NCBI GenBank assembly: GCA_017433125.1 | Contig: JAFRHT010000032.1 | Coordinates: 1-42,541 of the forward strand | Direction: 5' to 3' | DNA length: 42,541 nt | Source: Solobacterium sp. | GTDB taxonomy: Bacteria; Bacillota_I; Bacilli_A; Erysipelotrichales; Erysipelotrichaceae | Notes under the pieces: model-generated | The model's input: only the letters and a program-made list of their open reading frames with translations | What the model was told of the DNA's origin: nothing | Database searches by the model: none | In this document: in pieces, positions 1-42,541 of the stretch | How positions within the stretch are numbered: position 1 is the first letter of the stretch | Layout: the number at the start of each line of letters is the position of its first letter | Program-made: the position numbers and the translations under genes

Positions 1-1
1 C

Positions 2-400
2 TATGAAACACACAAGGACGATCCGGAAGCGATTCTGGCTTACCAGTACGACTTTGTCTGCAACGGCAACGAAATGGCTTCAGGCGCGATCCGCAACCAC
101 GACCTTGACAGCATGGCCAAGGGCTTCGAAATGGTCGGCTACACAAGGGCAGAAGTGGAGGAGCGCTTCAAGTCCATCTTTACAGCCTTCCAGTACGGCT
201 GCCCGCCGCACGGCGGCATGGCCCCGGGTATCGACCGTATCCTGATGCTGATCAAGGACGAACCGAACCTGAGAGAAGTACAGGCCTTCCCGACCAGTGC
301 CAGCGGCCAGGACTTCATGATGGGCTCCCCGAGTTATCTGACCGAAACACAGCTGGAGGAACTGCATCTGCTGATCAAAGAGGACAAAGAGGATGAATAA
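2..400 (+). CDS. aspS: aspartyl-tRNA synthetase, C-terminal part (5' end outside window)
   Basis: Only the last 132 codons are present; the reading frame is open from base 2 to the TAA at 398-400. It attaches aspartate to tRNA in the cytoplasm. The class II motif 3 region is visible as PHGGMAPGIDRILML, followed by the REVQAFP stretch and a GQDFMMGSPS block typical of bacterial-type AspRS tails; upstream, YDFVCNGNEMASGAIRNHD matches the AspRS active-site core. The stop lies inside gatC (8-base overlap), so it heads the gatCAB operon. That context suggests, but does not prove, a non-discriminating enzyme that also charges tRNA(Asn). An internal ATG at base 74 is not a real start, because the homology continues upstream. 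Confidence 0.9.
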   Translation, partial: YETHKDDPEAILAYQYDFVCNGNEMASGAIRNHDLDSMAKGFEMVGYTRAEVEERFKSIFTAFQYGCPPHGGMAPGIDRILMLIKDEPNLREVQAFPTSASGQDFMMGSPSYLTETQLEELHLLIKEDKEDE

Positions 401-692
401 ATTCAGTACAGATCTGGTTGACCTGTTCGCCAGTGAACAGATGTTTGACCTGACAGAAGAAGAAAAGTGCATTGCCCTGGCAGACCTGGAAGCCATGGAG
501 CAGCACATGGAAAAGATCGACCGCATTCCCGGAATCAAAACTGCTGCACCCATGACGCACTGCCTCGATGATTTTATGCTTGAACTGCGGGAAGACGAGG
601 CTGTGGAATCAACACCAATCGAAGATCTGCTGGCTAATGCCGATGAAGTCTTCGACCGGGAAATTGAATTGCCGAAGGTGGTAAACGGATGA
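393..692 (+). CDS. gatC: Asp/Glu-tRNA amidotransferase subunit GatC
   Basis: A 99-residue protein, the usual GatC length. It acts as the small belt subunit that holds GatA and GatB together in the tRNA-dependent amidotransferase. The sequence is acidic and helical; the segment FDLTEEEKCIALADLEAMEQ corresponds to the GatC N-terminal helices, and an aspartate/glutamate-rich middle follows. Its ATG lies inside the aspS stop region and its TGA overlaps the gatA start by four bases (ATGA), so translation is probably coupled. The assignment rests on the weak but typical GatC pattern plus its position directly before gatA and gatB. Confidence 0.85.
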   Translation: MNKFSTDLVDLFASEQMFDLTEEEKCIALADLEAMEQHMEKIDRIPGIKTAAPMTHCLDDFMLELREDEAVESTPIEDLLANADEVFDREIELPKVVNG

Positions 693-2068
693 CATACATG
701 ACAAAATCTGTGGAAGAACTCCACGAACTCCTGATTAAAGGAGAAACAAGCCCGCAGGAACTGCTGGACGAAGCCTGGCGGAATTCCCGGGAAATACAGG
801 AAAGATACAATGCCTTTGTCACTGTCACTGACAAAGCGGAAGAAACAGAGGTAACAGATCATGTTCTTTCCGGAATCCCTTACGGGGCTGAAGATCTGTA
901 TTCCACCAAAGGGGTGCTGACCACCGGCGGTTTTCAGGCATTGTGCGATTATATTCCTTTCTTCAGTGCCGGCCCTGCCGACCGTCTGGCAGAAACCGGT
1001 GCGGTCCTGGCCGGAAAGACAGCCGTGGGAGAATCCGCGGCGGTCCGGAATCCGTGGGATCCGGAAAGAAGTGCTGCCGGTTCGGCATGCGCGGTTGCTG
1101 CAGGTGCCTTTCCGTTTGCTTTGGCTGTTGACACCGGTGATTCCATCCGCAGGCCAGCGGCTTACTGCGGCATCGTCGGATACAAGCCGACGTATGGCAT
1201 GATTTCCCGTCACGGTGTCATTGCCGGGGTATCCAGCATGGACCACTGCGGCGTATTTGCCAGAAGCACGGCGGATGCGGCGATTGTCGCTGACGCAATG
1301 AAAGGTCTGGATATCGATGATATGACAACTTGGGACAGTTCGGATGTTCATCTGCGGGCAGCGCTGCAGGGTGATTTTGCCGGAAAAAAGCTCTGCTATG
1401 TAAAGGAACTCTGTGATATCAGGAATTATCCGGATGCGGATGAAACACTGAAAGCACACCTGGCTAACTTCATGGAAAAGGTAGTGATGCTCAGAGCACA
1501 TGGTGCACAGGTGGATGAGGTGTCTGTGGACAGGGCCCTGCTGGAAGCTGTTTCTTCCATCTATCTGGTTATCAGCTGTGCAGAATCGACTTCGAATCTC
1601 ACCGGGATCAACGGGTTGGTTTTCGGCCCGCGGGGAGAAGGACGCAGCTGGGCTGAACAGATAAAAAATCACCGTACCAGAGGACTGGACACTTCGGTAA
1701 AAAGAAAGGTGATCGTCGGCGCCTATGTGCTTAAGGATGAGAATCAGGAACGGTATTTCAAGAATGCCCAGCGGGGAAGAAGATTGATCGTTGATGCGTG
1801 GAAGGAACTGTTCCGGGCATACGATGCGGTGATTCAGCCTGCCGGGACCGGCGCGACTGACGCGGCAGTACTGGAGGACGCAATGCTGATCGGCAGTTTC
1901 GGCGGCTTCCCCTCCATCACGATTCCTGATGGATTTGTGGACGGTCTGCCGGCCGCTTTGAACATCACCGGGAACTGCTATGAAGATGAGAAGATACTGG
2001 ATATTGCCTACGGTATTGAAAGTATGATGGATTACAAAGGACAGATTGCGAAGGAGGTCAGAAAATGA
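689..2068 (+). CDS. gatA: Amidotransferase subunit GatA, divergent active site
   Basis: A 459-residue amidase-signature protein, about 25 shorter than usual GatA (about 485). GatA normally hydrolyses glutamine and passes ammonia to GatB. The fold is clear: GIPYGAEDLYSTKG, NPWDPER, DTGDSIRRPAAYCGIVGYKPTYG and YLVISCAESTSNL all align with GatA. However the catalytic lysine of the usual GIPxxxKD motif is Glu68 (codon GAA at 890-892), the glycine/serine loop GGSSGGS is shortened to SAAGS (Ser128 could stand for the cis-serine), and about ten residues before NPWD are missing. The nucleophile-equivalent Ser152 is kept. By family knowledge such a protein should be a poor or inactive glutaminase; it may have a structural role or use ammonia supplied differently. 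It overlaps gatC and gatB by four bases each. Confidence 0.85.
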   Translation: MTYMTKSVEELHELLIKGETSPQELLDEAWRNSREIQERYNAFVTVTDKAEETEVTDHVLSGIPYGAEDLYSTKGVLTTGGFQALCDYIPFFSAGPADRLAETGAVLAGKTAVGESAAVRNPWDPERSAAGSACAVAAGAFPFALAVDTGDSIRRPAAYCGIVGYKPTYGMISRHGVIAGVSSMDHCGVFARSTADAAIVADAMKGLDIDDMTTWDSSDVHLRAALQGDFAGKKLCYVKELCDIRNYPDADETLKAHLANFMEKVVMLRAHGAQVDEVSVDRALLEAVSSIYLVISCAESTSNLTGINGLVFGPRGEGRSWAEQIKNHRTRGLDTSVKRKVIVGAYVLKDENQERYFKNAQRGRRLIVDAWKELFRAYDAVIQPAGTGATDAAVLEDAMLIGSFGGFPSITIPDGFVDGLPAALNITGNCYEDEKILDIAYGIESMMDYKGQIAKEVRK

Positions 2069-3492
2069 AATACAAAGCAGTGATCGGGCTGGAAATGCAC
2101 TGTGAGCTGAAATCAGACTCCAAGGTATTCTCCCGTTCCAGAAACGGGTATTCCAAACTGGCCAATTCCAATGTATGTCCGTTTGACCTGGGATTTCCCG
2201 GCACGATGCCTTCGCTGAATAAAAAGAGTGTCAGGGAAGCAGTGATGATGGCATTGGTCCTGAACTGCAAACTGCCGGAGTATATGCTGTTTGATCGGAA
2301 ACATTATTTTTATCCGGATCTTCCGAGCGGTATTCAGCTGACGCAGAATACCATGCCGGTCGGCGTGGACGGGGCCATTGAAATTGAGTGCGGCGGCAGC
2401 CGCAAGATGGTCTATATCCATGATATTCATCTGGAAGACGATGCAGCGTCCATGGATCACTTTGATGATACTTCCGTGATCGATTACAACCGGTCTGCTG
2501 CCCCGCTGCTGGAGCTGGTAACCCAGCCCTGCCTGTATTCTGCCGAAGAGGCAGTGGCCTTTCTGGAACATATGCGCAGTGCCTACAAGTACTGCGGCAC
2601 CAGTGAAGCAGACACAGCCAAGGGACAGATCCGCTGCGATGTCAACGTCTCCATCATGGACGAAGACGCCACAGAGTTCGGCACGCGTGTAGAGATCAAG
2701 AACGTGAACTCTTTCAGCAACGTTTATGATGCCATCAAGTATGAGGTCAAAAGACAGAGTGAACTGAAAGCGGCCGGACGGTATGATGAGGTTGTACAGG
2801 AGACAAGGCGTTATGACGATGTTTCCGGCACGACCCAGCGCATGCGCTCCAAAGAAGACGCCGTGGATTACAGATACTTCCCGGAACCCAATATTCCCCG
2901 TTACCGACTGACACCGGAATGGGTGGAATCCATCCGCAGAGAGATACCCCGCCTGGCACTGGAACGCAAGGATATGTATACCGGCACCTATGGCCTGAGC
3001 GAGTATGATGCGGCCATTCTGGTCAGAGAAAAGGAAATCTCCGACTACTTTGAAAAGTGCATCACGCTTGGCATGGATCCGAAGGAAGCCTGCAACTGGA
3101 TCACGGTCAACATCATCGCCTACATGAACAAGAACGAACTAACAATTGATGAACTCTTCCTGCGTCCGGAACACCTGTACTTCATCACGGACAATGTTAA
3201 AAAAGGGACGATTTCTTCCAAACAGGCCAAGGAAATCTTCTTCAAGGTTCTGGCAGAGAAGAAAGAACCGTCTGCCTTCATCAGTAAGGAAAACGCTCAG
3301 ATTTCCAATGAAGGAGAACTGGGAGAGATCATAGACGGAATCCTCGCAGCCAATCCGTCTGAGGTGGAGAAATACCGCGGCGGCAAGGAAAAACTCTTTG
3401 AGTTCTTTGTGGGACAGGTTATGCGGCAGACCCGCGGAAAGGCCAATCCGGTCCTGACCAAGGAACTGCTTCACAGAAAACTGGATCAATAG
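2065..3492 (+). CDS. gatB: Amidotransferase subunit GatB
   Basis: A 475-residue protein of normal GatB length. It phosphorylates the misacylated Asp or Glu on tRNA with ATP and amidates it using ammonia delivered from GatA. Visible landmarks are IGLEMHCELKSDSKVFS at the N-terminus, FDRKHYFYPDLPSGIQLTQ, HLEDDA, the RCDVNVSI and EIKNVNSFSNV core motifs, DYRYFPEPNIP, and a C-terminal helical YqeY-type tail with TRGKANP. No core motif appears damaged, in contrast to GatA. It overlaps gatA by four bases and is followed by a strong terminator, so the operon ends here. Confidence 0.95.
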   Translation: MKYKAVIGLEMHCELKSDSKVFSRSRNGYSKLANSNVCPFDLGFPGTMPSLNKKSVREAVMMALVLNCKLPEYMLFDRKHYFYPDLPSGIQLTQNTMPVGVDGAIEIECGGSRKMVYIHDIHLEDDAASMDHFDDTSVIDYNRSAAPLLELVTQPCLYSAEEAVAFLEHMRSAYKYCGTSEADTAKGQIRCDVNVSIMDEDATEFGTRVEIKNVNSFSNVYDAIKYEVKRQSELKAAGRYDEVVQETRRYDDVSGTTQRMRSKEDAVDYRYFPEPNIPRYRLTPEWVESIRREIPRLALERKDMYTGTYGLSEYDAAILVREKEISDYFEKCITLGMDPKEACNWITVNIIAYMNKNELTIDELFLRPEHLYFITDNVKKGTISSKQAKEIFFKVLAEKKEPSAFISKENAQISNEGELGEIIDGILAANPSEVEKYRGGKEKLFEFFVGQVMRQTRGKANPVLTKELLHRKLDQ

Positions 3493-3535
3493 TCCGGCAA
3501 TACACCTGATAAGGCTTTTCCCGCTATAAGGATAC

Positions 3536-3560
3536 AAACAGGACCATTCGGTCCTGTTTT
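3536..3560 (+). terminator. intrinsic terminator after gatB
   Basis: The stem ACAGGACC / GGTCCTGT (8 bp, 4-base loop, extended by A-T pairs) is followed by TTTT. It sits 44 bases past the gatB stop and closes the aspS-gatCAB operon. Confidence 0.85.
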
Positions 3561-3667
3561 ATCAATCTTCCGGTCTAATATTGGATATTTCTCCGGTTTA
3601 TCATACAATTCAATGAAAGCTTCCCGTATTGACAGAGATCAGGCCGGAAACTGCAGAGATTAATCAA

Positions 3668-3832
3668 TTGAAATACGAAATCTGACCGTTAACAGACGGA
3701 GAAGCCGAATATATCAGAAATAAGCTCAAAGAGCAGCATTCAGAATCAGTTTCAGGTCAGTATAACAAATACAACAGAGATCCTGTACGACAGCATCTGA
3801 ATCAACCGGGACGGTGCCGTTTTTTGGTATGA
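3668..3832 (+). pseudogene. possible degraded gene fragment (N-terminus of an acetyltransferase-like protein?)
   Basis: One frame reads LKYEI-stop-PLTDGEAEYIRNKLKEQ and on to a TGA at 3830. The pattern YEIxPLTxxEAEYI resembles the N-terminus of some GNAT proteins, with a TGA where arginine (CGA) would be expected. No acetyl-CoA-binding motif remains. The match is short and could be chance. Confidence 0.2.
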
Positions 3833-3921
3833 TATTTTATAACGATCTTTCTTCAGCACATTCTGAATAAACTGATCAGCGGCGGTGCGCTGACAGATTA
3901 CCGTTGATTTTTTACTTTTTT

Positions 3922-3982
3922 GGATTTTTACTGCACAAACACGGCAGTTAAGACGTTATACGTATTGAGACGGGAAAAATCC
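3922..3982 (+). other. nested inverted repeats, possible structured RNA
   Basis: Outer arms GGATTTTT and AAAAATCC (8 bp) enclose two smaller hairpins, ACTGC/GCAGT and ACGT/ACGT, giving a potential three-way junction. A ribosome-binding-like AAAGGAGA follows at 3993. I do not recognise a known riboswitch, and AT-rich arms can pair by chance. Confidence 0.25.
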
Positions 3983-4168
3983 ATGGATGTGGAAAGGAGA
4001 TTATTTATATTTATGCAATCAAAATGCAAATTCATAGATGTTCACAGAGAGTATTCTTAGAATCCATATTTTGTTATTCAGATAACAGGAAATGAATAAG
4101 ATAAAAAGAACTCTTTTTTCCGGATTTTGAAGAAATATATAATAATGGATTTATATTGGAGGAGAAAC

Positions 4169-4837
4169 ATGCGCAGAACAATGACTATAGCCCTGTCTGC
4201 CGCGCTGCTGTGTGCCTGTGCCGCACAAACAAAAGAGCCGGAACCGGTATCTGTTGCGATGGTTGGTGATTCCATCTTTTACGGGACCTGGGCACCGAAC
4301 AGTGAGAGTGAAACGATCGAAGCCTGTCTGCAGAAAATTCTCCCGGAAGGTTCCGTTGTATACAATTTCGGGGTATCCGGCGCGACACTGCAGGATGAAG
4401 CAGACCAGCCCTATAAAGAGGAGCCGGCGTTTCAGGAAAGTCTTGCCTCGGGAGTGGATGAATTTATCATCATGCTTGGCACAAATGATGCCAAGAGGCA
4501 CAACTGGGATCCCGAGCGCTATGCCGCAGAATACCGTGTATTCGTCAAAGAATATATTGACCGCTCAGATACCGGGCACGTCTATGTGGCAATCCCGCCC
4601 ATTGTCTTTGAAGACCCGGTCTCATATGTGTACAATTTCTCCATCATGCCGGAAGCGGTCAGCCAGTTGCCGCAGATCATCACTGAAACTGCGGAAGAAC
4701 TCGGGATTGGGATTATCGATCTCTATACGCTAACAAACGATCATCCGGAATGGTTCTGGGACGGAGTTCATCCGAACGCAGAAGGAAACAGGGCAATTGC
4801 GGACGAAATCTACAAAACGGTATTTGCACAAGAGTAA
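4169..4837 (+). CDS. SGNH/GDSL-family hydrolase lipoprotein
   Basis: A 222-residue lipoprotein predicted to act on the outer face of the membrane. The start at 4169 is chosen because GGAGGAG stands seven bases before it, although an in-frame TTG exists upstream at 4127. The N-terminus MRRTMTIALSAALLCAC is a signal peptide with a lipobox (LCA-C, Cys17). SGNH blocks are complete: GDS (Ser35, nucleophile), a glycine in FGVSG, GTNDAK, and DGVHPN carrying the catalytic Asp/His. Such enzymes are esterases or deacetylases of surface polysaccharides or lipids; the substrate here cannot be told. It stands alone after a long gap; the GNAT gene downstream is 147 bases away. Confidence 0.85.
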   Translation: MRRTMTIALSAALLCACAAQTKEPEPVSVAMVGDSIFYGTWAPNSESETIEACLQKILPEGSVVYNFGVSGATLQDEADQPYKEEPAFQESLASGVDEFIIMLGTNDAKRHNWDPERYAAEYRVFVKEYIDRSDTGHVYVAIPPIVFEDPVSYVYNFSIMPEAVSQLPQIITETAEELGIGIIDLYTLTNDHPEWFWDGVHPNAEGNRAIADEIYKTVFAQE

Positions 4838-4868
4838 ACATGATCCGGGGCGGGAGGCATACTCAATC

Positions 4869-4933
4869 CTGATCAAAAGGTTTTTTGACCGGGGAAATAC
4901 GCATGTGTTCACGGAAGCGGCTGTTCTGAAGTA
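4869..4933 (+). repeat. dispersed repeat, copy 1
   Basis: Similar to segments at 7587-7653 and 11602-11673. The core is GGGGAAATACGCATGTG then CACGGAAGCGGCTGTTCTGAAG, preceded by an AAAGGTTTTTTGACC stretch. It lies between the SGNH gene and the next GNAT gene. Relative to copy 2 it has one single-base gap and scattered substitutions. Confidence 0.6.
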
Positions 4934-4984
4934 CACCGGAGGCTTCTGTACGATCTGCTTTGACCGCAGAGGAGGAGATGCACG

Positions 4985-5515
4985 ATGAGCCTGAAGCTGA
5001 TAAAACTCACAAAAGATTATGAGAAACAGTTGGGGGAAATGATCGATGAATGGAGGGCAGATCAGGAATGCAATCATACAAACCACTCTCCATGGGCTAT
5101 ATTCAAAAATGATTATCATGATTTTGACTATTATCTTGAGAACCTGGAAGTGAAAGAAGCAGCCGACGGGAAGGTGCCGGACTCCGTATTCTTTCTCCTG
5201 GATACAGAGCGGGACCGGCTTCTTGGCGCGGTAAATATCCGGCATTACCTGAATGATTATCTGCTGCAGGAAGGCGGGCATGTCGGAGACGGGATCCGGC
5301 CAAGTGAACGCAGAAAAGGCTATGCCACGGAAATGATCCGGCTGGCTTTAATCGAATGCAGGAAACTGGGCATCAACAAGGTGCTGATAACCTGTGACAA
5401 GGACAATATCGGTTCGGCCAGATCCATCATCAATAACGGCGGGATCCTTGAAAATGAGTTCATTGATTCAGAGGGTGATATTACGCAGCGTTATTGGATC
5501 ACGATCAGCAACTGA
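4985..5515 (+). CDS. GNAT family N-acetyltransferase
   Basis: A 176-residue cytoplasmic acetyltransferase of the GNAT superfamily, which moves an acetyl group from acetyl-CoA to an amine. The acetyl-CoA pyrophosphate-binding motif appears as RPSERRKGYATEMIRLAL around residues 102-119 (R/Q-x-x-G-x-A type), and the C-terminal NIGSARSIINNGGI motif is typical of the fold. The order of motifs resembles the COG3981-type predicted acetyltransferases. A GAGGAG ribosome site precedes the ATG. The substrate is unknown. Confidence 0.85.
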   Translation: MSLKLIKLTKDYEKQLGEMIDEWRADQECNHTNHSPWAIFKNDYHDFDYYLENLEVKEAADGKVPDSVFFLLDTERDRLLGAVNIRHYLNDYLLQEGGHVGDGIRPSERRKGYATEMIRLALIECRKLGINKVLITCDKDNIGSARSIINNGGILENEFIDSEGDITQRYWITISN

Positions 5516-5625
5516 CAAATACCCGGTTTGTGATGAACACAAAAAAAACAGATTTTTTCAATCAATCGTCAGTTTATATGCCTGCAGCAAGTTACGGGCG
5601 TTTCACGGCAGGGGGAGAGCATAGT

Positions 5626-5835
5626 ATGAAAAACGGAACAGTTATGAAAATATCAGTTACTGTTGCTGCTGCGCTTTTGGCAGCAGTGCTGATGACGCTG
5701 CTCAGCGCAGTTCCGCCGCTTTCTTATCTTCATGATTGGGCAGAGAGCAATCATATGATGTTTCTTTGGAACGGGCTGATGGCAGGTGCTGTAGCATTGT
5801 GCCTGTCGTTATATCATTATCATCTGCAGAGATAA
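5626..5835 (+). CDS. small two-helix membrane protein
   Basis: A 69-residue protein starting at the ATG preceded by GGGGGAG nine bases upstream; a longer upstream frame has no ribosome site. Two hydrophobic segments are visible, about residues 7-30 (VTVAAALLAAVLMTLLSAV) and 46-64 (FLWNGLMAGAVALCLSLYHY), with a short DWAESNH loop between. No family is recognised. It is probably a real small membrane gene because of the good ribosome site and hydrophobic periodicity. Confidence 0.5.
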   Translation: MKNGTVMKISVTVAAALLAAVLMTLLSAVPPLSYLHDWAESNHMMFLWNGLMAGAVALCLSLYHYHLQR

Positions 5836-5925
5836 GCAGGCAGGTTGTGAGTAACGAACCGGAAATTCAGCGAGGTGAAACCGGCGTGAAACAAACTGCA
5901 GCTACAAAACTGTTTTTTTCTGTCT

Positions 5926-5957
5926 GGTCAGGCAGCCTGATCTTCTTCTTTTTTTAA
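5926..5957 (+). terminator. hairpin with T-rich tail
   Basis: GTCAGGC-A-GCCTGAT hairpin followed by TCTTCTTCTTTTTTT. It could end transcripts from the small membrane gene on the plus strand. It overlaps the stop codon of the convergent CPBP gene, and its one-base loop must open in reality, so it is only moderately convincing. Confidence 0.45.
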
Positions 5958-6749
5958 CAGGGATGCTGTCTTCTTCGGCCTCAGGACAAAGAGCGTGACA
6001 AAGGAATAGACGACGATCCAGATGAGATATCCGGCCCAGCTTTCCAGACTTGGCGCCGACATGATATTGACCGGGGTATTGCCGGTCAGCCTTCCGCCTG
6101 CAATGAATCCCAGCATATCGTATATGGCATGCAGAAAGATCAGATACCAGATGTTCTTGCCGGTCCGGTAGTAGATCGCCCCGAAATACATGCCGCTGAA
6201 GATATTGACCACTGACTGTATTGCTGCCGCGGAAAAAGGAATCCCGGCCCCGACCCCGTTGAACAGATGCACACCGCCGAAGATCACCCCCGAGAAGAAG
6301 ACCGCAGTCAGCACCTGCTTTAAGTCTGTTTCTCCGAAGTACTGGTGCAGTGTCCTCTGGATCAGTCCTCTGAACAGCACTTCCTCGCCAAAACCTACAA
6401 GGAACATCTGTCCCAGAAACAGGATCAGCTCTGTCCTGGTAATGGTCGCCTGAATGATCTCTGAGAGTCCCAGGAAAAACTGCAGAAGGAGCAGCACAAA
6501 CAGAAGCCCTGCCGATAGCCATCCCTTGCCGAGATACCTGCCTTCTGATCTGAAGAGACCTGTCTTTTTCAGGAAGACAGCCGCACCAAGGGCCAGCACA
6601 GCCAGAAACATCTGCCCCGCAAAATAACCCGCAAAATCATTCTGAAACAGATTCTTGATAAACCGACCCAAAACCAGATATAGAAACAGACAGACCGCTG
6701 CCGCAGCGATTGTGATCAAAACATCTTTCTTAGTTGTTTTCCTGTTCAT
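5928..6749 (-). CDS. CPBP family intramembrane metalloprotease
   Basis: A 273-residue multi-pass membrane protein of the CAAX-protease/bacteriocin-processing family (Abi, PF02517). The start at 6749 is preceded by AGGAGG eight bases upstream. The diagnostic motifs are present: GFGEEVLFRGLIQR (EExxxR), FGGVHLFN (FxxxH) and FLHAIYDMLG (HxxxD-like), with about eight hydrophobic segments. In bacteria such proteins process or resist peptides, or act as envelope proteases; the target here is unknown. The C-terminus is lysine-rich (LKKEEDQAA). It is transcribed alone, opposite to its neighbours. Confidence 0.9.
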   Translation of the reverse strand: MNRKTTKKDVLITIAAAAVCLFLYLVLGRFIKNLFQNDFAGYFAGQMFLAVLALGAAVFLKKTGLFRSEGRYLGKGWLSAGLLFVLLLLQFFLGLSEIIQATITRTELILFLGQMFLVGFGEEVLFRGLIQRTLHQYFGETDLKQVLTAVFFSGVIFGGVHLFNGVGAGIPFSAAAIQSVVNIFSGMYFGAIYYRTGKNIWYLIFLHAIYDMLGFIAGGRLTGNTPVNIMSAPSLESWAGYLIWIVVYSFVTLFVLRPKKTASLLKKEEDQAA

Positions 6750-6897
6750 GACCGGGCCTCCTGGCAAACATACTTTTTATATATTCACGTTACTGTATAC
6801 CTGTCTCTCTTTCAACGGAAAAGACTGGTCAAAAAAGCAGTTGAAGTAATGAAAAGCGCACAGTGAAAAACGGAAGGTTTGTTTTTACATGAGGTTC

Positions 6898-6925
6898 TTG
6901 AAGTGTCGGAGACACTTTGTAGAAT
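6898..6925 (+). promoter_or_regulatory. promoter with internal inverted repeat upstream of GNAT gene
   Basis: A -35-like TTGAAG (6898-6903) and a -10-like TAGAAT (6920-6925) are 16 bases apart. The spacer contains a perfect inverted repeat AAGTGTC-GGA-GACACTT (6901-6917), placed where a repressor would block RNA polymerase. The GNAT gene starts at 6953. Confidence 0.5.
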
Positions 6926-6952
6926 GAAATATATCTATATTGGGAGGCAGTT

Positions 6953-7513
6953 ATGACGCTTGCGGATTACATTAATCATAAACCGGTAATCGAAACAGCC
7001 CGGCTGATCATAAGACCGATGAATGTATTGGATGTTCCTGCATTGAAGAAATGGATGCCGGACAGATCGATTTATACTTATTGGGGCAAGGGACCGGGCA
7101 AAGCTGAAACACATCCTGAACTGCTGTTTGAAAAATCCGAAAGACAGACAAAGAGTTTTCACCTGGGAATCGCTGAGAAAGACAGCAATGAAGTCATCGG
7201 TGATCTCTGGGTTTATCTGATTGAGAATGACAGAATGGCACAGACTGCGGTCAGGCTGTCAAAAGAGAAGCAGGGGATGGGTTACGGAACAGAAGCTCTC
7301 TCAGCCATGACAGAATTCTGTTTCGCGCATACGGAACTGCAACGCCTGTGGACTAAGGTTGATGTCAGAAATACCGCTTCATCCAGGATGCTGGAAAAGT
7401 GCGGATATACAAGAGAAGGACTGATCAGGCAGGGAAAAATGGTGAACACCTGGTGTGATTATTATGTATACGGGATTCTGGCATCCGACATTCAGCAACA
7501 TGAAGAATCATAG
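6953..7513 (+). CDS. GNAT family N-acetyltransferase, RimJ/RimL-like
   Basis: A 186-residue protein of the Acetyltransf_3 (RimJ/RimL) type. It begins with the usual ETARLIIRPM strand, carries the acetyl-CoA loop SKEKQGMGYGTEALSAM and ends with the DVRNTASSRMLEKCGYTREG motif that marks this subfamily. Such enzymes acetylate protein N-termini, antibiotics or small amines; the substrate cannot be read from sequence. GGGAGG lies seven bases before the ATG. The upstream promoter has an inverted-repeat operator candidate. Confidence 0.88.
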   Translation: MTLADYINHKPVIETARLIIRPMNVLDVPALKKWMPDRSIYTYWGKGPGKAETHPELLFEKSERQTKSFHLGIAEKDSNEVIGDLWVYLIENDRMAQTAVRLSKEKQGMGYGTEALSAMTEFCFAHTELQRLWTKVDVRNTASSRMLEKCGYTREGLIRQGKMVNTWCDYYVYGILASDIQQHEES

Positions 7514-7586
7514 CTGCCGCTGATTTGAAAGCTGACTGGCTGTCTATTTTATTGCCCTTAAGAATTGTTGCATAAATGGTAATTCC

Positions 7587-7653
7587 AGCCTGGTTAGAAA
7601 GGCTTTTCGGCTGGAGGAAATACGCATATGATCAAGGAAGCAGCCTTTCTGAA
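7587..7653 (+). repeat. dispersed repeat, copy 2
   Basis: The clearest copy: TGGTTAGAAAGGCTTTTC, then GGCTGGAGGAAATACGCAT, then ATGATCAAGGAAGCAGCC, then TTTCTGAAG. It shares most bases with copies at 4869-4933 and 11602-11673. The segment includes a ribosome-site-like GGAGGAAA upstream of an ATG (7628). Confidence 0.6.
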
Positions 7654-7762
7654 GAATGCCGGAAGAGTCTGCGCCGCAGGCTTCAAGAGCGGCGGAACTG
7701 TCAAGGCAAAAAAAGCAGAATCTGCCCTGCCTGCAAGGAAGCCGTATTGTGCAAAGAGTTAA
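7628..7762 (+). CDS. short basic ORF starting in the repeat, possible gene remnant
   Basis: 44 codons, ATG at 7628 with GGAGGAAA nine bases upstream. The product begins MIKEAAFLKNAGRVCAAGFK and continues lysine- and alanine-rich to PYCAKS. The first residues (IKEA) recur in translation of the other repeat copies, which suggests all three derive from one gene. No family is recognised; it may be non-functional. Confidence 0.3.
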   Translation: MIKEAAFLKNAGRVCAAGFKSGGTVKAKKAESALPARKPYCAKS

Positions 7763-8015
7763 AAATATAACGTGCCAAAAATGGTGAGGAACATTTCCTG
7801 TACACGGCATTGCCATGGGTCATTTTAATTCCGGAAAACAGTCGGGGAAATGAAGGCCAAATGACCGGATCATGAAGAAGGACTGTCATAAAGTCTCGGG
7901 ATAGTTTTTCTCAAATCGAGAAGATAATAGGCTGACATGCAGTGATGCGGGATTTGTCATCAAGCACATTCTGCACTGCGAGAACACCGGTAAGAGGTCA
8001 TGCGGCCGGAAACAA
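7763..8015. other. gap without recognisable gene
   Basis: About 250 bases downstream of the short ORF and beyond the end of the convergent histidine kinase gene. No convincing frame, ribosome site or long hairpin was seen. AAACAA-TTA-TTGTTT (8010-8024) spans the kinase stop codon but lacks a T-run in the needed direction. Confidence 0.4.
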
Positions 8016-9221
8016 TTATTGTTTGACCCTGGGCATTTTTATTGTGAACAATGCACCATGGTCCGTGTTTTGTGCATGCAGTTCACCTTTCTGCAGTTTG
8101 ACTATTTCTGAGGCAAGTGAAAGACCTATCCCTGTTCCGCCTTTACGGGTTGTGTAGAATCTTTCGAATATGTGCGGCAGACTTTCTTCATCAATTCCTT
8201 CTCCGTCATCCTGGATGCTGATGATAGCTTTTTGTCTGTCTGCTGTACATGTCACAATAACTTTGCCTGTTGCATAATTCACCGCATTTGAAAGAATATT
8301 GGAAATGGCTTTGATCATCTGTTCTTCATCACAATTGACAAATACCGGCTGTTCAGGCATTTTCGGGAGCAGTTCAATGTGATTGGAATGAGCGGCTGGG
8401 GCTGTCAGGTTCATAGCCTCATATATGATTTCCCGAATATCTGAAGTTTTAAACTGAAGTACAAGCTGATTTGAATCAAGTCTGGAAATATAAAGAAACT
8501 CTGCCACCAGGTTTGTCATCCTTTTGTTTTCTTCAAGAATTACCTTAGCGGCTTTCTCCGGGTCTTCTATACCTGCTATGATTCCCTCCGCATATCCCTG
8601 AATTGCCATCAGCGGTGTTTTCAGTTCATGCGATGTATTCTGCAGAAATCTTTGTTCTGCCGCATGGGATAATTCGAATCTTTTGTTGAACTGAGAACCT
8701 GCAGTTAAGACGACTGCTGAAATAGAGACCAGAAGGGCAAGCAGAATAATATTCCAGATATAGTTGTATCGGAAGAAAGGCCTGATATTGATATAGATGA
8801 TCATTGGATCGGCATTATCTTCTGAATAATCTTCAAGCAATGCAAAAAGATAGTGTCCGTTCTCGCCAAGATGCACGAGGCATGTATTCAGAGGCGGACG
8901 ATTTTCAATGATATATTCTGTTATTTCCTTTTTTTCAAGTTTCTGGAGTTTTAAATAGTTCTCCAGATATGTTGCGTTGTTGATATCCGAAGAGAAACTG
9001 ATGATTTCATTCGGCAGAATGAACTGAACCGCATCAGAAAGATATGTAGGTTCTGAAACGGAGGCTTCTTTCATAATTGACAATTCATTTTCAATGGTTT
9101 TCTGCGCGTCACGCTCAAATTGTTTCGGTATCAGGACGTTGACAACTGTAAACGCACTTGCAATCAGAGTGAAACTTGAAATCAGGAAAAGGACAACGAT
9201 TTTGGAATAGGGCTTTTTCAT
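8016..9221 (-). CDS. sensor histidine kinase
   Basis: A 401-residue membrane kinase. The start at 9221 overlaps the response-regulator stop by four bases (ATGA), so the two are translationally coupled. Segment 9-31 is the first membrane helix, about 35-150 an extracytoplasmic sensor region with no recognised fold, 154-174 the second helix. The HisKA motif NTSHELKTPLMAIQGYAEG carries His198. The ATPase domain shows the N box (NILSNAVNYA), DDGEGI and GGTGIGLSLA. It autophosphorylates and passes phosphate to its partner regulator. The adjacent lysine-rich lipoprotein gene, on the same strand upstream, is a plausible target or signal component. Confidence 0.92.
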   Translation of the reverse strand: MKKPYSKIVVLFLISSFTLIASAFTVVNVLIPKQFERDAQKTIENELSIMKEASVSEPTYLSDAVQFILPNEIISFSSDINNATYLENYLKLQKLEKKEITEYIIENRPPLNTCLVHLGENGHYLFALLEDYSEDNADPMIIYINIRPFFRYNYIWNIILLALLVSISAVVLTAGSQFNKRFELSHAAEQRFLQNTSHELKTPLMAIQGYAEGIIAGIEDPEKAAKVILEENKRMTNLVAEFLYISRLDSNQLVLQFKTSDIREIIYEAMNLTAPAAHSNHIELLPKMPEQPVFVNCDEEQMIKAISNILSNAVNYATGKVIVTCTADRQKAIISIQDDGEGIDEESLPHIFERFYTTRKGGTGIGLSLASEIVKLQKGELHAQNTDHGALFTIKMPRVKQ

Positions 9222-9922
9222 GATTCGTCCTTCATGCATGCCAGCCGGTATCCGAAGCCCCAAACAGTTTCGATTACTGCTTTGCTGTTTGCTTTGGCGA
9301 GTTTTCCTCTGATCCTGCGGACCGTTTCATCTGCAACCCTTGTCTCGACAGTTGTTTCATATCCCCATATTCTGTCCAGCAGTTCCTCGCGGGTGAATAC
9401 TTTTCCCGGCTTTTCGAGTATATAGACCAGCAGGCGGAACTCTGTTTGGGTCAGATTTATTTTGTTTTTGCCGCAGTATAACAGGTTTTCATCTTTTTTA
9501 TAATGAAGATCACAATATTTCAGATCCTCCGTATGCGGCTGTTCATTTTCGCTCATACTGACTCTTCTGAGCAGTGCCTTGATCCGCATCAGCAATACCA
9601 TCGGACTGAAAGGCTTGGTAAGGTAATCGTCCGATCCGATTGTTATACCGCTGACATAATCAAGTTCCGTATCTCTGGCGGTCAAAAGGATAATCGGAAC
9701 AGATGACTTTTCTCTCAATTCTTCACAGCACTGCAGTCCATCTTTGCCTGACATCATGATATCCAGAATAACAAGATCCGGTTTATTGTCTTCAAATGCC
9801 AGAAGAAGATCTTCTCCGTTTTCAAAAAGCTGAACTTCATACCCGCTGCTGACCAAAAAATCCTGCAGCAGGTTGCGGATGTTCTTTTCATCGTCAGCTA
9901 TATAGATCATTTGTTTTGTCAT
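9218..9922 (-). CDS. OmpR-family response regulator
   Basis: A 234-residue regulator with an N-terminal receiver (acidic pair Asp10-Asp11, phosphoacceptor Asp54 in LVILDIMMSGKDG, threonine in LLTARD, lysine in TKPF) and a C-terminal winged helix ending VIETVWGFGYRL, the standard OmpR/PhoB DNA-binding end. AGGAGG precedes the ATG. It forms an operon with the histidine kinase. The sequence alone does not say which genes it controls. Confidence 0.95.
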   Translation of the reverse strand: MTKQMIYIADDEKNIRNLLQDFLVSSGYEVQLFENGEDLLLAFEDNKPDLVILDIMMSGKDGLQCCEELREKSSVPIILLTARDTELDYVSGITIGSDDYLTKPFSPMVLLMRIKALLRRVSMSENEQPHTEDLKYCDLHYKKDENLLYCGKNKINLTQTEFRLLVYILEKPGKVFTREELLDRIWGYETTVETRVADETVRRIRGKLAKANSKAVIETVWGFGYRLACMKDES

Positions 9923-9959
9923 GTTGCTCCTCCTGTTTTGAATATCTGGAAAGCAAAGC

Positions 9960-9990
9960 AGAAAAGCTGTCTGAAAACGGCAGCTTTTCT
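9960..9990 (-). terminator. hairpin between lipoprotein gene and regulator operon
   Basis: Ten-base arms AGAAAAGCTG / CAGCTTTTCT enclose an 11-base loop. On the minus strand it lies between the lysine-rich lipoprotein and the response regulator, so it may end the lipoprotein transcript or attenuate read-through into the two-component genes. T-run support is modest. Confidence 0.5.
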
Positions 9991-10183
9991 ATATTTTAAG
10001 GGGGAAAGAATAATTTGCTGCAAAAACCATCATTTAAATCTGTCTTTACTGTTTTTGAGCCTTCTATACTCATTCCGGAAAGATCGTTTATATGCTTTCC
10101 TTCCGGGAATTGCTTACCGTTAAGGACTGTCAATTGTCCTTTCCGGATCAGATAATTCACTGCTTTTTGCTTTTGTTGTTTGT

Positions 10184-10450
10184 TTACTGCTTTTTAGCTT
10201 CCGGCTTCTTGGCTTCCGGCTTCTTAACTTCCGGCTTCTTAGCTTCCTGCTTCTTTACTTCCGGCTTCTTTACTTCCTGCTTCTTGGCGTCCTGCTTCTT
10301 CTCATCCGGCTTCTTGACGTCTGCTTTTTCAGTTGTCTTTGGCTTGTTGTTTGCCGGCGTGCTGCTGCATCCTGTAAGAGCTGGCGCTCCTGTCAGCAGC
10401 ATCATAACTGCCGCGATTGTTGCATACTTTTTCTTGATTCCTGTGTTCAT
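10184..10450 (-). CDS. lysine-rich repeat lipoprotein
   Basis: An 88-residue protein. MNTGIKKKYATIAAVMMLL with the lipobox LTGC (Cys28) is a lipoprotein signal peptide. The mature part is almost entirely a charged pentapeptide-type repeat of the form KKPE(V/A) or KKQE(V/A), about ten units, ending AKKPEAKKQ. The DNA shows matching tandem 15-base units at roughly 10190-10320. The mature protein is highly basic and probably unstructured, anchored at the membrane surface, where it could interact with anionic wall polymers or lipids. That role is inference. It sits next to a two-component system on the same strand. Repeat number may vary between strains. Confidence 0.7.
   Translation of the reverse strand: MNTGIKKKYATIAAVMMLLTGAPALTGCSSTPANNKPKTTEKADVKKPDEKKQDAKKQEVKKPEVKKQEAKKPEVKKPEAKKPEAKKQ
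10190..10325. repeat. tandem 15-base repeats within the lipoprotein gene
   Basis: Units of the type CTTCCGGCTTCTTGG (plus strand) repeat about eight times with point changes, encoding the KKPEA/KKQEV pentapeptides. Such tracts expand and contract by slippage. Confidence 0.75.
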
Positions 10451-10470
10451 TTCAGTACCTTACCTTTCTC

Positions 10471-10494
10471 TCGAAAGACTCTTTTGCCTTTCGA
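10471..10494 (-). promoter_or_regulatory. inverted repeat in the lipoprotein leader
   Basis: TCGAAAG ... CTTTCGA, 7-base arms with a 10-base loop, lies 20-45 bases before the lipoprotein start. It may be an operator or an mRNA hairpin. A second short repeat, GTTTC/GAAAC, occurs near 10525-10540. No clear -35/-10 pair was assigned. Confidence 0.3.
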
Positions 10495-10602
10495 CAAGGG
10501 TAAGATAGCATCGCGAATCAGGGCGTTTCCTACGTGAAACTGTTCAAAAAATGTAACAAATCTGTCAAAGCCCGTTAGTGCCGGACCAGAATGGAAGCCA
10601 AT

Positions 10603-11151
10603 CTATATGGCTTTATGCTGATGAATGATCTTTTCAAACCGGAACATTCCGTCTGAGAATCCGTCCGTATTCTCATATTCATCCGGATCGTTTGGGTCAC
10701 GATGATGGGAATTGAAGAATTCCACAATGTGAAAACCGCAGCGGTTTACATAGAAGTGGATGTTTCTGGTCTCAAAGTATGGTGTCACAGTTCCCCAGAC
10801 AGTTACTTCCGGATGCATTTTCTCGATCTCACACCATGCGGCATAACCGATACCTTTGCTGTGACATTCAGGCAGGACGAACAGCAGATCGAGTTCTCCT
10901 CTGTCTTTTTCTGTATGTATGACGGCTCCGCCGACACGCTGGTCTTCATGGACGATCCAGTATGCTTCTCCTTTGGTGATTGCTCTGATAATCGTACTCC
11001 TGGAAATGATTTCTCCTTCTTCCTCAAAGTGACTGTCACGGTTTCCGAATTCTTCTGTAGCTCCATATTTGAATGCCCATTGATTGTCCTTGATGAATTG
11101 TTCCCTGTCCTCTTCCTGCAGCTGTATCAGTTTTATCTGTGTTTTTCTCAT
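10603..11151 (-). CDS. GNAT family N-acetyltransferase under leader control
   Basis: A 182-residue acetyltransferase. I take the ATG at 11151 because AGGAGG lies eight bases before it; an in-frame ATG six bases upstream is only two bases from that site. GNAT features are the LDLLFVLPECHSKGIGYAAWCEIE acetyl-CoA motif region and a late FYVNRCGFHIVEFF strand. The C-terminus (NSHHRDPNDPDEYENTDG) is acidic. The leader carries a nine-codon peptide frame and a terminator-like hairpin, so expression is probably induced by something that stalls ribosomes or alters RNA folding. An antibiotic-modifying role is possible but only inferred from that arrangement. Confidence 0.85.
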   Translation of the reverse strand: MRKTQIKLIQLQEEDREQFIKDNQWAFKYGATEEFGNRDSHFEEEGEIISRSTIIRAITKGEAYWIVHEDQRVGGAVIHTEKDRGELDLLFVLPECHSKGIGYAAWCEIEKMHPEVTVWGTVTPYFETRNIHFYVNRCGFHIVEFFNSHHRDPNDPDEYENTDGFSDGMFRFEKIIHQHKAI

Positions 11152-11187
11152 GATCATTACCTCCTGTCCTTTCAGCCGGATAATAAA

Positions 11188-11224
11188 AGCCCGGCTCAGA
11201 ATGAAAACACATTCCAACCGGGCT
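11188..11224 (-). terminator. attenuator hairpin in the GNAT leader
   Basis: On the minus strand the arms AGCCCGG and CCGGGCT (7 bp) enclose an inner GAATG/CATTC pair and are followed by TTTTATT. The upstream CGGG-TGAG-CCCG can pair instead and would capture the 5' arm, giving mutually exclusive terminator and antiterminator forms. Confidence 0.6.
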
Positions 11225-11235
11225 CACCCGACATC

Positions 11236-11265
11236 TTATCCAACAGGTGGCCTGCAAGCAGTCAT
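11236..11265 (-). CDS. putative leader peptide MTACRPPVG
   Basis: Nine codons plus TAA, with AGGGG nine bases before the ATG. The product MTACRPPVG contains a Pro-Pro pair, a motif known to slow ribosomes. The stop codon lies 12 bases before the attenuator hairpin, the spacing expected for ribosome-controlled attenuation. Confidence 0.45.
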   Translation of the reverse strand: MTACRPPVG

Positions 11266-11312
11266 GCTCACGATCCCCTGTGCTACGGCACACTGTCCTC
11301 TGATGCGATGCA

Positions 11313-11341
11313 ATTTTAGCATAATCGCTCATGGTAATAAA
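11313..11341 (-). promoter_or_regulatory. promoter of the GNAT leader transcript
   Basis: Extended -10 TGCTAAAAT with TAAAAT at 11318-11313 and a -35-like TTTATT 17 bases upstream on the minus strand. Transcription would start near 11306, giving a leader of about 155 bases. Confidence 0.5.
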
Positions 11342-11711
11342 CACTTATTTATCTGATATTGATGGCAGACAGACCTGTTTGTCTGGGGTGTGGCGTCGTT
11401 CAGGCCCGGTTCAAAAATGCACAGGCCATATTGTGAATATGAATGTTTATTTTGATTTCAATTTTTATATTAAATGCGGAACAGCAGCATGATCCTGTAG
11501 ACAGAAGATCCTGCCTTGCATACAGTCGGAGGCAATATATTGTTCATCCTCCGGGCTGTATAATGTTTACAGGAAAGTGCACCATGAACGGTAACTGTCA
11601 GACTGGCCGAAAAAACTTCTGGCCGGAGGAAATACGATCTGATCAAGGAAGCGGGAACAGCGGCCCTGAACAGAAAAAGATGGACAAACATGGATAAAAA
11701 AGGGGAACGGC
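11342..11711. other. gap with promoter and repeat upstream of ankyrin gene
   Basis: No gene of its own. It contains CAGACA/TGTCTG inverted arms near 11367-11386, a CGGAGG/CCTCCG inverted repeat (11527-11553) just before a TATAAT box (11559-11564), and repeat copy 3 (11602-11673). Transcription of the ankyrin gene probably begins near 11571. Confidence 0.45.
11602..11673 (+). repeat. dispersed repeat, copy 3
   Basis: ACTGGCCGAAAAAACTTC, then TGGCCGGAGGAAATACGATC, then TGATCAAGGAAGCGGG and a CCCTGAACAG end. It matches copies 1 and 2, most strongly over GGAGGAAATACG and TGATCAAGGAAGC. It lies in the presumed leader of the ankyrin gene. Confidence 0.6.
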
Positions 11712-12383
11712 ATGAAAAAATTGTTTACGGCAATACGAGCATCAGATATTGAAACGGTAAGGCAGATTATTGAGAAGAAGCCTGAACTGGTTAATTGCGT
11801 GGCAAAGCAGCCGCCTAAGAAGGATGACGGGCAATCACCTTTGCAGGTCGCGCTCAAAACAGGAAATACATCCATCGCGGGCTATTTGCTTGATATGGGT
11901 GCAGATGTTAACTTCATGGAACATGAATCCTGCGGCAACACCTGGAGGACACCGGTGCTTCATGATGCCATTAACTGTTCGGTGATGCTGAGCAGGTGGA
12001 ATACCAATGATAAATACATGGGATTCCGTGTTTTCTCAACAAAAAAGAGGGCTGATGAAGCGCTTGGCATTCTGAACAGGATGCTTGCCATGGGTGCAGA
12101 TGTGAATGCCCTGGACTCGTATGGCAATTCCGGACTGAACCGTTTTGCCCTGCAGGCAAAGCAAATACTGCCGTCTTTCAATTACGTGGATCATATTGAA
12201 ATGGAAGACAGGCTCTTTACGGATGAGCTTCATGAGGATCTTAAGAGTGTGCTGCAGGTGTTAAAGGATGCCGGCGCGGATGCTTCCTATAAGGCGCCAA
12301 ATCTTGGTTGTTCCGTCAGACAATTCTGCAGTGAAGGAGCCATATCCATCTTGTTCAATGAAGTGTTTGGGTGTGAGAAATAA
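11712..12383 (+). CDS. ankyrin-repeat protein
   Basis: A 223-residue soluble protein without a signal peptide. Ankyrin units are seen as SDIETVRQIIEKKPELVN, then SPLQVALKTGNTSIAGYLLDMGADVNF, then EALGILNRMLAMGADVNALDSYGNSGL, and a late LQVLKDAGADASYKAPN. Two long insertions separate them, so about four units are recognisable. Ankyrin proteins mediate protein-protein contacts; no enzymatic domain is attached. GGGGAA precedes the ATG. It is the first gene of a tightly spaced run that continues to the phosphatidylserine decarboxylase-like gene. Confidence 0.85.
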   Translation: MKKLFTAIRASDIETVRQIIEKKPELVNCVAKQPPKKDDGQSPLQVALKTGNTSIAGYLLDMGADVNFMEHESCGNTWRTPVLHDAINCSVMLSRWNTNDKYMGFRVFSTKKRADEALGILNRMLAMGADVNALDSYGNSGLNRFALQAKQILPSFNYVDHIEMEDRLFTDELHEDLKSVLQVLKDAGADASYKAPNLGCSVRQFCSEGAISILFNEVFGCEK

Positions 12384-12447
12384 CCGGCCAGGTTCAGCAG
12401 ATTCCGATTTATGGAGGAGCCCCGGATCATTGGCGGAGAAGACAGAC

Positions 12448-12900
12448 ATGAAAGAATATAAATATATTACATTGAGAGATGACCCGTCGCTCAAAGATAT
12501 GGCGGCAGAGTGGTTCCACAGCAAATGGGGTGTGCCGAAAGAAGCATATCTGGAGTGCATGGAAAGTTATCTGAAAAACGAAACAGAATACGGATGGTAT
12601 CTGTGCCTGGACGGTAACAGGATTGTCGGCGGAACAGGTGTTATAGAAAACGACTTTCATGACAGAAAAGATTTAAGCCCGAATATATGCGCTGTGTATA
12701 CGGAAGAAGCGTATCGGTGCCGGGGTATTGCAGGACATCTGCTTGATATGGCGGTAAATGATCTGAAAGTTAAGGGTATTACGCCTGTCTATCTGGTAAC
12801 GGATCATACCGGCTTTTATGAAAGATATGGCTGGCAGTTTTACTGTATGGTCCAGGGGGACGGAGAACCGGAACTGACGCGGATGTATATCCATCGATAA
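12448..12900 (+). CDS. GNAT family N-acetyltransferase
   Basis: A 150-residue acetyltransferase. The start at 12448 has GGCGGAG upstream; a longer frame reaching back to 12268 would overlap the ankyrin gene and lacks homology. The fold is shown by GWYLCLDGNRIVGGTGVIEN, the acetyl-CoA loop EEAYRCRGIAGHLLDMAVND, and the terminal YLVTDHTGFYERYGWQFYCM. The pattern resembles GNATs that modify small metabolites; no substrate is inferable. It lies 64 bases after the ankyrin gene. Confidence 0.88.
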   Translation: MKEYKYITLRDDPSLKDMAAEWFHSKWGVPKEAYLECMESYLKNETEYGWYLCLDGNRIVGGTGVIENDFHDRKDLSPNICAVYTEEAYRCRGIAGHLLDMAVNDLKVKGITPVYLVTDHTGFYERYGWQFYCMVQGDGEPELTRMYIHR

Positions 12901-12923
12901 ACCGGGATTTGCCGGGGGTGATC

Positions 12924-13685
12924 ATGTTGAACAAAACATTTTATGAAATGATATTTAAAAGAAAGTCATTTCATATTTTCAGAAATGTCGGCAGCGAATC
13001 AATCAGTAAAGATGAGTTGAATGATATACAAAATGCGTTTTCAGGGTTTATGTCCCTGAATCCTGAAATCAAAACCGCTGTCTGCATTGTTCCCGAAGCA
13101 CAGACGAACTGCAGACGCGGCGGGGAATACTGCATTCTGCTTTACAGCGAAAAGAAAGACGGCTATCTGCAGAACATCGGTTATCTGGGTGAACAGCTCG
13201 ACCTTTATCTTGTATCCCGCAACATCGGAACGCTCTGGTTCGGAATCGGCAAAGCAAAGGAAAAACCCTTTGAGAATATGGAATTCATCATTATGTTTTC
13301 CATCCGAAAAATCAGTGATGCCTCCAGGTACCGCAGGGATATGTTTAAGAGCAAAAGAAAGAGCATCGAAGAAATATGGGAAGGTGAACAGATCCCGGGT
13401 GTGAGCGACATTGTAAGATTTGCTCCAAGTGCCTGTAATTCCCAGCCGTGGCTTGTAAAGAACGATGGTGAGCTTTGGGTTTACAGATACAGGAAACCCG
13501 GCAAGAGAGGAATCATGCCTGCAGATATGGTTCCGTTTTACAACCGCATTGATATCGGGATTTTCATCTGTTTTATGGATATCTGCCTTGCGCATAACGG
13601 TATTGGATATGAGAGAACACTTTATTCTGATGCCGGTGATGACAAAGAATTTTCACTGAATGCAAAATACAGATTGAATCAATGA
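12924..13685 (+). CDS. nitroreductase-like FMN protein
   Basis: A 253-residue protein resembling the TM1586-type nitroreductase family. GGGGG precedes the chosen ATG by about six bases. Shared features are an N-terminal RKSFHIFRN segment (the basic FMN-phosphate contact), YLGEQLDLYLVSRNIGTLWFG in the middle, RKSIEEIW, and RFAPSACNSQPW, which forms part of the flavin pocket in the second half. It would use NAD(P)H to reduce nitro compounds, quinones or similar substrates. The N- and C-terminal halves each carry a nitroreductase-like motif, as in this fused-monomer subfamily. It is in line with the GNAT and hypothetical genes. Confidence 0.82.
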   Translation: MLNKTFYEMIFKRKSFHIFRNVGSESISKDELNDIQNAFSGFMSLNPEIKTAVCIVPEAQTNCRRGGEYCILLYSEKKDGYLQNIGYLGEQLDLYLVSRNIGTLWFGIGKAKEKPFENMEFIIMFSIRKISDASRYRRDMFKSKRKSIEEIWEGEQIPGVSDIVRFAPSACNSQPWLVKNDGELWVYRYRKPGKRGIMPADMVPFYNRIDIGIFICFMDICLAHNGIGYERTLYSDAGDDKEFSLNAKYRLNQ

Positions 13686-13706
13686 ATCCCGGTTTACGGA
13701 GGTGTT

Positions 13707-14420
13707 ATGAGCAATATCATACGGCTGAATGAAACAGCGCCAAATGATCAGTGGATCGTCATGTCCAATCAGGGAACAGACTGTTTTCTGGATCTTCTCA
13801 TCATGGCAGCAGACAGCTTTGAAAAGACGGAGCGGCAGGAGGAATTGATATCCTTTTTGAAGGATCAGAAAGAAATCAACGACAGAGCTCCGGGAACAGC
13901 GGGTTTCGATCTGGATGAGATGCCCTGGCAGGATGAAACTCTGAAGACTGATGCCGGGTTTCTCCTCCGCGTGACTGCCGAAGCACAAAATGATAGCGTC
14001 TTTGCGAAACTGCCTTATGAAGCAGACAGGGATATTGTGATACCCTGGCTGGAACAGTTTGCCGGTTTCATAGAACATATGAAAAGTGAAGCAGGACGGG
14101 CTCACAGGGAGAAAAATATGAAAGAGGTAATCCTCAGTGCGGACGGAGACAGTGTTTTATATCTGGTTCCGGCTGCTGTTGCGGATAACCTGGAAGAATA
14201 CTGCCTGAAGTTCTGTTCTGACTGGCTCCGGAACAGTCCTGATGCGGAAAGGTACAGAACCGGGAATGCGGTAAGCTATACAGAAGCAGATTTTATTGAT
14301 TATTTGAACACTTATATTTTCCCGGACTGCGAAGCAAGGATGATCAAAAACCTGGGCTGGACAGATCTGGGAGAAAACCTGCCGGAAGAGTACAAGGAGT
14401 ATCCTTACTATAATTTCTAA
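13707..14420 (+). CDS. conserved-looking hypothetical protein, two modules
   Basis: A 237-residue cytoplasmic protein that I cannot assign. The first part (1-135) is helical and acidic, beginning MSNIIRLNETAPNDQWIVMS and including LLIMAADSFEKTERQEELIS. The second (about 138-237) starts MKEVILSADGDSVLYLVPA at an internal ATG (14118) and ends LPEEYKEYPYYNF; it is rich in aromatic and acidic residues. The two modules look like separate small proteins joined in frame. No signal peptide or membrane helix. GGAGG precedes the ATG. Its operon neighbours are a nitroreductase and the decarboxylase-like gene. Confidence 0.7.
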   Translation: MSNIIRLNETAPNDQWIVMSNQGTDCFLDLLIMAADSFEKTERQEELISFLKDQKEINDRAPGTAGFDLDEMPWQDETLKTDAGFLLRVTAEAQNDSVFAKLPYEADRDIVIPWLEQFAGFIEHMKSEAGRAHREKNMKEVILSADGDSVLYLVPAAVADNLEEYCLKFCSDWLRNSPDAERYRTGNAVSYTEADFIDYLNTYIFPDCEARMIKNLGWTDLGENLPEEYKEYPYYNF

Positions 14421-14515
14421 GCAGTCAATTCCAGTCTGCAGACCTGCAGATTTTAGAAATAGAATAGATTTGCCGGAAGCCGGACATACGGACATTCATT
14501 CAGGAGGACACGCTT

Positions 14516-15745
14516 ATGAAAAATGACTTACGCAATCATTTCACATCTGATATGACCCGCACAGAAGAACACGAAGAAACCACCTGGGATCTGATCCTCC
14601 TGATTGAACATGATCCCGGGCTTAAACGTCTGCTGGAAAAGGCCATTTCTCAGGCGGCACGCGTCAATCCTGACCGTTCCACCAATCCCGCAGACTCCTT
14701 GAACTCGTTTTACCGTTTTCTGGACTGGGCGGTGAAAGCGGCGCCGTGGGAGCCGTTCCCGCAGACTGAATACCTGGCGTTTTATCAGCGGATCGAACAG
14801 GGCATGGGGATGTTTTATTTCATCTGTGATCAGCCCCTGGAAGAACTGGCAGGTCGTGGTTATTACCACAATTCCCTTCTTTACCACGAGCCCTTCCGCA
14901 GCTGGGTCATCAAGTATGTCAGCGCCTGCGGCCGTTATTTGAACACAGAAGCGTCCTGGAATGAGGAATATTACGCCCTGGCCAGGGAAGATAAAACCAT
15001 GTGCCTGGATGATAATCTGTACGAAGATCCTTCAAACTGGCATACGTTCAATGATTTCTTTGCCCGGCGGCTGCGTGACCCGTCCTGCCGTCCTGTCGCC
15101 GGTCCGGATGATCCGTCAGTTGTTGTATTCCCGGCTGATTCCTTGCCCATGGGCGTATGGGATATTGACGCGGACAACAATGTAATCATGCCTGAGCCGG
15201 AGGCCCGCCGGGGCATCGCCATCAAGACCGGCACTCTGCGGAATGTCTCCGCCCTGCTGGGAAACAGTCAATACGCTGATGCCTTTGCCGGAGGTAAACT
15301 GACTCATACTTTTCTGGACGCATATGATTATCACCGCTACCATTTCCCGGTGACCGGTACGGTCAAGGAAGTACAGATGATTCCCGCGGATGACGCGCCG
15401 GGAGGCATTGTCGTCTGGGAAGAAGAAAACAAACGCTATAATCTGCTGTTTCCCGATGTTTACGGCTGGCAGTCCCTGGAGACCCGGGGTGCGGTCATCC
15501 TGGAGACGGTTAACGGCGGTCTGGCTGCGGGTATTCCGGTCGGCATGTGCATGGTCTCCTCGGTGAACTTCGAGAACACGGTCACCGAAGGTGCGCAGGT
15601 CAAAAAAGGGGATCCGCTTGGGCATTTCATGTTCGGAGGCAGTGATATTGTCATGCTGTTCAGCAAAGAGGCAGGATTTGAAATGACCACAGAAGCCATG
15701 GTTCACGGGAACATGGGAAACGCATACGGCATTCTGCAGGGATGA
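14516..15745 (+). CDS. phosphatidylserine decarboxylase-like protein, long form
   Basis: A 409-residue protein, longer than housekeeping enzymes because of an N-terminal region of about 160 residues with no recognised motif. The decarboxylase part (PF02666) shows FNDFFARRLRDPSCRPV, AFAGGKLTHTFLDAYDYHRYHFPVTG with the catalytic Asp/His, and FGGSDIVMLF where the serine (about 376) would be cleaved autocatalytically to give the pyruvoyl group (GGS rather than LGST). It would convert a phosphatidylserine-type or related amino-acid substrate, releasing CO2. No membrane helix was seen. AGGAGG precedes the ATG by nine bases. The nearby ACP-like gene starts from its own TATAAT. Confidence 0.82.
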   Translation: MKNDLRNHFTSDMTRTEEHEETTWDLILLIEHDPGLKRLLEKAISQAARVNPDRSTNPADSLNSFYRFLDWAVKAAPWEPFPQTEYLAFYQRIEQGMGMFYFICDQPLEELAGRGYYHNSLLYHEPFRSWVIKYVSACGRYLNTEASWNEEYYALAREDKTMCLDDNLYEDPSNWHTFNDFFARRLRDPSCRPVAGPDDPSVVVFPADSLPMGVWDIDADNNVIMPEPEARRGIAIKTGTLRNVSALLGNSQYADAFAGGKLTHTFLDAYDYHRYHFPVTGTVKEVQMIPADDAPGGIVVWEEENKRYNLLFPDVYGWQSLETRGAVILETVNGGLAAGIPVGMCMVSSVNFENTVTEGAQVKKGDPLGHFMFGGSDIVMLFSKEAGFEMTTEAMVHGNMGNAYGILQG

Positions 15746-15825
15746 TCCGGCTCACGTTGCTGTCCAGGCGGTGAACAGCCGCAGAGCGGCCGGATATCGG
15801 GAAACCTTTCTGACGGCCATGCCGG

Positions 15826-15831
15826 TATAAT
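15826..15831 (+). promoter_or_regulatory. TATAAT box before ACP-like gene
   Basis: A consensus -10 box (TATAAT) 26 bases before the ACP-like start, with GAGGGGG close to the ATG. A convincing -35 was not found. It would drive the ACP-like, GNAT and RNase Z genes. Confidence 0.45.
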
Positions 15832-15851
15832 ACCTTTGAGGGGGATCAGAT

Positions 15852-16079
15852 ATGTTTAACAGATTACTTGAAATACTGTCAGACTGCACCTGGAAAAGCA
15901 TAGAGGAGATTACGCCTGATCTGCGGCTCAGCCAGTATCTCGATGAAATCGGTTTTGCGGAAATGGCATTTCGTATTGAAGATGAACTGGGTGTTAAGAT
16001 ACCGGAAGAAGATTTAATGCTGATGCACACGGTCAGCGATGTCTGGGCTTTCATCAGAAAAGCTGACCGGCAAGGCTGA
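15852..16079 (+). CDS. acyl-carrier-protein-like, lacks phosphopantetheine serine
   Basis: A 75-residue protein with the four-helix acyl carrier pattern: LDEIGFAEMAFRIEDELGVKIPEED aligns with the usual DSLDxxELVxxLEDEFGVxIPDED segment, and LMHTVSDVWAFI ends the fold. The modification serine of the DSL motif is replaced by Glu32 (Asp31-Glu32-Ile33). It therefore cannot carry a 4'-phosphopantetheine arm at the normal site. Glutamate may mimic a charged modified residue, or the protein may serve as a structural partner. It is first in a run with a GNAT and RNase Z; no fatty-acid or polyketide genes are nearby. Confidence 0.75.
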   Translation: MFNRLLEILSDCTWKSIEEITPDLRLSQYLDEIGFAEMAFRIEDELGVKIPEEDLMLMHTVSDVWAFIRKADRQG

Positions 16080-16111
16080 TACAGAATACGGGATCCGGAA
16101 GAGGATAAGCG

Positions 16112-16525
16112 ATGAATATCACCGTTAAATATAATGAGCTGAGTGCGGAAGAATTCATATTACTGTGGGAAACGGTATGGGGACAGGGACCCACTCTGGA
16201 ACAGACAAAGCTGGCCATGGATCATACGCTGTTCAGGGTTTCTGTATTTGATGATGACAGAATCATAGCCATGGCCAGAATGATTGGTGATATGGGCCTG
16301 AACTATTACATAAAGGATGTAGTGGTCATTCCGGAGTATCAGGGCAGGGGAATCGGCCGTCTGCTTATCAATGAACTGCTGAAATTTGTCAATGATAACG
16401 GGATTCGTGATACAGGCATTTTTGTTGAACTGTGTGCCATGCCGGATAAGATGCCGTTTTATGAAAAACTTGGATTTGATACGAATGAAGCACAGCGGCT
16501 GAAAATGATGTATCAAGTCAGATAA
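16112..16525 (+). CDS. GNAT family N-acetyltransferase
   Basis: A 137-residue acetyltransferase of compact type. The acetyl-CoA motif is VVVIPEYQGRGIGRLLINELLKF (about 71-93) and the closing strand is MPFYEKLGFDTNEA. The second strand, RVSVFDDDRIIAMARMIGD, is typical. It follows the ACP-like gene by 32 bases and precedes RNase Z by 31. A functional link with the ACP-like protein is conceivable (some GNATs use acyl carriers), but nothing in the sequence shows it. Confidence 0.9.
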   Translation: MNITVKYNELSAEEFILLWETVWGQGPTLEQTKLAMDHTLFRVSVFDDDRIIAMARMIGDMGLNYYIKDVVVIPEYQGRGIGRLLINELLKFVNDNGIRDTGIFVELCAMPDKMPFYEKLGFDTNEAQRLKMMYQVR

Positions 16526-16556
16526 ATCGGAGTATCTGCTGAAACAGGAGGATCAT

Positions 16557-17471
16557 ATGCTGGAAGTGACACTGCTGGGGTGCGGAGGAACAATGCCGCT
16601 GCCGGGAAGGTGGCTGACCTCCCTGCTTGTGCGCTATCAGGGAAGAGGTCTTCTGATCGATGCCGGGGAAGGAACCCAGATCGCTATGAAACAAGCCGGT
16701 CTGAGTTCACACAACACCGACCTGATCCTGCTTACGCACTACCATGGAGATCATGTCATGGGCCTGCCCGGATACCTCACATCCATGACCGTCTCGGGAA
16801 GGAAAGAACCGGTGCTGATCGCCGGCCCGAAGGGTCTCACGGAGATTGTGCCGAAGATCTGTGCCGTTGCCAGTATCGGCTATGAGCTGCAGGGTCTGGA
16901 ATATACCGGGGAAACGGTAAGCTTTGCCTTTCCCGGACATCCGGAAATGCAGATCCATGCCTTTCCGGTGGAACACAATATCGAAACCTGGGGGTATACG
17001 ATCGAGGTAAAAAGATCCGGCCGTTTCGATGCCGAACGGGCAAGGACACTGGATATACCGACCAGGTACTGGCATGCCCTGCAGAAAGGGGAAACCGTGC
17101 AGGATGGGGAAAAGACCTACACCCCGGAGCTGGTGCTGGGACCGGAAAGAAAAGGCATCCGGCTGACTTACAGCACGGATACCCGGCCATGCGCGAATCT
17201 TGTGCAGCATGCCGCAGGCAGCGATCTGCTGATCTGTGAAGGAATGTACGGGGAGGATGAAAAGATCTCCGCCGCCATGGAAAACAGGCATATGACCTTT
17301 GCCGAGGCAGCCGGCATTGCCAAAGAAGCAGGCGTGAAGGAACTCTGGCTGACGCACTACAGTCCGGCCGAGCAGAAACCGGAGGAACATATTGTCAATG
17401 CCCGGAAGATCTTCGCAAACAGCCAGCCGGGATATGACGGAAAACATACAGTGTTATCCTTTGAAGATTAA
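16557..17471 (+). CDS. rnz: ribonuclease Z (tRNA 3' processing)
   Basis: A 304-residue metallo-beta-lactamase-fold nuclease of normal length. It cuts precursor tRNA just after the discriminator base. Motifs: LGCGGTMP at the start, THYHGDHVMGLPGYL (zinc histidine motif HxHGDH; THLHGDH is more common), VEHNIETWGY (exosite side), LTYSTDTRP with a metal-binding aspartate, and ELWLTHYSP near the end. The typical GERTSLVI-like segment is present in variant form as LLVRYQGRGLLIDAGEGTQ. AGGAGG lies before the ATG. A strong terminator follows directly. Confidence 0.88.
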   Translation: MLEVTLLGCGGTMPLPGRWLTSLLVRYQGRGLLIDAGEGTQIAMKQAGLSSHNTDLILLTHYHGDHVMGLPGYLTSMTVSGRKEPVLIAGPKGLTEIVPKICAVASIGYELQGLEYTGETVSFAFPGHPEMQIHAFPVEHNIETWGYTIEVKRSGRFDAERARTLDIPTRYWHALQKGETVQDGEKTYTPELVLGPERKGIRLTYSTDTRPCANLVQHAAGSDLLICEGMYGEDEKISAAMENRHMTFAEAAGIAKEAGVKELWLTHYSPAEQKPEEHIVNARKIFANSQPGYDGKHTVLSFED

Positions 17472-17498
17472 AAACAGTCCGCAGACTGTTTTTTTTTG
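17471..17498 (+). terminator. intrinsic terminator after rnz
   Basis: AAACAGTC-CGCA-GACTGTTT with a nine-base T-run. It begins at the rnz stop codon, and closes the ACP-like/GNAT/rnz transcript. Confidence 0.9.
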
Positions 17499-17700
17499 TA
17501 TTGTCACTGAACAAGGCTGTCTGTCAAGCACAGAAGAAATCCCAGGTAAACTGAAGGCTTTTTCCCGCATATCGGATGTGTCCCCGGACCGAAAACAATA
17601 ATCCTTTATCAGAGGAGTTCAGAGCATCGGAACTAACGGCGGGTGTGCCGGTCATTTTTATGCTTTTGATCTTGCCGGCATCCGTACGGTACATACAATC

Positions 17701-17709
17701 TGCTAAAAT
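17701..17709 (+). promoter_or_regulatory. extended -10 box before nucleoside phosphorylase
   Basis: TGCTAAAAT is identical to the extended -10 element found before the GNAT leader at 11313-11321. No good -35 is present. The phosphorylase reading frame starts at 17744, with GGAGG at 17728-17733. Confidence 0.4.
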
Positions 17710-17743
17710 AAAACTGAAAGAATCGGAAGGAGGTCTTGGAAAC

Positions 17744-18487
17744 ATGCTGCAGCCGCATATCCATCTGGATGATAGCATCCAGGCGCCCTGCGCTCTGATG
17801 CCGGGCGATCCCAAACGCGTCGATGTCATTGCGCGGTTCCTTGATCATGTGCAGGAACTGACGTTCAACCGGGAATACCGCTCAATTCTGGGCGAATACA
17901 AGGGGATGAAGGTAATCGGCATTTCCACCGGAATGGGCGGCTCATCTGTCGCCATCGCCGTCGAGGAACTGAATAAGATCGGCACCCGGATTCAGATGCG
18001 GGTCGGTTCTGCCGGGGCAATGTAGAAAGGCATCGGTCTTGGTGACCTGATTCTCTGTGAAGGGGCTATCCGGGATGACGGGGCCTCAAGAGCCTATGTT
18101 GATCCCATCTATCCGGCCGTGCCGGATTACCGCCTGATGCACCGCTGTGCCGAGGTGGCGGCTGAAAACGGTTGGCCGCACCATACGGGGATTGTCCTCT
18201 CACATGAATCCTTCTACATCGACAATGATGCTGAGATCTGTGAGGCATGGTCAAGGAAAGGGGTTCTCGCTTCCGACTTTGAGACTGCGGCCCTGTTCAC
18301 GGTCGGCCGGCTGCGGGGTGTCCATACTGCCTCGATCCTCAACAATGTGGTGCTCTGGGGAGAAGACAGCGCGGAAGCCGTCGGTGACTATTCAGGGGGC
18401 GAAAGCAGGACTGCTCTTGGCGAGGAGCGGGAAATCATGACCGCGCTTGAGGCGATGTACCGGTTTTACGGGGATCTGACCCGGTAA
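17744..18487 (+). pseudogene. nucleoside phosphorylase interrupted by an in-frame TAG
   Basis: The frame from 17744 to 18487 (248 codons, about family length) encodes a purine/uridine phosphorylase-type protein: MLQPHIHLDDS start, ALMPGDPKRVDVIARF (phosphate loop), FNREYRS, ISTGMGGSSVAIAVEEL, RVGSAGAM, then TAG at 18023-18025, then KGIGLGDLILCEGAIRDDGAS, SDFETAALFTVGRLRGVHTAS and a normal C-terminus. The amber stands where glutamine (CAG) is usual, so a single C-to-T change explains it. Both halves otherwise look intact, meaning the mutation is recent, or the codon is read through or is a sequence error. It leads into the ADP-ribosylglycohydrolase. Confidence 0.85.
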
Positions 18488-18496
18488 GGAGATAAT

Positions 18497-19885
18497 ATGA
18501 AAGCTTGGGAAAAAGAACTGGAAATCCTGCGCAGCGGAGAACCCTGCTATCAGGAAGACGACAACGAAACAATCTGGGAAGAACAGGCCGGCGGGCCGGA
18601 AACAGCCCAGGATGAACTGACAAAGATGTACTGGCATTCGCAGGTGCCGGGCAGCCGGGCGCATGAATCCATCTGCCTGGCTGCGATCCAGGCCATGGAA
18701 AACCGCGGATATACCGTTCCCGGCGGGATGAAGATCATCGAGGAAGGCTTCCGTGTATATGAAACCGGTGACATGCCGCGGCTGCACAAGCTCTGCCAGC
18801 GGGCGTTCCGGGCAGCCTATGCGGCAGTGAAGGATGAAACCAGTCCGTACTGGAACCAGAAATTCTACGATACATTCGAGGATCTTGCGGCGGCAGTGAC
18901 CTTCCCGGAAAAGACGGATGTTCCCATTGATGGCGCGTATCTGGAGAAGACCTACAGCGGCTGGCTTTCCCAGATCATCGGCGGGGCCTACGGGACGTGC
19001 ATCGAAGGATATACCGGTGAAGCCATCAAGAAGCGCTATGGTGAAGTGGACCGCTATATCCGCAAGCCGAATACCTATAATGATGACATCACCTTTGAGA
19101 TCGCGCTGCTGCTGGCCTATGAACAGTACGGAAAAAAGACCGGTTCTTTGGAAATCGGCGAGGAATGGATTGCCCGGATCCCCACAGCCTGGAGCGCCGA
19201 AGACTTTGCGCTGCGCAATATGCGGGCCGGCATCATGCCGCCGGAATCAGGCCGCTTCAACAATCCGTTTAATGAATGGATCGGGGCCCAGATGCGTGGT
19301 GCCATCTGCGGCCAGCTCTTCCCCGGTGATCTGAAGAAAGCCGCGGAATGTGCCTTCAAGGACGCAGTCATCTCCCACGCCCGCAACGGTGTGCTGGGGG
19401 AAGTCTTCAATGCCATGATGGTTTCCATGGCCTATTATGAAAAAGATATCCGGAAGATCCTGGAGACCTGCATCAGCCTGATCCCGGCTGACAGTGAATA
19501 CGGTCAGGTGATCCGCTTCGCCCATGAACAGTGCCTGATCCATGATGATTACTACAGTGCATGGATGGTCTGTGAGAAGAAGTACGAGAAGTACAACTGG
19601 ATTCATGCCTATCCCAATGCCTGCGCAGAAATCATCAGTCTGTATTTCGGTGAAGGGGACTTCAACAAAACGATCGCTGCTTGCGGCGGCTGCGGCCAGG
19701 ACGCAGACTGCAACGCGGCCCAGATCATGACAATCATCGGCACGATTATCGGCAGTGAGGCCATCCCGGAATACTGGAAGAAGCCGATCGGCGATGAACT
19801 GGATACCTATGTACGGGATCTGAAGAAGATTTCCATCCGGGAACTTGCCGCAAAGACTGCCAAGGCAGCGGCCAGTCTGAAATAG
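18497..19885 (+). CDS. ADP-ribosylglycohydrolase family protein
   Basis: A 462-residue protein (PF03747 family). These magnesium enzymes cleave ADP-ribose from proteins or from small ADP-ribosyl or nucleoside-like compounds. Metal motifs are visible: GWLSQIIGGAYGTCIEGYTG (start of the fold, near 155-174), YNDDITFE (Asp196-Asp197, the TDDT-equivalent) and GQDADCNAAQIMTIIGTIIG (Asp402, Asp404). The N-terminal 140 residues form an extra helical region without a recognised motif. AAGGAG overlaps the phosphorylase stop, so the two genes are one operon. With nucleoside hydrolases and a nucleoside transporter nearby, a role in nucleoside or ADP-ribose salvage is likely, but the substrate is unknown. 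Confidence 0.85.
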   Translation: MKAWEKELEILRSGEPCYQEDDNETIWEEQAGGPETAQDELTKMYWHSQVPGSRAHESICLAAIQAMENRGYTVPGGMKIIEEGFRVYETGDMPRLHKLCQRAFRAAYAAVKDETSPYWNQKFYDTFEDLAAAVTFPEKTDVPIDGAYLEKTYSGWLSQIIGGAYGTCIEGYTGEAIKKRYGEVDRYIRKPNTYNDDITFEIALLLAYEQYGKKTGSLEIGEEWIARIPTAWSAEDFALRNMRAGIMPPESGRFNNPFNEWIGAQMRGAICGQLFPGDLKKAAECAFKDAVISHARNGVLGEVFNAMMVSMAYYEKDIRKILETCISLIPADSEYGQVIRFAHEQCLIHDDYYSAWMVCEKKYEKYNWIHAYPNACAEIISLYFGEGDFNKTIAACGGCGQDADCNAAQIMTIIGTIIGSEAIPEYWKKPIGDELDTYVRDLKKISIRELAAKTAKAAASLK

Positions 19886-19889
19886 AAGA

Positions 19890-19932
19890 AAGGATCTGCA
19901 GAAGCCATAAGCTTCAGGCAGATCCTTTTTTA
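19890..19932. terminator. bidirectional terminator between convergent operons
   Basis: AAGGATCTGC and GCAGATCCTT arms (10 bp) with inner GAAGC/GCTTC, followed by T6 on the plus strand; the minus strand also has a T-rich end. It separates the ADP-ribosylglycohydrolase from the convergent nucleoside hydrolase operon. Confidence 0.85.
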
Positions 19933-19958
19933 CTGTTCTGTTTCTGTGAGCAGCGGAC

Positions 19959-20897
19959 TCAGTAGGATTGGTAGATGTCAGTAACCAGTTTCACTACGGC
20001 TTCCCGGTCCACCTTCAGCATGGCCAGGGTGTTCTTGTCCCCGAATTTTGCATCAGAGTAAAGATCACTGACCGTCTTGCCGAGGCCGTGTTCACCACCG
20101 GTCTCAACCCGGACACAGCATTCTTTTCCGCTGAAGAATTCCGGATGGGCCAGGTAAAGCACCGGGCAGGAATCATGCATGCACATGATCTCACCGAGGC
20201 CAAGGATCTTGTAGAGGGCCAGGGTTTTGGCGGTTGCCTCACCGATCAGGCGGCAGACATCGTTGCCGGTGCTGCTGATGATATCGACTTCTTCCTTTGT
20301 CAGGAATGTCTGCAGGGTTACATCAAGGCCGAACATGACAATGCGGATCCCGGACTTGAAGACACAGGCCGCTGCGTGGGGATCGCCCATGATATTGAAT
20401 TCGGCTGTCATATTGGTGTTTCCGGGACCGGCCAGAACACCGCCCATGATGCACAGTTCTTTGACATAATCCGGGAAATCCGGATATTTGATGATGGTGT
20501 TGGCAATATCTGTCAGCGGGCCGACTGCCACAATGCGCAGTTCCCCGTTGAGTTCCTTTGCCTTGCTGTAAAGCGCGTCCCAGGCATGGCCTTCCGTCTC
20601 CGGGGCATCCGAGTGAGCGATCTTTGCCCCGCCGAGACCATCCGTGCCATGGACATATTCAGATGTCCGCGGCGCTGCGATCCAGGGTTTTTCTGCCCCT
20701 TTGTAAACCGGAATATCCTTCCGTCCGGCGAGGGCGGCAATATCGCGGGTATTGCGGTAGGTGTTTTCCAGGGTGACATTTCCGGCCGTTGCCGAAAGGC
20801 CGGCAATTTCCAGTTCCGGCAGCCGGAAGGCACAGAGCAGGGCCAGGGCGTCATCAACACCGCAGTCGGTATCAATCCATACAGGAATGCGTTCCAT
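19959..20897 (-). CDS. inosine/uridine-type nucleoside hydrolase (second of two)
   Basis: A 312-residue nucleoside hydrolase that splits the N-glycosidic bond of ribonucleosides to give base and ribose. Calcium-site motif DTDCGVDDALAL at the N-terminus, VHGTDGLGG, the CIMGGVLAGPGNTNMTAEFNI segment with the ribose-binding Asn residues, and HDSCPVLYL are all present. It is the last gene of the transport operon; its ATG shares one base with the stop of the preceding hydrolase. The base preference cannot be read from the sequence. Length and motif order are standard. Confidence 0.92.
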   Translation of the reverse strand: MERIPVWIDTDCGVDDALALLCAFRLPELEIAGLSATAGNVTLENTYRNTRDIAALAGRKDIPVYKGAEKPWIAAPRTSEYVHGTDGLGGAKIAHSDAPETEGHAWDALYSKAKELNGELRIVAVGPLTDIANTIIKYPDFPDYVKELCIMGGVLAGPGNTNMTAEFNIMGDPHAAACVFKSGIRIVMFGLDVTLQTFLTKEEVDIISSTGNDVCRLIGEATAKTLALYKILGLGEIMCMHDSCPVLYLAHPEFFSGKECCVRVETGGEHGLGKTVSDLYSDAKFGDKNTLAMLKVDREAVVKLVTDIYQSY

Positions 20898-21847
20898 TAT
20901 TCCACCTCCCAGCCATCATAGGTCCGGCATGCCTCAATCAGGTAATCAACGAATTTTTCCCGGTCCAGGCCGACAACAGCCCGGCAGTTGGGCTTGTTGC
21001 CGGTGATGCCGTACACGTCGGCGACGGTTTCCCCGCGTGTGTACTGGCCGCCCAGTTCCGTAATTACATAGTAATCACGAATATCAAAGATTTCGGGGTG
21101 AACCAGTGAAAGAACGGCGCACGGATCATGCAGGGTGGCACCCTTCCAGCCCAGTTCGCTCAGATGGATGAAGAAGAAGTCAAACCATTCTGCCACGACC
21201 TTGGCAACCGGGTTGCCCAGGGCACGGATCTTTTCCCAGTCTTCCGGGTATACAATGGCCTGTTCGGTCACATCCAGGCCGCACATCTGCAGCGGAACAC
21301 CGGATACATTTTCGATATAGGAAGCTTCCGGGTCAACCAGGATGTTGAATTCCGCTGCCGGCGTCCAGTTGCCGTTGCGGATCCCGCCGCCCATGGTGGA
21401 GATGACTTCGATCTTGTCTTTCAGCTCCGGGTGAGTCAGCAGCAGGGCCCCGACATTTGTCTGCGGACCGGTCGCGATGATCGTGACCTTCTCCTCGGAT
21501 TCCCGCAGTACTTTTGCCATCATTTCGATAGCGGACAGAGGGCTGACGCCTCTTGCCGGCTCCGGCAGCTGCGGACCGTCCAGACCGGACTGCCCGTGGA
21601 AGTTCGGCGCAATGATCAGGTCGGACATCAGCGGGACAGGCCTGCCTTTGGCCACCGGGACATCGAGATGCAGCAGGGCAGCGATGCGCTGCGCATTGTA
21701 AGTTACTTTTGCCAGCGTCTGGTTGCCGGCTACCGTGGTGATTGCCTTGATGTCAAATTCCGGCACGGATGCGGCCACCACCCAGGCAATCGCATCGTCA
21801 TGTCCGGGATCACCGTCAAGGATCACCGGTCTTTTTTTCATTGTCAT
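20897..21847 (-). CDS. inosine/uridine-type nucleoside hydrolase (first of two)
   Basis: A 316-residue nucleoside hydrolase, about a third identical in motif regions to its neighbour. Start taken at 21847, with AAAGGA five bases upstream; the longer upstream frame has no ribosome site. DGDPGHDDAIAW replaces the usual DTDPGxDDxxA, keeping the metal-binding aspartates. NFHGQSGLDGP, STMGGGIRNGNWTPAAEFNI and HDPCAVLSLVHPE follow in order. Two paralogues side by side suggest different nucleoside preferences. The stop overlaps the next start by one base (TAATG), indicating coupled translation. Confidence 0.92.
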   Translation of the reverse strand: MTMKKRPVILDGDPGHDDAIAWVVAASVPEFDIKAITTVAGNQTLAKVTYNAQRIAALLHLDVPVAKGRPVPLMSDLIIAPNFHGQSGLDGPQLPEPARGVSPLSAIEMMAKVLRESEEKVTIIATGPQTNVGALLLTHPELKDKIEVISTMGGGIRNGNWTPAAEFNILVDPEASYIENVSGVPLQMCGLDVTEQAIVYPEDWEKIRALGNPVAKVVAEWFDFFFIHLSELGWKGATLHDPCAVLSLVHPEIFDIRDYYVITELGGQYTRGETVADVYGITGNKPNCRAVVGLDREKFVDYLIEACRTYDGWEVE

Positions 21848-21878
21848 AGGATTCCTTTCTTCCGGATGAAGCTGCCTG

Positions 21879-22886
21879 CTAATTCCGGGCAACCGTACCG
21901 GTATCGGATTTTTCCTCGCTTTCCAGCCCCTGCAGACGCTTCAGTTCCTTATTGCGTGTATAGATCGAGTACAGCACGACACCCACCAGAACAACGGCAT
22001 ACGGAAGCGCGTTCAGGGCATAGATGGACAAATTGGAAAGGGTCGCGAAGTTGGAGAACGCGTAGAAGATACCGAAAGCCAGGCAGCATATGCAGATGAT
22101 GCCCGGGTTTCCCGCACCCATGTTGCAGGCTGCCAGGCCAACAAAGCCGCGTCCGGCGATCAGGCCGCTTGAGAAGTAGGCCAGATAGCATTCGGACATG
22201 AAGGCGCCGGCCAGGCCGCCCAATGCCCCGGAAATAACCAGAGCGATGGTTTTGATATGCAGGGAAGAGATACCGACGGATTCAGCCGCGTCTTCATTTT
22301 CACCGACGGCGCGGATCCGCAGTCCGAGTTTTGTCTTGAACAGCAGGAAGGACATTACAAAGACCAGGATATACGCGACGTAAGTCAGGATATAGTGCCC
22401 TGAGAGAATTTCCCCGAGCACCGGGATATCCTTGAGCAGCGGGATCGCAATCTGCGGCAGTGTTCCGGAGGACAGTGATGTCGTGGTGGTTCTGTCACCC
22501 GTCAGGACATACATCAGGAAGACAGAGGCACCGGTACCGATCAGGTTCATGGCGATACCGACGAGAATGATATCGATTTTCAGCCGGAAGGCGAACACGG
22601 ACACCAGGAAGCCCAGAATGGCACCGACGATGATCGCTGCCGCCAGACCAGCCCAAGGACCGCCGGCCGCCGCGCCGCCGAGCTTGGCAGATACCAGTAC
22701 AGCCACCAGGGAGGACACCGTCATGATGCCTTCCGTACCCATGTTGATGGCATTGGCTTTCAGCGCGATTGCGCAGGCCAGGGCGGCCAGAAGGATCGGG
22801 GCAGCTGACATGATGATCATGTAATAGAAAGACGGAAGCACGAGTACCTTGGCAAGGGTATTGAAAATTTCAGTCAACAGTCCCAT
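21879..22886 (-). CDS. nucleoside ABC transporter permease (NupQ-like)
   Basis: A 335-residue multi-pass inner-membrane protein of the BPD_transp_2 family. It shows a GMLLTEI-like N-terminus, about eight to ten hydrophobic segments, and the family segment ALKANAINMGTEGIM followed by VGENEDAAESVGISSLHIKT, which is the coupling-loop sequence that touches the ATPase. It forms the transport pore with the second permease. Its ATG shares one base with the other permease's stop. The C-terminal tail (LKRLQGLESEEKSD) is charged and cytoplasmic. Confidence 0.9.
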   Translation of the reverse strand: MGLLTEIFNTLAKVLVLPSFYYMIIMSAAPILLAALACAIALKANAINMGTEGIMTVSSLVAVLVSAKLGGAAAGGPWAGLAAAIIVGAILGFLVSVFAFRLKIDIILVGIAMNLIGTGASVFLMYVLTGDRTTTTSLSSGTLPQIAIPLLKDIPVLGEILSGHYILTYVAYILVFVMSFLLFKTKLGLRIRAVGENEDAAESVGISSLHIKTIALVISGALGGLAGAFMSECYLAYFSSGLIAGRGFVGLAACNMGAGNPGIICICCLAFGIFYAFSNFATLSNLSIYALNALPYAVVLVGVVLYSIYTRNKELKRLQGLESEEKSDTGTVARN

Positions 22887-24085
22887 TATTCTGCAGCCTC
22901 CTTTCCTGTTTCCAGCTTGAGTGCCTGCTTTTTCTTTGCCTCCTCGACGATCATCTTACGATGTGTCTTGGCCAGGAATCTCTCAGCCAGCAGGAACAGT
23001 ACGATAACGCCTTCAACGATCTTTGTCAGTTCATTGATCGGGCCGCCCGGCTGGGTAGCCATAATCGAAGCACCGGCCCTGATATAGGCAATGAAGGCCG
23101 CCGCCGGAATCAGGCGCTTCGGGTTGTTCCCGGCGAAAATCGCCATGGTAACGCCGTCCCAGCCATAGCCGGTCAGTTCAACACCATAGTAATAGTTGTA
23201 GTTGCCGAGAATGACGGTGGCTCCGCACAGACCGCCGATCGCACCGCCGATGATCTGCACGATCACACCGGTCGAGATGATCCCGACACCGACATATTTG
23301 GCAAAACTCGGGTTCTGGCCGAGCTGGCGGATCTTGAAGCCCCATTTTGTCTTGAACAGGAATGCCCAGCCGACCAGGACAACAAGGATGCCGATGAACA
23401 GCCCAAGCCGCATTGTGAACCGCGTTCCCATGAATTTCCGGAAGGTCAGTACAACATCTTCTGTCCACTGCCAGGAATACTTGGAAGTACGGGTGTCCCG
23501 CAGTGTGGTGGAGAACAGGCAGTATCTGGAAATATACAGGGAAATGTAATTCAGCATCAGCGAGGTGACCATGATTGAAGCACCCCACTTCTTCTCAAGA
23601 AGCGCAGGGATCAACGTGACCAGAGCCCCGGCAACAATGGAAATGCCAAGGCCGCAAACCGCACACATGACCGGGCTGGCATTCGCCGCCTGAATATCAC
23701 CGTCCAGCAGGCAGCAGACCCAGCCGCAGGCCAGACCGCCGCACATGATGGCACCTTCAAGACCGAGGTTGAACTTATTGGCAGAGAACATGATACTGAC
23801 TGCCGTACCGGTAAACAGAAGCGGGATCATGAACTGGATCCACTGGTCAAAGTAGTTCCAGCCGATACCTTTGGCGACATTCGGGTTAAGGATCTGCAGC
23901 GGTCCCAGGAAGAAGTATTTCAGGGAGTCAATCGGATCCCTGGCGCCGATGATGATCAGCAGGACAGCCGTGCCGAGACCGATGGCGATGGCGACGGCCA
24001 TGCGCATCAGCCCGAAGCGGGCTTCAACGTCCATGCCGCCGAACAGGGTGACGAATGATTTCTTTATCTGTTTATTCTCACTCAT
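22886..24085 (-). CDS. nucleoside ABC transporter permease (NupP-like)
   Basis: A 399-residue permease of the same family, longer than its partner at both ends. Start at 24085 (MSENKQIKK) overlaps the ATPase stop by eight bases. FSANKFNLGLEGAIMCGGL is the family signature corresponding to ANxxNLGxEG, and GQNPSFAKYVGVGIISTGV is the coupling loop. About ten membrane helices are apparent, with a charged KTHRKMIVEEAKKKQALK tail. Together with the other permease and the ATPase it would import nucleosides delivered by the BMP lipoprotein. Confidence 0.9.
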   Translation of the reverse strand: MSENKQIKKSFVTLFGGMDVEARFGLMRMAVAIAIGLGTAVLLIIIGARDPIDSLKYFFLGPLQILNPNVAKGIGWNYFDQWIQFMIPLLFTGTAVSIMFSANKFNLGLEGAIMCGGLACGWVCCLLDGDIQAANASPVMCAVCGLGISIVAGALVTLIPALLEKKWGASIMVTSLMLNYISLYISRYCLFSTTLRDTRTSKYSWQWTEDVVLTFRKFMGTRFTMRLGLFIGILVVLVGWAFLFKTKWGFKIRQLGQNPSFAKYVGVGIISTGVIVQIIGGAIGGLCGATVILGNYNYYYGVELTGYGWDGVTMAIFAGNNPKRLIPAAAFIAYIRAGASIMATQPGGPINELTKIVEGVIVLFLLAERFLAKTHRKMIVEEAKKKQALKLETGKEAAE

Positions 24086-25628
24086 GCATAGCACCTCTAA
24101 TCTCTTCTTCACTCATGTGTTTGACGCCAAGCATATAGAAGCCAAGATCTTCTTCGGTCAGCTGTCTGACATCGGGGAAGTAGGCGTTGATCCTGCCGCC
24201 GTGCATGACGATCAGGGAGTCGGACAGGCTCATGATCTCGGCCAGGTCAGCAGAAATCAGCAGGATGGCTTTGCCGGCATCGCGCATTTCAACCATGCGT
24301 TCGCGGACGAATTCCGCCGCGCCGACATCGATGCCGCGGGTCGGCTGGTCACAGACAACAAGTTCGGAATAGCTGGTAAATTCCCGGGCCACGACGACTT
24401 TCTGTACGTTGCCGCCTGACAGCATGCCGACCAGCTGATCACCGCTGTCGCACAGTACCAGGAATTCATCGACCCACTTGTCGGTGTCTTCCTTGACCGC
24501 TTTTTCGTTGATAAAGAGGCCGTTATTATATTTGGCGTCCGAGATTTTATCAGCGATCATATTGTCGCGGATGCTCATGGAGCGGGCACAGCCATAGAGA
24601 TTGCGGTCTTCCGGGATATGGACAAGACCGGTTCTGCGAAGGTCACCGATATCCATGTCTTTGACCTCTTTGCCCATCAGTTTGATACTGCCGTAACTGT
24701 ATTTGGAAAGGCCGGTAATCGCATCGATCATTTCTCTCTGGCCGTTGCCTTCAACCCCGGCGATACCGACAATCTCACCGCGCCGCACAGAAAAGGAGAC
24801 ATCATTAACTTTTTTCTTGCCGGCTTCGTTGTAAATGGTCAGATCATTGACGACAAGGACGTTTTCCTTCGGCTCCGCGGGCTCCTTCGGGATGTTCAGG
24901 TCAACGTCTACCCCGACCATATAGCGGGAGATATCCGCTTCGGTGACATCCTTGATATTCCATACCCCGATCGTCTTACCTTTCTTGATGACAGTAACAC
25001 GGTCACAGAGTTCTTTTACTTCGTTCAATTTATGGGAAATGAAGATAATCGTACACCCGGTATCACGCAGGTTCTTCAGCTGGACAAAGAGTTCCTTTGT
25101 CTCCTGCGGTGTCAGGACAGCGGTCGGTTCATCAAGGATCAGGATCTCACAGCCCTTGACCAGGGCTTTGACGATCTCGACTTTCTGCTTGACACCGACG
25201 GACAGATCCTGGATGTGCGCTTTCGGGTTGATATCAAAGCCGTATTTTTCACAGCATTCCGTAGTCATGCGGATTGCCTTGTCCATATCAAAGACAAATC
25301 CGTTGGTCGGTTCAACTCCCAGTGTTACATTTTCCGCGACGGTCAGCGAAGGAACCTGCATGAAGTGCTGATGGACCATGCCGATGCCGGCCCTGATCGC
25401 GTCAGTCGGGGAATTCAGATGCATCTCATTCCCCTTGATGATGATCCTGCCTTCATCAGGCTGCTCAATGCCGAAAAGCATCTTCATCAGTGTCGTCTTG
25501 CCGGCCCCGTTCTCGCCGCAGATGGCGTGGATTTCACCCTTTCTCGCGGAAAAATTTACTTTATCATTGGCGATGATACCATTGTTGTAGATTTTGGTAA
25601 CATCCTCCATCACAAGATAATTTTCCAT
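24078..25628 (-). CDS. nucleoside ABC transporter ATPase (two-domain, NupA/RbsA-like)
   Basis: A 516-residue protein with two ATP-binding cassettes in tandem. The first has Walker A GENGAGKTTLMKML, signature LSVGVKQKVEIVKAL and Walker B ILILDEPTAVL. The second has a degenerate Walker A (GVEGNGQREM, no GKS/T), signature LSGGNVQKVVVAREF and VCDQPTRGIDVGA. This asymmetry is normal for the sugar/nucleoside class. It powers import through the two permeases. AAAGGGG precedes the ATG. A 14-bp hairpin separates it from bmpA. Confidence 0.95.
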   Translation of the reverse strand: MENYLVMEDVTKIYNNGIIANDKVNFSARKGEIHAICGENGAGKTTLMKMLFGIEQPDEGRIIIKGNEMHLNSPTDAIRAGIGMVHQHFMQVPSLTVAENVTLGVEPTNGFVFDMDKAIRMTTECCEKYGFDINPKAHIQDLSVGVKQKVEIVKALVKGCEILILDEPTAVLTPQETKELFVQLKNLRDTGCTIIFISHKLNEVKELCDRVTVIKKGKTIGVWNIKDVTEADISRYMVGVDVDLNIPKEPAEPKENVLVVNDLTIYNEAGKKKVNDVSFSVRRGEIVGIAGVEGNGQREMIDAITGLSKYSYGSIKLMGKEVKDMDIGDLRRTGLVHIPEDRNLYGCARSMSIRDNMIADKISDAKYNNGLFINEKAVKEDTDKWVDEFLVLCDSGDQLVGMLSGGNVQKVVVAREFTSYSELVVCDQPTRGIDVGAAEFVRERMVEMRDAGKAILLISADLAEIMSLSDSLIVMHGGRINAYFPDVRQLTEEDLGFYMLGVKHMSEEEIRGAMHE

Positions 25629-25647
25629 AAATGTGCCCCTTTAAGCA

Positions 25648-25680
25648 AAGTTGCCTTTGGCACCAGGCCAAAGGCAACTT
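25648..25680 (-). promoter_or_regulatory. long stem-loop between lipoprotein and ATPase genes
   Basis: Perfect 14-bp arms AAGTTGCCTTTGGC / GCCAAAGGCAACTT around a five-base loop. It probably protects or partly terminates the upstream lipoprotein mRNA, giving more binding protein than transporter, as is common in ABC operons. A strong T-run is absent, so partial read-through is expected. Confidence 0.7.
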
Positions 25681-25716
25681 CAGTACCGTTTGAATCTTAA
25701 TCTGGCTTGTGTTCTC

Positions 25717-26781
25717 TTAGAAAGCAGTAGCTACTTCAATTGTGCCGTCAGCGATCTGCGCTGTGATGTCTTCAACTGCCTTCAGCTGGTCAGCTGTCAG
25801 GGCAGCTTCTGTTGTCGAAGTGACAGCAGCACCGACATAACCGCCGTTAACACCAAGTCTGTAGTTCTGGCCGTATTCCAGAGTACCGTCGAGTTCCTTC
25901 TTGAATGTGTCATAGAAGCCCTGGTTGACGTTCTTGGTCATGGAAGTGAGGGTCTTTTCAGCCTTGGCTGTTTCGCCGGCTGCTTCCCACATCGCGCCCT
26001 GGTTGCCGTCGACACCGACTACAAAGACATCGTCATATTCGAGCGCTGCTTCGAAGACGCCGAGACCGGCAGAACCGCCGCAGGCGAAGACAACGTCAAC
26101 ACCCTGGGAGTAGGAAGAAGAAGCGACGTCCTTGCCCTTGGAAGAATCAGAGAAGGAATCCATCCAGGTTTCATCAACGATGATGTCCGGGTTGTAAGCC
26201 TTGGCACCCTGTTCATAACCTGCGAAGAAGTCCAGCAGGACAGTATTGGACATGCCGCCGCAGAAGGAAATGTGGTTTGTCTTGGAAGCCATGGCTGCCA
26301 TGTAACCAACGATGTAGGAACCTTCGTTCTGCTTGAACAGCAGGGAGATGACATTGTCTCTCGGATTGGCTTCGAAGTCCCACTGCTCATCATAGAACCA
26401 GACCTTCTGATCCGGATATTCCGCTGTCAGTTCGACAGTCATGCCGAGCATGTCATAGGTACCTACAATGATGATGTCATATTCTTCGGACATGAATACG
26501 TTCTCCAGCTTGGACTGCCAGGTCGTATCATCATAGGAGAATTCGATAACCTCAGTTTCAGCCTTGTCACCGAAATCGCGTTCGATCCACTGCATGCCTT
26601 CGTTGCCGGAATCGAAGAAGGACTTGTCGCCCAGGGTACCGTTGACACACAGCGCGATGGAAATCTTGCCGTCGCCTTCGTCAGCCGGTGCAGCACTCGG
26701 AGTGCCTGAACCGCCGTTGGAGCACGCTGCCAGACTGATAGCCATCAGTCCGGCCAGCACAGGTTTGAATAACTTTTTCAT
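25717..26781 (-). CDS. BMP-family nucleoside-binding lipoprotein
   Basis: A 354-residue surface lipoprotein of the BmpA/Med family, which delivers purine and pyrimidine nucleosides to an ABC transporter. MKKLFKPVLAGLMAISLAAC is the signal with lipobox LAAC (Cys20), followed by a flexible GGSGTPSAAPADEGDG linker. ALCVNGTLGDKSFFDSGNEG is the family N-terminal ligand-binding segment, FKQNEGSYIVGYMAAM and GVDVVFACGGSAGLGVFEAA the conserved middle, and VGVDGNQGAMWE the usual VGVDxDQ pattern. AGGAGG precedes the ATG. It is the first and probably most abundant product of its operon, controlled by a promoter with a cre-like box. Confidence 0.95.
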   Translation of the reverse strand: MKKLFKPVLAGLMAISLAACSNGGSGTPSAAPADEGDGKISIALCVNGTLGDKSFFDSGNEGMQWIERDFGDKAETEVIEFSYDDTTWQSKLENVFMSEEYDIIIVGTYDMLGMTVELTAEYPDQKVWFYDEQWDFEANPRDNVISLLFKQNEGSYIVGYMAAMASKTNHISFCGGMSNTVLLDFFAGYEQGAKAYNPDIIVDETWMDSFSDSSKGKDVASSSYSQGVDVVFACGGSAGLGVFEAALEYDDVFVVGVDGNQGAMWEAAGETAKAEKTLTSMTKNVNQGFYDTFKKELDGTLEYGQNYRLGVNGGYVGAAVTSTTEAALTADQLKAVEDITAQIADGTIEVATAF

Positions 26782-26798
26782 TTTCTTTCCTCCTGTTA

Positions 26799-26858
26799 AG
26801 TTTGTTCTACAAACTCCTTTCTAGTTACAATTCTATACTAAGGTAAAAGCGCTTTCAA
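26799..26858 (-). promoter_or_regulatory. promoter, cre-like box and inverted repeat of the nucleoside operon
   Basis: Minus strand: -35 TTGAAA (26858-26853) and -10 TAGAAT (26835-26830), 17 bases apart. A cre-like box TGAAAGCGCTTTTA (26857-26844) overlaps the -35, matching the consensus except one base, as expected for CcpA repression in sugar excess. An inverted repeat AGTTTGT-AGA-ACAAACT (26815-26799) falls about 8-24 bases after the likely start site and may be a specific operator or mRNA hairpin. Confidence 0.65.
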
Positions 26859-26950
26859 TTTAAGAAAAGAGAAATAGATTAATAATGTATTCATAGACAG
26901 ACAGAACAGGTGCCTGTGCAGCAGCGAAAGCCCTGCGGTCCGGCTGACTG

Positions 26951-26997
26951 AAAAAAACCTCCCTGCCTGGCGTTCAGAACGGGAGGGAGATTTTTTT
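26951..26997. terminator. terminator after the symporter gene, bidirectional
   Basis: Minus strand: CTCCCT ... AGGGAG arms with an inner CGTTC/GAACG hairpin, followed by seven T. The plus strand also ends in seven T, so it can act both ways. It lies 46 bases downstream of the symporter stop. Confidence 0.8.
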
Positions 26998-27042
26998 AGT
27001 TTATGTGACCGATGTGAAAGGTTACAGCCGGATATACTGTCT

Positions 27043-28650
27043 CTATGCTTTGCCGGTATTTGAATAGTATTTATCTTTATCAAGCAGGCCTTCCTGATTT
27101 GCGACAATCAGGGAGCCGACCATGTCACAGACGGCATTGTTCGCAGTTCTGAGCAGGCCGGCAATGACCTCTACGCCAAGAACCATGGAAATGGCTTCTT
27201 CAACCGGCAGGCCGATGGTCCGCATCAGGGCTGTCAGGCAGATGATGGAGGAGCCCATGACCGGCGGGGCACCCGCGGACAGAAGCAGGATGGCAAGCGT
27301 CAGCGTGAAATAGACGGATAAAGTAATGGGAAGCTCGTAGAGTCTGGCAAGAAGCAGACCGAATACAGCCATATAGATCGTGGTTCCGTCCATGTTGACG
27401 GTGGCACCCAGGGGGATCGAAAGCGAATAGACTTTCTTGTCGATGCCGAATTCCTCGCAAACTTTCATGTTCAGGGGAATGGCCGCGCTGGAAGAACCGA
27501 TCCCAACCACCTGCAGCATGTAGGGCAGGTATTTTCTGGTAAAGACAAGGGGATTGAGCTTGCCGAGGATAAACAGCAGCAGGTGATAGAAAACAATCAT
27601 GACCACAATGGCCAGTACATACACCCCGACACCGACGAGAATCGGCATGCCCATACCGCTGCCGGCACCGCCGCCGAGGAGCGTCTCACCGATAATGCAG
27701 AAAATGAGCAGGGGCATAAACCCTACAAGGGCATTTGTAAGCTTGAGGAAAACTTCATTGCCCGCTGTGATAAATTCCTGAAAGGCTTTTCCTTTTGTCC
27801 CGACAGAGGCTGTGCCAAGGCCTATAATGACCGCCAGGAAGATGATCTGCACGGTATCAGCGTTGAGAAATGCTGCGACGATATTATCCGGAAAGATATT
27901 CATGAGGGAATCCCGGAAGGACATTTTTACACCTGCCTGGGCAAGGTTGACTGCCTGCAGTTCAAGATCCCCGTATCTGTAAGGCTTGATCAGTTCGACC
28001 AGTATGAAGCCGATAGCTGTGGCACATACGGTAGTGAAAGCGTAAAGGCCCATGGTCTTGCCGCCGATGCGGCCCAGCTGCGACCTGTCACCGAAACTTA
28101 CAATGGCACTGGCGATGGAGAAAAACACCAGCGGCGGAATGAGCATGTTGAGGCAGTTCATGAACAGTGTCTTGCCTGTCGTCATGATCTGTACAGATAT
28201 CCATTGACAGATCTGCGGGGAGCAGACCGCTTTGAGCAGAAATGACAGGGCAATGCTCAGGGCCCCGGCGAGGATCAGTTTGTACAGCAGAAGATAGCGG
28301 GATTTGAAGGCCGTGATGGTAATGGTGTTTATACCTTTTGAACTCTTGATACGTATGTCCGCGGCAAAAGATTTCATCAGGGCGGCGTGCATCGGATCAT
28401 CATTCGTATCCGCCACCGGATCAAAGGGATCACCCTTGGCACTCATCCGGATGGTCATGTTTCCGGCAAAATATCTCACTTCAAGGGTAATCTCTTCCCC
28501 GGTGGTGTGCTCAAGCATGGTGACAAGCGTCTCCTCTGACATGAGAAGCGCCCGGTTTTCTTCTGTTTTCTTCAGTTTGTGTTTCTGGACATTGCTGCGT
28601 ATAAACGCCAGCATTTCCTCAACTTCATTTGTTTTAAAGGTTTGTTTCAT
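27043..28650 (-). CDS. dicarboxylate/amino-acid:cation symporter with N-terminal kinase-like domain
   Basis: A 535-residue protein. Residues about 120-535 are a DAACS-family transporter (PF00375) with IGSSSAAIPLNMKVCEEFG and the sodium/substrate motif GATVNMDGTTIY, and about eight hydrophobic segments plus re-entrant loops. Residues 1-116 resemble HATPase_c_2 anti-sigma kinases (RsbW/SpoIIAB type): NRALLMSEETLVTMLEH, TLEVRYFAGNMTIRMS, GDPFDPV. The N-box asparagine appears to be Thr44, so ATP binding may be weak. I chose M at 28650 (MKQTFKTNEV) for its AGG site. It may link transport to a regulatory partner. It is divergent from the M20-family gene. Confidence 0.8.
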   Translation of the reverse strand: MKQTFKTNEVEEMLAFIRSNVQKHKLKKTEENRALLMSEETLVTMLEHTTGEEITLEVRYFAGNMTIRMSAKGDPFDPVADTNDDPMHAALMKSFAADIRIKSSKGINTITITAFKSRYLLLYKLILAGALSIALSFLLKAVCSPQICQWISVQIMTTGKTLFMNCLNMLIPPLVFFSIASAIVSFGDRSQLGRIGGKTMGLYAFTTVCATAIGFILVELIKPYRYGDLELQAVNLAQAGVKMSFRDSLMNIFPDNIVAAFLNADTVQIIFLAVIIGLGTASVGTKGKAFQEFITAGNEVFLKLTNALVGFMPLLIFCIIGETLLGGGAGSGMGMPILVGVGVYVLAIVVMIVFYHLLLFILGKLNPLVFTRKYLPYMLQVVGIGSSSAAIPLNMKVCEEFGIDKKVYSLSIPLGATVNMDGTTIYMAVFGLLLARLYELPITLSVYFTLTLAILLLSAGAPPVMGSSIICLTALMRTIGLPVEEAISMVLGVEVIAGLLRTANNAVCDMVGSLIVANQEGLLDKDKYYSNTGKA

Positions 28651-28834
28651 ATCATTTACCTGCACATGTTTCTCTGGCCGGACAGGAAGCATTCCTGCCT
28701 GTCTAAGCACTTTTTAAAATAATAGCATTATTACAGGGCTGCCGGGTTCAAAATGAACATGTATTATTCATTTGTTTTAGCCTTATGAAAATCGATTATT
28801 ATTAAGGTGGTTTTTGTGAGAGGAGAACAGGGAA
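28651..28834. promoter_or_regulatory. divergent control region between symporter and M20-family gene
   Basis: Three inverted repeats: CAGGAA-GCA-TTCCTG (28683-28697) and AATAAT-AGC-ATTATT (28718-28732) on the symporter side, and AAATGAA ... TTCATTT (28751-28773) adjoining a -35-like TTGTTT (28772-28777) for the M20-family gene, whose -10 lies near TTATTATT. One or two regulators probably bind here; the GntR gene downstream is a candidate. Confidence 0.4.
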
Positions 28835-30118
28835 ATGCTGCAGAAAATACTGAATGATATAGATGAACACAGGGATGAAATAATTGACGGTCTGCTTGAA
28901 CTGATCCGGACGGAAAGCAGTGACGGAAAAGCCACAAAGGCACAGGAACCGGTAATCCAGGCCCTGCAGGCGCTGGGTTTTGAGGTTGATTGTTTCCGTC
29001 AGGAAAAAGCGGCGGAGGAACTGCCCGATTTTTCCCCATATGATTTTACCTATGATGAAGGCGCGTACAATGTCGTCGGTACCCGGAAAGGAAGCGGGAC
29101 AGTACAGTCCATGATGCTGTTTGCCCACATCGATACTGAGGCGGAGGACTACTTCGGGACATTCGATGATCCGTACGCGGCGTATATCCGGGACGGAAAG
29201 ATCTACGGACTTGGTTCCGCGGATGACAAGGGCGGCATTGCGATGATGCTGTATGCGCTCAGATATCTTCAGAAGTATGTTCCGGATCTGCCGTATGATC
29301 TGACAGTCATGTCAATCATGGGCAAGCACGGCGGCGGTTTCGGCACCCTGTCTGCCCTGTCAAAGGGATATACCGGGGCAAATTCCATATATCTCCATCC
29401 GGCAGAAACCGGTCACGGTTTTGCCGAAATCAAGAATATTTCCCTGGGGATTATCGATCTGGATATCACGGTCAAAGGAGAACCGGGCACTCTGCATGAT
29501 GACCTCGCCACCGGTGTAAACGCGGCAGCGGAACTTGGATATATTGCCGGATACCTGGAAGACTACAACCGCGTGATGCGCGATACCAACCGTTTTGATT
29601 TCGGTTCCTTTGAAGGCCAGCCGTCCTTTGTCCTCAATATCGGCACACTGAAAGCGGATGGCGGCTATGGAGGAATCAATACAGAGGCGCACCTGAGCGC
29701 AAGATGCCGTTTCTATCTGCCGCTGACCATCGACAGTGTTATTGAAGGTGTAACGGCGTATCTGAAGAAGCGCTGCGAAGAAGAGGGGAAAGTCCGTTTT
29801 GAAAACATCCGGATCGAAAAAGGCCCGTTCCGGGCAACCCCGGCCTTTGTTCCGAATGACAGTCCGTTTGTCAAACTGATCGAACGTAATATTACGGAAG
29901 TGACCGGCATTGATGAGTTTATTCATCAGTATCACGGCGGCAGTGACATCCGTTTCCCGATCGTTTACGGCAACAGCAGCTGTGTCGGAATCGGTCCGTC
30001 ATGCACGCTGCCGGCGAAAGGATCCGGTGAGCGGGAATGGATGAGTGTGGAGGATTATATCAACGGGATCAAGATCCTCGTCAGGATCCTCTATGAATAC
30101 CGGAACTGGGGCAAATAG
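28835..30118 (+). CDS. M20-family peptidase-like protein with altered active site
   Basis: A 427-residue protein with the M20 architecture: N-terminal catalytic part, an inserted dimerisation domain (about 195-310), and the C-terminal rest of the catalytic domain. Metal ligand motifs AHID (His98, Asp100) and GSADDKGG (Asp130) are intact. The general-base pair, usually EE before GGxG, reads IMGKHGGGFG: Lys164-His165 instead of Glu-Glu. The C-terminal GxGxxxxH ligand region is GIGPSCTLPAKGSGEREW, with no obvious histidine. The family hydrolyses peptides or N-acyl amino acids, but this member may be inactive or use a different mechanism. No signal peptide. Confidence 0.8.
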   Translation: MLQKILNDIDEHRDEIIDGLLELIRTESSDGKATKAQEPVIQALQALGFEVDCFRQEKAAEELPDFSPYDFTYDEGAYNVVGTRKGSGTVQSMMLFAHIDTEAEDYFGTFDDPYAAYIRDGKIYGLGSADDKGGIAMMLYALRYLQKYVPDLPYDLTVMSIMGKHGGGFGTLSALSKGYTGANSIYLHPAETGHGFAEIKNISLGIIDLDITVKGEPGTLHDDLATGVNAAAELGYIAGYLEDYNRVMRDTNRFDFGSFEGQPSFVLNIGTLKADGGYGGINTEAHLSARCRFYLPLTIDSVIEGVTAYLKKRCEEEGKVRFENIRIEKGPFRATPAFVPNDSPFVKLIERNITEVTGIDEFIHQYHGGSDIRFPIVYGNSSCVGIGPSCTLPAKGSGEREWMSVEDYINGIKILVRILYEYRNWGK

Positions 30119-30357
30119 CGGAAATCAAAAACCCGGAAAGTCTGCGGCTAATTAGAAGAATGCGTGAAGTGCAGCGCATGCATAAGATTCTGTTCATTCA
30201 GCGCAATGCGGTTCCTGCAGGAAGATCATAGTGCCGTGGAGGAAGACTGCATCAAGGAGTTCAAAAATAATATCCATGTGCCAGTTGGCATAACATAAGA
30301 TGAAGCACACATAATCCCGGGAGACGCCGGTCCACCACGAAGATAAACAGTTTATAT

Positions 30358-30400
30358 ACCTTCTTGTCTGGCTGAAACAGTTATACAGGAAGGTTTTTTA
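30358..30400 (+). terminator. intrinsic terminator 240 bases after M20-family gene
   Basis: ACCTTCTTGT / ACAGGAAGGT arms (10 bp with one G-T pair) with an inner CTG/CAG, followed by T6. The long distance from the stop leaves an unusually long 3' untranslated region. Confidence 0.75.
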
Positions 30401-30443
30401 TACGGCAATGGGCAGGGTGGACAAAGCATCTATACATATTGTG

Positions 30444-30458
30444 TTACATAACATGTAA
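30444..30458 (+). promoter_or_regulatory. palindrome upstream of APC permease
   Basis: TTACAT-AAC-ATGTAA, perfect 6-base arms. It lies in an AT-rich stretch 145 bases before the permease start and may bind the GntR regulator encoded downstream. Confidence 0.4.
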
Positions 30459-30602
30459 TGGTATTATATGACATGACATGATATGACTTAATAAACTGTG
30501 CCGCAGCACCTGGAAAAACAGTGTTGAAAAAACGCGGCCGGCAATTACAGTCAATCATCAGTCGGTATACCTGTCTGAAATGATTAAGGGAGGAAATCAG
30601 TA

Positions 30603-31940
30603 ATGGAGAACGACGAAAAAAACACTGCCCAGAGTACTGAACTGAGACGAGTTCTGGGACTCGGCGACCTTATGGGTATCGGTGTCGGACAGATCATCGG
30701 ATCCGGCATCATGGCTCTTACCGGAATTACGATTGCAATAACCGGGGCGGGAACACCGCTTGCGTTCATAGTGGCGGCAATCCTTGTTATCTGTCCGAAT
30801 CTTGTGCTGGCCGTGCTTGGCAGCGCCGTGCCGGCAACAGGCGGCATGTACACGTATGTAAGAGACTATATCGGACCGAAGACAGGGTTTTTCTACCTTG
30901 CCCTTCTTGTCGCGGGACAGCTTGTGCTTGCCATGTTCGGCATAACCTTCGCGGATTATGCGTGCGGGCTTGTCCCGGGTCTGCCCAAGACACTTGTCGC
31001 GTTTGGGATTCTGACCCTATGCTTCATCATGAACCTGCTGGGTGTGGATATGGCAGCCAAGCTTCAGAATGTGCTGGTTATCATCCTGGCGGCCGCGATG
31101 GGACTGTTTGTTGTATTCGGCCTGCCAAAGGTTGACTGGTCTGTCTTCTCGGGCGGAATCCAGACAATGATGCCCAATGGATTTGTCGCGTTCATGACCG
31201 GCGCGTCACTCCTGACCTTTGCGACCGGCGGGGCCGAGTTCCTCAGTGAACTGGGCGGTGAAATGAAAAATCCGGGCCGTGACCTGCCGCGGGCAATGAT
31301 TTACAGCACGGTTGCCGTAGCGGTTCTGTATGCATTTATCGGTGTCGTTGCCGTAGGTGTTCTGCCGATTGACGTGGTCGCCGGTGAAACCCTGATCCCG
31401 GTTGCGCAGGCCATCTTCCCCAAGCCGCTTTATTACTTCTTCATTGTCGGCGGCGGCATGTTTGCGGTGGCTTCGACGCTGAACGCGACATTCACATGGT
31501 GCACAAAGGGACTTCTCGTTGCCTGCGAAGAGGGCTGGCTGCCCAAACAGGCCGGGGCAATCAGCAAGCGCGGAACACCGTGGGTCCTCCTGATCATCTT
31601 CTATATCATCGGTGCCATCCCGATCCTCACCGGCCTGGACATCAGCACGGTTGCCCGGCTTGGCAACGGTGTTTCACTGATCTATGTACTGTTCCCGATC
31701 GCCACAGGCTACCTGATCTACAAAAAGAATCCGGAAGCGATGGCCAGGTCTACCTTCAAAGTCGGACCGGCAGCTCTGTATGTTCTGACAACAATCGCCC
31801 TGATCGGGTATATTATCGCCGCCATTCTCAACTTCAGTGATATTGCCGGCGCATGGCAGATGATGCTGGGCTACAGCGTACTGGTGATCATCTATACATT
31901 CCTGCGCGAAAAACACGTAAAAAAGACATCCGTCCAGTAA
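30603..31940 (+). CDS. APC-family amino-acid permease
   Basis: A 445-residue membrane transporter of the amino acid-polyamine-organocation superfamily, with twelve hydrophobic segments. The N-terminal substrate motif GVGQIIGSGIMALTG, the SELGGEMKNPGRDLPRAM segment after helix six and the GGGMFAVASTLNATFTWCTKG helix-eight region are diagnostic. It imports or exchanges amino acids; the precise substrate is not inferable. GGGAGG precedes the ATG. It ends at a terminator that also holds the GntR promoter. The neighbouring symporter and M20-family gene suggest an amino-acid or peptide uptake locus. Confidence 0.93.
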   Translation: MENDEKNTAQSTELRRVLGLGDLMGIGVGQIIGSGIMALTGITIAITGAGTPLAFIVAAILVICPNLVLAVLGSAVPATGGMYTYVRDYIGPKTGFFYLALLVAGQLVLAMFGITFADYACGLVPGLPKTLVAFGILTLCFIMNLLGVDMAAKLQNVLVIILAAAMGLFVVFGLPKVDWSVFSGGIQTMMPNGFVAFMTGASLLTFATGGAEFLSELGGEMKNPGRDLPRAMIYSTVAVAVLYAFIGVVAVGVLPIDVVAGETLIPVAQAIFPKPLYYFFIVGGGMFAVASTLNATFTWCTKGLLVACEEGWLPKQAGAISKRGTPWVLLIIFYIIGAIPILTGLDISTVARLGNGVSLIYVLFPIATGYLIYKKNPEAMARSTFKVGPAALYVLTTIALIGYIIAAILNFSDIAGAWQMMLGYSVLVIIYTFLREKHVKKTSVQ

Positions 31941-31985
31941 AATAACCGGAACAGAAATGGTTCCCGCCTCCTGATCGGAACTGAG

Positions 31986-32038
31986 CTCGCCTCTGCAAGT
32001 TATTATGTAATATAATAAGTTCAGCGGCGAGTTTTTTT
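31986..32038 (+). terminator. terminator after permease containing the gntR promoter box
   Basis: CTCGCC-CTG-AAGTTATTAT and ATAATAAGTT-CAG-GGCGAG form a long, nearly continuous hairpin with a five-base loop, followed by seven T. The loop side contains a TATAAT (32011-32016), well placed as the -10 of gntR, whose GGAGG follows at 32042. Confidence 0.75.
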
Positions 32039-32052
32039 ACCGGAGGAAAACA

Positions 32053-32778
32053 ATGATTGAGAAAATTAACGGAGTCACAATACTGTATGAACAGGTAGCC
32101 AGAATGATTCTCAACAGCATCGCTGACGGGATTTACACAAAAGGGGACATTCTGCCGAGTGAGAAAGATCTGATCGAAATGACCGGCGTCAGCCGGATTA
32201 CCGTGCGGGAAGCGCTGAAAAAGCTTGCTGAAATGGGCGTTATCGAAACCCGGAAAGGCAAAGGCAGTTTTGTGCTGGTAGACCCGGCTGACCTCAGGCG
32301 GGACAGCGAGGCCGCAGACATCCGGCGGAATGCGGAGATTGACTTTATCAACTCGACAAAGGCCCGGCTCCTGCTTGAACCGGCGATCGCAAAAGAAGCA
32401 GCGAGAAACGCTACTCCTGAGGATATTGCCGCCTTGGAGATGACCCTTCCAAAGCGGATGAAATCCGGCAGATTCGAAGAAATCTTTGATTCCTTTCATG
32501 TTGCCATAGCTAAGGCGGCGCATAATCCCTATATGCTGTCATTTGTCGAACAGCTGATCAACGCGGAAATGAAAATGAATCTTGCGGCCGAAAAGGTAAT
32601 GGCCTATAAGCTTCCGGAAAACCAGAATGCGATTGCGCAGGAACTGAATAAACAGCACAGAAAGATTTTTGAGGCCATCCGGGACGGCAACGAAGAATTC
32701 GCGTATTTCTATATGAAGGAGCACATTTCCTATCTCGAAGCAGTTTATAAGGAGTTTAATACCTGGTTTCTGACATAG
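32053..32778 (+). CDS. GntR-family regulator, FadR/FCD type
   Basis: A 241-residue transcription factor. The winged helix occupies about 8-78 (ILYEQVARMILNSI, then LPSEKDLIEMTGVSRITVREAL, then ETRKGKGSFVL). The C-terminal part is an all-helical FCD ligand domain with FHVAIAKAAHNPYML and QHRKIFEAIRDGNEEFA, carrying histidines that usually bind a metal. Such proteins repress transport and catabolic genes until a carboxylate or amino-acid ligand binds. GGAGG precedes the ATG. Inverted repeats before the permease, M20-family gene and symporter are candidate operators. Confidence 0.93.
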   Translation: MIEKINGVTILYEQVARMILNSIADGIYTKGDILPSEKDLIEMTGVSRITVREALKKLAEMGVIETRKGKGSFVLVDPADLRRDSEAADIRRNAEIDFINSTKARLLLEPAIAKEAARNATPEDIAALEMTLPKRMKSGRFEEIFDSFHVAIAKAAHNPYMLSFVEQLINAEMKMNLAAEKVMAYKLPENQNAIAQELNKQHRKIFEAIRDGNEEFAYFYMKEHISYLEAVYKEFNTWFLT

Positions 32779-32879
32779 GGGGCACGCTGACCGGCATTGC
32801 CGCATCCTGCCGGCAGGCAGAAGAATATTATGAACATGCAGAAGATTGAAAATGGCAGTCGATAAAGGAATGGTAAATT

Positions 32880-33329
32880 ATGAATATCAGGCTGGTCCCG
32901 TATGAAACAGCATATAAACAGGGTGTCTTTGACTTTACGGCACGATGTTTTGCGGAGCTCGGCAAGACATTTGAACCTGCCGGAAGATATGCGTATTACA
33001 ATGACATCAACGCGTCATTTGAGGCGTTCTGGTGCCTGCTCGCCGATGACGCGGTTGCCGGAACAGTCGGCCTGAAACATATAGACAGCGAAACTGCCGA
33101 ACTCAAGGCCATGTACCTGGCGCATGAACTGCGGGGCCGGGGTCTGGGCAGGCAGATGATGAACACAGTAATAGAGTACGCCGGAAAGCGCGGATACAAG
33201 AATATCGTGCTCGATTCCATCTCCTCCTATCAGAGCGCATTAAGGCTGTACGGGAAAACGGGCTTTGTCCCCATTGACAGGTATAATGACAACAGTTATG
33301 CAGATGTCTTCATGAAACTGGAACTGTGA
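32880..33329 (+). CDS. GNAT family N-acetyltransferase
   Basis: A 149-residue acetyltransferase with LKAMYLAHELRGRGLGRQMMNTVIEYA as the acetyl-CoA-binding motif and SALRLYGKTGFVPI as the closing strand. The N-terminal half reads FWCLLADDAVAGTVGLKHID. It begins about 100 bases after gntR. A weak ribosome-like GGAA precedes the ATG, so initiation may be inefficient. The substrate is unknown. Confidence 0.9.
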   Translation: MNIRLVPYETAYKQGVFDFTARCFAELGKTFEPAGRYAYYNDINASFEAFWCLLADDAVAGTVGLKHIDSETAELKAMYLAHELRGRGLGRQMMNTVIEYAGKRGYKNIVLDSISSYQSALRLYGKTGFVPIDRYNDNSYADVFMKLEL

Positions 33330-33463
33330 TGAAGGCACCCTCGGGAGATCTTCTGTGGCAGCACAGATTCAACTCCCGGTTGACAAACTGCAAGCCGCGG
33401 CTGGTGGAATCCGGCCGCTTTTTCATATACCGTTATGGCATCAGAGGAAAGGGCATACCGGAT

Positions 33464-34519
33464 ATGAACAGCAGAAGCAGAAAAGTATTGATAACAATCA
33501 GTAAACTGTTTCTTGCCATTATCCTGACAGCAGCTGCGTCTCTTGCCGGATTCCGCAGTTACCACCAGGCCAGGCTGCGGGCTGAACGGGCAGCTATCCG
33601 CCATATTGCCGGACAGTACGTGGAAGTCGGCGGGCAGCGCATGAATGTGTATACAGCAGGCAGCGGTGTGCGGACACTGGTTTTCCTGGCAGGTTACGGC
33701 ACGCCGTCACCTGTCTTTGATTTCAAACCGCTTTACAGCCGGCTGACGGATCACTGCCGGATTGCCGTGATTGAGAAGTTCGGGTATGGTTACAGTGATG
33801 AATACGCCGGTGAGCGGGCGGTCGACATCGTTGTGGATGAGGCCAGGGAGGCCCTTTCCAGACTTGATATCACCGGCCCGTTCATACTTGCGGCACACTC
33901 CGCCGGCGGGATTGAGGCCCTCTGGTGGGCGGAACACTACCCTGATGAGGTGGAAGGAATCATCGGGCTTGACAGCAGTATTCCGGCCCAGTACACGGCA
34001 TACCGGGTTCCTCAGGATCCGGACGCGTGGGAGGCGCAGGACATGGATGAAGCGGTCTCTGCCATGGCTGTGTATGATTTTTTCATGTATGACATAGGTC
34101 TGATCCGGCTGCTGATGAATCCGGATAAAATGCTGCCGGCGTTATCATCCAATGTTCTGACGGAAACCGAAAAGGAACAGTACCGGGCTATTGCATACGA
34201 TATGTACTGCCGGGGTTCCGGCGCTGCTTTCCAGCGGGAAACCATCATGACCAGCCGCCAGCTGGCTGATCTGCGGGAATACTGCAGCAGTCCTGTCCCG
34301 GATGTGCCCACCCTGTTCTTTGTGTCCGATGGCCGGGTTATGGAACGGGTCATGGAACCGGCTGACTGGATCCGGATTCATACGGAATACATCTCCGGCC
34401 TGACAAATGGATCCATTGTATATCTGGACTGCGGCCACTTTGTCCATGCGGAAAGGCCTGCTGAAACCGCGTCCGGAATCATATCATTTATAGAATCACT
34501 TGATCTGCAGGGAGGCTGA
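33464..34519 (+). CDS. membrane-anchored alpha/beta hydrolase
   Basis: A 351-residue protein. The start is taken at 33464 with AGGAAAGGG upstream, because a longer frame to 33326 would have an unusual leader. Residues about 7-29 (ITISKLFLAIILTAAASLAGF) form one membrane anchor, so the enzyme is probably outside the cell. The alpha/beta fold shows VFLAGYGTPS (oxyanion region), AAHSAGGIEALWWAEHYP (nucleophile Ser in HSAGG), FFVSDGR (acid) and DCGHFVHAERP (His). It is an esterase or lipase-type enzyme of unknown substrate. The stop is one base from the next gene. Confidence 0.88.
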   Translation: MNSRSRKVLITISKLFLAIILTAAASLAGFRSYHQARLRAERAAIRHIAGQYVEVGGQRMNVYTAGSGVRTLVFLAGYGTPSPVFDFKPLYSRLTDHCRIAVIEKFGYGYSDEYAGERAVDIVVDEAREALSRLDITGPFILAAHSAGGIEALWWAEHYPDEVEGIIGLDSSIPAQYTAYRVPQDPDAWEAQDMDEAVSAMAVYDFFMYDIGLIRLLMNPDKMLPALSSNVLTETEKEQYRAIAYDMYCRGSGAAFQRETIMTSRQLADLREYCSSPVPDVPTLFFVSDGRVMERVMEPADWIRIHTEYISGLTNGSIVYLDCGHFVHAERPAETASGIISFIESLDLQGG

Positions 34520-34520
34520 A

Positions 34521-35291
34521 ATGATTTTAGGGGAAAAGATAACGGAACTGCGCAAAAGAAGCGGTCTGTCACAGGAACAGCTCGGCGACCGGCTCGGGGT
34601 CAGCCGACAGGCTGTTTCAAAGTGGGAAATGTCCCAGGCCATGCCGGACATTGACCGGATCCTGGCAATGTCTGAATACTTTGAAGTCCCGGCGGATTTT
34701 CTGCTGAAGGATGCGTATGATCTCTCTGACCTGGCCGGGAGCATGGATCTGTCTGCTGCCCCGGCAGAAAGCACGAAACGCATAGCCCTCGGGGAAGTGC
34801 AGGACTATTTCCGGGATCAGCGGAAGTGCGCGGAAAAGGTCGTCATGGGGATTGTCCTTTTCTTCATCTCCCCGGCCGCCGGCATATTCCTGACCATTAC
34901 GGATGATTTCCGGCGCGGCATGCTGGGGGTGATTATCCAGGTGATAATCCTGACAGCCGCAGCTGTGACGGTTATTCCGTCTGTCTGGCAGATGTCCCGG
35001 TACAGGTATTTCCGCCAGCCCGGCCGGGAACTTGAGTATGGGGTGAAAAGTGTTGCGGAAGAGAACAGGAAGAACTTTGAGCACACCCATCTTCTCGGCA
35101 TCCTGACCGGTGCAGTCCTGCTTATTGGTTCAGTACTGCCGCTGATGATCTGCGCGGTTATCACGGACAGCACGGCTGCCATGGCGGCCGGCGGCGTGGG
35201 GATGCTGCTGATGCTGGCTGCGGGGACATCTTCCATCGTCTATGTGTCCATGATCAGCCGGGGATATCAGCAGATTATACGGATGCATTAA
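34521..35291 (+). CDS. XRE-family regulator with membrane helices
   Basis: A 256-residue protein. Residues 1-58 are a Cro/C1-type helix-turn-helix (LRKRSGLSQEQLGDRLGVS, then RQAVSKWEMSQAMPDIDRI). The rest carries four hydrophobic segments (FFISPAAGIFLTI, MLGVIIQVIILTAAAVTV, LLGILTGAVLLIGSVLPL, VGMLLMLAAGTSSIVYV), so the DNA-binding head would be tethered to the membrane. GGGAGG lies before the ATG. It is adjacent to the alpha/beta hydrolase gene (1-base gap), suggesting it regulates that gene or senses envelope state. Confidence 0.9.
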   Translation: MILGEKITELRKRSGLSQEQLGDRLGVSRQAVSKWEMSQAMPDIDRILAMSEYFEVPADFLLKDAYDLSDLAGSMDLSAAPAESTKRIALGEVQDYFRDQRKCAEKVVMGIVLFFISPAAGIFLTITDDFRRGMLGVIIQVIILTAAAVTVIPSVWQMSRYRYFRQPGRELEYGVKSVAEENRKNFEHTHLLGILTGAVLLIGSVLPLMICAVITDSTAAMAAGGVGMLLMLAAGTSSIVYVSMISRGYQQIIRMH

Positions 35292-35298
35292 TATAACT

Positions 35299-35311
35299 CT
35301 ACGTTCCGTAG
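35299..35311 (+). promoter_or_regulatory. small palindrome before XRE-desulfoferrodoxin gene
   Basis: CTACG-TTC-CGTAG, five-base perfect arms, 55 bases before the ATG. It may be an autoregulatory operator of the downstream XRE protein. Confidence 0.35.
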
Positions 35312-35366
35312 GTAGTGTAATCATGCCGGCCGGTTTACAATTGCGGCACAGGAGGTAAACAGGACG

Positions 35367-36038
35367 ATGAATCAGTATGTCACCGGGGCAGTGATCCGGG
35401 AACTGCGGGAAAAGAACCATCTGACCCAGCTGCAGCTGGCGGAAAAACTGGGAATCAGCGACAAGACTGTATCGAAGTGGGAAACCGGCAGGGGCTATCC
35501 GGATATTACCCTGCTGGAAGCCATAGCCGGGGCCTTTCATATTTCAGTCACGGAACTGATCTCCGGCAATACCGTGCAGAATGCCAATGTGTCCGCAAAT
35601 ATGATGCGCTCAAAGTTCTATATCTGCCCGGTCTGCGGGAATGTGATCCACAGCATGGGCGAGGCGGTTATAACCTGCCACGGCATACAGTTAAGCCCGC
35701 TGGAGGCAGAACCGACTGATGAACAGCATATGATATTTATCGAGCGTGTCGAGGATGAATACTGGGTCAGAATTGCCCATGAGATGACCAGGAATCATTA
35801 CATCACGTTTATGGCAGCGCTGTCGCCGGACGGCCTGCAGATGACAAAGCTGTATCCGGAAGGGGAAGCGCAGGCCTGGTTCAAAATGCGGGGTGTGAAG
35901 CAGATCCTGTTCTGCTGCAATCACGACGGGCTGTTTGCGCTCGATGTTGTGAAAGGCATCGATGACCGGGAACGCTGCTACGACGATACGCAGGAGAGAA
36001 TGGAACTGGAACAGGCCGCGAAGAAGCTGCTCGGGTAA
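35367..36038 (+). CDS. XRE DNA-binding protein fused to desulfoferrodoxin-like domain
   Basis: A 223-residue protein. Residues 8-62 are a helix-turn-helix (LREKNHLTQLQLAEKLGIS, DKTVSKWETGRGYPDITLL). Residues about 84-195 resemble superoxide reductase/desulfoferrodoxin: FYICPVCGNVI, EQH (His121), HEMTRNHYITF (His138, His144) and FCCNHDGLF (Cys183, His186), which reproduce the order of the four histidines and one cysteine of the iron site. CPVC (87/90) could bind another metal. A redox-sensing or superoxide-scavenging regulator is the natural reading, by family analogy. GGAGG is upstream. Confidence 0.85.
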   Translation: MNQYVTGAVIRELREKNHLTQLQLAEKLGISDKTVSKWETGRGYPDITLLEAIAGAFHISVTELISGNTVQNANVSANMMRSKFYICPVCGNVIHSMGEAVITCHGIQLSPLEAEPTDEQHMIFIERVEDEYWVRIAHEMTRNHYITFMAALSPDGLQMTKLYPEGEAQAWFKMRGVKQILFCCNHDGLFALDVVKGIDDRERCYDDTQERMELEQAAKKLLG

Positions 36039-36089
36039 TGCCGGCCGGCTGCCCTGAATGGGCATCAGACTGCATTGAGGCACAGGCTG

Positions 36090-36122
36090 ACAGGATCAAA
36101 AAGATCCTGTTTTCTGTATAAT
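36090..36122 (+). terminator. terminator with adjoining TATAAT
   Basis: ACAGGATC-AAAAA-GATCCTGT followed by TTT closes the XRE-desulfoferrodoxin gene. A TATAAT (36117-36122) immediately after it could start the cyclase operon; no clear -35 is seen. Confidence 0.7.
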
Positions 36123-36180
36123 TGGATCAGAGCGGTATATGCGTATATGAAGGATCCGATAGACTGCGGAGGCGGGGAAC

Positions 36181-36744
36181 ATGCTGATTGACGTTACTTT
36201 ATTAATCACAGCGCAGATGGCTGCTGCTGCGCAGGAAAATGAAAAGAAAGTCCTGGCCGGGCATCTCGGCACGCATTTTGACATCATGGACAAGAAGTTT
36301 CCGCTGGAATATACAGAACGGGAAGCGGTTGTCTTTGATGTCTCCCATGTGCGCGGCAGGGATATTGATATCGCGGATATAGACATGGATGCTGTCGGGC
36401 CGGATATGTTCGTTGCCTTTTATACCGGTTTCATTGACCGCGAGAACTATGGCAGCCGGCCGTATTTTGCCGGGCACCCGCAGCTGTCCCATGAACTGAT
36501 TGATGCCCTGCTGGACAGGAAAATCTCCATCATCGGCGTGGATTGTGCCGGTATACGCCGCGGCCGGGAACACACACCGGCGGATCAGTACTGCGCAGAC
36601 CGGGGCGTGTTTGTTGTTGAGAATCTCTGTAACCTGCGGGCGGTGCCCGGGCACTGCATCATGCACACATATCCGATGAACTATGCCGGCGTGTCCGGAC
36701 TGCCGTGCCGCGTGGTGGCCGAAACCGGCGAAGGAGAAGTATGA
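36181..36744 (+). CDS. cyclase-family (KynB-like) metal hydrolase
   Basis: A 187-residue protein of the Cyclase family (PF04199), which includes arylformamidases. The metal-binding motif GHLGTHFDIMDKKFP (HxGTHxD) is complete near residues 27-41, and IGVDCAGIRRG plus PGHCIMHTYPMN follow in the usual order. It hydrolyses or cyclises a small amide or carboxylate; which one is unknown. No other tryptophan-catabolism gene is near. It lies 7 bases from the metallo-beta-lactamase-fold gene, so the two are probably co-transcribed. Confidence 0.85.
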   Translation: MLIDVTLLITAQMAAAAQENEKKVLAGHLGTHFDIMDKKFPLEYTEREAVVFDVSHVRGRDIDIADIDMDAVGPDMFVAFYTGFIDRENYGSRPYFAGHPQLSHELIDALLDRKISIIGVDCAGIRRGREHTPADQYCADRGVFVVENLCNLRAVPGHCIMHTYPMNYAGVSGLPCRVVAETGEGEV

Positions 36745-36751
36745 TTGACTT

Positions 36752-37450
36752 ATGAGAATTGATTATCTGGGACACAGCGGGTTCTTTGTCGAGATGGATG
36801 ACATCGCGCTGCTGTTTGACTATTACCGCGGTGATCTGTCATTTCTGCACCGGATCCCGCCGGAGAAGCCGCTGTATGTTTTTGCAAGCCATGTGCATGC
36901 CGATCATTTCAATCCGGAGATCTTCTCTCTGGCAAAGAGTCATGTGCAGACGAAATACATCCTGGCGTTTGATATCAAAGGACATCCGTCAGTGCCGAAG
37001 GACGCGGATGTCCGGTACATGGACGCTGATGAAATGTACCGGGTGGAGGGCCTCGGCACGGTACAGACTCTGCTGTCAACCGATGAGGGTGTTGCATACC
37101 TCGTTGTGACAGCCGGCGGCACCCTGTACCACGCCGGTGACCTGCACTGGTGGGACTGGCCCGGCGAGGACCCGGAGTGGCTGGCAGAGCAGGAAACCGT
37201 ATTCCGGCGGGAAATACAGAAGCTTGCCGGCGTGCCGGTTGACGTGGCGTTCGCGGTGCTGGATGACCGTCTTGAGGACAATTATGCCGAGGGCATGGAA
37301 TTGTTCCTGTCAGTCTGTCATCCCCGGTATGTACTGCCGATGCATTTCTGGGAAGACCGGAGTGTTGTGGAACGGTTCCGCACTTCATATATGCAGGAAA
37401 GTGATTCTATCCTGCTGGACACAGCAGACGAAACCCATTGGGAACTGTAA
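36752..37450 (+). CDS. metallo-beta-lactamase-fold hydrolase
   Basis: A 232-residue protein with the MBL fold. SHVHADHFNPEIF holds the zinc histidine motif (HxHxDH), preceded by LGHSGFFVEMDDIALLFDYY; further metal ligands are probably LYHAGDLH (Asp in GD) and VLPMHFW (histidine). It resembles the UlaG-type or L-ascorbate-lactonase-like subclass rather than true beta-lactamase. Substrate unknown. The upstream cyclase and downstream glyoxalase-fold gene suggest a small catabolic or detoxifying module. Confidence 0.88.
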   Translation: MRIDYLGHSGFFVEMDDIALLFDYYRGDLSFLHRIPPEKPLYVFASHVHADHFNPEIFSLAKSHVQTKYILAFDIKGHPSVPKDADVRYMDADEMYRVEGLGTVQTLLSTDEGVAYLVVTAGGTLYHAGDLHWWDWPGEDPEWLAEQETVFRREIQKLAGVPVDVAFAVLDDRLEDNYAEGMELFLSVCHPRYVLPMHFWEDRSVVERFRTSYMQESDSILLDTADETHWEL

Positions 37451-37465
37451 CAGGGAGGATAAGTT

Positions 37466-37834
37466 ATGAAGTTCAAGATGATCCATGAAAACTACAATGT
37501 CGCTGATCTGGACCGCTCACTGGCATTTTACGAAAAAGCGCTGGGCCTGAAGGAACTGCGCCGCAAGACCGCACAGGATGGCTCGTTCATCATCGTGTAT
37601 ATCGGCAATGAAACCACCGATTTTGAACTGGAACTGACCTGGCTGAAAGACCATCCGCAGCCTTATGACATCGGGGAAGAGGAATTTCACCTGGCATTCC
37701 TCACGGATGATTTCGAAGCCGCCCATAAACTGCACGAAGAGATGGGATGCATCTGCTTTGAAAATCACGCCATGGGGATCTACTTTATCCAGGACCCGGA
37801 CGGCTACTGGCTGGAGATCATCCCGCCGAGATAA
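37466..37834 (+). CDS. glyoxalase/lactoylglutathione-lyase-fold protein
   Basis: A 122-residue vicinal-oxygen-chelate protein. The halves read MIHENYNVADLDRSLAFYEKALGL and EFHLAFLTDDFEAAHKLHEEM. Metal ligand candidates are His7 (MIHEN), Glu (in DFELEL), His (in EFHLAF) and Glu (in YWLEIIPP), the usual four-ligand set of glyoxalase I. It could detoxify methylglyoxal, in line with a metallo-beta-lactamase-fold neighbour. AGGGAGG precedes the ATG. Confidence 0.85.
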   Translation: MKFKMIHENYNVADLDRSLAFYEKALGLKELRRKTAQDGSFIIVYIGNETTDFELELTWLKDHPQPYDIGEEEFHLAFLTDDFEAAHKLHEEMGCICFENHAMGIYFIQDPDGYWLEIIPPR

Positions 37835-37870
37835 CACCCTGCAGGTACACCGGCAGAAAGGAAACAGATC

Positions 37871-38491
37871 ATGGGATTATTATCGATACTGAAAACACTG
37901 AGTGATGATGTAAATGACGCGGCTGACAGCCTCGGCAGAAGCACTGTGGTCGATTACGGCGAACCGGCATACACGCTGTATACGGCACTGCGGCTTGGCG
38001 ACATGCACAGGCGGATCGATGTCACGGATGAACAGGAAAATGTGAAATACTATACAAAATCCAGCATCATCGCAATCAAGGGGAAAACGGATATTATGGA
38101 CGCGGCCGGCAATCTGGTTGCCAACCTTGAAAAGAGGCCGGTGAGCCTGCACGAAATCCATTATGTCACCATGGCGGACGGCACAAAGTTCACGCTGTCC
38201 AACGAACTCTTCCATGTGGCGGAGGATATCACGAATATTGCGGAACTGGGCTGGCAGGTCCGCGGCAACCTCCTCGGGCTGAGTTTCAACCTGGTGGACG
38301 GCAATGAAGAGCCGCTGGCAACGGTCGGGAAGAAGGCTGTATCACTGCATGATAAGTACTACATTGATATTTATCAGCCGGAGTATGAGGATATGATCGT
38401 GGCAGTTGTGATTCAGCTGGAAAAAATGCTTGAAGCCCGGCGGGAAAATGAGAGTTCCTCAACCATTTCCTTCGGCTCCAAAAACGGATAA
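37871..38491 (+). CDS. LURP-one/tubby-like fold protein
   Basis: A 206-residue cytoplasmic protein. The repeated beta-strand pattern, including MHRRIDVTDEQENVKYYTKS, DIMDAAGNLVANLEKRPVSLHEIHYV and GNLLGLSFNLVDGNEEPLATVGKK, resembles the LURP-one-related/tubby-like family. The last 25 residues (ENESSSTISFGSKNG) are low-complexity. Function in bacteria is unknown. It follows the glyoxalase-fold gene by 36 bases. Confidence 0.75.
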   Translation: MGLLSILKTLSDDVNDAADSLGRSTVVDYGEPAYTLYTALRLGDMHRRIDVTDEQENVKYYTKSSIIAIKGKTDIMDAAGNLVANLEKRPVSLHEIHYVTMADGTKFTLSNELFHVAEDITNIAELGWQVRGNLLGLSFNLVDGNEEPLATVGKKAVSLHDKYYIDIYQPEYEDMIVAVVIQLEKMLEARRENESSSTISFGSKNG

Positions 38492-38499
38492 ACAGATAT

Positions 38500-38871
38500 A
38501 TGAACCGCGGCGAAAAGAAATTACTGCTGGTCTATCTGACCGTCATGCTGGTTTTCATCATCCTGAGCCGGCTGTACTGGATCTACGGGGATGATCCGAT
38601 CGGCCTTATCCTGGTTTTCTTCTTCCTGGCCCCGGGCGTCAGTTTCCTGTTCGCCCTGGCCCTGGGAAACAGCCGGAAGTACTGGCTGTTCCCGGTGCTT
38701 GCCGGCTGTGCCAACGTGCTGAACTACATGTGCAATTCCATGATGACGTTCAAGCTTGCGCCGGACAGCGGTACGTTATGGGTGTTCGGGCTGGCTTTCG
38801 CGGGCGCCTGCGCCGGCATCCTCCTCGGCAGAATCGCAAACCTCCTGGACCGCGGCAGCCGGAAGGGATAA
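38500..38871 (+). CDS. small multi-pass membrane protein
   Basis: A 123-residue protein with four hydrophobic segments: LLLVYLTVMLVFIILSRLYW, LILVFFFLAPGVSFLFALAL, WLFPVLAGCANVLNYMC and VFGLAFAGACAGILLGRIANLL. Charged ends (MNRGEKK, DRGSRKG) face the cytoplasm. No family was recognised. It starts eight bases after the LURP-one-like gene. Confidence 0.7.
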   Translation: MNRGEKKLLLVYLTVMLVFIILSRLYWIYGDDPIGLILVFFFLAPGVSFLFALALGNSRKYWLFPVLAGCANVLNYMCNSMMTFKLAPDSGTLWVFGLAFAGACAGILLGRIANLLDRGSRKG

Positions 38872-38876
38872 GAAAC

Positions 38877-38907
38877 AAAAAATCCTGTCTTGTCACAGGA
38901 TTTTTTC
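38877..38907. terminator. bidirectional terminator between convergent genes
   Basis: AAAATCCTGT / ACAGGATTTT arms around a six-base loop with T-runs on both strands. It ends the membrane-protein gene on plus and the PfkB gene on minus. Confidence 0.9.
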
Positions 38908-38910
38908 ATT

Positions 38911-39849
38911 TTACAGATTGTCCAGGAAGGTCAGTACCTGGTCCCGGCTCTGCAGCCCGGCAGAAGCCCCGGCCGCGGAGGTGCAGATGGCGCCGCAGGC
39001 ATTCGCAAAGCGCAGGGCGTCCGGGACCGGGGAACCCCGCAGCAGCTCGCTGACGAACCCGGCCAGGAAGTTGTCACCGGCCCCGGTCGCATCAACAGCG
39101 TCGACTTTGCAGGCAGGCAGTGCATAAGCGGCTTCCCGGCTGCAGTAATAACAGCCTTCGGCGCCGAGCTTGATAATCACGTTCCTGATACCGTACTGCA
39201 GGAATACCTCTGCCATTTCCGCAGGTGTTTCTTTGCCGGTATAGAAGCGGGCTTCGTCTTCGTTCGGGGTGATGTAGCTGACAAGCGGCAGACAGGTCCG
39301 GATCTCTTCCAGGGTGCAGGGCCTTGAGTTGGGCAGCTTGGTATCGGCAAATACCTGTATGCCGTTTCTGTCTGCAAAGCGCAGGACGGCAGCTGTCACT
39401 TCCGGATCGTCGAAGGGAGCCCGGAACAGGGAGCCCAGTATCATGGCTTTGGGCAGGGGTATTTCATCCAGATACTGTTCAGGATGGAAATTGTAAAAAT
39501 GTGCCTGATTGGTGATGGACTGCCGGGTGCCGTCCGCCCTGACAAACATGGTGGTTACCGGTGTTGGATGGCCGGACTGCTGAATGAGCGCTGTGCCGAC
39601 ACCGGCATCCTGCAGATGCCTGCGAACCATTCCGCCGGCTTCATCCTGTCCCAGACTGCAGAGGATTGCCGGTCTGACACCCAGTTTGGCAAGGGCGATG
39701 GCTTCGTTGACAGCTTCCCCGCCGACATGCAGCGACCCTGAAACCGCCCGGAAGCCGGAAGCGGAGACAGGGGTGGGGTCAAACCCCCGGATAATGGAAT
39801 CAATCAGGGCTGTGCCGATGCACAGCACGTCATATTCTTGCGATTTCAT
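38911..39849 (-). CDS. PfkB-family carbohydrate/nucleoside kinase
   Basis: A 312-residue kinase. Start at 39849 (MKSQEYDVLCIG) is chosen because homology begins there; a longer frame to 39927 would give an unusual N-terminal extension. PfkB motifs: GSLHVGGEAVNEAIALAKLG near the start, VDAVDATGAGDNFLAGF (active-site DATGAGD) near the C-terminus, and ITPNEDEARFYTG between. It phosphorylates a sugar or nucleoside with ATP; possible substrates include ribose, in keeping with the nucleoside hydrolases, but that is inference. The ATG has no purine-rich ribosome site. It is divergent from the FGGY kinase. Confidence 0.9.
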   Translation of the reverse strand: MKSQEYDVLCIGTALIDSIIRGFDPTPVSASGFRAVSGSLHVGGEAVNEAIALAKLGVRPAILCSLGQDEAGGMVRRHLQDAGVGTALIQQSGHPTPVTTMFVRADGTRQSITNQAHFYNFHPEQYLDEIPLPKAMILGSLFRAPFDDPEVTAAVLRFADRNGIQVFADTKLPNSRPCTLEEIRTCLPLVSYITPNEDEARFYTGKETPAEMAEVFLQYGIRNVIIKLGAEGCYYCSREAAYALPACKVDAVDATGAGDNFLAGFVSELLRGSPVPDALRFANACGAICTSAAGASAGLQSRDQVLTFLDNL

Positions 39850-39927
39850 ATTTTTATCATACAGCAGATCTGTCCATTCCGGCTTTGCATACAGGCAGGC
39901 ATGATATGATGTTACCGGGAAAAGCAT
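39850..39927. promoter_or_regulatory. divergent region between PfkB and FGGY kinase genes
   Basis: 78 bases. For the FGGY gene a -10-like TATGAT lies at 39904-39909. For the PfkB gene a TATGAT (39861-39856, minus) ends six bases before its ATG, with no ribosome site between. Neither has a clear -35. Confidence 0.4.
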
Positions 39928-41232
39928 ATGAAAGTAATCGGACTTGATACAGGAACAACAACCATCAGCGGTGTGCTGCTGGATGACGGGGTTGTCATTG
40001 ATACATGTACACTCCCCAATGATGCCAAGACATACACCGGAGCCTATGCCCTGCAGGATGCAGAGCGGCTTCTGTCTTTATGCAGAGATATTCTTCAGCG
40101 CCTGCATGCCGGCACCGCTGACGCCATTGCCCTGACCGGCCAGATGCACGGCATTGTATATGTGGATGATGCGGGAAAAGCCTGCGGGGACGCAGTATCG
40201 TGGCAGGACGAAAGAGGCAGTCTGCTCTGGCGTGACGGGCTGAGTTTCAGCGCGTATATGAGCAGGCGGACAGGATATCATCTCGCCACCGGTTACGGTC
40301 TTGTCACGCTGTACCATGATCTGCAGACAGGCATGGTCCCGGACAGGGCTGTGAAGATCACAACCATACCGGACTATGTGGCCATGCGGCTGGCAGACAG
40401 CCGGAGCCCCCTGGTACATATCACCATGGCCCAGAGCATGGGCCTCTACCGGGAAGAGACGAAGGACTTTGACCGCGAAGCCTTCAGGATTCTGGGAATT
40501 GATGAGAAGTATCTGCCGGAAGTATGTGATGAAATCCGGACTGTCGGTCTGTATTGCGGGAAAGTACCGGTATACTGCGCCCTGGGTGATAACCAGGCCA
40601 GTGTATACGGAGCCTGCGCCGGGGTTTCGGAAGCGCTGCTGAATATCGGTACGGGCAGTCAGATTTCCCTGATCTGTGATGCGTATGTCAAAGTACCGGG
40701 CCTGGACACGCGGCCGTATGTCGACGGGAAATATATCCTGAGCGGCAGCAGTCTCTGCGGCGGCAGCGCATACGATGTGCTGGCATCACTGGTGCAGGAC
40801 ATCCTGCAGCGGTATGACTGCCCGGTGCCGGAGCAGCTGATGCGGGATCTGGATGCGGCGGCGCTTGAAGCAGGCAGTGCGGCAGGCATCACGGTGGATA
40901 CCCGTTTCCGGGGCAGCCGGGCGGAACCGGAGCTGACCGGCATGATCACCGGCATCAATACAGAAAATCTGACGCCGGGAACACTGGCATACGGTTTTGC
41001 GGAAGGTGTTGTGAGGGAACTGCATGACTTCTGGCAGCTGATGCCCGCAGCCGGGACAGTCAGGGATCTCTCTGTATCGGGAAATGCGGTCCGCAGCAGT
41101 GAACTGTACAGAAAGTGTATCCGGACATGGTTTCCGGATATGAATATCCATGTGGCAGAACAGAAAGAAGAAGCGGCGTACGGGGCCGCCCGGTATGCCG
41201 GAAAAATACGGCAGGACCCGGACGGACGGTAA
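39928..41232 (+). CDS. FGGY-family carbohydrate kinase, sedoheptulokinase-like
   Basis: A 434-residue kinase. GLDTGTTTISGVLLD is the N-terminal phosphate loop, TGQMHGIVYVD and SWQDERG the substrate region, CALGDNQASVYGA and LLNIGTGSQIS the FGGY signature area, and SGNAVRSSELYRK near the end the adenine-binding loop. The TGQMHGIxYVD and ATGYGLVT pattern matches sedoheptulokinase-like members. It phosphorylates a ketose or polyol. GGGAAAAG precedes the ATG. Divergent from the PfkB gene, and followed 21 bases later by the nucleotidyltransferase-like gene. Confidence 0.85.
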   Translation: MKVIGLDTGTTTISGVLLDDGVVIDTCTLPNDAKTYTGAYALQDAERLLSLCRDILQRLHAGTADAIALTGQMHGIVYVDDAGKACGDAVSWQDERGSLLWRDGLSFSAYMSRRTGYHLATGYGLVTLYHDLQTGMVPDRAVKITTIPDYVAMRLADSRSPLVHITMAQSMGLYREETKDFDREAFRILGIDEKYLPEVCDEIRTVGLYCGKVPVYCALGDNQASVYGACAGVSEALLNIGTGSQISLICDAYVKVPGLDTRPYVDGKYILSGSSLCGGSAYDVLASLVQDILQRYDCPVPEQLMRDLDAAALEAGSAAGITVDTRFRGSRAEPELTGMITGINTENLTPGTLAYGFAEGVVRELHDFWQLMPAAGTVRDLSVSGNAVRSSELYRKCIRTWFPDMNIHVAEQKEEAAYGAARYAGKIRQDPDGR

Positions 41233-41253
41233 CAGGGCAGCAGGGAGACAGCC

Positions 41254-42216
41254 ATGACAAATGTAATGGAAAAAAACAGAAGGTTCTATGATGAGTATGT
41301 GGCAGGCATGATCCGTGAGAAGTTTCCTGCCTATGAACACCGGATTGCGGCCGGCATTGCGGGGGAGGGATCGGACTGCTTCGGTTATGACGATGTGATC
41401 TCCCGGGACCATGACTTCGGCACCGGTGTCTGTCTCTGGCTGACGGATGAAGATATGGAACTGTTCGGTTATCCGCTTTCCATTGTCTATAACGAACTTG
41501 TGGACCGGGTGGAACGGTCCTACTATACGGAACGGCTCCGGGAGCGCCGGGGAGTCATGACCATTCACGATTTCTACTCGGATATCCTGCACGCGGACTG
41601 TGATACCGAACACTGCCGGATGAGTGAGGAAACGTGGCTGCGGCTGGATCACTCCTGCCTGAAGACGGCCACCAACGGTACGGTCTTCCGGGATGACCTG
41701 GGAGTGTTCTCCGCTTTCAGGGAGCTGCTGCTGGATTATTATCCGGACCGGGTGTGGCGGATCCGGATTGCCGGACAGCTGCATGCCTATGCCTCCGCGC
41801 TGCAGGTAAACTATTCCCGCTGCATGTTCCGGAATGATCTTGTGGCGGCGGAACTGTGCCGGGCCGAAGGACTGCGGGCGGCGATGGAACTGTATTTCCT
41901 GCTGATGCGGGAATACCCGCCTTATTACAAATGGACGTTCCGGGCCCTGTCTGACCTGGATAAAGAAGGTGTGTTTACTGCCCGGGTCAGGGAACTGGCT
42001 GAATGCAGGATCAGTGCGGAGGCGTGGCGGTCGACGCCCTATCACCCGAACCGGCCGAACTACAAGGACAGGATTGTATCACTGGCTGAAGAGATCGGGT
42101 CGGAACTGGAGATGCTGCTGCGGCAGCGGCGGCTGATCCTGAAGCCGGGCCGGTACATGGAAATACATGTGGATGAGGTGTTGTCAGGCTTTACAGCCGG
42201 GGAATCCGCTTTGTAA
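41254..42216 (+). CDS. DUF4037 nucleotidyltransferase-like protein
   Basis: A 320-residue cytoplasmic protein. GEGSDCFGYDDVISRDHDFG (about 37-56) has the GSxxxG...SRDHDFG pattern of a nucleotidyltransferase active site with the catalytic aspartates. The middle has FRDDLGVFSAFRELLLDYYPD and the C-terminal part is helical (MLLRQRRLILKPGRYMEIHVD), as in DUF4037 proteins. The substrate is unknown. Its position after FGGY kinase suggests, but does not show, a role in sugar or nucleotide metabolism. Confidence 0.8.
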   Translation: MTNVMEKNRRFYDEYVAGMIREKFPAYEHRIAAGIAGEGSDCFGYDDVISRDHDFGTGVCLWLTDEDMELFGYPLSIVYNELVDRVERSYYTERLRERRGVMTIHDFYSDILHADCDTEHCRMSEETWLRLDHSCLKTATNGTVFRDDLGVFSAFRELLLDYYPDRVWRIRIAGQLHAYASALQVNYSRCMFRNDLVAAELCRAEGLRAAMELYFLLMREYPPYYKWTFRALSDLDKEGVFTARVRELAECRISAEAWRSTPYHPNRPNYKDRIVSLAEEIGSELEMLLRQRRLILKPGRYMEIHVDEVLSGFTAGESAL

Positions 42217-42239
42217 GGATTTTGATCCGGAGCATGATG

Positions 42240-42305
42240 TATAATGAACTGCGGATCATGCAACATGCTTTCAAATCCGGCAGGATCTTTCGGATCATGC
42301 CGGAT
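42240..42305 (+). promoter_or_regulatory. TATAAT and leader hairpin before the last lipoprotein gene
   Basis: A TATAAT (42240-42245) is followed by a strong hairpin, ATCCGGCA-GATC / GATC-TGCCGGAT with one mismatch (42275-42305), within the presumed leader of the lipoprotein gene. GGATCATGC occurs twice. No T-run follows, so it is more likely a leader structure than a terminator. Confidence 0.4.
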
Positions 42306-42331
42306 ATTCCAAAGATATGGAGGATTGAAAT

Positions 42332-42541
42332 ATGAAGAAGAATTATATGAAAATCATGGCTGCGGCAATGATGGCGGCCGTGACCCTGGCCGGCTGCGCT
42401 AAATCAGAACTGGTCTGTGACGCAGCCAACGGGAAGGATGTTGTGATCACCGCAACCCGGGCTGCCAAGGACGATTTTGTCGTAACCGGCTCACTGGAAG
42501 TGGCGGAAGGGGAAACCGTCACGGTCAAACCGGCACTGGAC
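42332..42541 (+). CDS. lipoprotein, N-terminal part (3' end outside window)
   Basis: Only the first 70 codons are present. MKKNYMKIMAAAMMAAVTLAGC is a lipoprotein signal with lipobox LAGC (Cys22). The mature start KSELVCDAANGKDVVITATR is charged, and the segment KDDFVVTGSLEVAEGETVTV looks like a beta-rich domain. GGAGG lies nine bases before the ATG. No family was recognised from this fragment. Confidence 0.75.
   Translation, partial: MKKNYMKIMAAAMMAAVTLAGCAKSELVCDAANGKDVVITATRAAKDDFVVTGSLEVAEGETVTVKPALD

Follow-up and report, generated by a model that had tools for sequence, protein, structure and literature searches.

A candidate orphan riboswitch class upstream of acetyltransferase and MATE efflux genes in gut and rumen bacteria

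The leader of a GNAT-family acetyltransferase gene in Solobacterium sp. contains a conserved RNA which we hold, with great confidence, to be a structured cis-regulatory element. That it works as a riboswitch-like ON switch, responding to a small molecule and placed before detoxification genes, is likely; here we infer ligand binding, the polarity and the role in detoxification. The best reading is an orphan riboswitch class for which we found no match among the known ones. The window, i.e., the whole stretch of DNA analyzed, is 42,541 nt long, and the stretch from the -10 box to the GNAT gene gives a leader of about 150 nt with the following elements, listed in the direction of transcription.

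11313 to 11321, minus strand: extended -10 promoter element, TGCTAAAAT, recognized in the sequence
about 11306, minus strand: predicted transcript start, placed from the extended -10 element
11218 to 11309, minus strand: conserved leader RNA, the candidate riboswitch aptamer with P4, matched by covariance model R1
11302 to 11305, minus strand: P0 5' strand, CATC, partner of GATG at 11232 to 11235; CAUC/GAUG and CACC/GGUG in relatives
11298 to 11301, minus strand: internal loop 5' strand, AGAG (consensus GGAG), from the comparison of 48 RNAs
11293 to 11297, minus strand: P1 5' strand, GACAG, partner of CTGTT at 11242 to 11246, from covariation
11279 to 11292, minus strand: P2 hairpin, TGTGC-CGTA-GCACA with its loop at 11284 to 11287; covarying stem and conserved CGYA loop
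11254 to 11271, minus strand: P3 hairpin, variable and with compensatory changes, missing from short-form members; contains the supposed ATG
11236 to 11265, minus strand: MTACRPPVG frame with stop, ATG ACT GCT TGC AGG CCA CCT GTT GGA TAA, judged to be a shadow of the conserved RNA and not a gene
11242 to 11246, minus strand: P1 3' strand, CTGTT, from covariation
11236 to 11241, minus strand: internal loop 3' strand, GGATAA (consensus RGAUAA), from the comparison of 48 RNAs
11232 to 11235, minus strand: P0 3' strand, GATG, from covariation
11219 to 11230, minus strand: P4 hairpin (antiterminator), CGGG-TGAG-CCCG with its loop at 11223 to 11226; P4 pair variants in relatives
11187 to 11225, minus strand: intrinsic terminator hairpin, then a U-rich run to about 11182; the hairpin with TTTTATTA spans 11225 to 11182, and the 3' arm of P4 serves as its 5' arm
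11160 to 11165, minus strand: Shine-Dalgarno sequence of the GNAT gene, AGGAGG, recognized in the sequence
10603 to 11151, minus strand: GNAT family N-acetyltransferase of 182 aa, ATG at 11151 and stop at 10603; Pfam PF00583, E 2.6e-07

The R1 match to this leader (105.6 bits, E 7.8e-21) is the sole copy found in the source genome, and the leader folds better than its shuffles (z -2.83). All elements listed in a sequence-only reading of the locus are present on the minus strand: the extended -10, a GTGC/GCAC hairpin (11292-11279), AGGGG, the CGGG/CCCG hairpin, the terminator, AGGAGG and the GNAT gene. The proposal of a terminator-based attenuator with an alternative CGGG/CCCG pairing is supported as well, and homologues keep the hairpins with covariation. 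The larger fold, in which 11305-11302 pairs with 11235-11232 and 11297-11293 with 11246-11242, had been overlooked. Within 6 kb, the window has three genes for GNAT-type acetyltransferases, at 6953-7513 (plus strand), 10603-11151 (minus strand) and 12268-12900 (plus strand, recognized by eye only), and the conserved RNA precedes only one of them. The minus strand also has, at 10184-10450, a small frame that looks like a lipoprotein, is rich in KKPE/KKQE repeats and has no Pfam match.

A scan of GTDB species genomes gave 80 loci with a homologue of the GNAT gene, and a family search gave more. Matching leaders were found by BLAST in 26 of 102 distinct upstream regions, nearly all from metagenome-assembled genomes of animal gut or rumen and most labelled Erysipelotrichaceae. 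Their common pattern is TGCATCGGAGGACAGTGTGCCGTAGCACAGGGGATCG, a variable hairpin and GCAGGCCGCCTGTTGGATAAGATGTCGGGTGAGCCCGG, with a terminator after it. When five helices were tested on 25 leaders, 99.2% of the cells were in standard pairs, and nine pairs had changed on both sides, with such two-sided change present in every one of the five helices. None of 500 shuffles, which ignore the relatedness of the leaders, matched the observed pairing, and with the partner shifted by 1-3 columns the pairing fell to 28-37%.

Comparison of 48 distinct RNAs gives an architecture built on four core helices (P0, P1, P2 and P4) and a GGAG/GAUAA internal loop, with P3 as an optional addition. Of the 48, 35 have P0 as CAUC/GAUG and 10 as CACC/GGUG; the 5' strand of the internal loop reads GGAG in 42 and AGAG in five, and its 3' strand is mostly RGAUAA. 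While the stems of P1 and P2 are highly variable in sequence, their pairing is kept, and P4 occurs as CGGG/CCCG, CGAG/CUCG, CGGA/UCCG, UGGG/CCUA and UAGG/CCUA. In 27/48 RNAs a -10-like TANNAT occurs 12-14 nt upstream of P0, where 2.3 are expected from shuffles, and this fixed distance places P0 near the transcript start. A likeness to the 3' end of 16S rRNA (CCGUAG...GGGGA...UUGGAU), noticed by eye, was dropped as the pairing partners differ.

The loops of P2 and P4 are conserved as CGYA (CAUA in two RNAs) and UGMG. Aligned antiparallel, their A-U and C-G pairs are invariant in 48/48, U-G or C-G always occupies the second position, and at the third there is G.A in 36, G-C in 10 and A.A in two. 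In nine RNAs the loops are CGCA/UGCG, a perfect four-base complement, and in the window the P4 loop (11223-11226) is complementary to that of P2, with a single G.A as the exception. Because of this complementarity we propose that the two loops may kiss, as judged from sequence; two-sided covariation is scarce in the kissing pairs, where the GNAT subtype described below has G.A or A.A.

The terminator was recognized in 43 of the 48 RNAs, and in 38 of these 43 the 3' arm of P4 forms part of its 5' arm. Two members, L159 (1501-1620) and L177 (reverse strand, motif 1562-1501), use another design, in which the 5' arm of the terminator is P1b/IL2/P0b and not P4. Automatic assignment placed four RNAs in this P1/P0-type group, and L101 fits either design. 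The platform of L159 and L177 would have been built independently, with the same predicted polarity. Before the genes of L175 (1501-1640) and L100 (494-590) no terminator was recognized; in L100, P4 appears to lead straight into the GNAT coding region, by deletion or assembly error. Since the aptamer fold and the terminator are mutually exclusive in both designs, ligand-ON control is predicted. In the window, the terminator has a folding energy of -23.7 kcal/mol compared to -4.5 for P4 alone, and because it is so much stronger, read-through should need a stabilized aptamer.

In the mechanism we propose, transcription would begin just before P0, and the RNA would fold into P0 and P1 around the GGAG/GAUAA internal loop with the hairpins P2, optional P3 and P4, the P2 loop (CGYA) kissing the P4 loop (UGMG). 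A small-molecule ligand would stabilize this fold so that P4 withholds the 5' arm of the terminator, transcription by RNA polymerase continues into the gene and the acetyltransferase is produced, while in the absence of ligand the much stronger terminator hairpin would form. The GNAT product might then inactivate the inducing compound by N-acetylation, and in other bacteria the same RNA class may drive a MATE pump which exports it. The ligand is probably a toxic compound and perhaps an amine.

The sequence-only reading had instead explained the attenuation by ribosome stalling on a Pro-Pro leader peptide: a translation inhibitor would stall the ribosome on MTACRPPVG, the pairing would shift and RNA polymerase would pass. 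Such a device resembles the erm-type ribosome-mediated antibiotic attenuators, which likewise have a terminator and antiterminator before a resistance-like gene, and the window does offer AGGGG 9 nt before the ATG, with a stop codon directly in front of the 3' strand of P0. However, when the frame was read back in 30 long-form leaders, an in-frame ATG was found in only two and a GTG or TTG start in a few others; about 23 lacked any start codon. The window ATG is located inside the variable P3 hairpin, the start codon is missing in most relatives, and the stop is the UAA of the conserved GGAUAAG. Additionally, residue changes in the peptide (PVG to PIG or PIR) track base changes in P1 partners, e.g., CTGTT GGA to CTATC AGA is coupled to GACAG to GATAG, and short-form members retain the RNA core while the region of the frame is missing entirely. 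The leader peptide was therefore rejected, as start codons are mostly lacking, codons vary with pairing partners and short forms do without the region, and we give ribosome-mediated attenuation hardly any credence. Unlike the erm-type systems, the new RNA lacks a conserved leader peptide and has an aptamer-like conserved core. When the leader was sought in relatives, the hairpins were conserved and the MTACRPPVG peptide was not; the earlier reading thus holds for attenuation but not for the peptide. A minimal GTG/ATG CCG TAG frame in P2 was likewise rejected, as ACG, GCG and ATC are found at its start position.

The candidate riboswitch is not confined to the GNAT gene of the window. Together, R1 and a second covariance model, R2, for which the short and divergent members were used, found the 48 distinct examples in Bacilli, Clostridia and on one Selenomonas plasmid, pSRC2 of Selenomonas ruminantium. 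R1 matched in 30/273 genomes of the family and 9/392 of the phylum sample, and R2 in 14/296 genomes of the class and 2/398 of a clostridial phylum. The RNA was found neither in phage records nor in viral contigs scanned for exact patterns. About 50 GNAT homologues with no obvious leader yielded no convincing match to the RNA (one weak match, E 0.43), which is why we regard the RNA as a regulatory module separable from the gene. On pSRC2, an intact RNA with its terminator (L160:2997-3220) precedes what is left of a decayed frame. That frame, MHSEIFSKLPPT..., is similar to the beginning of the L175 MATE protein (MNSEVFATLAPTK).

Downstream of the RNA are homologues of the window GNAT, the unrelated GNAT family PF13302 (L158 by Pfam scan; L154 similar) and several MATE lineages (PF01554; L146, L156, L159, L175 and L176 scanned, L148, L174, L177 and L179 by similarity). 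In L150 the RNA precedes a short frame of no recognized family. L180 (reverse strand, motif 1560-1501) is an odd context, with a C-subtype RNA before a truncated GH1 frame (6-phospho-beta-glucosidase-like). A covarying 5' leader structure before several unrelated genes, with an expression platform exclusive with the aptamer fold, is what is generally seen in riboswitches, and the use of one RNA for GNAT or MATE genes points to a toxic compound being removed by acetylation or export. The earlier idea that a small molecule induces detoxification is in keeping with the RNA also being found before MATE efflux genes, while nothing indicates a translation inhibitor specifically.

The two gene classes differ in their loop pairs, with CGCA/UGCG before MATE genes and CGUA/UGAG before GNAT genes. 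The A subtype (UGAG) precedes 35 GNAT genes, two MATE genes and one unidentified gene, and the C subtype (UGCG) eight MATE and two other genes; for GNAT against MATE, Fisher's test gives 2e-7 with relatedness ignored. The base of the P4 loop facing the P2 loop (A or C), together with the presence of P3, thus splits the RNAs into a mainly acetyltransferase-linked and a MATE-linked set. It is conceivable, if somewhat doubtful, that this orphan riboswitch class comprises two specificity subtypes, possibly sensing two related toxic gut compounds, with the kissing-loop pair as the specificity switch.

Among known RNAs, guanidine-IV (mepA motif, GGAM-1) and its orphan variant Gd4v are the closest in gene context, as both also precede MATE and GNAT genes (PMC9788692), and the new RNA might belong to either. 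It shares with guanidine-IV the pairable hairpin loops, an intrinsic terminator with the same kind of terminator-based ON mechanism, MATE and some GNAT genes, and occurrence in Firmicutes. Moreover, the ACC/GGU pairing and nearby UAGGU of guanidine-IV resemble the short-form UCACCGG ... UAGGUG. We used sugE leaders from the Streptococcus family as references, most of which have the published hallmarks, i.e., an RCCG loop on the 5' hairpin, whose ACC/GCC pairs with the second loop, and UAGGYCU in the terminator tip; the published conserved bases are G62, U63, G66, U67, A71 and G72, and also A29-U72 and C30-G71. In the new RNA, however, the RCCG-loop hairpin is absent and the CAYC strand forms the outer helix P0 and no local hairpin. 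The conserved UAGGYCU tip (G66, U67, G72) is also absent, and terminator tips vary freely among the 48 RNAs. Its core consists instead of the conserved CGYA (P2) and UGMG (P4) loops and the outer P0/P1 helix with the GGAG/GAUAA loop. R1 and R2 match nothing in the sugE guanidine-IV leaders, and a guanidine-IV model, R3, which is small (4 base pairs, 9 sequences), recovered held-out guanidine-IV RNAs at E 1e-14 to 3e-17 and matched none of the new RNAs. Membership in guanidine-IV was therefore rejected on anatomy and reciprocal covariance model searches. The common short strings (ACCGG, UAGGU) could still hint at a distant kinship, although the topology differs.

Gd4v (Lenkeit 2022) is an orphan too, occurs in gut bacteria with GNAT and MATE genes and is presumed to be an ON switch. 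It is described as having almost the same fold as guanidine-IV, plus one more hairpin on the terminator, and as lying mostly before PRK07324 transaminases (PMC9788692). By that description (PMC9788692) the new RNA is set apart, as it does not have a guanidine-IV-like two-hairpin fold with an extra terminator hairpin. No PRK07324 transaminase was seen behind it, where the genes were GNAT, MATE, one truncated GH1-like and one short frame. Gd4v membership was thus rejected on described anatomy and gene context, and we consider it very improbable that the RNA is either guanidine-IV or Gd4v. Among the sugE references, two guanidine-IV-like leaders (L184 and L200, from Streptococcus ratti and another member of its family) carry an extra hairpin in the terminator loop (GUAGGGAUAUC..GGGAUAAAG), a trait said to mark Gd4v; yet the gene is sugE, and R3 does not match them. 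A different kind of effector would be a protein, either a regulator or a ribosomal protein, binding the conserved fold in place of a small molecule. Protein-bound structured leaders do exist, but unrelated GNAT and MATE genes sharing the RNA across distant taxa fit a diffusible compound better, and the downstream genes are not candidates for autoregulation, so a protein effector seems unlikely. Another RNA could also be the effector.

In the database searches, Rfam 15 gave no match to the leader RNA even at permissive thresholds (chance matches only). This is weak evidence of novelty, because the Rfam 15 copy used contains no guanidine-IV family and also fails to recognize the guanidine-IV leaders (L167, L183, L185, L198). 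No description of such a motif was found in the literature within reach, which included two motif surveys, with preprints, supplements and most subscription papers outside its scope.

The predicted structure of the window GNAT is an ordinary GNAT fold (pLDDT 75.7) whose nearest solved structures are diverse GNATs of 9-19% identity, and the fold is therefore uninformative on the substrate. Neither was the ligand obtainable from gene context alone. If our reading is true, the riboswitch would act as an RNA sensor that turns on N-acetylation or MATE export against a toxic compound, probably one common in rumen and gut. The two subtypes would provide a natural experiment on how aptamer specificity changes. 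The identity of the ligand would reveal what these bacteria defend against, and would assign substrates to an uncharacterized GNAT family and several MATE lineages.
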